The translations under genes were made by a program, and so were the position numbers. The notes beneath the pieces are model-generated. The model made no database searches. It was not told the origin of the DNA and saw only the letters and a list, made by a program, of their open reading frames with translations. Below are positions 1 to 64,000 of a stretch of DNA of 64,000 bases, one piece after another. Origin of the DNA: Nitrospiraceae bacterium (GTDB lineage: Bacteria; Nitrospirota; Nitrospiria; Nitrospirales; Nitrospiraceae); assembly GCA_009692155.1 (NCBI GenBank), contig SHZW01000003.1, positions 62,001-126,000 on the forward strand. Reading direction: 5' to 3'. The first letter of the stretch is position 1, and every line of letters starts with the position of its first letter.

Positions 1-10694: not shown

Positions 10695-11174
10695 ATGAGC
10701 ATGCTGGAACGGCAGTTTGAAGCAAATATCATCACGACGAACATTGATGCGTTGGTGAACTGGTCGAGAAAATCCGCGCTGTGGCCCATGAGCTTCGGGC
10801 TGGCCTGCTGCGCGATCGAGATGATCGCCGCCGTGTCGTCGCGCTACGACATCGACCGCTTCGGGGCCGGCGTGTTCCGGGCCTCGCCCCGGCAGTCCGA
10901 TCTCATGATTGTTGCCGGCACGGTGACGCGCAAGATGGCCGAGGTGATCCGCCGCATCTACGATCAGATGCCGGAGCCGCGCTACGTCATCTCGATGGGT
11001 TCCTGCGCGACGTCGGGCAACCATTACAACAGTTACAGCGTCGTGCAGGGCGTGGATCAGATCATACCGGTGGATGTGTACGTGCCCGGCTGCCCGCCCC
11101 GTCCCGAGGCGCTGCTCGACGGGCTGCTGAAACTGCAGGAAAAGATTCAGCGGGAAAAGGTCTTTGTGAAGTGA
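10695..11174 (+). CDS. nuoB: NADH-quinone oxidoreductase subunit B
   Basis: A 159-residue subunit (PSST equivalent) that holds the terminal [4Fe-4S] cluster N2. Ligands are visible: the adjacent cysteine pair in [10 protein letters not shown], the cysteine of MGSCATSGN and that of VPGCPPRPE. The protein forms one wall of the quinone cavity with NuoD and NuoI. GAGGTA precedes the ATG at 10695 by a good distance. Length is typical for the family. It stands between two unrelated word hairpins. Confidence 0.97.
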
Positions 11175-11264
11175 AATGTGAAAAGTAAAAGGTGAAAGGT
11201 TCAAGGAGAGGAATAGGCTTCTTGTTTTTTAACTTTTTACCTTTCACTTTTTACTTGGAGTGCC
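11175..11264. repeat. Word hairpin, GTGAAAAGT type, nuoB-nuoCD junction
   Basis: Left arm GTGAAAAGTAAAAGGTGAAA; right arm AACTTTTTACCTTTCACTTT and TTTACTT, strongly complementary. The ribosome site GGAG of nuoCD directly follows the right arm. Close relatives are at 13599 and 53111. Confidence 0.85.
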
Positions 11265-13016
11265 ATGCATTCGATACTCGACATACTGAAAGCCAAGTTC
11301 CCTGACGCGGTCCTGTCGGTCCACGAGGACAAGGATCGTGGGGAGCTGTCTGCACGCGTGAAGGCGGCGCACATGCTGGACATCGCGCGCTTTCTCCACG
11401 ACGACCCACGGATGGCCTTCAACCACATCACCGACGTCTGCTCGGCCGATTACCCCGACGACCCGGAGCGGTTCGAGGTCATCTACCACGTCCTCTCGCT
11501 GCCGCACAGCCTGCGCCTGCGCGTCAAGGCGCGGGTGACCGAGGAGCATCCGACGATCCCCTCCGTCGTCAGCGTCTGGAAAGGCGCCGACTTCATGGAG
11601 CGCGAAACCTACGACCTCATGGGAATCAAATTCAGCGGCCATCCCGATCTGCGGCGCATCCTGATGCCGGAGACCTATGACGAGGGCTACCCCCTGCGGA
11701 AGGACTTCCCCACGGAAGGCAGGGGCTGGCGGAGCACCTTCCCTTTTCTGCCGAAGATGGACGAGTCGGCAGTTGCGACGGGCGACAACGAGGTGCCGGA
11801 GGCGGAAAAGAAAGCGTTCCGGGCCGGCAACGGTGCGGTTTCGGCGTACCGAACCGAAGAACTACTCCTGAACATGGGACCGCAGCATCCGAGCACGCAC
11901 GGGGTCCTGCGGGTCGTCCTCGAGCTGGACGGCGAGCGAGTCGTCAAAGCCACCCCGGACCTGGGCTACCTGCACCGCGGCGTGGAAAAGCTGTGCGAGG
12001 GGCTGGCCTACATGCAGATCATCCCGCACACGGATCGGCTGGATTACGTCTGCTCGATGACGAACAACTATGCCTACGTCCGCGCCGTGGAGAAACTGCT
12101 CAACCTCACCGTGCCGGAGCGGGCCGAGTATATCCGCACGATCGTGGCCGAGATGCAGCGGATCATCGGGCATCTGTTCTGGCTCGGCACGCAGGCGCTC
12201 GATATCGGCGCGATGACGGTCTTCTTCTGGACCTTCCGCGAACGCGAGGTGCTGCTCGACATGTTCGAGAAACTTTGCGGCGCGCGGCTGACGCTCAACT
12301 ACTACCGCATCGGCGGTGTGGACAGCGACTTCACGCCCGATCTCGTCCAGGGGATGAACACGTTCCTGGATACATTCCAGGCGCACATCAACGAGTACGA
12401 CTCGCTGATCGCCAACAACCGGATCTGGGTCGGCCGGACCAAAAACGTGGCGGTCATCTCGGCGGAGGACGCGATCAATTTCGGTCTCACGGGTCCGCCG
12501 CTACGCGGCTCCGGGGTCAACTACGACGTGCGCAAGATGGAGCCCTACGGCGCCTACGGCAAGGTGGAATGGGAAGTGCCGGTCGGCAAGCACGGCGACA
12601 CCTACGACCGTTACTGGGTGCGTATGGAGGAGATGCGGCAGAGCGCGCGGATCATCCGGCAGTGTCTCGCCCAGTTGCCCGAGGGCCCGATCATCGCCGA
12701 CGCGCCCCAGATCATTCCGCCGCCCAAGGCGAACGTGATGCGTGACATGGAAAGCCTGATTCACCACTTCATCATCTTCACCCAGGGCTTCAAGCCGCCG
12801 AAGGGCGAGACCTACTGCGCGACGGAAGCGCCAAAGGGGGAGCTGGGCTTCTTCATCATCAGCGACGGAAGCCCGCGGCCCTACCGGATGAAGATTCGCG
12901 CCCCGTCCTTCGTGCACATGGGCGCCTTCGACCACATGGCGCGGGGCTATTTGATTTCGGACATCATCACGATCTTCGGGACATACGATATTGTTATGGG
13001 TGAATGCGATAGATAA
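11265..13016 (+). CDS. nuoCD: NADH-quinone oxidoreductase fused subunits C and D
   Basis: A 583-residue fusion. Residues 1-150 are NuoC (30-kDa subunit) with FKGADFMERETYDLMGI-like text and HPDLRRILMPETY; after a linker NuoD (49-kDa subunit) runs from about residue 200 with NMGPQHPSTHGVLR, the quinone-site region, and the C-terminal MGECDR. Arg238 in LGYLHRG corresponds to the arginine dimethylated by NDUFAF7 in mitochondrial complex I. NuoC and NuoD are separate in many bacteria but fused in E. coli and several others. The matrix-facing arm of complex I uses it to dock NuoB and form the quinone pocket. Confidence 0.97.
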   Translation: MHSILDILKAKFPDAVLSVHEDKDRGELSARVKAAHMLDIARFLHDDPRMAFNHITDVCSADYPDDPERFEVIYHVLSLPHSLRLRVKARVTEEHPTIPSVVSVWKGADFMERETYDLMGIKFSGHPDLRRILMPETYDEGYPLRKDFPTEGRGWRSTFPFLPKMDESAVATGDNEVPEAEKKAFRAGNGAVSAYRTEELLLNMGPQHPSTHGVLRVVLELDGERVVKATPDLGYLHRGVEKLCEGLAYMQIIPHTDRLDYVCSMTNNYAYVRAVEKLLNLTVPERAEYIRTIVAEMQRIIGHLFWLGTQALDIGAMTVFFWTFREREVLLDMFEKLCGARLTLNYYRIGGVDSDFTPDLVQGMNTFLDTFQAHINEYDSLIANNRIWVGRTKNVAVISAEDAINFGLTGPPLRGSGVNYDVRKMEPYGAYGKVEWEVPVGKHGDTYDRYWVRMEEMRQSARIIRQCLAQLPEGPIIADAPQIIPPPKANVMRDMESLIHHFIIFTQGFKPPKGETYCATEAPKGELGFFIISDGSPRPYRMKIRAPSFVHMGAFDHMARGYLISDIITIFGTYDIVMGECDR

Positions 13017-13070
13017 GGCCGCGAGACACGAGGCACGAGCCTCGTGCCCAGGGAAACGAGTAGAGACAAC
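13017..13070. repeat. Short word hairpin, ACGAGGC type, nuoCD-nuoE junction
   Basis: GAGACACGAGGCACGAG followed at once by CCTCGTGCC forms a short hairpin of the same word class as the longer element at 35915. An in-frame GTG at 13044 lies inside it and is not a likely start. Confidence 0.65.
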
Positions 13071-13598
13071 ATGTTAAGAGAAAAGCACGGGAAGGAAATC
13101 GACGACATTATCAGCCGCTACCCGGTACGCCGGTCGGCGCTGCTGCCCCTGCTCTATCTTGCGCAGCGCGAGCAGGGCTACGTGACCGAGGCGGCCATGA
13201 AGGAGATCGCGCAGATTCTCAAGCTGACGCCTCCGCAAGTCTACGAGACGATCACGTTCTACACGATGCTCAACCTGAAACCGGTGGGCAAGTTCCATAT
13301 TCAGGTGTGCAAATCGCTCATGTGCGCACTGGTGGGCTCCGACCAGCTCGTCGGCTGGTTCCATGCCAAGCTGGGCATCAAGCCGGGCGAGACGACGCCG
13401 GACAAGCTGTTCACGCTGAGCGTGGTGGAGTGCCTCGGCGCCTGCGGCACCGGGCCGATGATGCAGATCAATGACGACTATTACGAACGGCTGACGGAGC
13501 AGAAGGTGGACCAGATTCTGTCCGATCTGAAAAAAACGGGGGCCTGCCCTCTCAAGAGCGGCCCCTTCATGTGGCCTGAAGCGCGCAGCGCGAAGTAA
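13071..13598 (+). CDS. nuoE: NADH-quinone oxidoreductase subunit E
   Basis: A 175-residue thioredoxin-like [2Fe-2S] subunit (24-kDa equivalent). Ligands are C-x4-C in VCKSLMCAL and C-x3-C in ECLGACGTGP, the N1a cluster. Residues 8-60 form the helical N-terminal part with RRSALLPLLYLAQREQGY. I use the ATG at 13071 (MLREKHG) rather than the GTG at 13044, which lies inside the repeat. The C-terminal tail (CPLKSGPFMWPEARSAK) is longer than usual and its end runs into the next repeat. It works with NuoF and NuoG in the NADH-oxidising module. Confidence 0.95.
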   Translation: MLREKHGKEIDDIISRYPVRRSALLPLLYLAQREQGYVTEAAMKEIAQILKLTPPQVYETITFYTMLNLKPVGKFHIQVCKSLMCALVGSDQLVGWFHAKLGIKPGETTPDKLFTLSVVECLGACGTGPMMQINDDYYERLTEQKVDQILSDLKKTGACPLKSGPFMWPEARSAK

Positions 13599-13685
13599 AA
13601 AGTGAAAAGTGAGAGGTTGAAAGTGCAGAAAAAGATCGGCTTGAACATTTCACCTTTCACCTTTTACTTTTCACACTAAGCCCTT
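13599..13685. repeat. Word hairpin, GTGAAAAGT type, nuoE-nuoF junction
   Basis: Left arm AAAGTGAAAAGTGAGAGGTT; right arm CATTTCACCTTTCACC and TTTTACTTTTCAC. Same word class as 11175 and 53111 but not an exact copy: word order and number differ. Confidence 0.85.
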
Positions 13686-14993
13686 ATGCCCAAGCACGAA
13701 CTCATATTGCTCAAGAACATGATGACACCCGGTTACACCGGTTCGCTCAAGGACTATGAGAAGACCGGCGGCTACCAGGCGCTCAAGAAGGTCGTGGGCA
13801 AGGTCCAGCCGGCGGATGTCACGCAGTTGGTGATGAAGTCCGGCTTGCGCGGGCGCGGCGGCGCCGGCTTCCCAACCGGCGTGAAGTGGAACTTTCTGCC
13901 GAAAGACTACAAGGGACCGAAGTATCTCTGCTGCAACGCCGACGAGAGCGAGCCAGGTACGTTTAAAGACCGTCAGCTCATGGAGCGCGATCCGCATCAG
14001 GTCCTGGAAGGCATCGCCATTGCCGCCTATGCCATCGGCGCGGAGAGTTCCTACATCTATATCCGTGGCGAGTTCGTGCTCGGCGCTCACATTCTCGACA
14101 AGGCCGTTGCCGAGGCGCAGCAGGCCGGCTATCTCGGCAAGAACGTGCTGGGCTCCGGCGCCAACATTCAAATTTACGTCCATCGCGGCGCGGGCGCCTA
14201 CATCTGCGGCGAGGAAACGGCGTTGCTGGAATCGCTCGAGGGCAAGCGCGGCCTCCCGCGGGTCAAGCCGCCGTTCCCGGCGACAAGCGGGCTGTACGGC
14301 AAGCCGACCGTCGTCAACAATGTCGAGACGCTGGCCAATCTGCCGCACATCGTCAACCGCGGCCCCGAATGGTTCGCCGCGATCGGCTCGGCACCCAAGA
14401 GCACAGGCACGCGCATCTTTTGCGTGAGCGGCCACGTCAAGAACCCCGGCAACTACGAAGTGCCGATGGGCATCACGCTGCGGGAATTGATCTTCGAGCA
14501 TGCGGGCGGCATGCGATCGGACAAGAAGCTCAAAGCGATCATCCCCGGCGGCGCCTCCGCGCCGTTCCTGACCGAGCAGCACCTGGACGTGAAACTGGAC
14601 TTCGAATCGGTGGCCCAGGCCGGCTCCATGCTCGGCTCCGGCGGCGTGACGGTGATGGAAGAGGGCACCAGCATGGTCTGGGCCGCGCTCCGGCTGATGG
14701 AGTTCTTCTTTCACGAGTCCTGCGGCAAGTGCAGTCCCTGCCGCGAAGGCAGCTCCTGGCTCACGCAGACGGTGCGCCGCATCCTCGCCAAACGCGGGCG
14801 GATGGAGGATATTGAAACCCTCAAGCAGTTGTGCCAGAACATCGCGGGACGGACGATCTGCGCGTTCGGCGACGCCGAGGTCGCGCCGATCATGAGCACG
14901 TTGCAGTACTGGCGCCACGAGTACGAGGAGCTGATTCGCGAGGCCGAGGCGCATCGCGAAAAAGAGCTGCCGATGGCGGCGGCGAGGCATTAA
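13686..14993 (+). CDS. nuoF: NADH-quinone oxidoreductase subunit F
   Basis: A 435-residue NADH-binding flavoprotein (51-kDa subunit). It shows the glycine-rich NADH site GLRGRGGAGFPTGVKW (about 54-69), the FMN region NADESEPGTFKDR and GAGAYICGEETALLESLEG (about 170-188), and the N3 [4Fe-4S] ligands in ESCGKCSPCREG (about 345-356) with a fourth cysteine in TICAFGDAE (near 394). It takes hydride from NADH and passes electrons to the cluster chain. Word hairpins flank the gene on both sides. Confidence 0.97.
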   Translation: MPKHELILLKNMMTPGYTGSLKDYEKTGGYQALKKVVGKVQPADVTQLVMKSGLRGRGGAGFPTGVKWNFLPKDYKGPKYLCCNADESEPGTFKDRQLMERDPHQVLEGIAIAAYAIGAESSYIYIRGEFVLGAHILDKAVAEAQQAGYLGKNVLGSGANIQIYVHRGAGAYICGEETALLESLEGKRGLPRVKPPFPATSGLYGKPTVVNNVETLANLPHIVNRGPEWFAAIGSAPKSTGTRIFCVSGHVKNPGNYEVPMGITLRELIFEHAGGMRSDKKLKAIIPGGASAPFLTEQHLDVKLDFESVAQAGSMLGSGGVTVMEEGTSMVWAALRLMEFFFHESCGKCSPCREGSSWLTQTVRRILAKRGRMEDIETLKQLCQNIAGRTICAFGDAEVAPIMSTLQYWRHEYEELIREAEAHREKELPMAAARH

Positions 14994-15094
14994 CGAGTCT
15001 TGAAAGTCCGAAAGTCGTAAAGTCATCATGTCTTCGGCTTTCGAACTCCCAGACTTTAAGACTTGATAGACTTTCTGACTTTATTGACCAAATT
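14994..15094. repeat. Word hairpin, AAAGTC type, nuoF-nuoG junction
   Basis: Left arm TTGAAAGTCCGAAAGTCGTA followed by AAGTCATCATGTC; right arm AGACTTTAAGACTTGATAGA and CTTTCTGACTTTATTGACC. Same class as 10130, 17777 and 22533. No ribosome site is visible for nuoG apart from the end of this arm. Confidence 0.85.
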
Positions 15095-17776
15095 ATGGCA
15101 ACCACAACAGTTGACACGGTCAAGCTAATCATTGACGGGGTCCAGGTGACGGTCCCCAAGGGGACGCTCGTCATCGAAGCGGCGCGCCAGATGGGCGTGA
15201 TGATCCCGCATTTCTGCTATCACCCCAAGCTCACGCCGGACGCCAACTGCCGCATGTGCCTGGTCGAGATCGAAAAGGTGCCGAAGCTCCAGACCTCCTG
15301 CAGCACGCCGGTGGCCGAAGGCATGGTCGTCCGCACCGCTACGACCGTCGTGAACGAAGCGCACAAGTCGGTGCTGGAATTCATCCTGGCCAACCACCCG
15401 CTGGACTGCCCGGTCTGCGACCAGGGCGGCCGGTGCGATCTCCAGGATTTCTCGCACGAGTACACGCCGACCACCAGCCGGTTTGCCGAGACCAAGCGGA
15501 TCTTCCCGAAGGAATATTTCAGCCCGGTGATCGAGACGCAGATGAACCGCTGCGTGCAGTGCCTGCGTTGCGTGCGCTACTGCGACCAGGTGATGGACGT
15601 GAACGCGCTGGCGCCGTCCGGCCGGGGCACGATGACGGAGATCAAACACTTCGGCGCCCATCCGCTGGACTGCGAGTTCTGCGGCGGCTGCGTGCAGATC
15701 TGCCCGGTCGGCGCCATCACGAGCCGGCTGTCCATGTACGAGTTCCGTCCCTGGATGCTCAAGCGTGCCGATACGACCTGCACCTACTGCGGGGACGGCT
15801 GCCAGATCACGCTCCAGACGAAAGACAATGACCTCATCGAGGTCATGTCCGCGCAGGGTGCCGGCCGCAACAACGGCGACCTCTGCGCGCGCGGCTTCTT
15901 CGGCTACCACGTCAGCACGCACGAGGACCGGCTGAAGCACCCGCTGATCCGGCGCGACGGGAAGCTGGTCGAGGCGACCTGGGAAGACGCGCTCGAATAC
16001 GTCGCCGAACGGGCCATGCAATTGAAGATGGCGCACGGAGCCCAGGCCTTCGCCGGTCTGATCGCGTCCCGCTGCACAAACGAAGACCTGTACGTGTTTC
16101 AGAAGTTCATGCGGCTCGTCATCGGCACGAACAAGCTCGACAGCAGCGCCCGCTACGGCCACATCAACGGCGTTCGCGCGCTGCGCCGCGTGCAGGGTAC
16201 TCACCGTTGGACGGTCACGTTCGAGGACATCGTCAACGCCGAGGTCCTGTTGCTCGTCGGCACGAACATCACCGAGGCCAATCCGATCACCGGCCTCAAG
16301 GTTAAGGAAGCGGTCAAGAAAAATGGTGCAGCGCTGATCACGGTGGAAGCCCTGCAGCCGGCGGTCGGCACGATCAGCAACATCGCCAATCTGTCCGCAC
16401 ATCACTTCGGCGCGCATCCCGACCGGTTCCAGGCCCTTGTGCTCGGGTTGATCAAGGCTGTCGTGGAAGAAGGATTGGTTGCCCCGCCGCTCACGCAGCG
16501 CGCGCCGGCGTTTGTGAAAGCAACCAGTGACGCCGTGAAGGCTCTTGCCTGGCCGGTGATCGAACAACAGACCGGCACGACGTCCGCCGCATTGAAAGAC
16601 GCGGCCCGCGCCTTCGCCAAAACGGCCAGGGCAGTGATCCTGGTCGGCCAGGGTGTGCTGCGGCAGCCCGGCGGCTCCGGCCTCATGACGACGCTGCTCG
16701 ATCTGCTTGTATTAACGGGGCATCACGGGCTGGCCGGCTGCGGTGTGGCGCCGCTGGCCGAGGGAAACAACGACCAGGGCGCAATCGAGATGGGCACGGT
16801 GGCCGAGTATCTCCCGGGCCCGGCCGAATTGGGCGATCCAGCGGCACGCCAGCGGCTGGCTCAGCTGTGGAAGGAAGAGGTGCCGCAGACGCCTGGCCGG
16901 ACACTGCTGGAGATGCTGGACGAGGCCCGCACCGGAACGATCAAGGCCATGTTCATCGTGGGCGAGAATCCAGCCGGCTCGCTGCCACCGTCAGCCAAAG
17001 CGAACGACGCATTGGGGAAACTGGACCTCCTCGTCTGCCAGGAATTGTTCCTGACCGAAACGGCGGCGCTCGCGCATGTGGTGTTACCCGCCTGCTCCTA
17101 TGCCGAGAAGGACGGCACCTTCACGAACACCGAAGGCCACGTGCAACCGGTGCGGCATGCCATCGAGCCGCTGGGCGAAAGCCGTCCCGACTGGGAAATT
17201 CTCTCCGCCCTGTCCGTGCTGATGGGCGCTCCGCTCGAGTACGGCGACGCGAAGGAAATCACCAACGAGATCCGCAGCCTGCTGCCCGGCCACGGTCTGC
17301 TCGGCGCCGGACCGAAGCCGCCGCGCCCGAACGATGCCGCGGTGAGCCGGTATCTCCAGCAGGGATACGCGGACGATCTTGGAGAGCGATACCGGCTCAC
17401 GGCCTCGGGGCTCGGGGCTCGGGGCTCGGGGCAGGAAGAAACTTTTACGTTATTGATGGCGCAGAGCCTGTTCCATTCTGGAAAATATTCGACGCGTGCG
17501 AAAGGCTTGCTGCAAATCCAGTCCACCGGCGCGCTGACCGTTAATCCGGCGGATGCAGGCAGATTAGGTATTGTGGATGGGAACCCTGTCCGTCTCTCCA
17601 CGCAGCAGGGCCAGATGACGACGACGGTCAAGCTGCTGGATCGCATCCCGGAAGGACTGGCCGTGTTTCCGGAACATTTCGATCAGGACCTGCGCCGTCT
17701 GTTGAGCGTGACCGCCGACCCGCAAACCGGTGTGCCGTATTGCAAGACAGCAAAGGTGCGAATCGAGCGTCTATAA
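15095..17776 (+). CDS. nuoG: NADH-quinone oxidoreductase subunit G
   Basis: An 893-residue subunit (75-kDa). N-terminal ferredoxin-like domain binds N1b (CYHPKLTPDANCRMC), followed by the N5 and N4 ligands (CPVCDQGGRCDLQD, CVQCLRCVRYCDQV, CEFCGGCVQIC). A further C-x2-C-x3-C motif with distant Cys (CTYCGDGC, then GDLCARG) is the optional N7 cluster, as in E. coli and Thermus. The rest is a molybdopterin-oxidoreductase-like domain, which in complex I has no molybdenum. Residues around 769-776 (ASGLGARGSG) are encoded by a GGCTCGG tandem repeat that looks like an insertion. The ATG at 15095 follows the repeat at 14994; a much longer in-frame extension upstream overlaps nuoF and is rejected. Confidence 0.96.
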   Translation: MATTTVDTVKLIIDGVQVTVPKGTLVIEAARQMGVMIPHFCYHPKLTPDANCRMCLVEIEKVPKLQTSCSTPVAEGMVVRTATTVVNEAHKSVLEFILANHPLDCPVCDQGGRCDLQDFSHEYTPTTSRFAETKRIFPKEYFSPVIETQMNRCVQCLRCVRYCDQVMDVNALAPSGRGTMTEIKHFGAHPLDCEFCGGCVQICPVGAITSRLSMYEFRPWMLKRADTTCTYCGDGCQITLQTKDNDLIEVMSAQGAGRNNGDLCARGFFGYHVSTHEDRLKHPLIRRDGKLVEATWEDALEYVAERAMQLKMAHGAQAFAGLIASRCTNEDLYVFQKFMRLVIGTNKLDSSARYGHINGVRALRRVQGTHRWTVTFEDIVNAEVLLLVGTNITEANPITGLKVKEAVKKNGAALITVEALQPAVGTISNIANLSAHHFGAHPDRFQALVLGLIKAVVEEGLVAPPLTQRAPAFVKATSDAVKALAWPVIEQQTGTTSAALKDAARAFAKTARAVILVGQGVLRQPGGSGLMTTLLDLLVLTGHHGLAGCGVAPLAEGNNDQGAIEMGTVAEYLPGPAELGDPAARQRLAQLWKEEVPQTPGRTLLEMLDEARTGTIKAMFIVGENPAGSLPPSAKANDALGKLDLLVCQELFLTETAALAHVVLPACSYAEKDGTFTNTEGHVQPVRHAIEPLGESRPDWEILSALSVLMGAPLEYGDAKEITNEIRSLLPGHGLLGAGPKPPRPNDAAVSRYLQQGYADDLGERYRLTASGLGARGSGQEETFTLLMAQSLFHSGKYSTRAKGLLQIQSTGALTVNPADAGRLGIVDGNPVRLSTQQGQMTTTVKLLDRIPEGLAVFPEHFDQDLRRLLSVTADPQTGVPYCKTAKVRIERL
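17400..17436 (+). repeat. In-frame GGCTCGG tandem words inside nuoG
   Basis: Four tandem copies of a GGGCTCG-type 7-mer lie within the coding sequence and translate to LGARGSG-type residues between conserved segments. They resemble the intergenic words at 24135 (nuoM end) and 35915. Confidence 0.75.
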
Positions 17777-17848
17777 AGTCGTAATGTCATCATGTCATAA
17801 AGTCTTGACGTTCGGACTTTATGACTTTCAGACTTGAGGGACTGATAC
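17777..17848. repeat. Word hairpin, AAAGTC type, nuoG-nuoH junction
   Basis: Left arm AAGTCGTAATGTCATCATGT then CATAAAGTCTTG; right arm GGACTTTATGACTTTCAGAC and TTGAGGGACTGA, ending 3 nt before the nuoH ATG. Confidence 0.85.
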
Positions 17849-18943
17849 ATGGCTGAACTGGCGTTAAGAATGGCGTTTTCCCTGACCCAGATCGTCGTCG
17901 TGATGGGCGTGATCATGCTGACGATCATGGTCCTCACCCTGGCGGAGCGCAAGGTGCTCGGCTGGATGCAGGACCGGATGGGACCGATGGAAGTCGGACC
18001 CTACGGAATTTTACAGCCGGTCGCCGACGGCCTGAAGCTCTTTTTCAAGGAGGACATCGTCCCGGCGGGCGCGAACAAGTTCCTCTTCACCCTCGCACCG
18101 ATCCTGGCGCTGGTTCCGGCATTGATCGGCTTCGCCGTCGTGCCCTTCGGGCCGGACTCGACGATCGAACTGTTCGGCGTGCAATTCAAGCCCTTCATCA
18201 TCAGCGACATTAACATCGGCATTCTGTACATCCTGGCGTTCACCTCGATCGGCGCCTACGGCATCATCCTCGGCGGCTGGGCCTCGAACAGCAAGTACTC
18301 GCTCCTGGGCGGCTTGCGCGCCGCCGCGCAGGTCATCAGCTACGAGCTCAACGTCGGCCTGGCGATCGTCGGCGTGCTGCTGCTCTCCGGCTCGTTGAGT
18401 CTCGTGAAAATCACCCAGGCTCAGGCAGGCGGGTTCTGGCATTGGTTCATCGTGGGCGTGCCGCCCGACGGCTGGTTCCCGGTCCACACCCAGATCTTCG
18501 CCTTCGTCGTCTACGTGATTTCGGCCGTGGCGGAGACCAACCGCGTACCCTTCGACCTGCCGGAAGCGGAGAGCGAGCTGGTGGCCGGCTTCTTCACCGA
18601 ATACAGCGGGATGCGGTTCGCCTTCTTCTTCATCGCCGAGTACGGCAACATGATCCTGGTGTCCTGCATCGCCGCGGCGCTGTTCCTGGGCGGCTGGAAC
18701 GCGCCCTACCCCGGCACGGCGCTTGCGCGGATGGGCTTTGCACAATTCGCCTGGATCGAAAACGTCGTGTGGTTCGCCGCCAAGGTCTACTTTTTCTTGT
18801 TCCTGTTCTTCTGGCTGCGCGCGACGCTGCCGCGCCTGCGCTACGACCAGCTCATGCGGTTCGGCTGGAAGGTGATGCTGCCAATCGCGCTGGGCAACAT
18901 ACTGGTGACCGCAATCGCGGCATATTTGTTTCCGCGGTCATGA
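17849..18943 (+). CDS. nuoH: NADH-quinone oxidoreductase subunit H
   Basis: A 364-residue membrane subunit (ND1 equivalent) with eight or nine transmembrane helices. It contains the conserved [19 protein letters not shown] segment near residue 32, the loop [10 protein letters not shown], the strongly conserved [20 protein letters not shown] (about residues 228-247) and [11 protein letters not shown]. It forms the entrance of the quinone channel and links it to the first proton path. GAGGGAC, part of the preceding word repeat, may act as its ribosome site. Confidence 0.97.
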
Positions 18944-19034
18944 GAGGGTTCATCTGGTTTATCTAGTTTGTTTGGTTCAATTAAAGAGCCGGATCAACCA
19001 GATAAACCAAATAAACGAGACAAACGAAACAAAC
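18944..19034. repeat. Word hairpin, GGTTTATCTAGTTTG type, nuoH-nuoI junction
   Basis: Left arm GGTTCATCTGGTTTATCTAG then TTTGTTTGGTTCAATT; right arm ATCAACCAGATAAACCAAAT then AAACGAGACAAACGAAAC. Complementary along most of its length. A relative is at 50034. If translated from an upstream in-frame start it would give NQINQINETNETN, so the start at 19035 is preferred. Confidence 0.85.
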
Positions 19035-19580
19035 ATGAGCATGAAGTTTAAAACCTGGCTGAAGACGATCACGTTCTACGAAATTCTCGTGGGCATGATG
19101 GCCACGATGCGGCATTTAGTGAACTATAAGCCCATCACACTCCAGTACCCGCACGAGAAACGGACGCTGCCGGACAGCTATCGCGGTATGCTCGCCCTGC
19201 TGCGCTACGACGACGGGACCGAGAAATGCGTCGGCTGCGACCTCTGCGAAGCCGCCTGTCCCTCGCGCGTGATCCGCGTGGTCAGTTCGGAAGTGCCCGG
19301 CGAGCCGACCAAGCGCTTCGCCAAGGAATATTACATGGACATGACCCGCTGCCTGTTTTGCGGGCTCTGCGTGGACGCCTGCCCGGTGGACGCGCTCGGC
19401 ATGACCCGCGAATACGAGTGGGCCGTGTACGACAAGCGGGATCTGCACCTGAACAAACAGCAACTACTGGCAATCGGCGACCGCTCCTATCCGGTGCGCG
19501 AAAAACGGCTGGAGTTCCAGCATCCGAACGTCGCGTTCTTCAACGTCGCGTTCAAGAGCCTGCCTCCAAAGGAGAGCTGA
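19035..19580 (+). CDS. nuoI: NADH-quinone oxidoreductase subunit I
   Basis: A 181-residue ferredoxin-type subunit (TYKY equivalent) with two [4Fe-4S] binding motifs, CVGCDLCEAACP and CLFCGLCVDACP, clusters N6a and N6b that pass electrons to N2 in NuoB. The N-terminal amphipathic segment (FKTWLKTITFYEILVGMMAT) attaches it to NuoH. The ATG at 19035 lies directly after a word hairpin and has no recognisable Shine-Dalgarno. It ends 5 bp before nuoJ, the only intergenic junction in the operon without a repeat. Confidence 0.97.
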   Translation: MSMKFKTWLKTITFYEILVGMMATMRHLVNYKPITLQYPHEKRTLPDSYRGMLALLRYDDGTEKCVGCDLCEAACPSRVIRVVSSEVPGEPTKRFAKEYYMDMTRCLFCGLCVDACPVDALGMTREYEWAVYDKRDLHLNKQQLLAIGDRSYPVREKRLEFQHPNVAFFNVAFKSLPPKES

Positions 19581-19585
19581 CCACC

Positions 19586-20113
19586 GTGGCCCAGCTCTTC
19601 TTCTTTTATTTCGCCGGCATCATTGTCCTGACATCCATCCTGGTGGTGGCGCTGCGCAACCCCGTCTACAGCGCGCTCTCGCTCCTGATCATGTTTTTCC
19701 ACGTGGCCGGACTGTACGTCACGCTCCACGCGGAATTCGTCGCCGCCGTCCAGATCATCGTCTATGCCGGCGCGATTCTCGTGCTGTACCTCTTCGTCGT
19801 CATGCTCCTGAACCTGAAGCACGAAGACCGCTACCATGCACAATTCCCCGTCGGCGCGTTGCTGGGCGTGACGATCCTGACCGAGGTGGTATTGCTCCTG
19901 CTGCAGCAACACGGCGACCCCGGCACGCCGGTCGCACCTCCGGATACGGTTCCACCCGCCGCGGCGATCGGCAACACGGAGGCGATCGGCGAGGCGCTCT
20001 ATTCAACCTATGTGTTTCCTTTCGAAGTGGCCTCGCTGATCCTGCTGGTGGCCATGATCGGCGCGATCGTGCTCGCGAAGCGGGACCTCTTTGACGTAAA
20101 CCGTAAAGCGTAA
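19586..20113 (+). CDS. nuoJ: NADH-quinone oxidoreductase subunit J
   Basis: A 175-residue membrane subunit (ND6 equivalent) with five transmembrane helices; [20 protein letters not shown] (about residues 53-72) is the family's conserved third helix with the pi-bulge region. It starts with GTG at 19586, 11 nt after GGAG, 5 bp beyond nuoI. A longer in-frame extension upstream overlaps nuoI in another frame and is not real. The last residues (DVNRKA) run into a GCGTAATCCGTGATG-type word repeat. Confidence 0.95.
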
Positions 20114-20187
20114 TCCGTGATGGGCAAGACTATGACGATGCAAGGCTTCTTTCGCAGTACGCGTCACGGATCACGCATCACGAAACC
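20114..20187. repeat. Word hairpin, CGTGATCC type, nuoJ-nuoK junction
   Basis: Left arm GTAAAGCGTAATCCGTGATG (partly in nuoJ); right arm ACGCGTCACGGATCACGCAT then CACG. Shorter and less regular than the others. A similar CACTCGTCACG word occurs at 62594. Confidence 0.65.
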
Positions 20188-20490
20188 ATGATTCCCATAT
20201 CCTACTACGTCACCTTGAGTGCGATCGTGTTCATCACCGGCGTGGTGGGGGTGCTGATCCGTCGGAACATCATCATCATCCTGCTCTCCATCGAACTGAT
20301 GCTGAACGCGACCAACATCAACTTCGTCGCCTTCTCGAACCATTTTCACAACGTCGCGGGGCAGGTCTTCGTGTTCTTCGCGCTGACGGTCGCGGCCGCA
20401 GAGGTCGCGGTCGGTCTGGCGATCATCATTGCCCTCTACCGCAGCAAGTCGAGCATCAACGTGGATGAGTTCCAGCTGATGAAGTGGTGA
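20188..20490 (+). CDS. nuoK: NADH-quinone oxidoreductase subunit K
   Basis: A 100-residue membrane subunit (ND4L equivalent) with three transmembrane helices. The conserved acidic residues in [17 protein letters not shown] (helix 2) and [17 protein letters not shown] (helix 3) belong to the proton path. No Shine-Dalgarno is visible; the word repeat abuts the ATG. The length is exactly that usual for the family. Confidence 0.97.
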
Positions 20491-20600
20491 CAAGGGAAAG
20501 TAGGATGTGGCGATTGGGCGATCTGGTGAAGTGAGCAGAAAATGAACCGACTCTTAAGAAATCACCAAATCACCAAATCACCAAATCACCAATTGTGACC
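20491..20600. repeat. Word hairpin, AAATCACC type, nuoK-nuoL junction
   Basis: Right arm is four almost perfect copies of AAATCACC; left arm GGATGTGGCGATTGGGCGAT then CTGGTGAAGTG. The 8-nt tandem copies are the cleanest in the window. Confidence 0.85.
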
Positions 20601-22532
20601 ATGGAATATACGCTGATTCCACTGCTTCCCTTCGCCGCGTTTTTGATCCTGGGCCTGTTCGGCCACTGGATCAAGGACAAGGCACACCTGGTCGCCGTGC
20701 CGGCCGTGGTGGTGTCGCTCATCCTGTCGGTGCTGGCGTTTCTGCAAGTGGCGGGCGGGCACCAGACGACAATGCCGCTCTACACCTGGCTCACGTCCGG
20801 AGACCTGCGCATCAGCCTCGGCATTTCGATCGACCGCCTCACCGTCGCAATGCTGATTCTCGTCACCACCGTCAGCTCGCTCGTCCACATCTACACGATC
20901 GGCTACATGCAGGGCGAGAAGGGGTACGCGCGGTTCTTCGCCTACATCGCGCTCTTTACCTTCTCCATGCTGATGCTGGTGATGGCGGATAATTTCCTGC
21001 AACTGTTCGTCTTCTGGGAAGCCGTCGGCCTCTGTTCCTATCTGCTCATCGGCCACTGGTACGAACGGCCGTCGGCCTGCGCCGCGGCGACCAAGGCCTT
21101 CGTCGTCAACCGCGTCGGCGATTTCGGATTCATGCTCGGCCTGCTGCTCGTCTGGTACAGCTTCGGCTCGCTGGAATACCGGCACGTCTTTGCGCAGGCC
21201 GCCGACTTCGCCGGCGAAACGATAAACCTTCTGCGCCCCTTTGGCGGAACGTGGGAAGTGTCCACCCTGACCCTGATAGGCCTGCTCTTGTTCACCGGCG
21301 CAGTCGGCAAGTCGGCGCAGGTGCCGCTGCACGTCTGGCTGCCGGACGCGATGGAAGGCCCGACGCCGATCTCGGCGCTGATCCACGCGGCCACGATGGT
21401 GACCGCCGGCGTGTTCATGGTCGCGCGGCTGCATCCGCTCTACAACCTGTCGCCGATGGCCATGGACGTCGTGGCCGTCACCGGTGCCTTGACGATGGTG
21501 CTGGGGGCCACGATCGCGCTGACACAGACCGACATCAAGCGCGTCGTCGCCTACTCGACCGTCAGCCAGCTCGGCTACATGATGATGGCCTGCGGCCTGG
21601 GCGCCTACGCGGCCGGGATCTATCACCTCCTGACGCACGGCGCGTTCAAGGCGCTGCTGTTCCTCGGTTGCGGCTCGGTGATCATCGCGCTGCACCACGA
21701 GCAGGACATGCGCCACATGGGCGGCCTCAAGGACAAACTGCCCGTCACCTACTGGACCTTCGTCATCGGCTCGCTGGCGCTGGCCGGCTTCCCGCTGACC
21801 GCCGGGTTCTTCAGCAAAGACGAGCTGCTCGTCTCCGCCTGGTCGTCCGGATCGTTGGGGCAAGTCCTCACGGTGTTCGGCCTGCTGACCGCGCTCATGA
21901 CGGCGTTTTATAGTTTCCGCCTCGTGTTCGTGACGTTCTGGGGAACCTATCGCGGCGGGACTCACGGGCACAGCCATGGACAGGGGCACGGCGGCGCGCA
22001 CGATATTCATGAGCCCTCTCCGACGGTCACCGTCCCGCTAATCGTGCTGGCAATGCTGTCGGTGGCTGCCGGCTATTTCGGCATTTTCGAATTTCTCGCG
22101 CCGGCACTGCCAGGCCCGGCTGCGCATGAAGTCGGCGCGCATCACGGCCCGGCCGCCACCATCATCATGATTCTGGCGACGCTCATGGGACTCACCGGCA
22201 TCGCCGCTGCCTACTATGTGTACGTGAAATCGCCCGGCCTGCCGGATCGTTTCGCGCAGCAGTGGCAGCGGCTCTACCGCCTGTCCCTGAACAAATGGTT
22301 CGTGGATGAGGCCTACGACCGCACGGTGGTCCGTCCGACCTTCGCACTGGCCGATCAGTTATGGCGGCGGGTGGACGTGGCGGTCATCGATGGCGCCGTG
22401 AACGGCGTGGCCCGCGCTGTCGCCTGGTCGGGCTGGTTGATGCGGCTGTTCCAGAGCGGGCAGACGCAACACTACGCACTCGGCATGACGCTCGGCGCGG
22501 TGGTGATTTTAGGCGTGTATCTGTTGTTCTAA
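20601..22532 (+). CDS. nuoL: NADH-quinone oxidoreductase subunit L
   Basis: A 643-residue antiporter-like membrane subunit (ND5 equivalent) with about 15 helices and the long lateral helix at the C-terminus. Visible: FWEAVGLCSYLLIGHWYERP with the key glutamate, GKSAQVPLHVWLPDAMEGPT with key lysine, and THGAFKALLFLGCGS. A His/Gly-rich cytosolic or periplasmic loop (GTHGHSHGQGHGGAHDIH, about residue 455-472) is a local peculiarity. An in-frame GTG 6 nt upstream (20595) is possible; ATG at 20601 is preferred. Confidence 0.96.
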   Translation: MEYTLIPLLPFAAFLILGLFGHWIKDKAHLVAVPAVVVSLILSVLAFLQVAGGHQTTMPLYTWLTSGDLRISLGISIDRLTVAMLILVTTVSSLVHIYTIGYMQGEKGYARFFAYIALFTFSMLMLVMADNFLQLFVFWEAVGLCSYLLIGHWYERPSACAAATKAFVVNRVGDFGFMLGLLLVWYSFGSLEYRHVFAQAADFAGETINLLRPFGGTWEVSTLTLIGLLLFTGAVGKSAQVPLHVWLPDAMEGPTPISALIHAATMVTAGVFMVARLHPLYNLSPMAMDVVAVTGALTMVLGATIALTQTDIKRVVAYSTVSQLGYMMMACGLGAYAAGIYHLLTHGAFKALLFLGCGSVIIALHHEQDMRHMGGLKDKLPVTYWTFVIGSLALAGFPLTAGFFSKDELLVSAWSSGSLGQVLTVFGLLTALMTAFYSFRLVFVTFWGTYRGGTHGHSHGQGHGGAHDIHEPSPTVTVPLIVLAMLSVAAGYFGIFEFLAPALPGPAAHEVGAHHGPAATIIMILATLMGLTGIAAAYYVYVKSPGLPDRFAQQWQRLYRLSLNKWFVDEAYDRTVVRPTFALADQLWRRVDVAVIDGAVNGVARAVAWSGWLMRLFQSGQTQHYALGMTLGAVVILGVYLLF

Positions 22533-22616
22533 CCATGTCTATCAAGTCGAAAAGTCTGAAAGTCATCAAGTCCGAAGACGTTCGACTTTACGACATTACG
22601 ACTTTTGGACTGAATT
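22533..22616. repeat. Word hairpin, AAAGTC type, nuoL-nuoM junction
   Basis: Left arm AAGTCGAAAAGTCTGAAAGT then CATCAAGTCCGAA; right arm TTCGACTTTACGACATTACG then ACTTTTGGACTGA, ending 3 nt before the nuoM ATG. Confidence 0.85.
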
Positions 22617-24221
22617 ATGAGTGACGTCATTCTCCAGACCGGCGGCTTCCCCTGGCTCACGACCATCGTGTTCCTGCCGCTGGCCGGCGCGCTGCTGTTG
22701 ATGCTTGTCAACAAGGCGGCCCACCACACGATCCGGTGGATCGCGCTGGCCGTGTCGATCTTTGATCTCGTCCTGTCGCTGCCGCTCTGGTCCCTGTTCG
22801 ATCCTGCCACGTCCCGCATGCAGTTTGTCGAACATGTCGCCTGGATTACGTCACCACCGATCACCTACAGCGTCGGCGTGGACGGCATCAGTCTCCCGCT
22901 GCTGCTGCTGACGACGTTCCTCACGCCCTTCTGCATCCTCTGCTCCTGGCGTGCCATCGAAACCCGCGTCAAGGAATTCATGGCCGTCCTCCTGATCATG
23001 GAAACCGCCATGCTGGGCGTCTTCGTCGCGTTGGACTTTGTACTGTTCTACATTTTCTGGGAAGCGATGCTGATCCCGATGTACCTGCTCATCGGGGTCT
23101 GGGGCGGGCCGAACCGCCTGTACGCCGCGGTGAAGTTCTTTCTCTATACCCTCGTCGGCAGCGTGCTCCTGCTGGTCGCGATCCTCGTGCTGTTTTTCCA
23201 GGGCGGGCAGACGTTCGACATTCTCCTGCTGAGCCGGGTCGAATACGCGCCGGCCCTGCAGAACTGGCTGTTCTGGGCCTTCTTCGCCGCTTTCGCCGTC
23301 AAGGTGCCGATGTGGCCGTTCCATACCTGGCTGCCGGACGCCCACGTCGAGGCGCCGACGGCAGGCAGCGTGCTCCTGGCCAGCGTGTTGCTCAAGATGG
23401 GCGCCTACGGCTTCCTGCGGTTCTCGCTGCCGATGCTGCCGGACGCCACCGCCGCCTTCACGCCGATCATGGTGACGCTCTCGCTGATCGCCATCATTTA
23501 CGGCGCGTACATGGCGCTGGCGCAGGCCGATCTCAAAAAACTCATCGCCTATTCCAGCGTGAGCCACATGGGCTTCGTCACGCTCGGGATCTTCGTGCTC
23601 AACGCGCAGGGCATCGAAGGCGCCATCCTGCAGATGGTGAACCACGGCATCACGACCGGCGCGCTGTTCCTTTGCGTCGGCGCGATCTACGAGCGTACGC
23701 ACAGCCGCATGATCACCGACAACACGGGGCTGGCCAATCCCATGCCGCGCTACGCGACGGTCCTCGTCATCTTCACACTCTCGTCTCTTGGACTGCCCGG
23801 CACGAACAGCTTCGTCGGCGAGTTTCTCGTGCTCGCCGGCACGTTCTTCTGGAGCAAGTGGATCGCGGCGATCGCGTCGCTGGGCATTATTTTAGCCGCC
23901 GCCTATCTCCTCTGGATGCTGCAGCGCGTGGTCTTCGGCGTGCCGAATGCCGCCCATGCCGCGCATCTTCACGATCTCAACCTGCGCGAGATGGCCACGA
24001 TGATACCGCTGGTCGTCCTGGTGTTCTGGATCGGGTTTTTCCCGAACCCGCTGCTCACGAAGATGCACGCGAGCGTGAACGCTCTTATCGAGCACGTGGA
24101 TACGGAAGAACTTGAAGTCGCGCAAACAACGGACTCGAGCCACGGGGCACGGGGCACGGGACTGGAATCCCGGCTCGCGGCTCGCGGCTCGCGGCTCGCC
24201 GCCAAGGTTGTTGCCCCATGA
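22617..24221 (+). CDS. nuoM: NADH-quinone oxidoreductase subunit M
   Basis: A 534-residue antiporter-like subunit (ND4 equivalent) with about 14 helices. Conserved FYIFWEAMLIPMYLLIGVWGG carries the essential glutamate, and AVKVPMWPFHTWLPDAHVEAP the essential lysine, with SVSHMGFVTLGIF later. The last 30 residues (SSHGARGTGLESRLAARGSR) do not belong to the family: they are encoded by GGGGCAC and GGCTCGC tandem words. The stop overlaps the nuoN start by 4 bp (ATGA), so the two are translationally coupled. Only one nuoM is present in this operon. Confidence 0.96.
   Translation: MSDVILQTGGFPWLTTIVFLPLAGALLLMLVNKAAHHTIRWIALAVSIFDLVLSLPLWSLFDPATSRMQFVEHVAWITSPPITYSVGVDGISLPLLLLTTFLTPFCILCSWRAIETRVKEFMAVLLIMETAMLGVFVALDFVLFYIFWEAMLIPMYLLIGVWGGPNRLYAAVKFFLYTLVGSVLLLVAILVLFFQGGQTFDILLLSRVEYAPALQNWLFWAFFAAFAVKVPMWPFHTWLPDAHVEAPTAGSVLLASVLLKMGAYGFLRFSLPMLPDATAAFTPIMVTLSLIAIIYGAYMALAQADLKKLIAYSSVSHMGFVTLGIFVLNAQGIEGAILQMVNHGITTGALFLCVGAIYERTHSRMITDNTGLANPMPRYATVLVIFTLSSLGLPGTNSFVGEFLVLAGTFFWSKWIAAIASLGIILAAAYLLWMLQRVVFGVPNAAHAAHLHDLNLREMATMIPLVVLVFWIGFFPNPLLTKMHASVNALIEHVDTEELEVAQTTDSSHGARGTGLESRLAARGSRLAAKVVAP
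24135..24207 (+). repeat. Tandem words forming the C-terminal tail of nuoM
   Basis: CACGGGGCACGGGGCACGGG is followed by GGCTCGCGGCTCGCGGCTCG, tandem 7-mers inside the coding frame at the place where the other junctions carry a word hairpin. The reading frame stays open through the repeat and meets nuoN. Confidence 0.8.
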
Positions 24222-25696
24222 CTTTTCCTTTATCCGACCTCGTCGCCATTCTCCCCGAGCTGATCGTGATCGGCGCGGCCTGTCTCGTGTTTGCCCTGGA
24301 TCCGCTCACGCCCCCGTCGCGCAAAGACTGGCTGGCATGGTTCAGCGTGGCCGCACTGGCCGCCTGCGCATACCTCACCATCTCGCGGATGGGCACATCG
24401 GTTTCGGCTTTCAGCGATCTGGTCATTCTCGATCCCTTCGCCGGCTTTTGGAAGCTGCTGCTCTACGGCGTCACCGGCTTTACCATTCTCTTGTCCCTCG
24501 CCTATTTGAAAGCCGCGCGGCTCAACCTGGGCGAGTATTACGGCTTCATCCTGCTCTCGCTGGCCGGCATGATGGTCATGGTTTCGGCCGCCGACCTGCT
24601 CACCATCTATCTCGGCATGGAGCTGATGTCGCTGTCGCTCTACGTGCTGGCCGGTTTCAAGCGGTTCGAGGCCCGCTCGCTCGAAGCCGCGGCAAAATAT
24701 TTTGTCCTCGGCGCCTTCTCGTCCGGCATAATGCTCTACGGCATCTCCCTGCTCTACGGCGTATCCGGCAGTACCCGCCTCTCGGCCATCGCCGTGGCCG
24801 TCACGACCCGCGGCCTGGACGATCCGATGCTGACCCTCGCCATGATCCTGCTGATTGTCGGCTTCGGATTCAAAATCGCCGCCGTGCCGTTCCACATGTG
24901 GACGCCGGACGTGTACGAAGGCTCCCCGACATCGGTGACGGCCTTCATGGCCGTCGCCTCGAAGGCCGCCAGTTTCGCCGCGTTCCTGCGCGTGTTCCTG
25001 GAGGGTCTGGGCGGATTGAAAGCCAACTGGTACGTGCTGTTCCTGATCCTCTGCCTCGCCACGCTGGCCCTCGGCAACGTCGTCGCCATCGTGCAGACCA
25101 ACATCAAGCGGATGCTCGCCTACTCGAGCATCGCCAACGCCGGCTACGCGCTCATCGGCGTCGTGGTCTCCGGCTACGTGCCGGCTGACCGGGCCGCGCA
25201 GGCGTTTGGTCTCTCCAGCGTCATGCTCTATCTGGTCATTTATTCCTTCATGACCCTCGGCGCCTTTGCCGTGATTGCGATGCTCCGGAAAGACGGCGTC
25301 GAAGGCGACGAGATCGACGACTATGCGGGGCTGGCCAAACGGCAGCCGGTGGCCGCCTTCCTGATGCTGGCGTTCATGGCATCCCTGGCCGGCATCCCGC
25401 CGACCGCAGGATTCATCGGCAAGTTTTATCTGTTCATGGCGGCAGTGAAAGCCGATCTGGCCTGGCTCGCGGTCGTGGGCGTGCTGTTCGCCGCCGTCTC
25501 GGCCTATTACTACCTGCGCGTCGTGATGGTCATGTACATGCGGGAGCCGGAAGCCGCGGGCGCCGAGTTCCGGCTCGTGACCTCGCCGGTCCTGGCAGTC
25601 GCGCTGGCCTGCGCATTCGCCGGCGTGCTAGTCTTCGGCCTCTATCCCAACCCTCTCGTGTCGTTTGCCACCCAGGCGGTGCTGGTCCTACGGTGA
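24218..25696 (+). CDS. nuoN: NADH-quinone oxidoreductase subunit N
   Basis: A 492-residue antiporter-like subunit (ND2 equivalent), last gene of the operon. It has about 14 helices, LGMELMSLSLYVLAGFKRF with the conserved glutamate, KIAAVPFHMWTPDVYEGSPT with the conserved lysine, and TNIKRMLAYSSIANAGY. It overlaps nuoM by 4 bp. With A-M it completes the 14-subunit-type, NADH-oxidising complex I: NuoE/F/G show the full NADH module, so this is not the truncated ferredoxin- or F420-linked form. Confidence 0.97.
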   Translation: MTFPLSDLVAILPELIVIGAACLVFALDPLTPPSRKDWLAWFSVAALAACAYLTISRMGTSVSAFSDLVILDPFAGFWKLLLYGVTGFTILLSLAYLKAARLNLGEYYGFILLSLAGMMVMVSAADLLTIYLGMELMSLSLYVLAGFKRFEARSLEAAAKYFVLGAFSSGIMLYGISLLYGVSGSTRLSAIAVAVTTRGLDDPMLTLAMILLIVGFGFKIAAVPFHMWTPDVYEGSPTSVTAFMAVASKAASFAAFLRVFLEGLGGLKANWYVLFLILCLATLALGNVVAIVQTNIKRMLAYSSIANAGYALIGVVVSGYVPADRAAQAFGLSSVMLYLVIYSFMTLGAFAVIAMLRKDGVEGDEIDDYAGLAKRQPVAAFLMLAFMASLAGIPPTAGFIGKFYLFMAAVKADLAWLAVVGVLFAAVSAYYYLRVVMVMYMREPEAAGAEFRLVTSPVLAVALACAFAGVLVFGLYPNPLVSFATQAVLVLR

Positions 25697-25862
25697 ACGG
25701 AGAAAGCCGTGGTGAGGGGCTGGTGGGAGATGAAAAACATCAAGAGCCTTCAGTACGTTCTTCGCTAACCACGAACCACCACGCACAAACCACTCAGGAA
25801 TTTCCTTGTCACTAACCACCAAACCACTCGCTCCTGCTCCACATCACGGATTGTTTCACTCT
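25697..25862. repeat. Word hairpin, ACCACCAAACC type, after nuoN
   Basis: Left part GTGGTGAGGGGCTGGTGGGA; right part TAACCACGAACCACCACGCA, then ACAAACCACTC and ACTAACCACCAAACCACTC. It closes the nuo operon and precedes the BrkB-like gene. An in-frame TTG at 25806 inside it could extend that gene. Confidence 0.65.
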
Positions 25863-26711
25863 ATGAAAGCCTTCTGGACCACCGTTGTGACGTTTGTCCA
25901 GGCGCTGCTCGGCGCGTTCGCCGACTTTCGGCGTCTGGGCTGTCTCAGCCTCGCGGCCTCCCTGTCGTTCTTCACGCTGCTCTCATTTTTCCCGATGATC
26001 GGCCTGCTCCTCTACGCCATCAGTTTTTTCATCAACCGGGACATCATCTGGTTCCAGTTTCTCATCAACTTCTTCCAGGGATTCCTGCCTGGGTTTGGCG
26101 CCACGTTGGCCGAGGAGGTGCGGCACGTGGCGAACGAGCAGATCGTGGGCTGGGTCGGACTGCTCGCCTTCTTCTGGTTCAGCGGGCTGGTCTTCTATGA
26201 AGTGGACTATGCCGTCAACGTCGTGTTCGGAACGGCGCGCACGAGGAATGCGCTCATCTCGACCCTGATGTCCGTGGCGTTGCTGGGCTTCGTGCTGGCG
26301 CTGATGATCGTGTCGTACGTGATCACCCAGGTCTCGGATGTGATCGTCTCGTACGCGCCCCGGATGGGCGACATCGACGTCATGGCCGTCGTCGCCAATC
26401 AGTTTCTCCTGGGCTACGCCTTGCCGTTTGCATTCATTCTCGTGACCGTGACATGCATCTACCGCTACCTGCCGCAAAAACGCCCGACGTGGCAACAGGC
26501 CGCAGGGGGCGGGCTGGTGCTGGCCCTGCTGTGGGAGCTTGCCAAGCATTTCTTCAGCAACAATGTGCAGAACGTGATCGTCTACTACGACCGGATGTAC
26601 GGGTCGCTGCTCGTCGTCGTGATGTTCCTGTTATGGGTCTACTATTCGGCTTCACTCTTCCTCTATGGCGCAGCCGTGGTCCGCCGGCTGCAGATCGTTC
26701 AGAAATCCTAA
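25863..26711 (+). CDS. YihY/BrkB-family inner-membrane protein
   Basis: A 282-residue protein with six predicted transmembrane helices. LAASLSFFTLLSFFPMIGLL (about residue 30-49) and the late GGGLVLALLWELAKHFFSNN plus YGSLLVVVMFLLWVYYSASL are hallmarks of the YihY/UPF0761 family (once wrongly called RNase BN). Its molecular role is not established. I use the ATG at 25863; a TTG at 25806 would add residues encoded by the word repeat. It follows the nuo operon after a 110-bp or longer gap and ends 36 bp before the deacetylase, which has its own promoter-like boxes. Confidence 0.88.
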   Translation: MKAFWTTVVTFVQALLGAFADFRRLGCLSLAASLSFFTLLSFFPMIGLLLYAISFFINRDIIWFQFLINFFQGFLPGFGATLAEEVRHVANEQIVGWVGLLAFFWFSGLVFYEVDYAVNVVFGTARTRNALISTLMSVALLGFVLALMIVSYVITQVSDVIVSYAPRMGDIDVMAVVANQFLLGYALPFAFILVTVTCIYRYLPQKRPTWQQAAGGGLVLALLWELAKHFFSNNVQNVIVYYDRMYGSLLVVVMFLLWVYYSASLFLYGAAVVRRLQIVQKS

Positions 26712-26741
26712 TTCACCGGCCGCCCGGTCTTTCGGTATACT
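26712..26741 (+). promoter_or_regulatory. Promoter with leaderless start for the deacetylase gene
   Basis: TTCACC at 26712-26717, 18 bp, TATACT at 26736-26741, then 6 nt to the ATG at 26748. Transcription would start at or next to the start codon. No Shine-Dalgarno is present. Confidence 0.4.
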
Positions 26742-26747
26742 GGTCCT

Positions 26748-27461
26748 ATGCGCGCACCCTTTGTTGCTTTCATGACCGCAGGACTTGGCCTGTGTGCGAT
26801 CCTCACCACCGTGGAGGGTAGCTCCGCGCAAGTCATTCGGGGCGGGACGCCGAGTTGCCAGACCGTGGCCCTAACCTTCGATCTCTGCCCCGTACGGCAG
26901 GGGACCGGCTACGACGCCGATCTCATCGACTACCTGATCGAGCACAGGATCCCCGCCACCTTCTTCCCCTCCGGCCGCTGGATCGACAAACACGATCCTG
27001 AAATGAAAAAACTATTGTCGGTCCCTTTCTTTGAAATGGGTACGCACGGCCAGGTCCATGCTCATCTGGCGACACTGGATGAAGAAGCTCAGCGGGCGGA
27101 AATTATCACTGCCGTGGATCGTGTGAAAACCCGCTACGGACTGACCGCGCCGTTATTCCGTCCGCCCTACGGCGAATTCAACGATGCGACGGTCGAGATC
27201 GTCAGGAAGCTTGGCTTGCAGTTCATTCTCTGGAACGTCGTATCTGGCGATCCCGATCCGTCGCTCCCGACAGAAAGGATGCTGACGCACCTGACCGCAT
27301 CCACTCGCGGAGGCGGCATGATCGTGTTTCACGCGAACGGCAAAGGGAAGCACACCCGCGAGGTCGTGGAGACGCTCACGCAGGAGTTCTTTCCAAAACA
27401 GGGGCTCAAGCCGGTCACTGTGACGAAGTTGCTCGCGTGCGTCCCGCAGGCGAAGCCATGA
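26748..27461 (+). CDS. Exported polysaccharide deacetylase (NodB-like)
   Basis: A 237-residue protein with an N-terminal signal peptide (residues 1-26) and a NodB homology domain. Motif 1 is TFDLCP rather than the usual TFDDGP, with the metal-binding Asp retained but the second Asp replaced by Leu; motif 2 is THGQVHAH, giving the H-x3-H metal ligands; motif 3 is RPPYGEFN; a late IVFHANG supplies the motif 5 histidine. It probably removes N-acetyl groups from peptidoglycan or another envelope glycan, using a divalent metal. It ends in an ATGA overlap with the GNAT gene. The changed motif 1 occurs in some family members but could alter catalysis. Confidence 0.87.
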   Translation: MRAPFVAFMTAGLGLCAILTTVEGSSAQVIRGGTPSCQTVALTFDLCPVRQGTGYDADLIDYLIEHRIPATFFPSGRWIDKHDPEMKKLLSVPFFEMGTHGQVHAHLATLDEEAQRAEIITAVDRVKTRYGLTAPLFRPPYGEFNDATVEIVRKLGLQFILWNVVSGDPDPSLPTERMLTHLTASTRGGGMIVFHANGKGKHTREVVETLTQEFFPKQGLKPVTVTKLLACVPQAKP

Positions 27462-27928
27462 GCGACACCATCAGAGCGTACAGGCCGGAAGACCGTGCCG
27501 CCATCGTGGGGATGCTGGCTTCCTCCGATCCCTGGAAGAAACTGGGGTACACCGACACCGATTGGCAGAAACTCTTCGCTCCGCTGCCGGCAGGGCGCGA
27601 GGGATTCGTCATTGAATCAGACGGCGCCGCGACAGGATTCGCGCTGCTGCGACCGAAGTTTCTGATGGGTGACTATTTGGAACTCCTGGTTATCTCGCCG
27701 TCAGCCCGCAGCAAAGGACTGGGAAGCGCCCTGCTGAAGCACATTGAAAGCATGGTCTTCGCACGCACAAAAAATTTGTTCGCCTGCGTGTCCGACTTCA
27801 ATGCCGAAGCCAGGAAGTTTTATAAACAGAACGGCTATCAGGAGATCGGCCCGATGCCGAATTTTCTGATCCCCGGTTCAGCAGAGATGTTGCTGCGGAA
27901 AACCGTCGGTCCCACCAAGAATCCATAG
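27458..27928 (+). CDS. GNAT-family N-acetyltransferase
   Basis: A 156-residue protein with the GNAT fold. The central LELLVISPSARSKGLGSALL contains the acetyl-CoA pyrophosphate motif R-x-x-G-x-G/A (here RSKGLGS) and the C-terminal RKFYKQNGYQEIGPMPNFL is the typical final strand region. Substrate unknown. The ATG at 27458 overlaps the deacetylase stop (ATGA), so they are co-translated. An in-frame start at 27437 is less likely. The VOC gene follows 9 bp on. Confidence 0.88.
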   Translation: MSDTIRAYRPEDRAAIVGMLASSDPWKKLGYTDTDWQKLFAPLPAGREGFVIESDGAATGFALLRPKFLMGDYLELLVISPSARSKGLGSALLKHIESMVFARTKNLFACVSDFNAEARKFYKQNGYQEIGPMPNFLIPGSAEMLLRKTVGPTKNP

Positions 27929-27937
27929 AGGATCACG

Positions 27938-28336
27938 ATGCGTGTCAAAAAACTCCTCCATACCAGGATGCGGGTCAGCGACATGGATCAGACGATCAAC
28001 TTCTACACGGGCGTGCTGGGCCTGGAGGTCATGGAGCGCAAGACTTCTCCACGCGGGTCGCACCTGGCGTTTCTCAAGGTGCCCAACAGCGAGGAATTGA
28101 TCGAACTGTGCAGCTTTCCTCCGAGCGGGCCGGTCAAAGTCCAGGAGGATCTCGTCCATCTCGCCTTTGAAGTGGACAATCTCGATCAGACGATCGAAAC
28201 GCTCAGCGCCCAGGGCATCAAAATCACTGACGGTCCGACGAGAAGTTCCTCCGGCAGCCGGTTCATCTTCATCGACGCCCCGGACGGCTATGAAGTAGAA
28301 TTGATTGAGCGCCCTCCGGGTACCGCGATCGTCTAA
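27938..28336 (+). CDS. VOC/glyoxalase-superfamily protein
   Basis: A 132-residue vicinal-oxygen-chelate protein with the paired beta-alpha-beta-beta-beta modules: RMRVSDMDQTINFYTGVLGL in the first and LAFEVDNLDQTIETLSAQGI in the second. Potential metal ligands are His8 in LLHTRM, Glu in IELC, His in LVHLAFEV and Glu in YEVELIER. It resembles lactoylglutathione lyase-like or methylmalonyl-CoA epimerase-like members, but the substrate is not decidable. GAGGATC precedes the ATG. Confidence 0.85.
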   Translation: MRVKKLLHTRMRVSDMDQTINFYTGVLGLEVMERKTSPRGSHLAFLKVPNSEELIELCSFPPSGPVKVQEDLVHLAFEVDNLDQTIETLSAQGIKITDGPTRSSSGSRFIFIDAPDGYEVELIERPPGTAIV

Positions 28337-28430
28337 CGAGGCAATGGGTAATCGGCTATAGGCGATAGGAAGAGCCTTGGCGCGCCCATCGCCTATTGCC
28401 CATCATCTATTGCCCACTCCGTAAACCAGC
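28337..28430. repeat. Word hairpin, GGCGATAGG/CCTATCGCC type, before uvrC
   Basis: Left arm CAATGGGTAATCGGCTATAG then GCGATAGGAAG; right arm GCCCATCGCCTATTGCCCAT then CATCTATTGCCC. Related to the GGCTATAGC words at 10589 and 48814. Confidence 0.75.
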
Positions 28431-28438
28431 CGTACAAT
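28410..28438 (+). promoter_or_regulatory. Promoter with leaderless start for uvrC
   Basis: TTGCCC at 28410-28415 (in the right arm of the word hairpin), 17 bp, TACAAT at 28433-28438, then 6 nt to the ATG at 28445. No Shine-Dalgarno. The -35 hexamer is supplied by the repeat itself. Confidence 0.45.
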
Positions 28439-28444
28439 CCCCTC

Positions 28445-30274
28445 ATGGGCACATCCCCATCAACAGCGACGCAATTGCAATCCAAGCTCGATCACTTGCC
28501 CGGTCAGCCCGGCGTGTACTTGATGAAGAGCGCCACGGGCGATATTTTGTACGTCGGCAAGGCGGCCGTGCTGGCCTCCCGCGTCCGCTCGTACTTTCAG
28601 AAGGGCGCGGACCAGACGCCCAAAACACGCCTGCTCATGAGCCAGGTTGCCGATCTGGAAACCATCGTCACGCGCTCCGAACTTGAAGCACTCATTCTCG
28701 AAAGCAATCTGATCAAGCGGCATCGGCCGAAGTTCAACATCATCCTCCGTGACGACAAACAGTATCCGTATCTGCGCCTGCCCGTTCGTGAGAATTTCCC
28801 CCGCCTGTCGATCGTGCGAAAGGTCCAGAAAGACGGCGCGTTGTACTATGGCCCTTACACGGATGGTGGCGCGCTCAAGAGCACGCTCAAAGTGATCCGC
28901 AAGGTGTTCCCGCTGGCCACCTGCGAGATCGAGATCGACGGCACGGCGGAACGGGCCTGCATCGAGTTCGAAATCAAGCGCTGCATGGCCCCCTGCATCG
29001 GCAACCAGAGCCGTGATGACTATCACCGGATCGTCACGCAGGTCCGGCAGTTTCTCGAAGGACGGGACACGGAGCTGCTCGACGACCTGCGCGAGCAAAT
29101 GCATATCGCCGCCGACCGGCAGGCCTTCGAAGACGCGGCACGGCTGCGCGATCGAATCGTCAGCATCGAGCGCACGCTGGAAAAGCAGCGGATCGCGCAG
29201 ACCACGGCCACCGACCAGGACGTGTTCGGTGTGGCCCGTCAGGGAACGGCCGTAGACCTTCAGATGCTGTTCGTGCGCGGCGGGCTGCTGATCGGCCGCA
29301 AGGATTTCTTCTGGCCGGAAGCATCCGAAACGTCCGACGAAGAGCTCGTCCGATGCACCATTGAACAGTTCTATAATAAGGATGGCCTTCCGCCAAAGGA
29401 GCTGCTGGTGCCGGCTGCCCTGAACGAGGCCGGCTTGATCGAGCATTGGCTCGCCGTGAAAAAAGGCGCCTCCGTCCGGATCGTCGCTCCCGAACGCGGC
29501 ACCAAGCATCAGCTGGTGCTCTTGGCGGAGGAAAACGCCGCCGCAGCCCTGGCGGATCACCTGAGAAACGAAGAAGCGGGCCGCCAGGCCGTGGAAGAAC
29601 TCAAGCGACTCCTCCGCCTGGAAAAAGTCCCGCAGCGCATCGAGGGCTTCGACATTTCCAATACAATGGGAAGCGAATCCGTCGCCTCCTTCGTCGTGTG
29701 GGAGGAGGGACGGGCCAGGAAATCTGACTACCGCAAGTTCCGCATCAAGACCGTGACCGGGGCGAACGACTTTGCCAGCATGAAGGAAGCGGTCGCGAGA
29801 CGTTACGGCGAGGCCGAAAACCTACCGCTCCCCGATCTCGTTCTGATCGACGGCGGGCTCGGCCAGTTGGCCGCTGCCATGGATGGACTCAGGGACGCGG
29901 GACACCCCGGGCTGCCCATCATCGGCCTGGCCAAGGCCAAAGGCGAGAAAGAGGAGCGGATCTTCCTGCCCGGGCGCAAGAACCCGATCATCCTCAAACC
30001 GACGTCGCCGGCCACGCATCTGCTCCAGCGCATCAGGGACGAAGCCCACCGCTTTGCCATCACCTATCACCGCAAGCTGCGCGGCAAAGCCCTGACCACC
30101 TCCAAGCTCGACCACATCATCGGCATCGGCGAGATCAGGCGGAACATGTTGCTTAGGAAATTCGGCAGCCTCGACAAGATCGCCGCCGCCACCGACGCGC
30201 AGCTGCGCGAAGCCGGCATCGACGCCAAGACTGCTGCGGAAGTCAGAAAAGCGTTGACTCTTAAGCCCGTCTAA
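28445..30274 (+). CDS. uvrC: Excinuclease ABC subunit C
   Basis: A 609-residue UvrC. N-terminal GIY-YIG nuclease (GQPGVYLM...ILYVGKA, residues 19-40; makes the 3' incision), UVR/UvrB-binding domain at about 200-235 (FEDAARLRDRI), a cysteine-rich part (CEIEIDGTAERACIEFEIKR, MAPCIG), RNase H-like C-terminal nuclease (FDISNTMGSESVASFVV and LVLIDGGLGQL; makes the 5' incision) and tandem helix-hairpin-helix motifs at the end. Normal length. It cuts both sides of bulky lesions in nucleotide excision repair. uvrA lies only about 2 kb away on the other strand. Confidence 0.97.
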   Translation: MGTSPSTATQLQSKLDHLPGQPGVYLMKSATGDILYVGKAAVLASRVRSYFQKGADQTPKTRLLMSQVADLETIVTRSELEALILESNLIKRHRPKFNIILRDDKQYPYLRLPVRENFPRLSIVRKVQKDGALYYGPYTDGGALKSTLKVIRKVFPLATCEIEIDGTAERACIEFEIKRCMAPCIGNQSRDDYHRIVTQVRQFLEGRDTELLDDLREQMHIAADRQAFEDAARLRDRIVSIERTLEKQRIAQTTATDQDVFGVARQGTAVDLQMLFVRGGLLIGRKDFFWPEASETSDEELVRCTIEQFYNKDGLPPKELLVPAALNEAGLIEHWLAVKKGASVRIVAPERGTKHQLVLLAEENAAAALADHLRNEEAGRQAVEELKRLLRLEKVPQRIEGFDISNTMGSESVASFVVWEEGRARKSDYRKFRIKTVTGANDFASMKEAVARRYGEAENLPLPDLVLIDGGLGQLAAAMDGLRDAGHPGLPIIGLAKAKGEKEERIFLPGRKNPIILKPTSPATHLLQRIRDEAHRFAITYHRKLRGKALTTSKLDHIIGIGEIRRNMLLRKFGSLDKIAAATDAQLREAGIDAKTAAEVRKALTLKPV

Positions 30275-30308
30275 TAGGCGCCCTGAATTGCAATCTCAGA
30301 TCAAGAAA

Positions 30309-30335
30309 GTGCCTCTAATATATAAATTGAGGCAC
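30309..30335. terminator. Small hairpin after uvrC
   Basis: GTGCCTC and GAGGCAC pair around an AT-rich loop. There is no clean T tract; termination is inferred from its place between the convergent uvrC and HerA-like genes. Confidence 0.3.
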
Positions 30336-30407
30336 GCAAATCTCTTCCTCTCATCTCCTGACTGCTTCTAGGGGATTTTCCATCTTTTCTCAGAGAATCC
30401 CCGATAC

Positions 30408-31607
30408 TCAATCTTGTAGTCCTATGCAATGCTTCGACCCGAGGTCGACCGGATTCTGCGTGGCCACGACGACACCCAGCCCGAACGCGCGTGCCTGCTT
30501 GAACAACGTCAATAGCGGTTGTTTGGACGGCGGGTTGGCGACGGGCGGAAAGTACCCGAAAATTTCATCCATATAGAGAATGGCGCGCAGGCTCGTCGTC
30601 CCCGACTGCGCCCGCATCCAGCCCAGCGTCTGATTCAACAATAACGAAACGAAGAACATCCGCTCCGCGTCGCTCAGATGCGCGATGGAGAAGATCGCGA
30701 GGCGCGGCTTGCCCGCTTTGGTATGGAGCAGGCTCTGGATGTCGAGCGCCTCGCCTTCCAGCCAGGCCGAAAAGCCCGGTGCGGCGAGCAGATTGTTGAG
30801 CTGCGTGGCCAGGGCAAACCGGTCTTTGGAAGGATAGAAGGCGTCGAGATCGAGTACGCCGACCTTGGTAACCGGCGGCGTTTGAATCTGTTGGATGAGC
30901 CCGGCCAGGTCGAGGTCCTTCCCCTGTTTCCAGGCTGCGTCGAGAATGGTGGACAGCAAAATATGCTCGCGGCTCTTGATGGGATCGGCCTGGACGCCCA
31001 GCAAACCCAGGAGGCTGGTCGCAGTGGTGCTCACCCGTTCCCGCAGCAACTCCACGTCCTCTCTCATCTCCCTCGACGGCGCGGCAAATGACTTGAGGAT
31101 CGAGACAGGAATGCCTGCGTTGCTGCCCGGCGTGTAGATCGCGACCTCGGCCGCTTCTTTCAATCGCGTGATGCGGTCACCGTCCTGTTTCCATCCGGCC
31201 AGGCCCTTTGTCCATAATTCCGCCTGTTGCCTGGCATAGTCGCCTGCCGACAGGTTATTTTTGCGGGCATCGTCTTCGTTGACCCACGGAGCAAAATCCT
31301 CCGCCCGCAATTGAGGAAACGTCAGCATCAGGTTGGCCAGATCGCCCTTGGGATCGATGATGAGTGCCGGAACGCCGTCGATCGCGGCCTCTTCGAGCAA
31401 GCCGATGCAGAGCCCGGTCTTCCCGCTGCCGGTCATCCCGACACAAACGGCGTGCGTGACCAGGTCCTTGGAATCGTACAGCAGCAGACCGTCCTTGGCC
31501 TTCTTCGCCGCCAGATCGTAGGGCCGGCCGAGGTAAAACACACCGAGCTTTTCAAAGTCCTTCGCAATGGCCTGCTTGTCGGTGGATTCTTTCTTAGCCC
31601 TTGCCAT
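30408..31607 (-). pseudogene. HerA/DUF87-like ATPase, C-terminally truncated
   Basis: A 399-residue frame. It has Walker [10 protein letters not shown] (about 57-65), [10 protein letters not shown], and a late Walker B-like region [15 protein letters not shown] followed by [18 protein letters not shown]. In intact relatives this motif is followed by several hundred more residues; here the text breaks after NPVDL into [10 protein letters not shown] and a stop. The gene therefore looks cut at about 30440 by a deletion or rearrangement. ATP-binding elements are intact, so a product might still bind ATP. AGGAG precedes the ATG at 31607; 22 extra in-frame codons upstream are unlikely. Role of the family: DNA translocase-like or unknown. 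Confidence 0.7.
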
Positions 31608-31901
31608 GACGTGCTCCTGAACACACCGGTATTCGTGCGCCACCATTGTATTGAGCGCTTGCACCGACCGCAAGAGTCATGCGATCACGCGCGAAATTCT
31701 TGCTTCCGGTGCCGGAACGGAGGGCTGCAACTTCTGATCGTTGAGCTGGACCTATCAGTTGGAGCGTTACAGGGGTGGGAACTCCACCCTGACTGCAGGA
31801 ACAGGATCGACGCGTGACGGCTGCGGACACATTCGGCGCCCAATTCACGTTCGACCCGTTGTTGCTCTAGAATTCGTGGACGGAGAGAGGACCTGACCGG
31901 T
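31608..31901. other. Intergenic stretch without recognised features
   Basis: Between the truncated ATPase gene and the SnoaL-like gene. I see no credible reading frame, strong hairpin or promoter; it may hold the leftward promoter of the ATPase gene or sequence left from the rearrangement. Confidence 0.4.
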
Positions 31902-32291
31902 CTATTGCTTCTTCATCTGCGCCGCCACCTCCGCCGGATGCCAGTAGGCCCGGACGGTTTTGACTTTACCTGCGTCGTTTACTTCGTAGACGCTAATGCC
32001 GTCGATGACCACCAGCTTACCGTTCTTCAACTTGCCCGTGGCCGTGTATTTGACAGCCGCTTCATTGCCGGCCACGAACATGCTTTCCGTGGTAAGTTTC
32101 CAGTCCGTAAAGCCACCGACCGTGTTTTGGAATACCCGTTTCATCGCCTCGTGCCCCTGAAGAGGCGGCGTGCCGACGGGATTGCAATTCTTTACGTCGT
32201 CGGCAAAGTAGGTCAGCCATGTATCAAAGTCTCTCGCCTGCATGGCGGCAATCAGGCTGGTCACCGTCGTCTTGACCGTTTCGGGGTTCAT
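31902..32291 (-). CDS. SnoaL-like / NTF2-fold protein
   Basis: A 129-residue protein with the cone-shaped alpha+beta fold of the SnoaL/ketosteroid-isomerase-like group: N-terminal helices (VTSLIAAMQARDFDTWLTYF) then ADDVKNCNPVGTPPLQGHEA, and beta strands ending in VYEVNDAGKVKTVRAYWHPAEV. Such proteins are isomerases, hydrolases or small-ligand binders; no substrate can be named. GGGAGGT lies before the ATG at 32291; 35 additional in-frame codons upstream have no support. It appears to be a single-gene unit. Confidence 0.8.
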   Translation of the reverse strand: MNPETVKTTVTSLIAAMQARDFDTWLTYFADDVKNCNPVGTPPLQGHEAMKRVFQNTVGGFTDWKLTTESMFVAGNEAAVKYTATGKLKNGKLVVIDGISVYEVNDAGKVKTVRAYWHPAEVAAQMKKQ

Positions 32292-32400
32292 GACTACCTC
32301 CCTAATATGGACTACGGGCTGATTCTTCCGAGATGAAGGACAAATGTAAAGCGCCCTCTTCGGGGACCCGAACATTTCCCAGCGGGCGGGCTTCATCCGA

Positions 32401-32433
32401 GCGGGGACAGGCCTGTGAGCGGTCTGTCCCCGC
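32401..32433. terminator. Hairpin downstream of uvrA
   Basis: GCGGGGACAG and CTGTCCCCGC form a perfect 10-bp stem around 13 nt. It lies past the end of the leftward uvrA gene, beyond the structured element at 32460, and before the SnoaL-like gene's start. Confidence 0.45.
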
Positions 32434-32459
32434 CTAACTCCCTAAAAAAGTGGCGACGT

Positions 32460-32533
32460 GGCTGACTCGCAATTGCGCGCGTCCAACGAGGGCCTTCTGA
32501 GGCCGCGCGTTGCGCGAGCACAGCGAGTCAGCC
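32460..32533 (+). repeat. Structured element, copy 1: conserved 48-nt core in variable stem
   Basis: Outer arms GGCTGACTCGC (32460-32470) and GCGAGTCAGCC (32523-32533) are perfectly complementary. They enclose a 48-nt core (32474-32521) that begins TGCGCGC and ends GCGCGAGCAC. The core is identical at 38 of 48 positions, without gaps, to that of copy 2 (37710-37757), while the outer arms have quite different sequences. Distances arm-core are the same in both (3 nt left, 1 nt right). Confidence 0.8.
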
Positions 32534-32549
32534 AGGGAGCCAGAATTCT

Positions 32550-35069
32550 TCAACCCACGCCCGCTTCTTTCAATACTTGCCCCGTGTACGAGCGCTTGAT
32601 CTTCGCCAACTCACTCGGCGCGCCTTCGGCCACGATCTCGCCGCCACGGTCGCCGCCTTCCGGTCCCAGATCAATGAGCCAGTCTGCGTTCTTGATAACA
32701 TCCAGATTGTGTTCAATAATCAGCACGGTATTGCCCGCCTCCACCAGCCGGTTCAACACGTCGAGCAGCCGCTGGATGTCAGCGAAGTGCAGCCCCGTCG
32801 TCGGCTCGTCCAATATATAGAGCGTACGCCCGGTGGCGCGCTTCGATAACTCGCGCGAGAGTTTCACCCGCTGGGCTTCGCCGCCCGAGAGCGTCGTCGC
32901 CGACTGGCCCAGCCGGATGTAGTGCAGGCCCACATCGTGCAGCGTCTGCAGCTTATTTTTGAGCAGCGGGATGGGCTGGAAAAATTCCAGGGCCTCGTCC
33001 ACCGTCATGTTCAACACATCGGCGATGCTGCGGTCCCGGTACTTCACTTCGAGCGTCTCGCGGTTGTACCGCTGGCCTTTGCAGACCTCGCAGGTCACAT
33101 AGACGTCCGGCAGGAAATGCATCTCGATCTTGATCAGCCCGTCACCTTCGCAGGCCTCGCACCGCCCGCCCTTCACGTTGAAACTGTACCGGCCCGGCTT
33201 GTAGCCGCGCACGCGCGACTCCGGCAGTTGGGCAAAGAGGTCGCGGATGAAGGTGAAGAGACCGGTATACGTTGCCGGGTTGGACCGTGGCGTGCGCCCG
33301 ATCGGCGATTGGTCGATGTCGATCGCCTTATCCAGGGCCATGACGCCTTTCAGTTCCTTGCACCCGTCGATCCTGGGATGCTTGTGATAGAGCAATTGCG
33401 AGAGCGAGTGAAAGAGCACTTCCAGCACGAGCGTGCTCTTGCCGGAACCAGACACGCCGGTCACGCAGGTGAGCAGGCCCAACGGAATTTTGACCGTGAG
33501 GTTTTTCAGATTGTGTTTGCGGGCCCCGACGACGCTGAGAAATCCCCTCGGTTTGCGCTCGCGATGCGGCAACGTCACCGTCATCTCGCCGCGCAGGTAC
33601 TGGCCGGTCAGCGAGGCCTTGGTGGCCATCACCTCCTTCAGCGTGCCTTGCGCAATGATTTGCCCTCCGTGCGCGCCGGCGCCAGGCCCCATATCAAGAA
33701 TGTGATCCGCAGCCTGCATCGTTTCCGCGTCATGCTCCACCACCACGACCGTATTGCCGAGATCGCGCAGCCGGATCAGCGCCTGGAGCAGCCGCCGGTT
33801 GTCGCGCTGGTGGAGGCCGATGGACGGTTCATCGAGAATGTAGAGCACCCCCACCAGCCCCGAACCGATCTGCGTGGCCAGCCGGATGCGCTGCCCTTCT
33901 CCTCCGGACAGAGTCGCGGCGGCACGGTCCAGCGTCAGGTAATCAAGCCCGACGTTGACGAGGAAGCCCAGCCGTTCGCGAATTTCTTTCAGAATGCGCT
34001 GGGCGATGAAGGTTTCCCGCTCCGTCAGCTTCAGCGACTCGACAAAGCCTGCTGCCGCCCTGATCGACAGTTGCGTGACTTCGGCAATCGAACGCCGGCC
34101 CACCCTGACCGAGAGGCTTTCCGGCTTCAGCCGGGCGCCCTTGCAGGCCGGGCAGACTTCCAGCAGGGTCAGGTCCTCCTCCTCGGGGCTTCCCGGCGGC
34201 ATGGCGAAGCCGATCCCGTCACAGGTCGGACAGGCGCCGTGCGGACTATTAAAGGAGAACACGCGGGGGGTGATCTCCGGATAGCTCACGCCGCAGCGGA
34301 TGCAGGCCAGTTTCTCGCTATAGAGCAAGCTCTTGCCCTCTTCCGTCAGCACGCCGACCAGCCCCTCCGCCAGTTTCAGCGCCGCCTCGACCGAGTCGGC
34401 CATGCGCTTGGATAACGCATCGCCCGGCCCACCGGCTTTCATGACCAGCCGATCCACTACGACTTCGATTGTGTGCTTTTTCTGCTTGTCGAGAGGAAAT
34501 TCCTCTCCCAAATCGACCATCCGGCCGTCGATCCGCGCACGCACGTAGCCGGCCCGACGCATGTCCAGCAATTCCTTGCGGTATTCGCCTTTGCGGCCAC
34601 GGACGATCGGAGCCAGGATCTGAAACTTCGAGCCGTCCGGAAGAGCGCGGATCGCATCCACCATCTGCTGGACGGTCTGGGCCGAGATCTCTTCGCCGCA
34701 CTGGTGGCAGAAGGGGTGCCCGATGCGGGCGAAGAGCAATCTCAAGTAATCGTAGATTTCCGTGACTGTGCCGACCGTGGAGCGGGGGTTGTGGCTGGTG
34801 CTCTTCTGCTCGATGGAGATGGCCGGCGACAGCCCTTCGATCGAGTCCACGTCGGGCTTGCCCATCTGTTCCAGGAATTGCCGCGCGTAGGCGGAGAGCG
34901 ATTCCACATAGCGGCGCTGCCCTTCGGCATAAATGGTATCGAAGGCCAGCGACGACTTGCCGGACCCGCTCAAGCCGGTGATGACGACGAGCCTGTCCCG
35001 CGGAATCTCGACGTCGAGATTCTTGAGATTATGCTCCCGCGCCCCCTTGATGACGATCGAACCTGACAT
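32550..35069 (-). CDS. uvrA: Excinuclease ABC subunit A, short form lacking insertion domain
   Basis: An 839-residue UvrA; the family is usually about 940. Both ABC modules are present: Walker [10 protein letters not shown] (32-40) and GVSGSGKST, signatures [12 protein letters not shown] and [11 protein letters not shown], zinc modules CIRCG...CPTCDG, CPACKG and CEACEGDG...CEVCKG. The UvrB-binding domain (about 120-240) is intact. What is missing is the insertion domain of about 100 residues that normally lies between CPTCDG and CPACxG: here they are only about 20 residues apart (near 280-306). That domain contacts DNA in characterised UvrA. A TATAAT box at 35080-35085 suggests a nearly leaderless transcript. 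Confidence 0.95.
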
Positions 35070-35079
35070 GGAAGGTGTG

Positions 35080-35110
35080 ATTATAGCATTGCCGTGGCTT
35101 TGCTTGACAA
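35080..35110 (-). promoter_or_regulatory. Promoter of uvrA
   Basis: On the minus strand TTGTCA (35110-35105), 19 bp, perfect TATAAT (35085-35080), then 10 nt to the ATG at 35069. The expected leader is only a few bases and no Shine-Dalgarno is seen. Spacer is longer than ideal. Confidence 0.5.
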
Positions 35111-35140
35111 AGCCTCAAAGCGGGTGCCACCATCGGCACG

Positions 35141-35914
35141 ATGTTACAACTCGAAGAAAAATTCACGCCCTCGGTAGAACCATCGGCGCGCGCGGTGTCC
35201 GAATGGTCCGGCCGCGCGCGCGAGCAGGCTGTGCAGCGGATGTTCACGGCCATCGCCCGCCGGTACGACCTCAACAACACGCTCCTGAGCTTCGGCCTCC
35301 ATCACCGATGGAAGAAACTGGCGGCATCCTGCGTCCCGGAAACCGCTCAGGGACGGGCGTTGGACGTGGGAGCCGGCACGGCGGACTTAGCGCTGCTCCT
35401 CGCCTCCCGCATGGGTACAGGTGGGCGGGTGCTTGCCACTGATCTCAATGAGGCGATGCTCCGGGAGGGTCGGAGAAAAGTCATCGCCCTCGGACATGCT
35501 GATGCAATCGCCTGTCTTCGGACCAATGCCGAACACCTGGGTTTTTCCGATCACGCGTTCCACGCCGTGACCGCCGGCTTCTGCATTCGGAACGTCGGCA
35601 ATTTGATGAACGCCTTCGCCGAGATCCGGCGTGTGCTGAAACCGGGAGGGCGGTTCGTGTGCCTGGAATTTTCCCGGCCCGTATACGGCTGGCTCCGCGC
35701 GCTCTACGACTGGTATTCCTTCCGCCTCCTGCCGTGGATCGGCACGCGCGTGGCGCATGACACCACCGGTGTGTATGAATACCTGCCGGCGTCGATCCGG
35801 ACCTTTCCGAATCAGGAAGGTCTCAAGGCCATGCTGCTGAAGGCGGGATTCTCGCAGGTGGACTACCGGAATCTCAGCGGCGGCATCGTGGCGATCCACA
35901 TTGCGATAAAATAG
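35141..35914 (+). CDS. ubiE: Demethylmenaquinone/ubiquinone methyltransferase UbiE
   Basis: A 257-residue class I SAM methyltransferase. Motifs: FTAIARRYDLNNTLLSFGLH (35-54), SAM-binding LDVGAGTADLALLLA, GFCIRNVGNLMNAFAEIRRV, LKPGGRFVCLEFSRP and YEYLPASIRTFP, all diagnostic for UbiE/MenG/COQ5. It carries out C-methylation of the quinone ring late in menaquinone (or ubiquinone) synthesis, at the membrane face. Which quinone cannot be told from this sequence, though complex I in the same window needs a quinone acceptor. Transcribed away from uvrA. Confidence 0.93.
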   Translation: MLQLEEKFTPSVEPSARAVSEWSGRAREQAVQRMFTAIARRYDLNNTLLSFGLHHRWKKLAASCVPETAQGRALDVGAGTADLALLLASRMGTGGRVLATDLNEAMLREGRRKVIALGHADAIACLRTNAEHLGFSDHAFHAVTAGFCIRNVGNLMNAFAEIRRVLKPGGRFVCLEFSRPVYGWLRALYDWYSFRLLPWIGTRVAHDTTGVYEYLPASIRTFPNQEGLKAMLLKAGFSQVDYRNLSGGIVAIHIAIK

Positions 35915-36016
35915 CCACGAGGCGCGAGGCACGGGACGCGAGACAAAAACCCTCATGATTTTTCAACTTTTCCAAGTCTCGTGGCTCGCGGCTCGCGTCC
36001 CGCGTCGGCGGTACCT
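35915..36016. repeat. Word hairpin, CACGAGGCGCGAGG type, ubiE to radical SAM gene
   Basis: Left arm CCACGAGGCGCGAGGCACGG then GACGCGAGAC; right arm AAGTCTCGTGGCTCGCGGCT then CGCGTCCCGCG. The GGCTCGC words match those at the end of nuoM. Confidence 0.8.
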
Positions 36017-37657
36017 ATGAACTCCGTTCTTTACGTCTTTCTCCCCTGCAAGAAGGTGTACCCGATCGGGATCACCTACCTGGTGGACTTCATCCACCGG
36101 CGCAAGCCGGATGTTCGGCAGCGCATCCTGGACCTGTCGCTCTATCCGAAAGATCAGCGTGGCAAAGTCCTGCGCGAAACCGCCACGGCCTTTTCGCCCG
36201 ATCTGGTCTGTTTCTCCTGGCGGGATATCCAGATTTTCTCGCCGCACGAGGGCGACAATTCGCTGGAGCATGCGTTCAACTTTTACTTCGCCAGCAACCC
36301 GTTCAAGCGGATCACCGCCTCGTTTGAAGGCGTGAAACAGCTCTACCGGTACTACGACCACATCCGGACGATTTTGTCGTACCCCTGGCTGATCCGGAAG
36401 GAATTCCCTAAAACGCAGATCATGATCGGCGGCGGCGCCTTCACGGCCTTTGCCGACCAATTGATCGAAAAACTTCCCGACGGCACGATCGGCATCCTGG
36501 GCGAGGGCGAGGACGCCATCTTGAAAGTCTTGAGCGGCGAGTCGCTGGCAAACGAGCGCTATATCGTCCGCGAGAACGGGAAAGTTTCAAAAGGCCAGCA
36601 GGGGGCGCCGGCTCTCCTCGATGCGCTGACCGTGGATCTGCCCTATCTCACGTCTGTCTTTCCCCAGCACACCGAGTTCCGGGACGAATGTATCGGCGTG
36701 CAGACCAAGCGCGGCTGTCCCTATGACTGCGCCTTCTGCCTCTATCCCTACATCGAGGGCAAGCGCGTGCGCTACCGCCCGCCCGAAATGGTCGTGCGGG
36801 ATATCTCGCAGCATTATCATCAGTGGGGCGCGCGGCGATTCTGGTTCACGGATGCCCAGTTCATCACCGGCAAGGAAGCCTATCCGCAGTGCACGGAGAT
36901 TCTCGAGCGGATTCTCCGGGAGAAACTGGAGATCGAGTGGTCGGGCTATATCCGCACGTCGCTGATCACCGCTGATCTGGCGAAGCTCATGGTCCGCTCC
37001 GGCGTGGGCGACCTGGAAGTCGCCATTACGTCCGGCTCGCAGGAGATACTCAACGATCTCCACATGGGCTTCAAACTGGAAAAGCTCTACGACGGCTGCC
37101 ACTATCTGGCCGAGGCGGGCTTCAAGGGCAAGGTGATCCTGAATTACTCGCTGAACTCCCCGCACGAGACGGAAGAGACCCTGCTGCAGAGCGTCGAATC
37201 CTACAAAAAGGTCGCGGCCATTTTGGGCGAAGATAGAGTATTCCCGCTGATGTTCTTCCTCGGCATTCAACCCAACACCGATCTCGAACATCGCCTGCTG
37301 GAGGAAGGCTATCTGTCTGCCGGGTACAACCCGCTCATGCTGACGCCGCGCAGCATCAAGAAACTCCTCTATAACCCGGCTCCCCTGAACAAGATCATCG
37401 CCAAGGCCTGCTTGGCCGCCTGGGAGAGAAAGCACGGCAGCCAGGATTCCCGCGCCTGGTCCGGGTCACTGTCGCAAGCCGAGCGGACGGCTCCTGCATC
37501 GACCGGTTATGCGGACGGGAACCTGATCCGCGGCATCGAACAGAATTCAGGACGGCACGCGCTACTCACGCTGGAAGAAATCATCCGTTCTCGAAAAGTG
37601 GCTAGCTCCCCAAAAGGTTCGACTCCTGCCAATTCGCCAGCTATCTCATCTAGTTAG
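36017..37657 (+). CDS. Radical SAM protein with B12-binding-like N-terminal domain
   Basis: A 546-residue protein. The first 180 residues look like a cobalamin-binding-type Rossmann domain as in BchE-like radical SAM enzymes (PIGITYLVDFIHRRKP, FPKTQIMIGGGAFTAFADQL, GEGEDAI), but no DxHxxG histidine motif is seen, so any B12 would bind base-off by other means or not at all. Then the radical SAM core with C234-x3-C238-x2-C241 (RGCPYDCAFC), followed by GARRFWFTDAQFITGKE and YIRTSLITADLAKLMVRSGV. The last 90 residues look disordered. Substrate unknown; the next genes (PCP_red fusion, AhbD/NirJ-like enzyme) suggest tetrapyrrole chemistry. Start chosen at 36017; an upstream in-frame start lies in the repeat. 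Confidence 0.82.
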   Translation: MNSVLYVFLPCKKVYPIGITYLVDFIHRRKPDVRQRILDLSLYPKDQRGKVLRETATAFSPDLVCFSWRDIQIFSPHEGDNSLEHAFNFYFASNPFKRITASFEGVKQLYRYYDHIRTILSYPWLIRKEFPKTQIMIGGGAFTAFADQLIEKLPDGTIGILGEGEDAILKVLSGESLANERYIVRENGKVSKGQQGAPALLDALTVDLPYLTSVFPQHTEFRDECIGVQTKRGCPYDCAFCLYPYIEGKRVRYRPPEMVVRDISQHYHQWGARRFWFTDAQFITGKEAYPQCTEILERILREKLEIEWSGYIRTSLITADLAKLMVRSGVGDLEVAITSGSQEILNDLHMGFKLEKLYDGCHYLAEAGFKGKVILNYSLNSPHETEETLLQSVESYKKVAAILGEDRVFPLMFFLGIQPNTDLEHRLLEEGYLSAGYNPLMLTPRSIKKLLYNPAPLNKIIAKACLAAWERKHGSQDSRAWSGSLSQAERTAPASTGYADGNLIRGIEQNSGRHALLTLEEIIRSRKVASSPKGSTPANSPAISSS

Positions 37658-37691
37658 TTCTCTTCACCCACCACATCCTCCTCTGAACGGA

Positions 37692-37773
37692 GGCGTGGGA
37701 GCGTCCGACTGCGCGCATTCATCGAGCACCTTCTTAGCGTGCGCGGTGCGCGAGCACGGGATGCTCTCACGCC
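37692..37773 (+). repeat. Structured element, copy 2: conserved 48-nt core in variable stem
   Basis: Arms GGCGTGGGAGCGTCC (37692-37706) and GGATGCTCTCACGCC (37759-37773) pair along 15 positions, two of them as G-U pairs in RNA. The core (37710-37757) matches copy 1 at 38 of 48 positions with the same start, end and spacing to the arms. It sits between the radical SAM gene and the promoter of the USP/PCP_red gene. Confidence 0.8.
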
Positions 37774-37796
37774 GTCACGTTCATCCCCATTCCCGC

Positions 37797-37826
37797 TTGC
37801 AATCCCCGTAAATCCAATGCTATCAT
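37797..37826 (+). promoter_or_regulatory. Promoter of the USP/PCP_red gene
   Basis: TTGCAA (37797-37802), 18 bp, TATCAT (37821-37826). The leader would be about 100 nt. Good sigma70-type match in a gap of 280 bp. Confidence 0.45.
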
Positions 37827-37936
37827 TCGAACTCTTTTGAGCCTTTAACGTAAGAGAATTGTTCGAATTTTTATACGATTGCGTCCGCTCTGACGGCGCA
37901 AGGACCGCCTGTTTAGAGCCAGGAGAAACGCCCTCG

Positions 37937-40075
37937 ATGTACAAGACGATTTATATTCCCGTCGACAACTCCGATCACTCCAACACTGCCGTCGACATGG
38001 GCATCTCCATCGCTAAAATATTCGGCTCCAAGATCGTCGGCAGCCACGTCTACGCCGCCAAGATGCACGACAAGCGATTCAAGCAGATGGAGGCGGGCCT
38101 CCCGGAGGAATATCACGACGAGAAAGAACTGGACCGGCAGCGCCAGATCCATGACTCGCTGATCACCCGCGGCCTGCAAATCATCACCGACTCCTATCTC
38201 GACTACGTCGACAAGCGGTGCACGGAAACCAACCTTCCCCTGGAACGCAAGTCTCTCGAGGGCCGCAATTGGAAAGTCCTGTCCGAGGACATCAACACCA
38301 GCGGCTACGACCTGGTCATCATGGGCGCGCTGGGCGTCGGCGCCGTCAAGGACAGCGTGATCGGCAGCAACACGGAACGGGTGATCCGCCGCGTGCGCAA
38401 CTCCGACATGCTGATCATCAAGCAGACCCAGCCGATGGACGGGGGCAAGATCGTGGTCGCGGTGGACGGCAGTCCCTATTCGTTCGGCGGCCTGATGACC
38501 GGCATCGCGCTGGGCAAGGCCCTGAACAAGCCGGTCGAAGCCATCGCGGCCTTCGATCCCTACTTCCACTATGCGGCCTTCCACAGCATTTCCGGCGTCC
38601 TGAACGAAGAAGCCGGAAAAGTCTTCCGCTTCAAGGAGCAGGAAAAGCTTCACGAAGAAATCATCGACAGCGGCCTGGCCAAGATTTACCAGTCGCACCT
38701 CGACATTTCGCGCGAGATCGCGCAGGCCGAACAGTCCGACATCAAGACGACGCTGCTCGACGGCAAGGCGTTCGAAAAGATCATCCAGTACGTCCGCAAG
38801 GAAACCCCGTGGCTGCTGATCGTCGGCCGCATCGGCGTGCACAGCGACGAGGACATGGACATCGGCAGCAACACGGAAAACCTGCTTCGGAGCGCCCAGT
38901 GCAACGTACTCGTATCCAATCGCAAGTACGTGCCACCGATCGACACGCAGGCGGAATACACCATTGCCTGGACGGAAGAGGCCCTGCGCCGGATGGAGAA
39001 GATTCCGATCTTCGCGCGCGGCGTGGCCAAGACGGCCATTCATCGCTATGCCATCGAAAAGGGCCACACGATCATCAGCAACTCGATCGTGGATTTGGCG
39101 GTCGGGCACATCCTGCCGAAGGGCGCGATGGACGCCATGCGCGCGCTGGGCGGCAGCCTCGACGCGGCGGGGATCGATCGGAACAAGATGCAAGCCGATG
39201 ACGCGGTGGCGAAAGATCTGATGGGCTCCACGCTCAGCGGCATGGTCAGCGGGATCGTCGAGGAGAAACCGACAGTCAGCGCGGGCACCCAGGCCTACCT
39301 GGACCGCATGAGCCAGAACTACTTCGTCTGCGACGGTTGCGGCTACATCGGCAAGGGCGAGACGCCGGTGAAATGCCCGGTCTGTGGCGCAGCCGGCGAT
39401 CGCTTCAAGCTGGTGGATAAGAGTATCTTCGAAGCGGCCGCCAAGGCGGAAGGCGGGCTCGAAACCGACGTGGCCTACGACGACGTACCGATGCAGTGGA
39501 CGAAGGACGCCAAGGAGGCGATTCGGGCCGTACCGGCCGGCTTCCAGAGACGGCGCGCCAAGGCCAAGATCGAAAAGACCTCCCGCAAGCTCGGCATGAC
39601 GACGATCACGCTCGAATACGCCGCGCCGATGATCAAGGAAGCGGCCGATGAAGACTACACGCCGATTTTTGCCAACAAGGGAACCGGAACGGACACCGAC
39701 GCTGCCGCCAAGCTCGCTGGCCTAGATAACGGACAGGCCAACGAACAGGGTAACGGCCATGGCAATGGTCACGGTAACGGAAACGAGAATGGAACGAGCG
39801 AGGAAGCCGCCATGAACGAGACGCCTTCTCCCTTTACCTGGACGCCGGATGCACAAGCGCGGCTCGAACGGGCCCCGGCCGGATTCATGCGCGACTGCAC
39901 GCGTTCGCTGATCGAAAAGCATGCCCAGGAACTGGGCGCCACGACGATCACCGGCGAGATCGCCAACGACGGCATCGAACAGGCCAAGGGCTTTATGGAG
40001 GAGGCCATGAAGACCGGCAACCTCAAGGAAATTATCGCAAGCCTCACCGGCAGCCAGCAAAGTGCCAAGTCCTGA
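37937..40075 (+). CDS. Double USP protein fused to three PCP_red domains and a rubredoxin-like ribbon
   Basis: A 712-residue fusion. Residues 1-155 and 160-330 are two universal stress protein domains, each with the ATP-binding G-x2-G-x9-G-S/T pattern (ending VIGSNTE and DIGSNTE). Then PCP_red-type domain 1 (about 337-395, IAWTEEALRRMEKIP), a rubredoxin/rubrerythrin-like zinc or iron ribbon (about 459-485, CDGCGYIGK...CPVCGAAG), PCP_red 2 (517-570, MQWTKDAKEAIRAVPAGF), a Gly/Asn/His linker, and PCP_red 3 (631-690, FTWTPDAQARLERAPAGF). PCP_red is otherwise best known at the end of the B subunit of dark protochlorophyllide reductase. Function unknown; redox or tetrapyrrole-linked sensing is an inference. 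AGGAG precedes the ATG. Confidence 0.83.
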   Translation: MYKTIYIPVDNSDHSNTAVDMGISIAKIFGSKIVGSHVYAAKMHDKRFKQMEAGLPEEYHDEKELDRQRQIHDSLITRGLQIITDSYLDYVDKRCTETNLPLERKSLEGRNWKVLSEDINTSGYDLVIMGALGVGAVKDSVIGSNTERVIRRVRNSDMLIIKQTQPMDGGKIVVAVDGSPYSFGGLMTGIALGKALNKPVEAIAAFDPYFHYAAFHSISGVLNEEAGKVFRFKEQEKLHEEIIDSGLAKIYQSHLDISREIAQAEQSDIKTTLLDGKAFEKIIQYVRKETPWLLIVGRIGVHSDEDMDIGSNTENLLRSAQCNVLVSNRKYVPPIDTQAEYTIAWTEEALRRMEKIPIFARGVAKTAIHRYAIEKGHTIISNSIVDLAVGHILPKGAMDAMRALGGSLDAAGIDRNKMQADDAVAKDLMGSTLSGMVSGIVEEKPTVSAGTQAYLDRMSQNYFVCDGCGYIGKGETPVKCPVCGAAGDRFKLVDKSIFEAAAKAEGGLETDVAYDDVPMQWTKDAKEAIRAVPAGFQRRRAKAKIEKTSRKLGMTTITLEYAAPMIKEAADEDYTPIFANKGTGTDTDAAAKLAGLDNGQANEQGNGHGNGHGNGNENGTSEEAAMNETPSPFTWTPDAQARLERAPAGFMRDCTRSLIEKHAQELGATTITGEIANDGIEQAKGFMEEAMKTGNLKEIIASLTGSQQSAKS

Positions 40076-40166
40076 GTGCTGAGTCCTGAGAAAACGCACG
40101 ATCGTGCACGTTCCGAGTCTTTCCACTCAGCACCCAGCACTCATCGCTCAGCACTGGATCTAACTC
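40060..40166. repeat. Word hairpin, CTGAGTC/CAGCACT type
   Basis: Left arm AGTCCTGAGTGCTGAGTCCT begins in the last codons of the USP fusion; right arm CACTCAGCACCCAGCACTCA then TCGCTCAGCACTGG. Long, regular complementarity around a palindromic CACGATCGTGCACG centre. Confidence 0.85.
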
Positions 40167-41561
40167 ATGGGTAAGCCGCTCCCCGTTTTCGATTTCTCCA
40201 AGCTGGCCGGCCAGTTCGCGTCGCTTCCGCAGCAAGTTCAGCAGTTCATGACCGCGCCAGGCCCAACGGGTGGATTGTCCGCACCCGGCGATGGCCGCAC
40301 AGTCGACGACTTCAAGCCCTATCTCCTCGCGCTCAACCTGACCAAACGCTGCAATCTCAAATGCGCCCACTGTTATCTGGACGCCACCACCAAGGCCGGC
40401 GGCGGCTCGGATGAGCTCACGACGGAAGAATGCTTCCGCCTGATCGACCAGATTGCGGAAGTGAACAAAGGCTGCCTGCTGGTCATCACCGGCGGCGAGC
40501 CGCTGACAAGGCCCGACATCCTGGATATCGCCCGGCACGCGGTGACGCACGGCTTCATGGTCGTCTTCGGCACCAACGGCATGCTGATCAACGATCAGAT
40601 GGCCAGGACGATGGTGGAAATAGGCGTCATGGGCGTCGGCATCAGCATCGATTCGCTCGACTCGCAGAAGCACGATAAGTTCCGCGGGCTGTCCGGAGCC
40701 TGGGCCGGCGCGGTGGCCGGCATCGAAGCCTGCAAGCGAAACGGACTCCAATTCCAGGTCCACTTCAGCGCACAGCCGATGAACTACAAAGAACTGCCCG
40801 AGGTCGTCGAATGGGCGCATACTATTGGCGCACGCGTGCTCAACGTCTTCTTCATGGTCTGCACCGGACGCGGCGAAGAACTGACGGACATCACACCGGC
40901 CCAGTACGAAGAGGTACTCAGCTTTCTCGTCTCCTCCCAGGACAAGTACAAGGATATGCTGGTCCGCGCACGTTGCGCGCCGCACTTCAAGCGGCTGGCT
41001 TACGAGAAGGATCCCAATTCTCCGATCACGAAAGCGACCGGCTACATGGGCGGCGGCTGCCTCGCCGGCACCAATTACGCGCGGGTCACGCCGAACGGCG
41101 AACTGACGCCCTGCCCCTACATGCCGCTCTCGGCCGGGAACATCCGCGAGAAGAGCTTCGTGGACCTCTGGGAAAAGTCCGACATTTTCGATTCCTTCCG
41201 CTACCCGCATCTCAAAGGCAAGTGCGGCGACTGCGAGTACAGCGAGATCTGCGGCGGCTGCCGCGCCCGTCCCTATGTGGACCACGGCGACTGGCTGGAC
41301 GAGGATCAATGGTGCCTCTACACCCCGAAGGGCGGCGAGAAGGTCCGTGTGGCCTTCAATACCGAGGAGGCCTTCGCGGGCACGTGGGAGGACGCGGCGC
41401 AGACGCGGTTGGGCCGGATCCCCTACTTCCTCCGCGCGATGGTCAAAAAAGGCGTCGAACGGCAGGCGCGCGAGCAGGGCCTCACGGTCATCACGGTCGA
41501 GTTGATGGAAGAACTGCGCAAGAAACGGTTCGGCAACGACGCGCCGGTCTTTAAATTCTAA
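40167..41561 (+). CDS. AhbD/NirJ-like radical SAM-SPASM protein with PCP_red tail
   Basis: A 464-residue enzyme. Radical SAM cluster ligands C62-x3-C66-x2-C69 (RCNLKCAHCYLDA), then ITGGEPLTRPDI, and a SPASM-type second cluster region (GGCLAGTNYARVTPNGELTP, KGKCGDCEYSEICGGCRAR, WCLY). These patterns closely follow AhbD (Fe-coproporphyrin decarboxylase making heme) and NirJ (heme d1 synthesis). The last 70 residues (about 395-455, AQTRLGRIPYFLRAMVKKGV) form a PCP_red domain, linking it to the preceding gene. It probably modifies a tetrapyrrole propionate or a related side chain; a peptide substrate, as for other SPASM enzymes, remains possible. It overlaps the next gene by 1 nt. Confidence 0.85.
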   Translation: MGKPLPVFDFSKLAGQFASLPQQVQQFMTAPGPTGGLSAPGDGRTVDDFKPYLLALNLTKRCNLKCAHCYLDATTKAGGGSDELTTEECFRLIDQIAEVNKGCLLVITGGEPLTRPDILDIARHAVTHGFMVVFGTNGMLINDQMARTMVEIGVMGVGISIDSLDSQKHDKFRGLSGAWAGAVAGIEACKRNGLQFQVHFSAQPMNYKELPEVVEWAHTIGARVLNVFFMVCTGRGEELTDITPAQYEEVLSFLVSSQDKYKDMLVRARCAPHFKRLAYEKDPNSPITKATGYMGGGCLAGTNYARVTPNGELTPCPYMPLSAGNIREKSFVDLWEKSDIFDSFRYPHLKGKCGDCEYSEICGGCRARPYVDHGDWLDEDQWCLYTPKGGEKVRVAFNTEEAFAGTWEDAAQTRLGRIPYFLRAMVKKGVERQAREQGLTVITVELMEELRKKRFGNDAPVFKF

Positions 41562-42088
41562 TGGACGCGCTCCAATCCATCCTGTTCGACATCAACCAGC
41601 TTATTCCCATCGTCAACCACTGGCTGCATCTGGTGTCGGCGGTCATTTGGATCGGCGGACTGGCATTTCTCGTGCTGTCGCTCACGCCGACGTTGCAGAC
41701 GGCGGTTCCCCGCGAACTCGTCAGACCCATCGCGGAAGGCCTGCACAGACGCTACAACAAGATCGTCGGCATCGGCCTGGTGGTCATTCTGTTCACCGGC
41801 GGGATCAATCTGCACTACGTCAATCGCCTGCTGATTTCGCAGACGGGTGAGGGCATTCCGCACCACACCAAATATCTCATGATCTTCTTCGTCAAGCTCG
41901 TGTTAGTGCTCGGCATCCTGACGCTCTACCTCTATAACGTCATTTTTAAAGAAGATCCCAAAGCTGAAGCTTCGGAAGAAGAGAAGGCCGAACGATTCAA
42001 GGAGCCCATTCCGTTCCAACGCGCCGCGCTTGCGATCGGCCTCTTCATCATCCTCTGCGCCGCCGCCCTCAAGCACTTGCACCAATAG
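41561..42088 (+). CDS. CopD/HemJ-like four-helix membrane protein
   Basis: A 175-residue membrane protein with four predicted helices (about 14-40, 65-85, 105-128, 148-172). The first helix has HWLHLVSAVIWIGGLAFL, the H-x-x-x-x-x-W-x-G-G pattern shared by CopD and by HemJ-type protoporphyrinogen oxidases, and the second RRYNKIVGIGLVVILFTGGI. Histidines in these helices bind heme in HemJ. CopD itself imports copper. Its 1-nt overlap with an AhbD/NirJ-like enzyme favours a heme-related role, but this is inference. The C-terminal loop is acidic (EASEEEKAERFKE). Confidence 0.72.
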   Translation: MDALQSILFDINQLIPIVNHWLHLVSAVIWIGGLAFLVLSLTPTLQTAVPRELVRPIAEGLHRRYNKIVGIGLVVILFTGGINLHYVNRLLISQTGEGIPHHTKYLMIFFVKLVLVLGILTLYLYNVIFKEDPKAEASEEEKAERFKEPIPFQRAALAIGLFIILCAAALKHLHQ

Positions 42089-42162
42089 CCCGTCCGGATC
42101 CGGCTGCCGAGCCCACGGTAATCCCGTCACTTCGCCGTTCTGCCCCCACACCATCCACGCGC

Positions 42163-42191
42163 TTGACACGACGCAGGGAAGGGCCTAGCCT
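42163..42191 (+). promoter_or_regulatory. Promoter of the sensor kinase gene
   Basis: TTGACA (42163-42168), 17 bp, TAGCCT (42186-42191). Leader about 48 nt. Perfect -35, moderate -10. Confidence 0.5.
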
Positions 42192-42245
42192 ACCGCCGTC
42201 GGGGGCTATTCTTCGTACTCCGAAAAGACTTTTTTCTTCGCGACG

Positions 42246-44072
42246 ATGGAACTACTACCCAAAGACCGCCGCATCCTCGAAAAGGGCTCGATGGAATTCC
42301 GCCCCTTCGGCGTGAATCCGGACGGAACCAAGATCCGTGACGTCAGCGGCATCAGCATCCGTTCCATTGTGGACTACCTGGAAGACTGCATGACGCGAAA
42401 GGAGGGAAACGGCGCCCGGGCCGTGGAAGACCTGTGCCGGCTGCTGAACGAACGCATTCGCGATCCCGCCTACCACGTCACGCCGGTCTTCCTCAGGAAC
42501 GCGTGGAACAGTTACTCCTACGAATTCGTCTCCTTTGTGCGCGAATTCGGTATCGTACTGTCCGGGGACCCTCAATTCAACTTCAATGCAGGGAGGGAAC
42601 GGAACGTTTCACCGCTGTTGCAGATCCTGGGCCGCCCCTTCACACCGTCGCAGATCTACAACATGTGGCCGTATTTCGGTCAGAAATACGCGAAGGACTC
42701 CGTGATCTTCAGCGTGGGCGCTGTCACCGACCGGTCGGCTGTCTTGAAACTGCAGTTTACGGAACGGACGCACCAACAGTTTGGACCGTACGCCAGACGC
42801 TGCGCCGAACTGGTCTGCCAGTCGGCAAAAAGCGGCCTCGCCATGGTCCCCGAGAAGGTGCATGGTCTGCCGCCTGCGACGGTCAAGGATCTTCAGTGCA
42901 TGGCGGAAGGCGACCCCTGTTGTGAATGGGAATTCATGTGGACTCCGCATTCAGGCAGACCCGTCGCGTGGCTGGCAGCGGGTGCACTTCCTGCGCTGGC
43001 GACGTTTGCCTACTGCCGTTTTTTTCACCCCACGCTTTCGTTGACCGAGTCGCTCGGGCTCTCTCTCCTGCCGGCACTGACCGTGTGGGCGGCCACCAGC
43101 CGGCTGTTCCGGAAAAAAGTTGTGCAGCTGGAAGGCTTGATTCTGGAACAAGACCGGGTGGTCGACACCCGGCACGAGGAACTCCGTGAAGTCTATTTGG
43201 AGCAGGCACAGATTTCGGTGGAGCTTCGCCAGAAAGTGCTCCAGATCAAGGAGCTCAACGTCGGCTTGGAAGCCAAGATCCATGAACGTACGACGGAGTT
43301 GGAACGGTTGAATCGGGAGCTGCGAGCCGCCAACGACCAGCTACAGGAATTGGACCGCCTCAAATCGGTGTTCGTCTCGATCGTATCCCACGAGCTCCGT
43401 ACGCCGATGACCTCCATCAAGGGCTACGTGGAGAATATGTTAGACGGACTGGCCGGCGGGCTCACCGAGAAACAGTCCTACTACCTCACGCGCGTCAAGA
43501 TGAACACGGAACGGCTGACCCGCATGGTCAACGATCTGCTCGATCTCTCCCGCATCGAAGATCCCTATAAGCGCCACGATTCTCCCCTGCCCGTCTCCAT
43601 GTCCATCCGGGACCTCACCGCTGAAGTCGTGGAAAGCTTTCAAGCAATGGCCCTCCAACGGTCCATCACCGTCAGGGCCGATAACCCCGCCTCGCTCCCC
43701 CTCATCCAAGGCGATCGGGACAAGCTGCACCGGGTCCTCACCAATCTCATCGGCAACGCGATCAAGTTCACCTCCGCGGGCGGCGCGGTCCTGATCGAGA
43801 CGGCCGCAGAGAGTAACGGGTTCGTGCAAGTCTGCGTCACCGACACCGGCTGCGGCATCCCGTCTCACGAGCGTGAGAAAGTGTTCGACAAGTTCTTCCG
43901 CGGCGCAACCATCCCGCAAGAAGCCCGCGGAGCCGGGCTTGGGCTGGCCATTACGAAAGCCCTGGTGGAGCTCCACGGCGGCCGAATCTGGCTGGAGAGC
44001 ACCCCGGGCAAAGGCAGTCGTTTCTTTTTTTCACTCCCTCTTACACATCCCGCCGTACAGCTTTCTCGCTGA
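42246..44072 (+). CDS. Membrane sensor histidine kinase with V4R-like sensory domain
   Basis: A 608-residue kinase. Residues 60-235 form a sensory part that ends in LQCMAEGDPCCEWEFMW, the C-x-x-x-G-D-x-x-C-x-W/F-E pattern seen at the end of V4R (4-vinyl reductase, as in BchJ and XylR) domains. Two transmembrane helices follow (about 238-280), then a coiled coil (about 290-370), a HisKA domain with phospho-acceptor His382 (VSHELRTPMTSIKGY) and a HATPase (about 490-600; LIGNAIKFTSAGG, DTGCGIP, GAGLGLAITKAL). The V4R call is the least certain part. The response regulator gene lies downstream. A V4R sensor beside tetrapyrrole-like genes is suggestive. Confidence 0.88.
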   Translation: MELLPKDRRILEKGSMEFRPFGVNPDGTKIRDVSGISIRSIVDYLEDCMTRKEGNGARAVEDLCRLLNERIRDPAYHVTPVFLRNAWNSYSYEFVSFVREFGIVLSGDPQFNFNAGRERNVSPLLQILGRPFTPSQIYNMWPYFGQKYAKDSVIFSVGAVTDRSAVLKLQFTERTHQQFGPYARRCAELVCQSAKSGLAMVPEKVHGLPPATVKDLQCMAEGDPCCEWEFMWTPHSGRPVAWLAAGALPALATFAYCRFFHPTLSLTESLGLSLLPALTVWAATSRLFRKKVVQLEGLILEQDRVVDTRHEELREVYLEQAQISVELRQKVLQIKELNVGLEAKIHERTTELERLNRELRAANDQLQELDRLKSVFVSIVSHELRTPMTSIKGYVENMLDGLAGGLTEKQSYYLTRVKMNTERLTRMVNDLLDLSRIEDPYKRHDSPLPVSMSIRDLTAEVVESFQAMALQRSITVRADNPASLPLIQGDRDKLHRVLTNLIGNAIKFTSAGGAVLIETAAESNGFVQVCVTDTGCGIPSHEREKVFDKFFRGATIPQEARGAGLGLAITKALVELHGGRIWLESTPGKGSRFFFSLPLTHPAVQLSR

Positions 44073-44077
44073 CTCTC

Positions 44078-44105
44078 TGCGTACGTATCGAACCGGATAC
44101 GCTGT
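44078..44105 (+). terminator. Weak hairpin after the kinase gene
   Basis: CGTAC-GTATC and GATAC-(3 nt)-GTACG pair around a short loop, followed by AAAATTTTAATAC. The rest of the 234-bp gap shows no other clear signal. Confidence 0.3.
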
Positions 44106-44306
44106 ACGAAAATTTTAATACATTGCTGCTTTCGAACTCTGCATCAGGCAGGAGCGGAAAGCATCCCACCATAAGTGCTTGATTGCAAAAGAATAAAGTG
44201 GGCCGATTTGTTGATGTTTGGAAATGCTGCCCCAAGACTTCTGGTACAGAGGTTGCTAATCCTGTCACGGCAACCAGCAGGAACACCGCAGAAGGAGGCG
44301 AGCAAC

Positions 44307-44738
44307 ATGGGAGCCACGGCACTGGAATCGCTGAGAACGCGCCACCGGGTTCTGCTTGTAGAGAGTGATCCGGATGCCCGCAAAGCAATTCTGGCCACCT
44401 TGAAGAAAGCCGGCTATATGGTCGTGGACGCCACGAGCAGCGCTCAGGCGGTGATTCTCCTGGGAGTGAACGGACACCTCGGCGCCGTCAGCGCCATCCT
44501 CTGCGATATCCGCACACCGAAAATCAAAGGCATCGAAGCCGCGGCCTACTTTCGCGTGCGTTATCCTCTCATCCCGGTGATCGTCACGGCCGCCTACCAG
44601 GACATCGAGTGGGCCATCACACTCATGAAGCGCGGTGCCGCCGACTACCTGGTGAAACCAGTCTCGAAGGACGATCTGTTGATGGTCCTCAAAAGCGCCG
44701 TCCACCGGTACGTGACGATCACCCGAGGATCGCTCTAG
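44307..44738 (+). CDS. Single-domain response regulator
   Basis: A 143-residue CheY-like receiver. Phospho-acceptor Asp67 (AILCDIRTPKIKG), acidic pocket at Asp21/Asp23 (VESDPDAR), the conserved Thr in PVIVTAAYQ and Lys in DYLVKPVSK are all present. It has no output domain, so it must act through protein contact or phosphotransfer. GGAGG lies before the ATG at 44307, which I prefer to an upstream in-frame start at 44175. It is probably the partner of the V4R-like kinase just upstream. Confidence 0.9.
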   Translation: MGATALESLRTRHRVLLVESDPDARKAILATLKKAGYMVVDATSSAQAVILLGVNGHLGAVSAILCDIRTPKIKGIEAAAYFRVRYPLIPVIVTAAYQDIEWAITLMKRGAADYLVKPVSKDDLLMVLKSAVHRYVTITRGSL

Positions 44739-44770
44739 AAGAGCGGAGAGAAGGGCGCGGAAGCCGCCGG

Positions 44771-45514
44771 CTAGGACTTTCCTTTGAAGACGGCTTTGAG
44801 ACCAAAATAGGCGAACGAGTCTTTCAAATTCGAATAGAGCCGCTTAAACGTACCCATCTCCGGATCCGTTACATATTCCATCGTGAGCGCAATACGCTCT
44901 TCGCCTTCTCCCAGCGGCGTCACGGCATGCCAGAGCTTGTCCCCGTTGAAAATGACCATGTCGCCAGGCGCCGTCGACAGGATCAACTCCTTCATGGGTC
45001 TGGACGGATCGTCCTTGTAGAGCTGGCAGACCAGCTTGCAACTTGGGGCCCGATCCAGAAGCCCCATCAGAATGGTGTACCGCGCCCCTTTATAATAGGA
45101 CGTATCGTAATGAAACCCGATATGATCGCCCGGTTCCGTGTAGTAATAGAGCGCGCAGGCATGGGGATCGACTTCCGGACAGAACTGCAGAGGCACGTTG
45201 GTGAGCCGCGTCAGAAATCCGAGAAACGCGGGTGAGCGGTACAGGGCTAGAAACTCTTTCGCCTGCTCCCGCACGGTAAAGTAGCTGACGCTTCCCCCTT
45301 TTTTGTGTCCCGGAATATAGTTCCGATTGAGCTGAGGCTTCAGGCGTTCCGCCTGCGGAACGAACACATCCGTAATCACCGCGGGCGGCAGGAAGCCCTT
45401 CAAAAAGACAAACTCGTTCTGCTCCCAGTATTCGTGTTTGATCCGCTCGACGTCGAGCGCGGTGACTGCCTGCTCGACTGCCTGTTCCAATCCCATCGTA
45501 CCGGCAACACTCAT
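44771..45514 (-). CDS. 2-oxoglutarate/Fe(II)-dependent oxygenase-like protein
   Basis: A 247-residue protein of the double-stranded beta-helix oxygenase type. The Fe(II) triad is His135, Asp137 (GFHYDTSYY) and His196 (KLWHAVTP), and Arg207 (GEGEERIALTMEY) is placed to bind 2-oxoglutarate. It resembles HalD/ArpA-like or prolyl-hydroxylase-like members, but the substrate is unknown. ATG at 45514 with GGAGGAAGG upstream; an adjacent GTG at 45517 is possible. It precedes no recognised partner; lolA follows 34 bp before its start on the same strand, so it may be the last gene of the ftsK-lolA unit. Confidence 0.8.
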   Translation of the reverse strand: MSVAGTMGLEQAVEQAVTALDVERIKHEYWEQNEFVFLKGFLPPAVITDVFVPQAERLKPQLNRNYIPGHKKGGSVSYFTVREQAKEFLALYRSPAFLGFLTRLTNVPLQFCPEVDPHACALYYYTEPGDHIGFHYDTSYYKGARYTILMGLLDRAPSCKLVCQLYKDDPSRPMKELILSTAPGDMVIFNGDKLWHAVTPLGEGEERIALTMEYVTDPEMGTFKRLYSNLKDSFAYFGLKAVFKGKS

Positions 45515-45547
45515 CACGATTCCTTCCTCCGGCCTGGCACGGCTCCC

Positions 45548-46279
45548 TCAGGGCGGCCCGAGTGCGGGAGCCTTGACGACTTCCACCCCGGCCGGGACGG
45601 CAAACTCGAACAGCGCCGCCTTCAGGCCGGTATTCGGCTGTAAATTGCTGAACTGGAACGTGGCCACGTTGCCGCTGACTTCGTGGATGGACAGGGTTTT
45701 AATGAAATAGGTCTTGGGCTGCGCTTCCACCACGATGCGGACCACGGTCTTCACCGATTCGGGGCCGGACTCCCTGGGGATCAACGTCACCAGCGGTACG
45801 CCGCCTTCCCCCCGCTCGCCCCCCAACGTCGCCTGCGCCTCAAAATGTTCCTCCAGTTTAGCGGCCCCCTGGAGCAACTGCAAGGGCGCCTGGGAAGCCG
45901 CCATCTGCGTCAGCTTCCCGACCAGCACCTGCTTATGCTGCGGCACGTACATCATCAGGTCGTTGCCGTTGACGTAAATCTCCTGCACGTCCGGCTCCCG
46001 ATAATCCCAGCGGAGTTTGCCCGGTTTCTTAATCATTAGATTTCCGCTCGAGGTGAGAAGCGTGGCAAAACCTTCGATCTTCGTGACTTGCCTGAACTCA
46101 GCCTGCAGATCTTTCGTCTGCTCGTACCGGGCCTGGATTTTCTTGACGACCTCGCGGACCTCCCTGCCCGCCTTGTCGTCCGGACGATCGTCGGCGGCCA
46201 TGGTATCCCCTGAAAGACAGATGCCGCCGGATAGCATCAGCACGGCGGTTGGAACCAGGCCAAGCCTTGAGAAGATCAC
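45548..46279 (-). CDS. lolA: Outer-membrane lipoprotein carrier protein LolA
   Basis: A 243-residue periplasmic protein: signal peptide (1-28), then the LolA fold with YEQTKDLQAEFRQVTKIEGF, the family's SGNLMIKKPGKLRWDYREPD segment (Trp and Arg conserved) and a C-terminal FEFAVPAGVEVV. It shuttles lipoproteins from the LolCDE exporter to the outer membrane. It overlaps ftsK by 4 bp, the common ftsK-lolA arrangement, which supports the call. It has a His-free, slightly longer central loop (GGERGEGG). Confidence 0.92.
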   Translation of the reverse strand: MIFSRLGLVPTAVLMLSGGICLSGDTMAADDRPDDKAGREVREVVKKIQARYEQTKDLQAEFRQVTKIEGFATLLTSSGNLMIKKPGKLRWDYREPDVQEIYVNGNDLMMYVPQHKQVLVGKLTQMAASQAPLQLLQGAAKLEEHFEAQATLGGERGEGGVPLVTLIPRESGPESVKTVVRIVVEAQPKTYFIKTLSIHEVSGNVATFQFSNLQPNTGLKAALFEFAVPAGVEVVKAPALGPP

Positions 46280-48783
46280 AGGTCGTCTCCTCCGACTGGC
46301 CCTTTGCGCGCCAGAACTTCACGCCGTCCATCCCGACCTGGCGCGCCGACGATCCCGTCCTGCTCCATCTGTTCGATCATGCGCGCCGCGCGCGGGTAGC
46401 CGACGCGCAAGCGACGCTGGATCAGCGACGCAGAGGCCTGACCAGACGACATCACGAGATCTTTGGCTTGCTCGTAGACCTCGTCCCGCTCTTCTTCCTC
46501 TCTCGTGTCCTCTTGCTTCAGCGACTTCAGTTCTTCCGTGTAGACAGGCGACGCCTGCTTTTTCACGAATTCCACGGTGCGGTGCACGTCGTCGTCCGGC
46601 ACGAAAGACCCGTGCAGACGGACGAGCTTCCCCGTCCCGGATGCCAGATACAGCATGTCCCCCCGTCCCAGCAGCGCCTCGGCGCCGTTGGCATCCAGAA
46701 TCGTCCGCGAGTCCGTCTTCGACGAGACTTGAAACGCAATGCGCGCCGGGAAATTGGCCTTGATCAAACCGGTCAGCACATCCACCGACGGCCGCTGCGT
46801 GGCGAGAATCAAGTGGATGCCCGACGCCCGCGCCATCTGCGCCAGACGTGTGATTTTTTCCTCGACCTCCTTCGGCGCGACGGCCATGAGGTCGGCCAGC
46901 TCGTCGATCATGACCACGATATAGGGCAGCGGCGACGGCGGCGTCTTGGGCTCCATGATCAGTTTCGGCCCTTCCGAGACCGTGCTTTCCCCGGCTGCCA
47001 GGCGGGCATCCTCGGACAAAAACTCGATCGGCAAATCTTCTTGCGTCGGCTTGGCCTCCGACGCCTCCTTGAGCAGAACGCCCTGCTCCTGCGCCACGCG
47101 GCGATTGTAATCATCCATGTTGCGGACGCCCGCCTCCGCCAGCAGCTTGTAGCGGCGTTCCATTTCCTGGACCACCCAGCCGAGACCGCGCGCCGCGGAC
47201 TTGGCGTCCGTGATCACCGGCCGCAAGAGATGCGGAAGACCGTCATAGGCCTTGAATTCAAGCATCTTCGGATCCACGAGCAGCAGCTTGACCTCGTCGG
47301 GCTTGGACGTGAACAGCATGCTGAGCAGCATGGTGTTCAGCGCCACGCTCTTACCCGCGCCGGTCGCGCCGGCCACCAGGAGATGCGGCATCGTTTTGAG
47401 ATCCGCCGTCACCGGTTTCCCGAAAATGTCCTTGCCCAGCGCCAGCCGCAGCTTCGAGCGGGACTTCGTGAAGGCCTCGCTCGTCACCACTTCCTTGAGC
47501 GAGACGGTTTCGCGGCTCGGATTGGGCACCTCAACGCCGACGACCGACTTGCCAGGGAGCGGCGCCACGATACGAAGGCTGATGGCCTTCATCGCCAGGG
47601 CCAGATCGTCAGCCAGATTCACAATCCTCGCCACTTTCACGCCGGGCGCCGGCTCGAACTCGTACATCGTCACCACGGGACCGGGATGCACTTCCGTCAC
47701 CTTCCCCTCGATCCCGAAATTCAGCAGCGCCCTGGTCAGCACCTCCGATTGCGCCTTGAGTTGCTCGTCCGTCAACCGGTCGATCGGCCCGGAGGGATCG
47801 CTCAACAGTTCCAGAGGGTCCGGCAGCAGATAGCCTTCCGCCGCGGCGCGGGCCATGGCGACTTCTGATTTCTTTGATTTTTTCCTGGTCTCCTTCACCA
47901 CCGGCTCGACCAATGGAGGCAGGGCCTGATCAGGCACGGCGGACGCCGTGTCCGATTCCGGCACCGGCTCAGGTCCCGCAACAATGGGCTTTTCTTCCAC
48001 CGGCGTGGCTGGCAAACCGACCGGTTCAGGACGATTGATCTTGAGCGGACGCGGTTTGGATTTTTTTGCTTTGACAATGTCATCGGCCGGACGCTCGGGC
48101 AGCAGCGCCGCCACGGTTTCCTTGCAGCGCTCCCACCAGGCCGGGACACGAAGAATCACCAATTCACTACACGAAATCCACCACTGGGACAGCCGGCGCG
48201 CGAGATCGGCCAGCGACATGGGTGTCGCCAGCAATAGCGAGATGATCAGGCCGGCCAGTACGATGATGTGGGCGCCGGTGCTGGCAAAGTACCCGCGCAG
48301 GCCATCTGCGATCGCCAGACCCACCCGCCCGCCTGCCTGGCCCCGGTAGACGAAGCCGCTGGAGAGCGTCGGGATGGCCGTGACTTCCAAATGCAGCAAG
48401 CCGCTCAGGAACAGTAGCGCGGCGAACGAGCCGGCCGCGCTCCGAAGCGTGACGGCCAATTCTCCTTCCACAAAACATCGCGCTCCCAGCATGGCCAGGA
48501 GCACCGACAGGAGGTAGGCTCCGCCTCCGAACAGCCCGAACAGAAACGCAGCGAGGGTTGCGCCGACCGAACCGATCATGTTGCGGGTTGAGCCCGCCGG
48601 CGCGCCATCGGAAGGCGACGAGCCGAACAGCGACGCATCGGCCGGCACGAACGATACCAGGCTCAGAAATGTCAACAGGCTGAGCGTGATCAGCAGGACG
48701 CCGATCACCTCGTGCTTCAGATGGGTTGGGGGTTTGAACAGGCCGCGGGAATCACCGCGCTTGGTCGTGGTGGCTCCAGCCAT
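46276..48783 (-). CDS. ftsK: DNA translocase FtsK
   Basis: An 835-residue protein with four N-terminal transmembrane helices (about 25-205), a Pro/Lys-rich linker (about 240-330), the alpha-beta motor domain with Walker A GATGAGKSVALN and Walker B YIVVMIDELADLM, and a C-terminal winged-helix gamma domain (last 65 residues, YEQAKDLVMSSGQASASLIQ) that reads KOPS sequences. It pumps DNA at the septum and activates dimer resolution. Start uncertain: ATG at 48783 used, with alternatives at 48813 and 48855, the latter inside a word repeat; none has a clear ribosome site. Confidence 0.95.
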   Translation of the reverse strand: MAGATTTKRGDSRGLFKPPTHLKHEVIGVLLITLSLLTFLSLVSFVPADASLFGSSPSDGAPAGSTRNMIGSVGATLAAFLFGLFGGGAYLLSVLLAMLGARCFVEGELAVTLRSAAGSFAALLFLSGLLHLEVTAIPTLSSGFVYRGQAGGRVGLAIADGLRGYFASTGAHIIVLAGLIISLLLATPMSLADLARRLSQWWISCSELVILRVPAWWERCKETVAALLPERPADDIVKAKKSKPRPLKINRPEPVGLPATPVEEKPIVAGPEPVPESDTASAVPDQALPPLVEPVVKETRKKSKKSEVAMARAAAEGYLLPDPLELLSDPSGPIDRLTDEQLKAQSEVLTRALLNFGIEGKVTEVHPGPVVTMYEFEPAPGVKVARIVNLADDLALAMKAISLRIVAPLPGKSVVGVEVPNPSRETVSLKEVVTSEAFTKSRSKLRLALGKDIFGKPVTADLKTMPHLLVAGATGAGKSVALNTMLLSMLFTSKPDEVKLLLVDPKMLEFKAYDGLPHLLRPVITDAKSAARGLGWVVQEMERRYKLLAEAGVRNMDDYNRRVAQEQGVLLKEASEAKPTQEDLPIEFLSEDARLAAGESTVSEGPKLIMEPKTPPSPLPYIVVMIDELADLMAVAPKEVEEKITRLAQMARASGIHLILATQRPSVDVLTGLIKANFPARIAFQVSSKTDSRTILDANGAEALLGRGDMLYLASGTGKLVRLHGSFVPDDDVHRTVEFVKKQASPVYTEELKSLKQEDTREEEERDEVYEQAKDLVMSSGQASASLIQRRLRVGYPRAARMIEQMEQDGIVGAPGRDGRREVLARKGPVGGDDL

Positions 48784-48813
48784 GCGCGCGATGGTAGCAC
48801 CCGGCAGAGGCAT

Positions 48814-48900
48814 GGAGCAAGAGCCTATGGCATATAGCTTATAGCCAAATGGCACAAGACCAAGAGCCTATGGCGAATGGCTTATGGTCAGAGCTATTGG
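48814..48900. repeat. Word hairpin, CTTATAGCC type, between ftsK and rsmA
   Basis: AGCCTATGGCATATAGCTTA then TAGCCAAATGG, and AGCCTATGGCGAATGGCTTA, TGGTCAGAGCTATTGGCTAT. Words pair with each other. Same class as 10589. It separates rsmA from the start of ftsK. Confidence 0.75.
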
Positions 48901-49704
48901 CTATACGCTCTTAGTTTCTGCCAACGCATCGGCCAGCGCAGCGAATTGCTCGATCACAAGCGATTCGGCCCGCCTAGTCGGCTCGATCCCGGCCGCTTCG
49001 AGCGCAGGCATGATCCGCTCTGAAGAGAACCCCTCGTCACGCAGAGAATTGACCAGGGTTTTCCGGCGATGCGCGAACGATGCGCGTACGGTCCGGATGA
49101 ACATCGGCTCATTCGCGACTGAAACCGACGGCGTACGCCGCACCGGCAGCACAACCACCGTCGAACTCACGGCCGGTTTTGGACGGAAACAGCCGGCGGA
49201 GACGTGAAACGCCAGGGACGGAACGGCCCGATACTGCGTCAAAATCGAGAGGATGCCGTAGTCCTTCGTTCCCGGCCGGGCCACGAGTCGCCGGGCCACT
49301 TCGGTCTGCAGCATCAGCACCATCCGATCAATCAGATGGTGGGCGCTCAGGAGCTTGAACAGCAGCGGTGTCGAAATCGCGTAGGGCAGATTGGCAACTA
49401 CCACCGTCCCGCGCGGCACCGTGTCGTAGGGAAAAGCCAGCGCGTCGCCGAACTGAAGCTCCAGATTATCAATTCCTGCCAGCGCGGCCTGCAGGATTTC
49501 GTCCAGCGAGCGATCCAGTTCGATCGCGATGACATGCCCGGCTTTCTCGCACAGGGCACGAGTCAAAATCCCGCGACCCGGGCCGATCTCCAGGACCGTC
49601 TCGTCGCGCCGGAGCGCGGCGGCGGCCACAATTTTCCGGACAATATTATGATCGACGAGAAAACACTGGCTGAGGCGTTTCTTGGGACGCGGCGGGAGCG
49701 CCAT
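48901..49704 (-). CDS. rsmA: 16S rRNA dimethyladenosine transferase RsmA/KsgA
   Basis: A 267-residue methyltransferase: KKRLSQCFLVDHNIVRKIV at the start (the usual GQNFL variant), SAM site LEIGPGRGILTRALCEKAGHVIAIELD, and catalytic NLPYAISTPLLF; C-terminal helical domain with RASFAHRRKTLVNSL. It dimethylates two adjacent adenines near the 3' end of 16S rRNA late in 30S assembly. The start at 49704 is fixed by homology; a longer frame upstream overlaps the next gene. pdxA and rsmA are neighbours in many bacteria, here with one small gene between. Confidence 0.94.
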   Translation of the reverse strand: MALPPRPKKRLSQCFLVDHNIVRKIVAAAALRRDETVLEIGPGRGILTRALCEKAGHVIAIELDRSLDEILQAALAGIDNLELQFGDALAFPYDTVPRGTVVVANLPYAISTPLLFKLLSAHHLIDRMVLMLQTEVARRLVARPGTKDYGILSILTQYRAVPSLAFHVSAGCFRPKPAVSSTVVVLPVRRTPSVSVANEPMFIRTVRASFAHRRKTLVNSLRDEGFSSERIMPALEAAGIEPTRRAESLVIEQFAALADALAETKSV

Positions 49705-49706
49705 GG

Positions 49707-50033
49707 TCAGACGGAACCGGACGCCGGCCCGGCCTGCCGGGCTTCCTTGATGAGCGCGCGGATCGCCGTTCGGTAGACGTCCACTTCGTCGGAAAACTCT
49801 TCGAACAAGTCGTTGGTGAACGACGGGCCTGGCTTGGTGTCTGAAAATCGTTGGGCTGCCGCCGCACTCAAATGCTGCGCGATCAGCGGGGCCGTGCGGG
49901 CCTTCCATTTCTGCATGTCCTCGATCCCGCGAATCGTATTCAAGTGTGTCGTCACCGTGTCTTTTTCGATGGCGTCCAGCTCCTGGAGCTGTTTTTGAAG
50001 CATCGCCGGTGCTGCGTTCAGTTGGTCGGACAT
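49707..50033 (-). CDS. Small soluble protein of unknown function
   Basis: A 108-residue, mostly helical, charged protein (MSDQLNAAPAMLQKQLQELD at the start) without signal peptide, cysteines or recognised motif. It ends 2 bp before rsmA, so it is probably co-translated with it, and starts after a word hairpin that separates it from pdxA. AGGAG precedes the ATG at 50033 (a TTG at 50036 is possible). I do not recognise the family. Confidence 0.7.
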   Translation of the reverse strand: MSDQLNAAPAMLQKQLQELDAIEKDTVTTHLNTIRGIEDMQKWKARTAPLIAQHLSAAAAQRFSDTKPGPSFTNDLFEEFSDEVDVYRTAIRALIKEARQAGPASGSV

Positions 50034-50118
50034 CAATGAGCTCCTAGTATGTCTGGTTTATCTCGTTTGTCTGGTTCAACGAAAGAAACAAAACAAACAA
50101 GACAAACCAAAGAAACGT
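50034..50118. repeat. Word hairpin, CTGGTTTATCTCGTTTG type
   Basis: Left arm CTGGTTTATCTCGTTTGTCT then GGTTCAACG; right arm AAACAAAACAAACAAGACAA then ACCAAAGAAACG. Same word class as 18944 (nuoH-nuoI). The pdxA stop lies at its right end. Confidence 0.85.
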
Positions 50119-51129
50119 TTATTTTTTCCGCTTCGCCAGCCTTGCGGCCAGCGCGATCGCTTCGACCATGCTCCCCGGATCGGCCTTGCCCTTGCCGGCG
50201 ATGTCGTAAGCGGTCCCGTGATCCACCGACGTACGGACGATCTGAAGGCCGATCGTCAGGTTGACGCACCGGCCGAAGGCCAGCAGCTTGAGCGGAATAA
50301 GGCCCTGGTCGTGGTACATGGCCACGACACCGTCGTAGACGCCCCGAGCCGCCTTGCCGAACAGCGTGTCGGCAGGCAACGGATCGCTGGCGTTAATCCC
50401 TCGCGCGCGCGCCTGCCGGCAGGCCGGCAGAATGACCCGCTGTTCTTCGTTGCCGAACAGCCCATGTTCGCCGGCGTGGGGATTGAACGCCGCCACGCCG
50501 ATCTTCGGTTTATTGACGCCGAAGTACTCTCGCAGCGCCTTGTGCGCCAGCCGGATGGCCTTGCCGATCCGCTTGGTGGTCAGCAAAGCCGGCAGGTGTT
50601 TCACCGCCACATGCGTCGTGACGAACATGATCTTGAGCGGCCCGCCCAGGATCATCATGCCGGATTCCCTGCTCTTGGTCAGATCAGCCAGCATCTCCGT
50701 GTGGCCCGGATAATCGTAGCCGGCCAGGTTGATCGCCTCCTTATTAATAGGCCCGGTGACGATCGCATCCAGGCAACCGAGCTGAGCCAGGCGGACGGCC
50801 TTGATAATGAAGGCTGCCGAGGCTGCGCCGGTCTGTTTGCCAACCCTGCCCACGGTGAATCGCCCGAGCGGGCGCGCCAGGGGATCCAGCACCGGCAGCT
50901 CGCCGCGTCGGCCGATCGCATCGCCATGCCCGCTCACCCCGACCACCCGCAGCGGCAGGCGCAACGACCGGACCGTCCGTTCCATCACCGGCAGCGACCC
51001 AATCACCAGCGGCCTGCAAAGACGCCGCACTTCCGGCATCGCACAGGCCTTCGCGACGACTTCAGGCCCGATCCCGGCAGGATCGCCCATCGTCAATCCA
51101 AGAATCGGTTTTCGAGTTACGTGTTTCAT
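50119..51129 (-). CDS. pdxA: 4-hydroxythreonine-4-phosphate dehydrogenase PdxA
   Basis: A 336-residue enzyme: LGLTMGDPAGIGPEV at residues 10-24, the metal-ligand histidines in DYPGHTEML, THVAVKHLPALLT and MYHDQGLIPLK, and the C-terminal RTSVDHGTAYDIAGKGKADP. It oxidises and decarboxylates 4-phosphohydroxythreonine in DXP-dependent pyridoxal phosphate synthesis. No strong Shine-Dalgarno. In line with rsmA downstream and the CDF gene upstream (27 bp). Confidence 0.95.
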   Translation of the reverse strand: MKHVTRKPILGLTMGDPAGIGPEVVAKACAMPEVRRLCRPLVIGSLPVMERTVRSLRLPLRVVGVSGHGDAIGRRGELPVLDPLARPLGRFTVGRVGKQTGAASAAFIIKAVRLAQLGCLDAIVTGPINKEAINLAGYDYPGHTEMLADLTKSRESGMMILGGPLKIMFVTTHVAVKHLPALLTTKRIGKAIRLAHKALREYFGVNKPKIGVAAFNPHAGEHGLFGNEEQRVILPACRQARARGINASDPLPADTLFGKAARGVYDGVVAMYHDQGLIPLKLLAFGRCVNLTIGLQIVRTSVDHGTAYDIAGKGKADPGSMVEAIALAARLAKRKK

Positions 51130-51156
51130 CTTGGCGATCGCCTCGGGTTCAATTCA

Positions 51157-52116
51157 TCAGACCGTGACATGCCGGTTCGCCTTCCCGTTCGCATGGCATT
51201 GGCCTTCCGGCTCGATGTGCACGATCACCTCCGCCACACCCTCGAACTGCTGCTTCAGCGAATCCTCCACCTGGTGCGCCACGTCATGCGCCTCCGTCAG
51301 CGACATGGCGGCGCGCACGTGCACGGACAGATCCACGAAAATATGATCCGGCAGCCCGCGCGTCCGGATTTCATGGCAGTCGATCACTTGCTTGTTCGTC
51401 AGCACAGCTTGACGCACAGCCTCCGGGTCCAGCCGGGCCACATCGGTCAGCGACTGAGACGTTTCCCACAACACCTGCATGCCCGTGTAGGCAATCACTC
51501 CTGCGATCGCGACCGCGACGACGGGATCCATGAGCGGGTATCCCATCTGCACCGCGGCAAGCCCCACGAGCACGGAGAACGAGGTCAGAATGTCGCTGCC
51601 CGTATGCCGGGCGTCCGCCGTCAGAATCTCGCTGCGCAACTGCTCGCCCCTGCGCCGTTCCCATCGCATCACGCCGACATTGATCAGCATCGTGCCCACC
51701 ATGATGCCGAAGCTGGCCGCCGTGACCTGCGGACGCACCACTCCCGTCCAGTGCTGATAACTGTTCCACAGCAGGTACAGGCACGTCATCACCAGCATGG
51801 CCCCGATGGAGGCCGCCGCCAGGGTTTCGTACTTCTTGTGCCCGTACGGGTGATCCGCGTCGGGCGGAAAAGCCGCCAGCCATAGCCCGGCCAACCCCAC
51901 GACATTGGACACGCTGTCGAACAACGAATGAAATCCGTCGGCCTGCATGCCGAGCGAGCCCGTCATCACGCCATACAGCAGCTTGGCCCCCGCCACCATC
52001 AGATTGAGGGCCAGCACCGCCCAGAGCACGAACCGGACGTCCTTCGTGCGCGCCGTGCCGTCGCCCTTCAGAAGCGCGGCCGTCGTGGCGTGATGGTGTG
52101 ATCGTTCAGAACCCAT
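51157..52116 (-). CDS. Cation diffusion facilitator family transporter
   Basis: A 319-residue CDF protein with six transmembrane helices. Metal-binding H-x3-D pairs are HSLFDSVSN in helix 2 and HTGSDILTS in helix 5, and the C-terminal cytosolic domain (DHIFVDLSVHVRAAMSLTEA, VIVHIEPEGQCHANGK) is of the usual dimerising type. HHH near residue 8 is an additional potential ligand. H-x3-D in both helices suggests Zn2+ or Fe2+ export. It overlaps the exchanger gene by 11 bp, so the two transporters are coupled. The ATG at 52116 is chosen; a longer frame starts inside the exchanger gene. Confidence 0.92.
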   Translation of the reverse strand: MGSERSHHHATTAALLKGDGTARTKDVRFVLWAVLALNLMVAGAKLLYGVMTGSLGMQADGFHSLFDSVSNVVGLAGLWLAAFPPDADHPYGHKKYETLAAASIGAMLVMTCLYLLWNSYQHWTGVVRPQVTAASFGIMVGTMLINVGVMRWERRRGEQLRSEILTADARHTGSDILTSFSVLVGLAAVQMGYPLMDPVVAVAIAGVIAYTGMQVLWETSQSLTDVARLDPEAVRQAVLTNKQVIDCHEIRTRGLPDHIFVDLSVHVRAAMSLTEAHDVAHQVEDSLKQQFEGVAEVIVHIEPEGQCHANGKANRHVTV

Positions 52117-53110
52117 AATAGTAGAGCGACGCCGTGTACCCGAGATACAGCGCCACGCCTCCCCCAAGCAACCACGGCCGCCAGTGGCCGCCCCACACTA
52201 ATTGCAGCGTGCTTGCCCCTGCCGCGACCAACGCCAGGCCCATCGTGGCCATCGCCGACGGCGCCAGGCTCCAGTCGGTTCCAATGAGACCGATGGAAAC
52301 CGGGAACGTGCCCTGGAAGACCATCGCGCCGGTGACGTTCCCGACCGCCAGCCTATCCTTCTTACGATACAGCCACAGAAAACTGTTGGACATCTCCGGC
52401 AACTCAGTCGCGACCGGCGCGATCAGGAGCGCCAGAAGTAGCGGCGACACGTGCAGGTCCTCGGCGATGGATTTGGCGGCTGTCACGAACAGATGCGCGC
52501 CGCCCGCCAGGCCCACGAGGCCCACGACCCCCTGCAGGCCGATCATGCCGTAGGAGGGCACCGCCCGCTTGGGTGCAAAGATCAGCGGTTCCAGTTCCGA
52601 CTCGCCGTCGGCCGCTGCTGAAAACTTCAGGCGCATGTAATAAACATAGCTGGCAATCAGTACGACCGCCGCGAGGTAATGAACCGGCCGGGAGACAACG
52701 AAACCGCACCCGACCGCAATCGCGTAGGCGCTCAGAAAGAACAGCAGATCCACCCGCACTTCACGATAATCCAGTTTGAATACGGCCTCCCGTTTCCCCA
52801 GCCGGGCATAGAGCAGCAGCAGGAACGCCAGCACCGGCAACACCAGGGTGCTGAGCATGAAGGGAGCGCCGAGAATCGCGCCAAGCCCGACCTCCGTCCG
52901 CTCCTGACCCGTGCCGAAGAAAATGGCGATAATGGGAATCGAGGTCTCCGGCAGGGTGGTGCCGACGGCCGCAAGCACGCTGCCGATGGCGCCTTCTGAA
53001 ATCTTGCGGCGCTTGCCGAACCATTCAATGCCGTTGGTGAAGAGGGCACACCCGCCCAGCGTCACCACGATGGATGCAAAAAAAATGGCGACAGCCATGA
53101 GCATGCTCAT
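52106..53110 (-). CDS. Na+/Ca2+ exchanger-family (CaCA) membrane protein
   Basis: A 334-residue protein with ten predicted helices and the two alpha repeats of cation/Ca2+ exchangers: IGSVLAAVGTTLPETSIPII (about 42-61) and LLIAPVATELPEMSNSFL (about 228-245), each with the acidic residue that binds the cation. The ion is not certain. A 22-bp perfect palindrome (53093-53114) covers the start codon. It is followed by the CDF gene with overlap and preceded by a word hairpin. Confidence 0.88.
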   Translation of the reverse strand: MSMLMAVAIFFASIVVTLGGCALFTNGIEWFGKRRKISEGAIGSVLAAVGTTLPETSIPIIAIFFGTGQERTEVGLGAILGAPFMLSTLVLPVLAFLLLLYARLGKREAVFKLDYREVRVDLLFFLSAYAIAVGCGFVVSRPVHYLAAVVLIASYVYYMRLKFSAAADGESELEPLIFAPKRAVPSYGMIGLQGVVGLVGLAGGAHLFVTAAKSIAEDLHVSPLLLALLIAPVATELPEMSNSFLWLYRKKDRLAVGNVTGAMVFQGTFPVSIGLIGTDWSLAPSAMATMGLALVAAGASTLQLVWGGHWRPWLLGGGVALYLGYTASLYYYGF

Positions 53111-53114
53111 GGCT
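53093..53114. repeat. 22-bp perfect palindrome over the exchanger start codon
   Basis: AGCCATGAGCA followed by TGCTCATGGCT, centred on the first codons. In the mRNA it could form an 8-bp or longer hairpin that hides the ATG. Confidence 0.6.
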
Positions 53115-53182
53115 GCGCCCTGGAGTAAAAAGTAAAAAGTGAAAAGTGAAAAGTTTGGACGGCCATTCTGTCTTTCTACTTT
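53115..53182. repeat. Word hairpin, GTGAAAAGT type, before the exchanger gene
   Basis: Left arm GTAAAAAGTAAAAAGTGAAA then AGTGAAAAGTT; right arm TTTCTACTTTTTACCTTTTA then CTTCC. Same class as 11175 and 13599 in the nuo operon, more than 40 kb away. Confidence 0.85.
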
Positions 53183-54271
53183 TTACCTTTTACTTCCCTT
53201 GCGGTACGCCAGCATCGCCTCGGCCATCACGTCCCGCACCGGCCCGTCGCGCAACTGGACCTTTTCCATCTGCCGGGCCAGCAGGCGCCGACGCACTTCC
53301 TGCATCCTGACACCCAATGACGTGGTCTCCGTCAACACGACGCCGGCCACTGCATCCGCTTTCTGCGGCGGCGCAAGCGCGGTCAGGACGATTCCCGGCC
53401 GTCCCCGTTTCATGATCACAGGCGCCAGCGTGACGTCCACGGCGCCGGCGGCAAACAGCCGCGCCATCACCGTCTCGTAAGCCTGCGGGTTGAGATCGTC
53501 AAGGTTCGTCTCAAGCTGGACGATGATATCCTGCTCGCCAAGCGTCGCCGGCACCGACTCGCCAAGAAACACGCGTAACGCGTTCGTCCAGCCGTCTGGG
53601 TCGGCCATCCCGGCGCCATAGCCGATCGCCGCAGGCCGCATCATCGGCAGGGAGCAAAAATCCTGTGCCAGCACGCTCAGTACGGCCAGCCCTGTCGGCG
53701 TCGTCAACTCGCGCGCGGGACCGGCGCTATAGACGGGCAGCCCCCTGGCCAACGCCGCCACGGCCGGGCCCGGCACCGGGAGCGTTCCGTGCGCGCACTC
53801 GATGGTGCCGGCGCCAAGATTGACGGCGGACGCCGTAATGCGGTCCACCCCAAGCAGGTGGCACCCCAACAGACTCCCCAACACATCCACCAGCGAGTCC
53901 ACGACGCCGACTTCGTGAAAATGCACGCGGGAGACCGGTGTCCGATGCGCCCGCGCCTCCGCTTGCGCCAGACGCTGAAAGACCTCGCGGCCCTGCTCCT
54001 TCACACGCCCCGGGAGCCGGCTCGAGGCGATGAGACCCTGGATGCGACGGAGCCCGAACGGCGCGCTGACCCCGCGCTTGATAATCACATCCACCTTGGT
54101 CGCAGGCATCCCGCCGCGCCTGGCTGTGGCCGCGCGCAACACATACCCGCTCAGTTTTACGGCCTTCAGCCCTTTAGCGAGATCGGCCAACGGAAGACCG
54201 ACATCCACAAGGGCTCCCAGGACCATGTCGCCGCTGACCCCTGAAAAACAATCGAAGTGGAGCTGTTTCAC
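53183..54271 (-). CDS. larC: LarC, nickel-pincer cofactor insertion protein
   Basis: A 362-residue protein beginning KQLHFDCFSGVSGDMVLGAL, the diagnostic LarC start, with RVHFHEVGVVDSLVDVLGSL, GTIECAHGTLPVPGPAV and, in the C-terminal part, QLETNLDDLNPQAYE. LarC inserts nickel into the pyridinium-dithiocarboxylate mononucleotide made by LarB and LarE, giving the NPN cofactor of LarA racemases. The start is GTG at 54271, 5 nt after GGAG. In some bacteria the gene needs a frameshift; here it is continuous. larB is 0.8 kb upstream on the same strand, separated by a gene on the other strand. Confidence 0.93.
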   Translation of the reverse strand: MKQLHFDCFSGVSGDMVLGALVDVGLPLADLAKGLKAVKLSGYVLRAATARRGGMPATKVDVIIKRGVSAPFGLRRIQGLIASSRLPGRVKEQGREVFQRLAQAEARAHRTPVSRVHFHEVGVVDSLVDVLGSLLGCHLLGVDRITASAVNLGAGTIECAHGTLPVPGPAVAALARGLPVYSAGPARELTTPTGLAVLSVLAQDFCSLPMMRPAAIGYGAGMADPDGWTNALRVFLGESVPATLGEQDIIVQLETNLDDLNPQAYETVMARLFAAGAVDVTLAPVIMKRGRPGIVLTALAPPQKADAVAGVVLTETTSLGVRMQEVRRRLLARQMEKVQLRDGPVRDVMAEAMLAYRKGSKR

Positions 54272-54357
54272 ATCATCTCCGGTTTCACATTGCTCGATGG
54301 CGCCCATCTTAACGTAAGCGTCTCGCAGACGGCAACGAGCGTTCAGTAGAGAGTGTT

Positions 54358-54400
54358 GAGCCGGTTCACTGGCTCGGTCCGAAACGGGCTGAACAGGCTC
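54358..54400. repeat. Inverted repeat between divergent genes
   Basis: GAGCCGGTTCA and TGAACAGGCTC pair with one mismatch around 21 nt. It lies between larC and the divergent exported protein gene. Possible regulatory site or short word hairpin. Confidence 0.35.
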
Positions 54401-54505
54401 ACCGAGCACAACCGGCCAAACGTTCTTCGCTAACGCTGATTGCCGACTGCTGGTCGCGCATTGTTGACAGCTCTCAGCTCCTGTGTTATCCACGAACCGA
54501 TTTCC

Positions 54506-54994
54506 ATGCGGAACTTTTCTCATTGTGTTGTTGTTGCAGGCAGCTTCGCATTGGCTGCCGCGCTCCTGAGCGCGCCGACCGTCGACGCCAAACGGCCCCC
54601 CGCCAACGAGCCCGACCTCCGGATTATCCAGGTGACGATGTCGACCGACTCGTACGTGCCCGGACAAGGCATGCTGGATGTGGCCGTCGTGATCGAGCTT
54701 CCCACCTACCTTGACGGCGAGATACTGCTCGAAGTGTCGTCGCTGATCAGCTCGCCCTCGAAACGCGCGATGCGATTTCTGGCGAACCGCCAGCCGATGG
54801 CCCTGCCGCGGGCCGATGGGGTGTCACGCATCACCGTGACGCTGACGTGGGACGGAACGGACCAGCACGAGCAGGTGGTCGGCCAGGGACGGTATGCCTA
54901 TGAAATCAAGGCAAAGCTGCTGGCGGTAGGAGAGAAAGGGCCGCGGACGTTGATGAACTCCTGGCCGAAACGGGGCGCGATCGAGATCAAATAG
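54506..54994 (+). CDS. Exported protein with FlgD-like Ig motif, unknown function
   Basis: A 162-residue protein with a signal peptide (CVVVAGSFALAAALLSAPTV) and an all-beta mature part. The segment LTWDGTDQHEQVVGQGRYAYEIKAKLLAV resembles the FlgD-type Ig-like repeat, W-D-G-x-D followed by G-x-Y-x-Y. No catalytic residues stand out. It is the only rightward gene between larC and larB and does not overlap either, so it is probably unrelated to them. An in-frame start at 54440 is possible but 54506 starts the signal peptide. Confidence 0.65.
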   Translation: MRNFSHCVVVAGSFALAAALLSAPTVDAKRPPANEPDLRIIQVTMSTDSYVPGQGMLDVAVVIELPTYLDGEILLEVSSLISSPSKRAMRFLANRQPMALPRADGVSRITVTLTWDGTDQHEQVVGQGRYAYEIKAKLLAVGEKGPRTLMNSWPKRGAIEIK

Positions 54995-55050
54995 CCACCG
55001 GCTAGGGGCCAGTGGCTAGAGGCGAGAGGAAAGACCCCTCGGACCACTAG
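54995..55050. repeat. Word hairpin, GGCTAGGGGCC type, before larB end
   Basis: Left arm CCGGCTAGGGGCCAGTGGCT then AGAGGCGAGAGG; right arm CCACTAGCCTCGTGCCCCTT then GCCTCTCGCC runs into the 3' end of larB. Convergent position suggests it may also act as a terminator. Confidence 0.75.
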
Positions 55051-55814
55051 CCTCGTGCCCCTTGCCTCTCGCCTAACATATTGATCCGGTGCGCGAGCAC
55101 GCCGGCTCCGAAGCCGTTGTCGATATTCATGACGCCGACGCCGGCCGCGCAGGAATTCAACATGGTCAATAACGCGGCCAGTCCGCCGAAGTTGGCGCCG
55201 TAGCCGCGACTCGTGGGGACCGCAATCACCGGCCGGTCCACCAGCCCTCCCACCACGCTGGGCAGCACGCCATCCATGCCGGCCACGACGATCAGGACGC
55301 GCGCGCGCCGGATCCGCTCATGACGGCCCAGCACGCGATGAATCCCGGCGACACCCACGTCGAAGATCGTCTCGACACGACTCCCCATGGCCTCTGCTGT
55401 GACGCGAGCCTCCTCGGCCACCGGCACATCCGCTGTCCCGGCCGTGACGATCAGAATATCCCCCGCGAGGGCCGGCTTCTTCCGGTGGACCACCACGGCG
55501 CGTGCCGCCTCATGATACTGCGCGCGCCGATCCAGCTTCTTGAACGCCCTGGCCACATCGGCCGTGACGCGCGTGGCGAGAAGAGGCCCGCCCTTCGCAA
55601 GCAATCCGCGCGCGATCGCCACCACTTGAGCGCGCGTCTTCCCCTCGCAAAAAATGACTTCCGGAAACCCCTGGCGGAGTGCGCGGTGATGGTCGAGGGA
55701 GGCAAAACCGAGGTCCTCGTAGGGAAGGGTCTGGAGACGTTCCAGCGCGGCCGTCTTTGACAGACGACCGGCTTGCAGGTCGCGCAGCAGTTTCTCGATC
55801 CGCTCGCGGGTCAT
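55047..55814 (-). CDS. larB: LarB, nickel-pincer cofactor biosynthesis carboxylase
   Basis: A 255-residue protein whose C-terminal half has the PurE-like fold: ILIVTAGTADVPVAEEARVT, VLIVVAGMDGVLPSVVGGLV, PVIAVPTSRGYGANFGGLAA. The N-terminal part (DLGFASLDHHRALRQGFPEV, IFCEGKT) is typical of LarB. It carboxylates and hydrolyses nicotinic acid adenine dinucleotide in the first step of NPN cofactor synthesis. It overlaps gpsA by 4 bp (ATGA). The last residues (ERQGARG) come from a word repeat. Confidence 0.93.
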   Translation of the reverse strand: MTRERIEKLLRDLQAGRLSKTAALERLQTLPYEDLGFASLDHHRALRQGFPEVIFCEGKTRAQVVAIARGLLAKGGPLLATRVTADVARAFKKLDRRAQYHEAARAVVVHRKKPALAGDILIVTAGTADVPVAEEARVTAEAMGSRVETIFDVGVAGIHRVLGRHERIRRARVLIVVAGMDGVLPSVVGGLVDRPVIAVPTSRGYGANFGGLAALLTMLNSCAAGVGVMNIDNGFGAGVLAHRINMLGERQGARG

Positions 55815-56890
55815 TTGCCGGTTTGCTCCGCCTCATCGCGGGCTGCGCGCTCCATCAGCTCCATTACAGATTGGCGGGACAGTTTCCCAGCAAACAGCAC
55901 CTGGCAGACTTCCTGGACGATCGGCATGTCCACTTTGTGCTTCTTGGCCAGGCCGAGGGCCGCCCGCGCGGTCCGCACGCCTTCGGCCACCGTGCGCGTG
56001 TCCTTGAGCACTTCCTCCAGCGTATCGCCCTGCGCCAGCTTCACGCCGACGCTGTAATTGCGGCTCAACGCTCCGGTGGCAGTCAGGATCAGATCGCCGA
56101 GTCCCGACAAGCCGTAGAAGGTACGTGGGTCGGCCTTCATCGCCGTCCCGAGGCGGACCATCTCGGCCAGCCCGCGTGTGATCAAGGCGGCCCGCGCATC
56201 GTGGCCGAGCTTCAAGCCGTCCACGACGCCGGCTGCGATCGCGATCACATTCTTCAACGCTCCGCCGAGTTGCACGCCGACCATGTCGGTCGACGCATAG
56301 ATTCGGAAGGTCGGCGTCATGAGCAGTCCCTGCACGCGTTTGACCAGCATCGGCTCCTGCCCGGCCAGCGTCACGGCAGTCGGCAGCCCTTTGCTGACCT
56401 CCTGCGCGAAGCTCGGTCCGGACAACACCATGACCGCGCGATCCATCGTCGGCAGCAGCAATTCCTTCATCACATCCGACATCAATAAAAGCGTGTCTTC
56501 CTCGATTCCCTTCGTGGCGCTGACGAACCCCACCGGCGCAGAGAGCAGCGCCGTCATCTGGCTCAGCACCGCGCGGGCCGCGTGTGACGGCACGGCGAAG
56601 ATGACAAGTGTTGTCTGATGCATGGCGTCCGGCAGCGCGCCGGTTGGCATGATGTTCTGATGCAGTTTGACGCCGGGGAAAAAGACGGTGTTCTCGCGTT
56701 TATTGCGGATCGCATCCACCACCTCACGCTCGTGGGCCCAGAGCTTGACCGGCATGCCCTTGGTGGCCAGCAGGTTGGCCAGCGCCGTACCCCAGGCGCC
56801 GGCGCCGATCACAGCCACTTTCTGCGACTCCGGACCGATCTGCATCGTGATGGATTGTTCGTGCGCGCCGTCTTGCTTCTTGGGAGCCAC
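55811..56890 (-). CDS. gpsA: NAD(P)H-dependent glycerol-3-phosphate dehydrogenase
   Basis: A 359-residue enzyme: Rossmann motif VAVIGAGAWGTALANLLA (about 25-42), GFVSATKGIEEDT, SGPSFAQEVSKGLPTAV, the catalytic-lysine region QLGGALKNVIAIAAGVVDGL, and GLSGLGDLILTATG. It reduces dihydroxyacetone phosphate to glycerol-3-phosphate for phospholipids. Start uncertain: GTG at 56890 used; ATG at 56845 (MQIGPESQKV) fits the family equally well and neither has a clear ribosome site. larB follows with a 4-bp overlap. Confidence 0.93.
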   Translation of the reverse strand: MAPKKQDGAHEQSITMQIGPESQKVAVIGAGAWGTALANLLATKGMPVKLWAHEREVVDAIRNKRENTVFFPGVKLHQNIMPTGALPDAMHQTTLVIFAVPSHAARAVLSQMTALLSAPVGFVSATKGIEEDTLLLMSDVMKELLLPTMDRAVMVLSGPSFAQEVSKGLPTAVTLAGQEPMLVKRVQGLLMTPTFRIYASTDMVGVQLGGALKNVIAIAAGVVDGLKLGHDARAALITRGLAEMVRLGTAMKADPRTFYGLSGLGDLILTATGALSRNYSVGVKLAQGDTLEEVLKDTRTVAEGVRTARAALGLAKKHKVDMPIVQEVCQVLFAGKLSRQSVMELMERAARDEAEQTGK

Positions 56891-57051
56891 TCAAATTCTT
56901 TTCTGGAAATTGCCTCCGACAGAACGCGGTAACTCAAACACGATTATGAAGCTCGCCTGCGGCCGTGTCAATGAACCGCCACGCCCAAGGTTGGCATTCC
57001 GATGTAAGGCAGTGTACGGTAGGTCCACTTAACTCTCTGAGGTAACCGCAC

Positions 57052-57408
57052 ATGAAAATCTGCATCACCTGCAGCCAGGAACTCTCTGACGACCACCGCT
57101 ACTGCACGCGATGCGGCCGGCCGCAACTCCCCGCCTCGTCTCCGAATGTGACGCAGCCGGGTGGATCCGAGATGGAAGAAATGAACATCACGGCACTGTA
57201 TGCGATGATCGGCGCGCTGATTCTGGCGCTGCTCGTCCCACCGTGGGAAACCCCGCCGGGCGTGCCGCCAGAATTCCTGGGTTTCCATTTTTATTGGAGC
57301 CCGCCCGAACCGGATGCCGTCGTCAGCCGGCTCATGATGACCATCGAGCTGACCACCATCGGCATCGCCGGGTTGTATTTCTCGTGGCTTCTCCGAAAGA
57401 AGCACTGA
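57052..57408 (+). CDS. Zinc-ribbon membrane protein, unknown function
   Basis: A 118-residue protein. Residues 4-21 form a zinc ribbon (CITCSQELSDDHRYCTRC, C-x2-C...C-x2-C), then a polar linker and two transmembrane helices (about 46-62 and 94-114). Zinc-ribbon membrane proteins of this plan are common and uncharacterised. It is first in a rightward pair with the AT-rich gene that follows. Confidence 0.75.
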   Translation: MKICITCSQELSDDHRYCTRCGRPQLPASSPNVTQPGGSEMEEMNITALYAMIGALILALLVPPWETPPGVPPEFLGFHFYWSPPEPDAVVSRLMMTIELTTIGIAGLYFSWLLRKKH

Positions 57409-57424
57409 GACGGGAGGAATAGAT

Positions 57425-57955
57425 ATGTATTTATGGAAAACGAGTGCTCTGGCTGAAGATCTCAATGGTGGCCGAGTATCGCAGCTAGAAAAAATGAAAT
57501 ATTTGATTATGTTCACCCTGCTCAGCTCATGTGCTTTTGATATGCTCTTGTGGTGGTTTGCAGAAGAGTCTGAGCCCATTAGGGTCGCTTACGAGATGGC
57601 ATTTTGGCCTGTTGGTATTGCACTGATCATCGGAGGAACTAGACTTTGCTATCAAGCTAACCTGCAAGGAGACGGCAGAGAGTTCCTGGACAGGTTCGTT
57701 TGTCTTAATTGTCCTATTTTTATTCGACTAGGTGCGCTTACGGTGGCTGCTTTCTCCATCTATCTAACTATAGGATTTTCTCTCGAAGGCAGCGATTTTG
57801 ATCCTTTCCCTGAAAGTCACATGAAGGATCTTGCGTTCAATATTTTTTCTATCGTATTCCAACTCCTCTACTTTTGGCGAGTTCGCCATCACCTTTTGAA
57901 GATTTCCTACCCTATCGACGAATCAAATCCTCTTTCCCCCTCAGCAACAGTCTAG
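57425..57955 (+). CDS. Four-helix membrane protein of unknown function, AT-rich
   Basis: A 176-residue membrane protein with four predicted helices (about 24-45, 55-75, 94-115, 135-153). I recognise no family. Its codon use differs from all neighbours: many A/T-ending codons (AAA, GAT, TTT, ATT), in a window that is otherwise GC-rich. That suggests recent acquisition. It begins 16 bp after the zinc-ribbon gene with GGAGGAATAG upstream and ends just before a MITE-like element. Confidence 0.65.
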   Translation: MYLWKTSALAEDLNGGRVSQLEKMKYLIMFTLLSSCAFDMLLWWFAEESEPIRVAYEMAFWPVGIALIIGGTRLCYQANLQGDGREFLDRFVCLNCPIFIRLGALTVAAFSIYLTIGFSLEGSDFDPFPESHMKDLAFNIFSIVFQLLYFWRVRHHLLKISYPIDESNPLSPSATV

Positions 57956-57969
57956 GATCATGTTCCCGA

Positions 57970-58091
57970 GGCTGCTCAAAACGGCTTTCCAACAAGGCCG
58001 CAGGGAGTCCGGCGACTGAGGCATACGTTTTTCTGTATGTCGCAAGGAGACGGGTGACCGAGAACGAAGTTGGAGGTCGTTTTCAGCAGCC
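57970..58091. mobile_element. MITE-like element with terminal inverted repeats
   Basis: Left end GGCTGCTCAAAACGGCTTTC (24 nt to 57993) and right end GTTGGAGGTCGTTTTCAGCA (to 58091) are inverted repeats with a few mismatches; a small hairpin (CATACG...GTATG) lies at the centre. About 122 bp, no gene inside. Located between the convergent AT-rich gene and truD, 1 bp from the truD stop. From memory, similar sequences are frequent in Nitrospira; a search is needed to prove it. Confidence 0.65.
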
Positions 58092-58092
58092 G

Positions 58093-59136
58093 TTAAGCGG
58101 TTTTCATCAATTCCCGCAGAACATTGGTCGCATAACCGCCCGGCGGCAACGTGAATGAGACCGTCAGCGCATCTCCCTGGATCGACCAGTCCGGGTTCTC
58201 CAGCCTGACGCGCAGGGCGCGGCGTTCGCCGCGAAACCCGCAGGCCTTCCCGGCTTCCTGTAACGATTCTGGCGTGGCGTCGAACTCGGCGGCCACCGCC
58301 CGTTCTATTTCACCAGGCTCGCCGTCAGCCCACGACGCTCGCGAGCCGAATAAGAGACCAGTCGGACTGATCTCAAACGCATCGGCCCGTTTTTGTTCCG
58401 CCTCGACATCTTCAACCTGAAAACAGGCACCGTTGACGTGCTTCATTGCCCAGTCCCCGGCCAATATCCGGTCGATCCGGTCGATCCGTTTCGTCAGGAT
58501 GCGATTGAATACAATGGACTGGTAGGCATTGAGATACCAGATGCGCTTGGAGCGTGGCATCCTGGCGCGCCGTTTCTCGTCGTAGAGCAAGGCGGCCCCG
58601 ACTTCGTAATTGGTGCCGTCGCGGCCCTGCCGCTGCGGCCCAAAAAAATTGGGCACGCCGCGCCGCGTTAATTCCTCCATCATCGCCGGGACCACCGCCG
58701 AGGCTGCCGGCTCGATCTTCCGAATCACGAGACGGAACGTATTGCCGGCATGATGCCCGGTCCGGAGCCGATTGCGGTGACGGCCCAGAATGGTGAGCGA
58801 GAGAATTTGCTCGTCAGGAGTAATTCGCGCGACCGTCTCCGGTGTCGCGTGCTGGAGCGAGACCATCTGGGTCGTCACCGCGCGGGCGTCTTTCAGACCG
58901 GCCACACCGATGCTCTGAGCTTTGATCCCAAGCGTGGAAGAGAGCCGCGACACGAGCTGCGGCGTAGAGAGTCCGCGCTTGGTGATGGACACATAGAGGT
59001 GCTCGCCTTGCCCGCATGGGAGGTAGAGCGGTTTCTCCTCGACACGGAAATCCTCCGGCGTGGTCCGAATCACACCTCCGATGCCGGCCACGGCATGGGT
59101 CAGATAGGGCAGGGTCTCTTCAACTCTCGTGGGCAT
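58093..59136 (-). CDS. truD: tRNA pseudouridine(13) synthase TruD
   Basis: A 347-residue TruD. The catalytic Asp83 lies in GLKDARAVTTQ, the family's G-x-K-D-x-x-A-x-T-x-Q motif; YLHRG is absent, and TRRGVPNFFGPQRQGRDGTN is the conserved GIPNYFGxQRFG segment. The N-terminal PEDFRVEEKPLYLPCGQGEH is typical. It isomerises uridine 13 in tRNA. Divergent from the EF-hand gene; a minus-strand TATAAC at 59158-59153 may be its -10 box. Confidence 0.94.
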   Translation of the reverse strand: MPTRVEETLPYLTHAVAGIGGVIRTTPEDFRVEEKPLYLPCGQGEHLYVSITKRGLSTPQLVSRLSSTLGIKAQSIGVAGLKDARAVTTQMVSLQHATPETVARITPDEQILSLTILGRHRNRLRTGHHAGNTFRLVIRKIEPAASAVVPAMMEELTRRGVPNFFGPQRQGRDGTNYEVGAALLYDEKRRARMPRSKRIWYLNAYQSIVFNRILTKRIDRIDRILAGDWAMKHVNGACFQVEDVEAEQKRADAFEISPTGLLFGSRASWADGEPGEIERAVAAEFDATPESLQEAGKACGFRGERRALRVRLENPDWSIQGDALTVSFTLPPGGYATNVLRELMKTA

Positions 59137-59152
59137 GGTTCTCGTCCAATGT

Positions 59153-59158
59153 TATACT
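59153..59158. promoter_or_regulatory. Shared -10 region of truD and the EF-hand gene
   Basis: TATACT on the plus strand (59153-59158) lies 9 nt before the ATG at 59168; the complement gives TATAAC toward truD. The whole divergent gap is 31 bp. No good -35 box was seen for either direction. Confidence 0.3.
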
Positions 59159-59167
59159 GTGCGCGTC

Positions 59168-59803
59168 ATGTCATCACAACGGGTCAGCGCAGGTATCGTA
59201 GCATGGTCCGCCGGCCTGTGGCTGTGGTGGCCGGGCCTGGTCGCGGCTCAATCCCTGGCCCTGGACGTCTTTCAGGGGTTCACGGGACACATCGAACGGC
59301 AAATTCATCGGGACAAGCAAAGCTTTGTCGACGCGCAAACCTGCACCGAGTGGTTTTACAAACAACAGAAGAAACCCGGCCAACCAAAAACCGAGGGGAT
59401 CGTGTTTTCAGGCCGGCAGCCGACTGTTCGTCCAGCCGTCCAAACATCGGACTGTCCCGCCCGCTATCCTGATGGACTGACTGCCGCGCGGGAAGATTTC
59501 AGTTCAACCCAGTCAGCCCTGTCGCTGAGCCTGACCTTTTACCAATTCGCGCTGGTAGGCGACCGTAACGACGACGGGCGCTACAACGCCGCTGAGCTGC
59601 AGGACATGCTGGAATCATTCGGGCTCTCATACGATGGAAGTCATCCTGCCTCGACCTATGTGACTTACCTGACGTCCACTTTCGACGGACTCCATAAAGC
59701 CGGCGGCCTCGAACGTCTCATGACCAGCATGGGCACGCTCTACGACAAGGGCTATCGCCTAACTCCCAAAGACCGCAGCACGCTCGACCAGATTACAAAA
59801 TAA
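59168..59803 (+). CDS. Exported protein with an EF-hand loop
   Basis: A 211-residue protein: signal peptide (residues 1-28, GIVAWSAGLWLWWPGLVAAQ), a polar first half with two cysteines (CTEWFY, TSDCPARYP), and one EF-hand-type Ca2+ loop DRNDDGRYNAAEL (about 139-151) with the D-x-N/D-x-D-G pattern and final acid. The flanking helices (SLTFYQFALVG, LQDMLESFG) fit an EF-hand. Function otherwise unknown. Start at 59168 chosen for the signal peptide; 13 upstream codons overlap truD. Confidence 0.72.
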   Translation: MSSQRVSAGIVAWSAGLWLWWPGLVAAQSLALDVFQGFTGHIERQIHRDKQSFVDAQTCTEWFYKQQKKPGQPKTEGIVFSGRQPTVRPAVQTSDCPARYPDGLTAAREDFSSTQSALSLSLTFYQFALVGDRNDDGRYNAAELQDMLESFGLSYDGSHPASTYVTYLTSTFDGLHKAGGLERLMTSMGTLYDKGYRLTPKDRSTLDQITK

Positions 59804-59805
59804 GA

Positions 59806-59985
59806 GGCGGGGTGGCATGCCCTTCCGCTTCAGCGCCTCTCGGAACGGCCCTTTCGGACTTTGCCAGGCGGAAGCCTTCGGAAATTCCTTCGCGGACTCA
59901 GTCAGTTTCCGCTTTCCTTCCTGGCAAAGTCTCGATGGGCACCCCGTTCCTCCAGCGAATTCCGCTCAGGGTATGACACCCCGCC
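59806..59985. repeat. 180-nt nested inverted-repeat structure
   Basis: Outer arms GGCGGGGTGGCATGCCC (59806-59822) and GGGTATGACACCCCGCC (59969-59985) pair with two mismatches. Inside, GGAACGG (59842-59848) pairs with CCGTTCC (59944-59950), GACTTTGCCAGG (59857-59868) with CCTGGCAAAGTC (59920-59931), and GCGGA...TCCGC (59893-59911) at the tip. No protein-coding frame of note. Could be a MITE-like unit or a structured RNA at the 3' side of the EF-hand gene. Confidence 0.75.
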
Positions 59986-60003
59986 AGCAAGTCCTCAGCA
60001 AAT

Positions 60004-60059
60004 AAAAAATAGTAAGGCGACAGGCCGCTACAAGCCTGTCGCCTTTCTATTTTCTTTTT
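60004..60059. terminator. Strong bidirectional Rho-independent terminator
   Basis: AAAATAG-T-AAGGCGACAGGC and GCCTGTCGCCTT-T-CTATTTT form a 12-bp GC-rich stem extended by A/T pairs, with a T-rich tract on both strands. It lies between the converging EF-hand and HEAT-repeat genes. Confidence 0.88.
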
Positions 60060-60253
60060 GGCGGCTGGAAGGGATGAACTCGGAGGCGTTTGGCATGGCG
60101 AGGCCGGGATGCCGGGGGCTGTGGGGCGCCGCGAGCCGTTCTGCTGGTCCGGTAAGGCGAGCGGCCAACAGTACGACGTGAATGGCCGTGAGAGATCAAC
60201 GCATCATGCCGACGCCGGAGCAGTTTGCCCTTCGTCAGCCGCTGTCCTTTTGA
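60060..60253. other. Intergenic stretch without recognised features
   Basis: From the terminator to the end of the HEAT-repeat gene. Only short, unconvincing frames are present; no repeat or promoter stands out. Confidence 0.45.
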
Positions 60254-60898
60254 TTACTCCATTCTCTCTAATGCTTCCCGGCACCGGCTCCTCACCGTCT
60301 GATCCCAATCCTCCGTCGCCATCTGCTCCAGCTTGGCCTTCGCCTCACTTGCCCGCATCCGTCCCAACCCCAATGCCGCCTGCGACCGCACCCACCAATG
60401 GTCGTCGTCGAGTACCGTCATCAGGGTAGGCACGACAGAAGGGTCCCGCACCACACTGAGATAGCTGGCCGCCATGCCGCGCGTCCGATGCTGTTTGTCC
60501 CCCACGGCCGACTTCAGCGTCCGGCCGAAGATCTCCAGGAAATCCTTCGCCACCGCTTCCAGCCCTTTGAGTCTGTATTCATTCAGTTCGATCAGCTCGC
60601 AGGCCAGGTCAAACCGTTTCCCCGGCGAGGTCTCCCGCTGGAACTGCGCCAGGAGCGTCGCACGCTCCTTACGGACGGCTCTGCGCCGGCGAATCCAACC
60701 CACAATCCGCCAGACCACGAACAGCGCCGCAACTGTCAGCGCGACCAGCGGTACTGCCTGTTCGACGATCACATCCTGAATGTCCGGTGTGAGGCGCTTC
60801 CAGATCCATACTCCGGTAATGACGAGACCGACAATGAGCAGCGCGACCGTCGGATTCGCCTGGCCCTTTTCTGTCCCGTGGATCATAGCGCGCATCAT
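60254..60898 (-). CDS. Membrane-anchored HEAT-repeat protein
   Basis: A 214-residue protein with two N-terminal transmembrane helices (VALLIVGLVITGVWIW and VPLVALTVAALFVVWRIVGW), an Arg-rich stretch and a C-terminal region of two HEAT-like repeats (RDPSVVPTLMTVLDDDHWWV, RSQAALGLGRMRASEAKAKL). HEAT repeats bind proteins; partner unknown. Start uncertain among ATGs at 60898, 60895 and 60886. Divergent from the MarR gene. Confidence 0.72.
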   Translation of the reverse strand: MMRAMIHGTEKGQANPTVALLIVGLVITGVWIWKRLTPDIQDVIVEQAVPLVALTVAALFVVWRIVGWIRRRRAVRKERATLLAQFQRETSPGKRFDLACELIELNEYRLKGLEAVAKDFLEIFGRTLKSAVGDKQHRTRGMAASYLSVVRDPSVVPTLMTVLDDDHWWVRSQAALGLGRMRASEAKAKLEQMATEDWDQTVRSRCREALERME

Positions 60899-60944
60899 AG
60901 GTCGTAGCCGGCACCCCGTCAACGCGCGCGCAACTGACAGCACA

Positions 60945-60974
60945 TTGACACTTCATTCTAACTAGGACTATCAT
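60945..60974 (+). promoter_or_regulatory. Promoter of the MarR-nitroreductase operon
   Basis: TTGACA (60945-60950), 18 bp, TATCAT (60969-60974), then 6 nt to the ATG at 60981, predicting a leaderless mRNA. AGGAC inside the spacer could alternatively be a Shine-Dalgarno if transcription starts upstream. Confidence 0.45.
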
Positions 60975-60980
60975 GTCGGC

Positions 60981-61433
60981 ATGGACCTCCCGCATCTCAA
61001 AGACGATCCCTATCTTAAAATCCTCCGGCCGCTGGTCGAAGCCTATCTGGCTTTTTGGCTGGTGGACAGCCGGCACATCAAGTCCCTGAAGCTGACCCCG
61101 TCGCAGTTCGACGTCATCGTCACCCTGGGCGACACCGACGGCATGACCTGCGCCGAGTTATCCAACGCCACACTGGTGACGAAGGGCACGTTGACCGGCG
61201 TGTTGGACCGGCTGGTCGCCAAGGGATTGATCAAGCGGGAAACCGTCTCCGGTGACCGACGCTGCACCAGGATCAAACTGACTGAGAAGGGCGAGGTACT
61301 GTTTCGCAAGGTCTTCGCCGCCCACATCGCCCACATCAAGCCGTTTTTCGAGCGGGCGCTGAGCCAAAAAGACGTCGAGCAAATGCGGACGCTGCTGCTT
61401 CGCATCCGCGATAGTTTCCAGGAGGTGGGATAA
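60981..61433 (+). CDS. MarR-family transcriptional regulator
   Basis: A 150-residue MarR protein: helix-turn-helix LTPSQFDVIVTLGDTDGMTC, AELSNATLVTKGTLTGVLDR recognition helix, wing VSGDRRCTRIKLTEKGEVLF, flanked by the dimerisation helices. MarR proteins repress genes until a phenolic or oxidant ligand binds. The stop is directly followed by the nitroreductase ATG (0 bp), so the two form one operon and the regulator probably controls the reductase. Only one cysteine is present. Confidence 0.92.
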   Translation: MDLPHLKDDPYLKILRPLVEAYLAFWLVDSRHIKSLKLTPSQFDVIVTLGDTDGMTCAELSNATLVTKGTLTGVLDRLVAKGLIKRETVSGDRRCTRIKLTEKGEVLFRKVFAAHIAHIKPFFERALSQKDVEQMRTLLLRIRDSFQEVG

Positions 61434-62030
61434 ATGGAAAAACCGGCAGACACCCAGCACCCGATTCATGACCTGCTCGCGCGTCGCTGGAGCCCGCGAG
61501 CCTTTGCGGACCGTCTTGTCGCGCCGGACGTCCTACGAAGCCTCTGGGAGGCAGCCCGCTGGGCACCTTCCAGCGCCAACCAGCAGCCGTGGAGTTTTCT
61601 CGTGGCGACCAGGGACGACCAACAGGAATTCGGCCGCATGCTGGGATGCCTGGTCGAAGGCAATCAAATCTGGGCCAAGCAGGCGCCGGTGCTGATGGTT
61701 TCGATAGCCGGCAAGCTTGACCGTGACAACGATCCCAATGCCCACGCCTGGTACGACGTCGGACAGGCCGTCATAAGCCTGTCCGTCCAAGCCACTGCCC
61801 TGGGTCTCTTCGTGCATCAGATGGCCGGCATCCTGCCCGATAAGATCCGCGAGCTCTACCAAATTCCCGATTCGCACGAACCGGTGACGGGCCTCGCGCT
61901 GGGCTATCCCGGAACCCCGGAGCAACTCACGGACAAGCTGCGCCAGCGTGAAATAGCCGCGCGGACCAGAAAGCCGATCGGGAAATTTGTCTTCGCCGGC
62001 CGCTGGGGTCAGAAGTCGAAGCTCGTTTGA
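61434..62030 (+). CDS. Nitroreductase-family flavoprotein
   Basis: A 198-residue FMN-dependent reductase: RRWSPRAFADRLVAPDVL near the start, AARWAPSSANQQPWSFLVAT with the FMN-phosphate contacts, and the glycine-rich GLALGYPG toward the end. It reduces nitro-aromatics, quinones or other acceptors with NAD(P)H; physiological substrate unknown. It lies directly after a MarR gene and overlaps the region before tag (ATG at 62033, stop at 62030). Confidence 0.92.
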   Translation: MEKPADTQHPIHDLLARRWSPRAFADRLVAPDVLRSLWEAARWAPSSANQQPWSFLVATRDDQQEFGRMLGCLVEGNQIWAKQAPVLMVSIAGKLDRDNDPNAHAWYDVGQAVISLSVQATALGLFVHQMAGILPDKIRELYQIPDSHEPVTGLALGYPGTPEQLTDKLRQREIAARTRKPIGKFVFAGRWGQKSKLV

Positions 62031-62032
62031 TT

Positions 62033-62629
62033 ATGCCCGCTTCACGTCAGCGCCGATGCGAATGGGCCGCCAGCGATCTCATGGCCCGCTACCACAATAG
62101 AGAATGGGGCGTGCCGGTCCACAATGACCGCCGGCTGTTCGAATTCCTGATTCTGGAAGGAGCCCAGGCCGGCTTTAGCTGGGAGACAGTCCTGAAAAAA
62201 CGCCCGGCCTATCGGAAAGCATTCAACAATTTCGATATTATAAAGATCGCCCGATACACCCGCAGCAAGGCAACGCGGCTGCTCGTCAATCCTGGCATCA
62301 TTCGCAACCGGCTCAAGATCAAGGCCGCGACGCAAAACGCCAGGGCCTTTCTTGCCGTTCAACAGGAATTCGGAAGCTTCAACCGGTACATCTGGCAATT
62401 CGTCGGTGGGGAACCCATCATCAACAGACGGCGCTCGCTCAAAGATGTTCCGGCCACGACCGCCGAATCTGACGCCATGAGCAAGGACTTAAAGAAGCGC
62501 GGATTCACCTTCGTCGGCTCCACCATCTGCTACGCCTTCATGCAGGCAGTCGGCATGGTCAACGACCACACCGTCGGCTGTTTCCGCTACCGGTCACTCG
62601 TCACGCGTCACTCGTCACGGTCTTTATGA
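62033..62629 (+). CDS. tag: DNA-3-methyladenine glycosylase I
   Basis: A 198-residue Tag glycosylase. RCEWAASDLMARYHNREWG has the zinc-binding Cys and His and the family's YHDxEWG-like motif; EGAQAGFSWETVLKKRPAYR is the active-site segment; MVNDHTVGCFRY gives the other zinc His and Cys. It removes 3-methyladenine from alkylated DNA. The final residues (SLVTRHSSRSL) come from a CACTCGTCACG word repeat. Its stop overlaps the next ATG by 4 bp. Confidence 0.93.
   Translation: MPASRQRRCEWAASDLMARYHNREWGVPVHNDRRLFEFLILEGAQAGFSWETVLKKRPAYRKAFNNFDIIKIARYTRSKATRLLVNPGIIRNRLKIKAATQNARAFLAVQQEFGSFNRYIWQFVGGEPIINRRRSLKDVPATTAESDAMSKDLKKRGFTFVGSTICYAFMQAVGMVNDHTVGCFRYRSLVTRHSSRSL
62594..62622 (+). repeat. 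Tandem words at the 3' end of tag
   Basis: GGTCACTCGTCACGCGTCAC then TCGTCACGG, tandem CGTCACT words within the last codons of tag. Related to the CGTCACGGATCACG words at 20114. Confidence 0.65.
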
Positions 62630-63378
62630 AACTCACCATCCTCGGCTCCGGCACCAACGTCCATCCGACCCGAGCCGCGGCCGGCTATCTCGTCAAGACC
62701 GATCAATTGCTTCTGCTCGATTTCGGCCCCCGTACGCTGAAGAATCTGATGGCGGCCGGCGTCAACCGCCACAGGATTCGCCACATTCTGTTTTCGTATT
62801 TCCAAGCCGATCACTTTGCCGATTTCGTGCACTTCTTCTTCGACGCCGTATTCTATTCAAAATTCATCGGCAAGCGGCCCGACCTGGCCATTATCGGCCC
62901 GCGCGGTACCAGGAAGCTCTTTGGCGTCATGCTCAACAACTTTCCTGGTTTCAATGCCGCGCAGTTCAAGACGACGATCCGGGAGGTCGGCGATCAGACC
63001 TTCCGAATCGGCCGGACCCGCATCACGGCCCGCACGGTCGAGCACAGCAAGCGGCTGCACTGCCTGGGGTATCGCATCGAATACGGAAGGAAGGTGCTGG
63101 CCTATTCAGGCGATTCGATGGACTGCGACGGCTTGCGGCAGCTTTGCCGCCAGGCCGATGTGGCGGTGCTGGACTGCTCGTTCCCCATCCAGCGGCGGGG
63201 ACCCAATCACATGCATGCGGGCGACTGTGGAAAAGTCGCGCAGGCCACCGGCGTCGGGCGCCTCATTCTTTCGCACTTTTACCCGATTGCGGAACGCTAC
63301 GACGTGACACGGCAGGCAGCCCGGCACTTCAAGGGCCGGATCACCAAGGGACGTGATTTGGCGACGTTGACGGTGTGA
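62626..63378 (+). CDS. MBL-fold protein (RNase Z-like) with altered metal site
   Basis: A 250-residue metallo-beta-lactamase-fold protein. The start MKLTILGSGTNVHPTRAAAG and the later YSGDSMDC and ILSHFYP fit RNase Z-like and related hydrolases. But the signature H-x-H-x-D-H reads Y58-F-Q60-A-D62-H63 here, so two of the metal-binding histidines are lost while Asp62, His63 and later His/Asp remain. It may bind one metal or have a different function. It overlaps tag by 4 bp (ATGA). Confidence 0.82.
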   Translation: MKLTILGSGTNVHPTRAAAGYLVKTDQLLLLDFGPRTLKNLMAAGVNRHRIRHILFSYFQADHFADFVHFFFDAVFYSKFIGKRPDLAIIGPRGTRKLFGVMLNNFPGFNAAQFKTTIREVGDQTFRIGRTRITARTVEHSKRLHCLGYRIEYGRKVLAYSGDSMDCDGLRQLCRQADVAVLDCSFPIQRRGPNHMHAGDCGKVAQATGVGRLILSHFYPIAERYDVTRQAARHFKGRITKGRDLATLTV

Positions 63379-63428
63379 GCTCCGCGAACCCGCCGGAGCT
63401 TCAGCGAAGGCGGGTGATCCGCCTGCGA

Positions 63429-64000
63429 TTATGCAGTTGGTTTTGCCCGCTTCAAAACAAAGAAGTAGTACCGATACCGCTCGGCAAAGACCGCCGGATC
63501 GCTTCGTCCCGGGACCTGGGGCAGGACCCGTCGTTCGAACCACCGCAGGATCCGGCTAAGACAGAGCCGGTACAGGCGGGGATATTTCTGGGAAAGTTTC
63601 GCGGCCACATACCCGGCGAGGGGCACGTAGAACTCGCAAATGACATCGTAGGTCAGCTTGATCGTCGGAAGGATGTTCTGCGTCACATCCCGCTCGACCG
63701 CAACGGTAAAGCCCCTGGCCGACGTTTCTTTTCGCAAGAGATGATGATCGTGATCGTGTCCATGGCGGGCCTTGGCGCCGGCATGGACGAACCAGTCGGC
63801 AATGACCACGCATCCGCCCGGGGTCAGCAGCCGGTCAAAGAGCGGAAACGCCTCATCGAGAGCGATGTATCGGAAGCTTTCCGAAAAGAGAATCAGGTCG
63901 AAGGAGGCGGTTGGGAGGCTCACGCCCACGTCCTGGAAACGCGCATTTTTCACGGTGACCGCGGGGTAGCGTTTCATGATTTGTTCGGCTTGATACGCGC
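63429..64000 (-). CDS. SAM-dependent methyltransferase, N-terminus outside window
   Basis: At least 190 residues are read leftward from the window edge, open in frame through AYQAEQIMKRYPAVTVKNAR, so the ATG at 63977 is probably internal and the real start lies beyond 64000. FDLILFSESFRYI and LLTPGGCVVIADWF are motifs IV-VI of class I methyltransferases. A His-rich loop (HGHDHDHHLL) and a C-terminal helical part follow. Substrate unknown. It converges with the MBL gene. Confidence 0.75.
   Translation of the reverse strand, partial: AYQAEQIMKRYPAVTVKNARFQDVGVSLPTASFDLILFSESFRYIALDEAFPLFDRLLTPGGCVVIADWFVHAGAKARHGHDHDHHLLRKETSARGFTVAVERDVTQNILPTIKLTYDVICEFYVPLAGYVAAKLSQKYPRLYRLCLSRILRWFERRVLPQVPGRSDPAVFAERYRYYFFVLKRAKPTA

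Follow-up and report, generated by a model that had tools for sequence, protein, structure and literature searches.

Structured intergenic repeats of the Nitrospiraceae with a freely varying outer stem around a conserved core

Two hairpins in the stretch of 64,000 nucleotides analysed here (the window) are members of a large group of short, non-coding repeats found throughout the Nitrospiraceae. Broadly, the element is a conserved core of 48 nt enclosed by an outer stem of ~20 bp whose sequence varies, and its total length is ~90-100 nt. Dispersed palindromes of bacteria usually keep the sequence of their stem and are judged by it. The present family is the reverse case, with a fixed core and a freely varying stem. 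Hundreds of natural variants exist in one bacterial family, the strand that folds is clear and the position after genes is constant, so that the repeats offer an unusually strong natural data set for deciding between DNA mobility, RNA function and the mutational upkeep of palindromes. Their hosts, nitrite-oxidising bacteria, are hard to manipulate and have gene ends that are poorly understood.

Two hairpins in the window and their relatives

Copy 1 reads on the plus strand from its 5' outer arm GGCTGACTCGC (32460-32470), which is variable among copies, through a 3-nt spacer AAT (32471-32473; the usual form is NAC) and the conserved 48-nt core (32474-32521) to the 3' outer arm GCGAGTCAGCC (32523-32533), which starts 1 nt after the core. 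The core is built from a TGC/GCA stem, a G·A mismatch, a CGCG/CGCG stem, a CAACG/CGTTG stem and an apical GGCCT hairpin. The 3' arm ends ~16 nt from the stop codon of a uvrA-like gene on the minus strand (32550-35069). A second hairpin, GCGGGGACAGGCC...GGTCTGTCCCCGC (32401-32433, with no strand assigned), adjoins copy 1 and recurs 5' of the element beside several other copies within the same genus. Copy 2, also on the plus strand, has the 5' outer arm GGCGTGGGAGCGTCC (37692-37706), the spacer GAC (37707-37709), the core (37710-37757) and, again 1 nt after the core, the 3' outer arm GGATGCTCTCACGCC (37759-37773). Its outer stem has 15 pairs, two of them G·T, and it lies between a radical-SAM-like gene that ends at 37657 and a universal-stress-protein-like gene. 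The two cores are alike at 38 of 48 positions, with ten differences and no gap; the coordinates, this identity and the spacers of 3 nt and 1 nt given by a first-pass annotation all proved correct on re-reading. When folded as RNA, the plus strand gives z-scores of -6.2 (copy 1) and -5.3 (copy 2) against dinucleotide shuffles, none of 200 of which matches, and both hairpins fold strongly on either strand. Within the window only these two stand out, at 79.7 bits (copy 1) and 65.6 bits (copy 2) under the core covariance model as compared to 12.5 for the next matches, scores that are partly circular because both cores were used in building the model. A scan of the window for TGC...GAGCA within paired arms returned nothing else above chance.

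Independently of the model, a blastn search with copy 1 of its own genome (an assembly of 1.93 Mb in 27 contigs, 90% complete) found ten more places, with 89-100% identity over 47-54 nt and with outer arms that are different each time, and the core covariance model gives 26 matches there at E <= 0.001. The first-pass annotation had named two outcomes that would speak against it, a lack of more copies or identical stems everywhere; more copies were found, and their arms differ. The covariance-model search of relatives that it had proposed detects the element in 23 of the 25 family genomes sampled, at 0 to at least 86 copies per genome, the high counts being lower bounds as the best 150 candidates of each genome were scored. 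Numbers among relatives are uneven (0, 1, 2, 7, 26, at least 59 and at least 86). Of 246 genomes sampled across the phylum 57 match, all of them in the same family, and no element was detected in the other families of this sample. Plasmids and phages gave no blastn match. An exact pattern of the degenerate core was found in none of the viral contigs and in none of the genome contigs, the latter null being contradicted by the carrier genomes of the family and hence no proof of absence. A protein encoded in the window is 91% identical to one of Nitrospirae bacterium RIFCSPLOWO2_02_FULL_62_14 and 81-86% identical to those of many Nitrospira, N. moscoviensis and N. defluvii among them; the host's placement in the Nitrospiraceae follows from these names.

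Pairing, folding strand and place beside genes

Copies are ~89% alike in the core and 43% alike in the outer arms. The core is longer (75-78 nt) in some lineages, and such forms predominate in one genome (G018). Among 28 diverse copies most outer pairs are seen as three or four pair types. In an alignment of 16 same-register copies, picked from those with well-paired arms, 94.6% of the outer cells are paired and two-sided changes occur in 15 of 15 outer pairs; none of 500 shuffles reaches the observed pairing or covariation, and six slid versions also fall far below. Two-sided cells in the outer stem number 96 as compared to 30 in shuffles. In a less selected set of 39 copies, a copy's own arms pair at 12.6 of 16 positions and swapped arms at 8.3 of 16, and 20 of the 39 beat every swap. 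The inner stems covary too. Counting outward from the core, positions 5-9 of the outer stem are almost free and position 10 is G in 74% of copies; in a few copies (L033, L052) one arm is derived from another element. Pairing is kept through two-sided changes beyond shuffled controls, as expected of a structured RNA or single-stranded DNA, and the first-pass proposal that structure is kept while sequence changes is upheld with many copies and with shuffle and swap controls.

The strand on which the fold is kept can be read from the mismatches in the arms. RNA strands typically carry more G·T than A·C mismatches, and on the core strand, among copies thinned to arms less than 65% alike, G·T occurs 60 times and A·C 10 times, which identifies the core strand as the one whose fold is kept. 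The ratio is 46:12 in the common gene arrangement and 18:4 in copies that have a start codon on their 3' side; the bias is thus the same whatever the direction of the neighbouring gene and follows the element rather than the gene. Transcription of the nearby gene is ruled out as its source, since it persists in copies whose core runs in the sense direction of the adjacent gene or points at its start, and an origin in related copies is ruled out by the thinning, after which 60:10 remains. Core-free hairpins after other genes have a weak bias (128 vs 87). The fold is kept on the core strand, and both RNA and single-stranded DNA fit this bias.

Gene positions were taken from a simple codon-based caller. 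Of 137 copies that could be placed relative to them, 136 are intergenic, with a gene on either side, and one falls inside a called gene. For 107 of the 136, the nearest gene end 3' of the core is a stop codon, and stop codons within 70 nt of the core number 59 on the 3' side vs 2 on the 5' side. After the arms are counted, the element sits 0-40 nt beyond the stop codon, so that in the mRNA of that gene it would directly follow the stop with its core antisense. Copy 1 obeys this rule, its core being antisense to the uvrA-like gene; copy 2 is an exception, with its core in the sense direction of the preceding gene. The flanks on the core strand are pyrimidine-rich, with a tract of ~70-80% C+T after the 3' arm, and the sense strand after the hairpin is purine-rich and poor in T. 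A TTTT run lies within 15 nt of the hairpin in 9% of copies on the core strand and in 5% on the sense strand. Promoter-like sites upstream on the core strand are not enriched (0.043 vs 0.027 in shuffles).

Orthologous gene ends and nested palindromes

Comparison of orthologous gene ends suggests both turnover and upkeep. At the copy-2 site, RIFCSPLOWO2_02_FULL_62_14 has an ortholog that is longer and branched; among the other Nitrospira regions compared, a core element is present only in L113, ~290 nt upstream of the gene corresponding to the copy-2 site. At the uvrA end occupied by copy 1, relatives of the element were seen by eye in G018 and G013, and elsewhere unrelated long palindromes or none obvious. 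In the genus of G010, three species carry the element at one orthologous gene end with both arms altered (L191, L424 and L412), and the pair L202/L414 differs in the central part of both arms and agrees at the stem ends. Close pairs hold nine two-sided paired changes, 13 one-sided changes that keep the pair through G·T and 11 one-sided changes that break it, counts that are small and pooled over overlapping pairs; on these comparisons the copies seem to maintain their pairing in situ, if not strictly. Other orthologous pairs have arms from a different subfamily, which implies replacement or new insertion, and presence or absence of the element differs at orthologous gene ends. An apparent empty site (L180 vs L409) is too diverged for a target duplication to be read, and no clean empty site with a target duplication was recovered at the orthologous sites.

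In G010 and G016 there are recently multiplied subfamilies whose arms are common to unrelated sites. Some copies lie inside units bounded by CAGGATGCTCAAAAAG...CTTTTTCAGCATCCTG, about 11 of 56 in G010, most copies being free of such ends. G010 also contains a second palindrome family, of 122-126 nt, with ends CAGGATGCT[C/G]AAAAAG (L371, L374, L378, L390 and ~130 other places), conserved internal loops (CCAGCAAGGCCGCAGCGAG / GAGAACGCCGCTGG; GAGGCGTACC / GGTACGTTGA) and covarying inner stems; hairpins of the window type are nested in some of its copies, and this family of 124-nt palindromes, with which the element forms composites, has ~266 end sites in that genome. A third family, of ~190 nt, is seen downstream of uvrA in relatives (L337, L340, L341, L344, L346 and L351), with variable outer stems of ~20 bp and a conserved ACCGTTGGCC-type core. 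Branched composites, in which hairpins are inserted in loops or stems of other copies, occur at L228:3032-3122, at L067 from 3208 onward and at L232:2690-2920. The shared-arm subfamilies, composites, nesting and copy-number differences among relatives all point to spread.

What the element may be

The explanation that we hold tentatively, at somewhat less than an even chance, is a non-autonomous, REP/MITE-like intergenic repeat of the Nitrospiraceae that is recognised through its folded core strand. The core strand folds into the variable ~20-bp outer stem around the conserved core; a putative enzyme would recognise the folded core, most likely as single-stranded DNA, and place new copies in one constant orientation at the ends of genes, where they may do the least harm. 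If recognition needs the shape of the stem and not its sequence, the arms would be expected to drift yet stay paired; an influence on the adjacent gene, if there is one, would be secondary. Against a mobile repeat stands the lack of a mobilising gene in the searches of copy-rich genomes, partly incomplete assemblies, for Y1_Tnp and reverse transcriptase. In addition, the changes in both arms at orthologous sites suggest that copies maintain their pairing in situ, something for which a purely mobile element would have no need.

The searches for mobilising genes covered Y1_Tnp, IntI and RVT_1, in assemblies of which some that are rich in copies are incomplete, and found no autonomous partner or parent transposon. 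The first-pass annotation had thought of a REP-like element and had pointed to a RAYT/IS200-like transposase; Y1_Tnp (PF01797) has no match in eight carrier genomes (G000, G001, G002, G010, G015, G017, G020 and G023), being absent from the element's own genome, its two congeners and G010, with its at least 86 copies. The likeness to REPs holds for dispersed, intergenic, palindromic and nested copies; it fails for the RAYT link and for the tag, as no GTAG/CGTC tetranucleotide at the hairpin foot is conserved in the alignment of copies. Retroposition was rejected, as the reverse transcriptase domain PF00078 is absent in G000, G001, G010 and G016. An integron site, suggested by place and strand, was likewise rejected: TIGR02249 exceeds its cut-off in G013 only, and the spaces between clustered copies there hold no cassettes. 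As separate observations, G013 encodes two high-scoring integron integrases (C1:2948499-2949434 and 4636485-4637291), G016:C48 9638-13476 has three short C-terminal integrase-like pieces at ~1.83 kb spacing, and a classical attC-looking palindrome, unlike the element by eye, follows a gene near the 3' end of L327 (G004:C8).

A second explanation, possible and clearly less probable, is that the core strand is transcribed and that the element acts as RNA, for instance as a terminator of, or barrier to, antisense transcripts entering the gene from its 3' end, or else as a small RNA whose core a protein binds. The G·T excess on the core strand, the compensating arm changes at one site in different species, the fixed direction at the ends of transcription units, the pyrimidine-rich tract after the 3' arm, and the unrelated long palindromes that take the element's place at the uvrA end and elsewhere in relatives all fit this account, but a conserved 48-nt core is unnecessary for a terminator, four-T runs are infrequent and upstream promoter-like sites are not enriched over shuffles. 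No family of Rfam 15 scores above its gathering threshold. As to the first-pass suggestion of a non-coding RNA, the strand test shows that the core strand folds, and neither a core-strand promoter signal nor an Rfam match accompanies it. Bolder, and in our judgement doubtful, is the claim of a new class of single-strand-folding element, probably RNA antisense to genes, whose 48-nt core would be bound by a cellular factor, with any stem sequence allowed that pairs, and which would guard or mark gene ends across the Nitrospiraceae and be exchangeable with other palindrome families at one and the same gene end.

It is improbable that structural selection is lacking altogether, the palindromes being kept paired by template switching between the arms in replication and spread by ordinary duplication. 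Template switching produces compensating changes of several bases at once and keeps stems perfect (PMC8794818); L202/L414, with its mid-stem replaced on both arms at once and its ends kept, speaks for this account. By itself, however, it predicts neither a strand bias that follows the core nor a conserved core with fixed placement after stop codons, and the core-free hairpins have only their weak bias. More improbable still is a hairpin of the sense mRNA that terminates the upstream gene or stabilises its 3' end: the distance from the stop codon and the strong fold on both strands would suit it, but the mismatches on the sense strand are A·C and not G·U, and beyond the hairpin that strand is rich in purines and poor in T, with T runs in only 5% of copies. 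It is scarcely credible that the element is a classical REP moved by a RAYT (Y1_Tnp) transposase or an integron attC site, for although its dispersal is REP-like and attC sites likewise follow stop codons, with folding of the antisense strand, Y1_Tnp is lacking in G000, G001, G002 and G010, a full integron integrase occurs in G013 only, with no cassettes between clustered copies, and the attC-looking palindrome in G004 does not resemble it.

A limited literature search found no paper on such repeats in Nitrospira, and as far as the literature shows, the combination of a fixed core inside a free, covarying stem with a single folding strand and constant placement after genes is undescribed. The REPs comprise GTAG and CGTC superfamilies, the CGTC REPs being without a known transposase, in an account that does not mention Nitrospira (PMC3733652). 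Like REPs and BIMEs, the element is short, palindromic, intergenic, high in copy number and often nested or clustered; unlike them, it measures ~90-100 nt as compared to 20-40 nt for REPs, has a hypervariable, covarying stem and a conserved internal core, lacks a GTAG/CGTC foot tag and keeps a direction fixed towards stop codons. With MITEs it shares dispersal and non-autonomy, and some G010 copies lie within a terminal-inverted-repeat unit, whereas most copies are without constant terminal inverted repeats and neither a target duplication nor a parent transposon was found. Integron attC sites are similar in their position directly after stop codons, in the folding of the antisense strand and in a structure that outweighs sequence; the element differs in that its conserved part is internal and its outer stem variable, in its dispersed single copies without cassettes and in the absence of an integrase from most carriers. 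Intrinsic terminators are also GC-rich hairpins at gene ends, but the folding strand of the element is antisense to the near gene, its core is conserved and it mostly has no T run.
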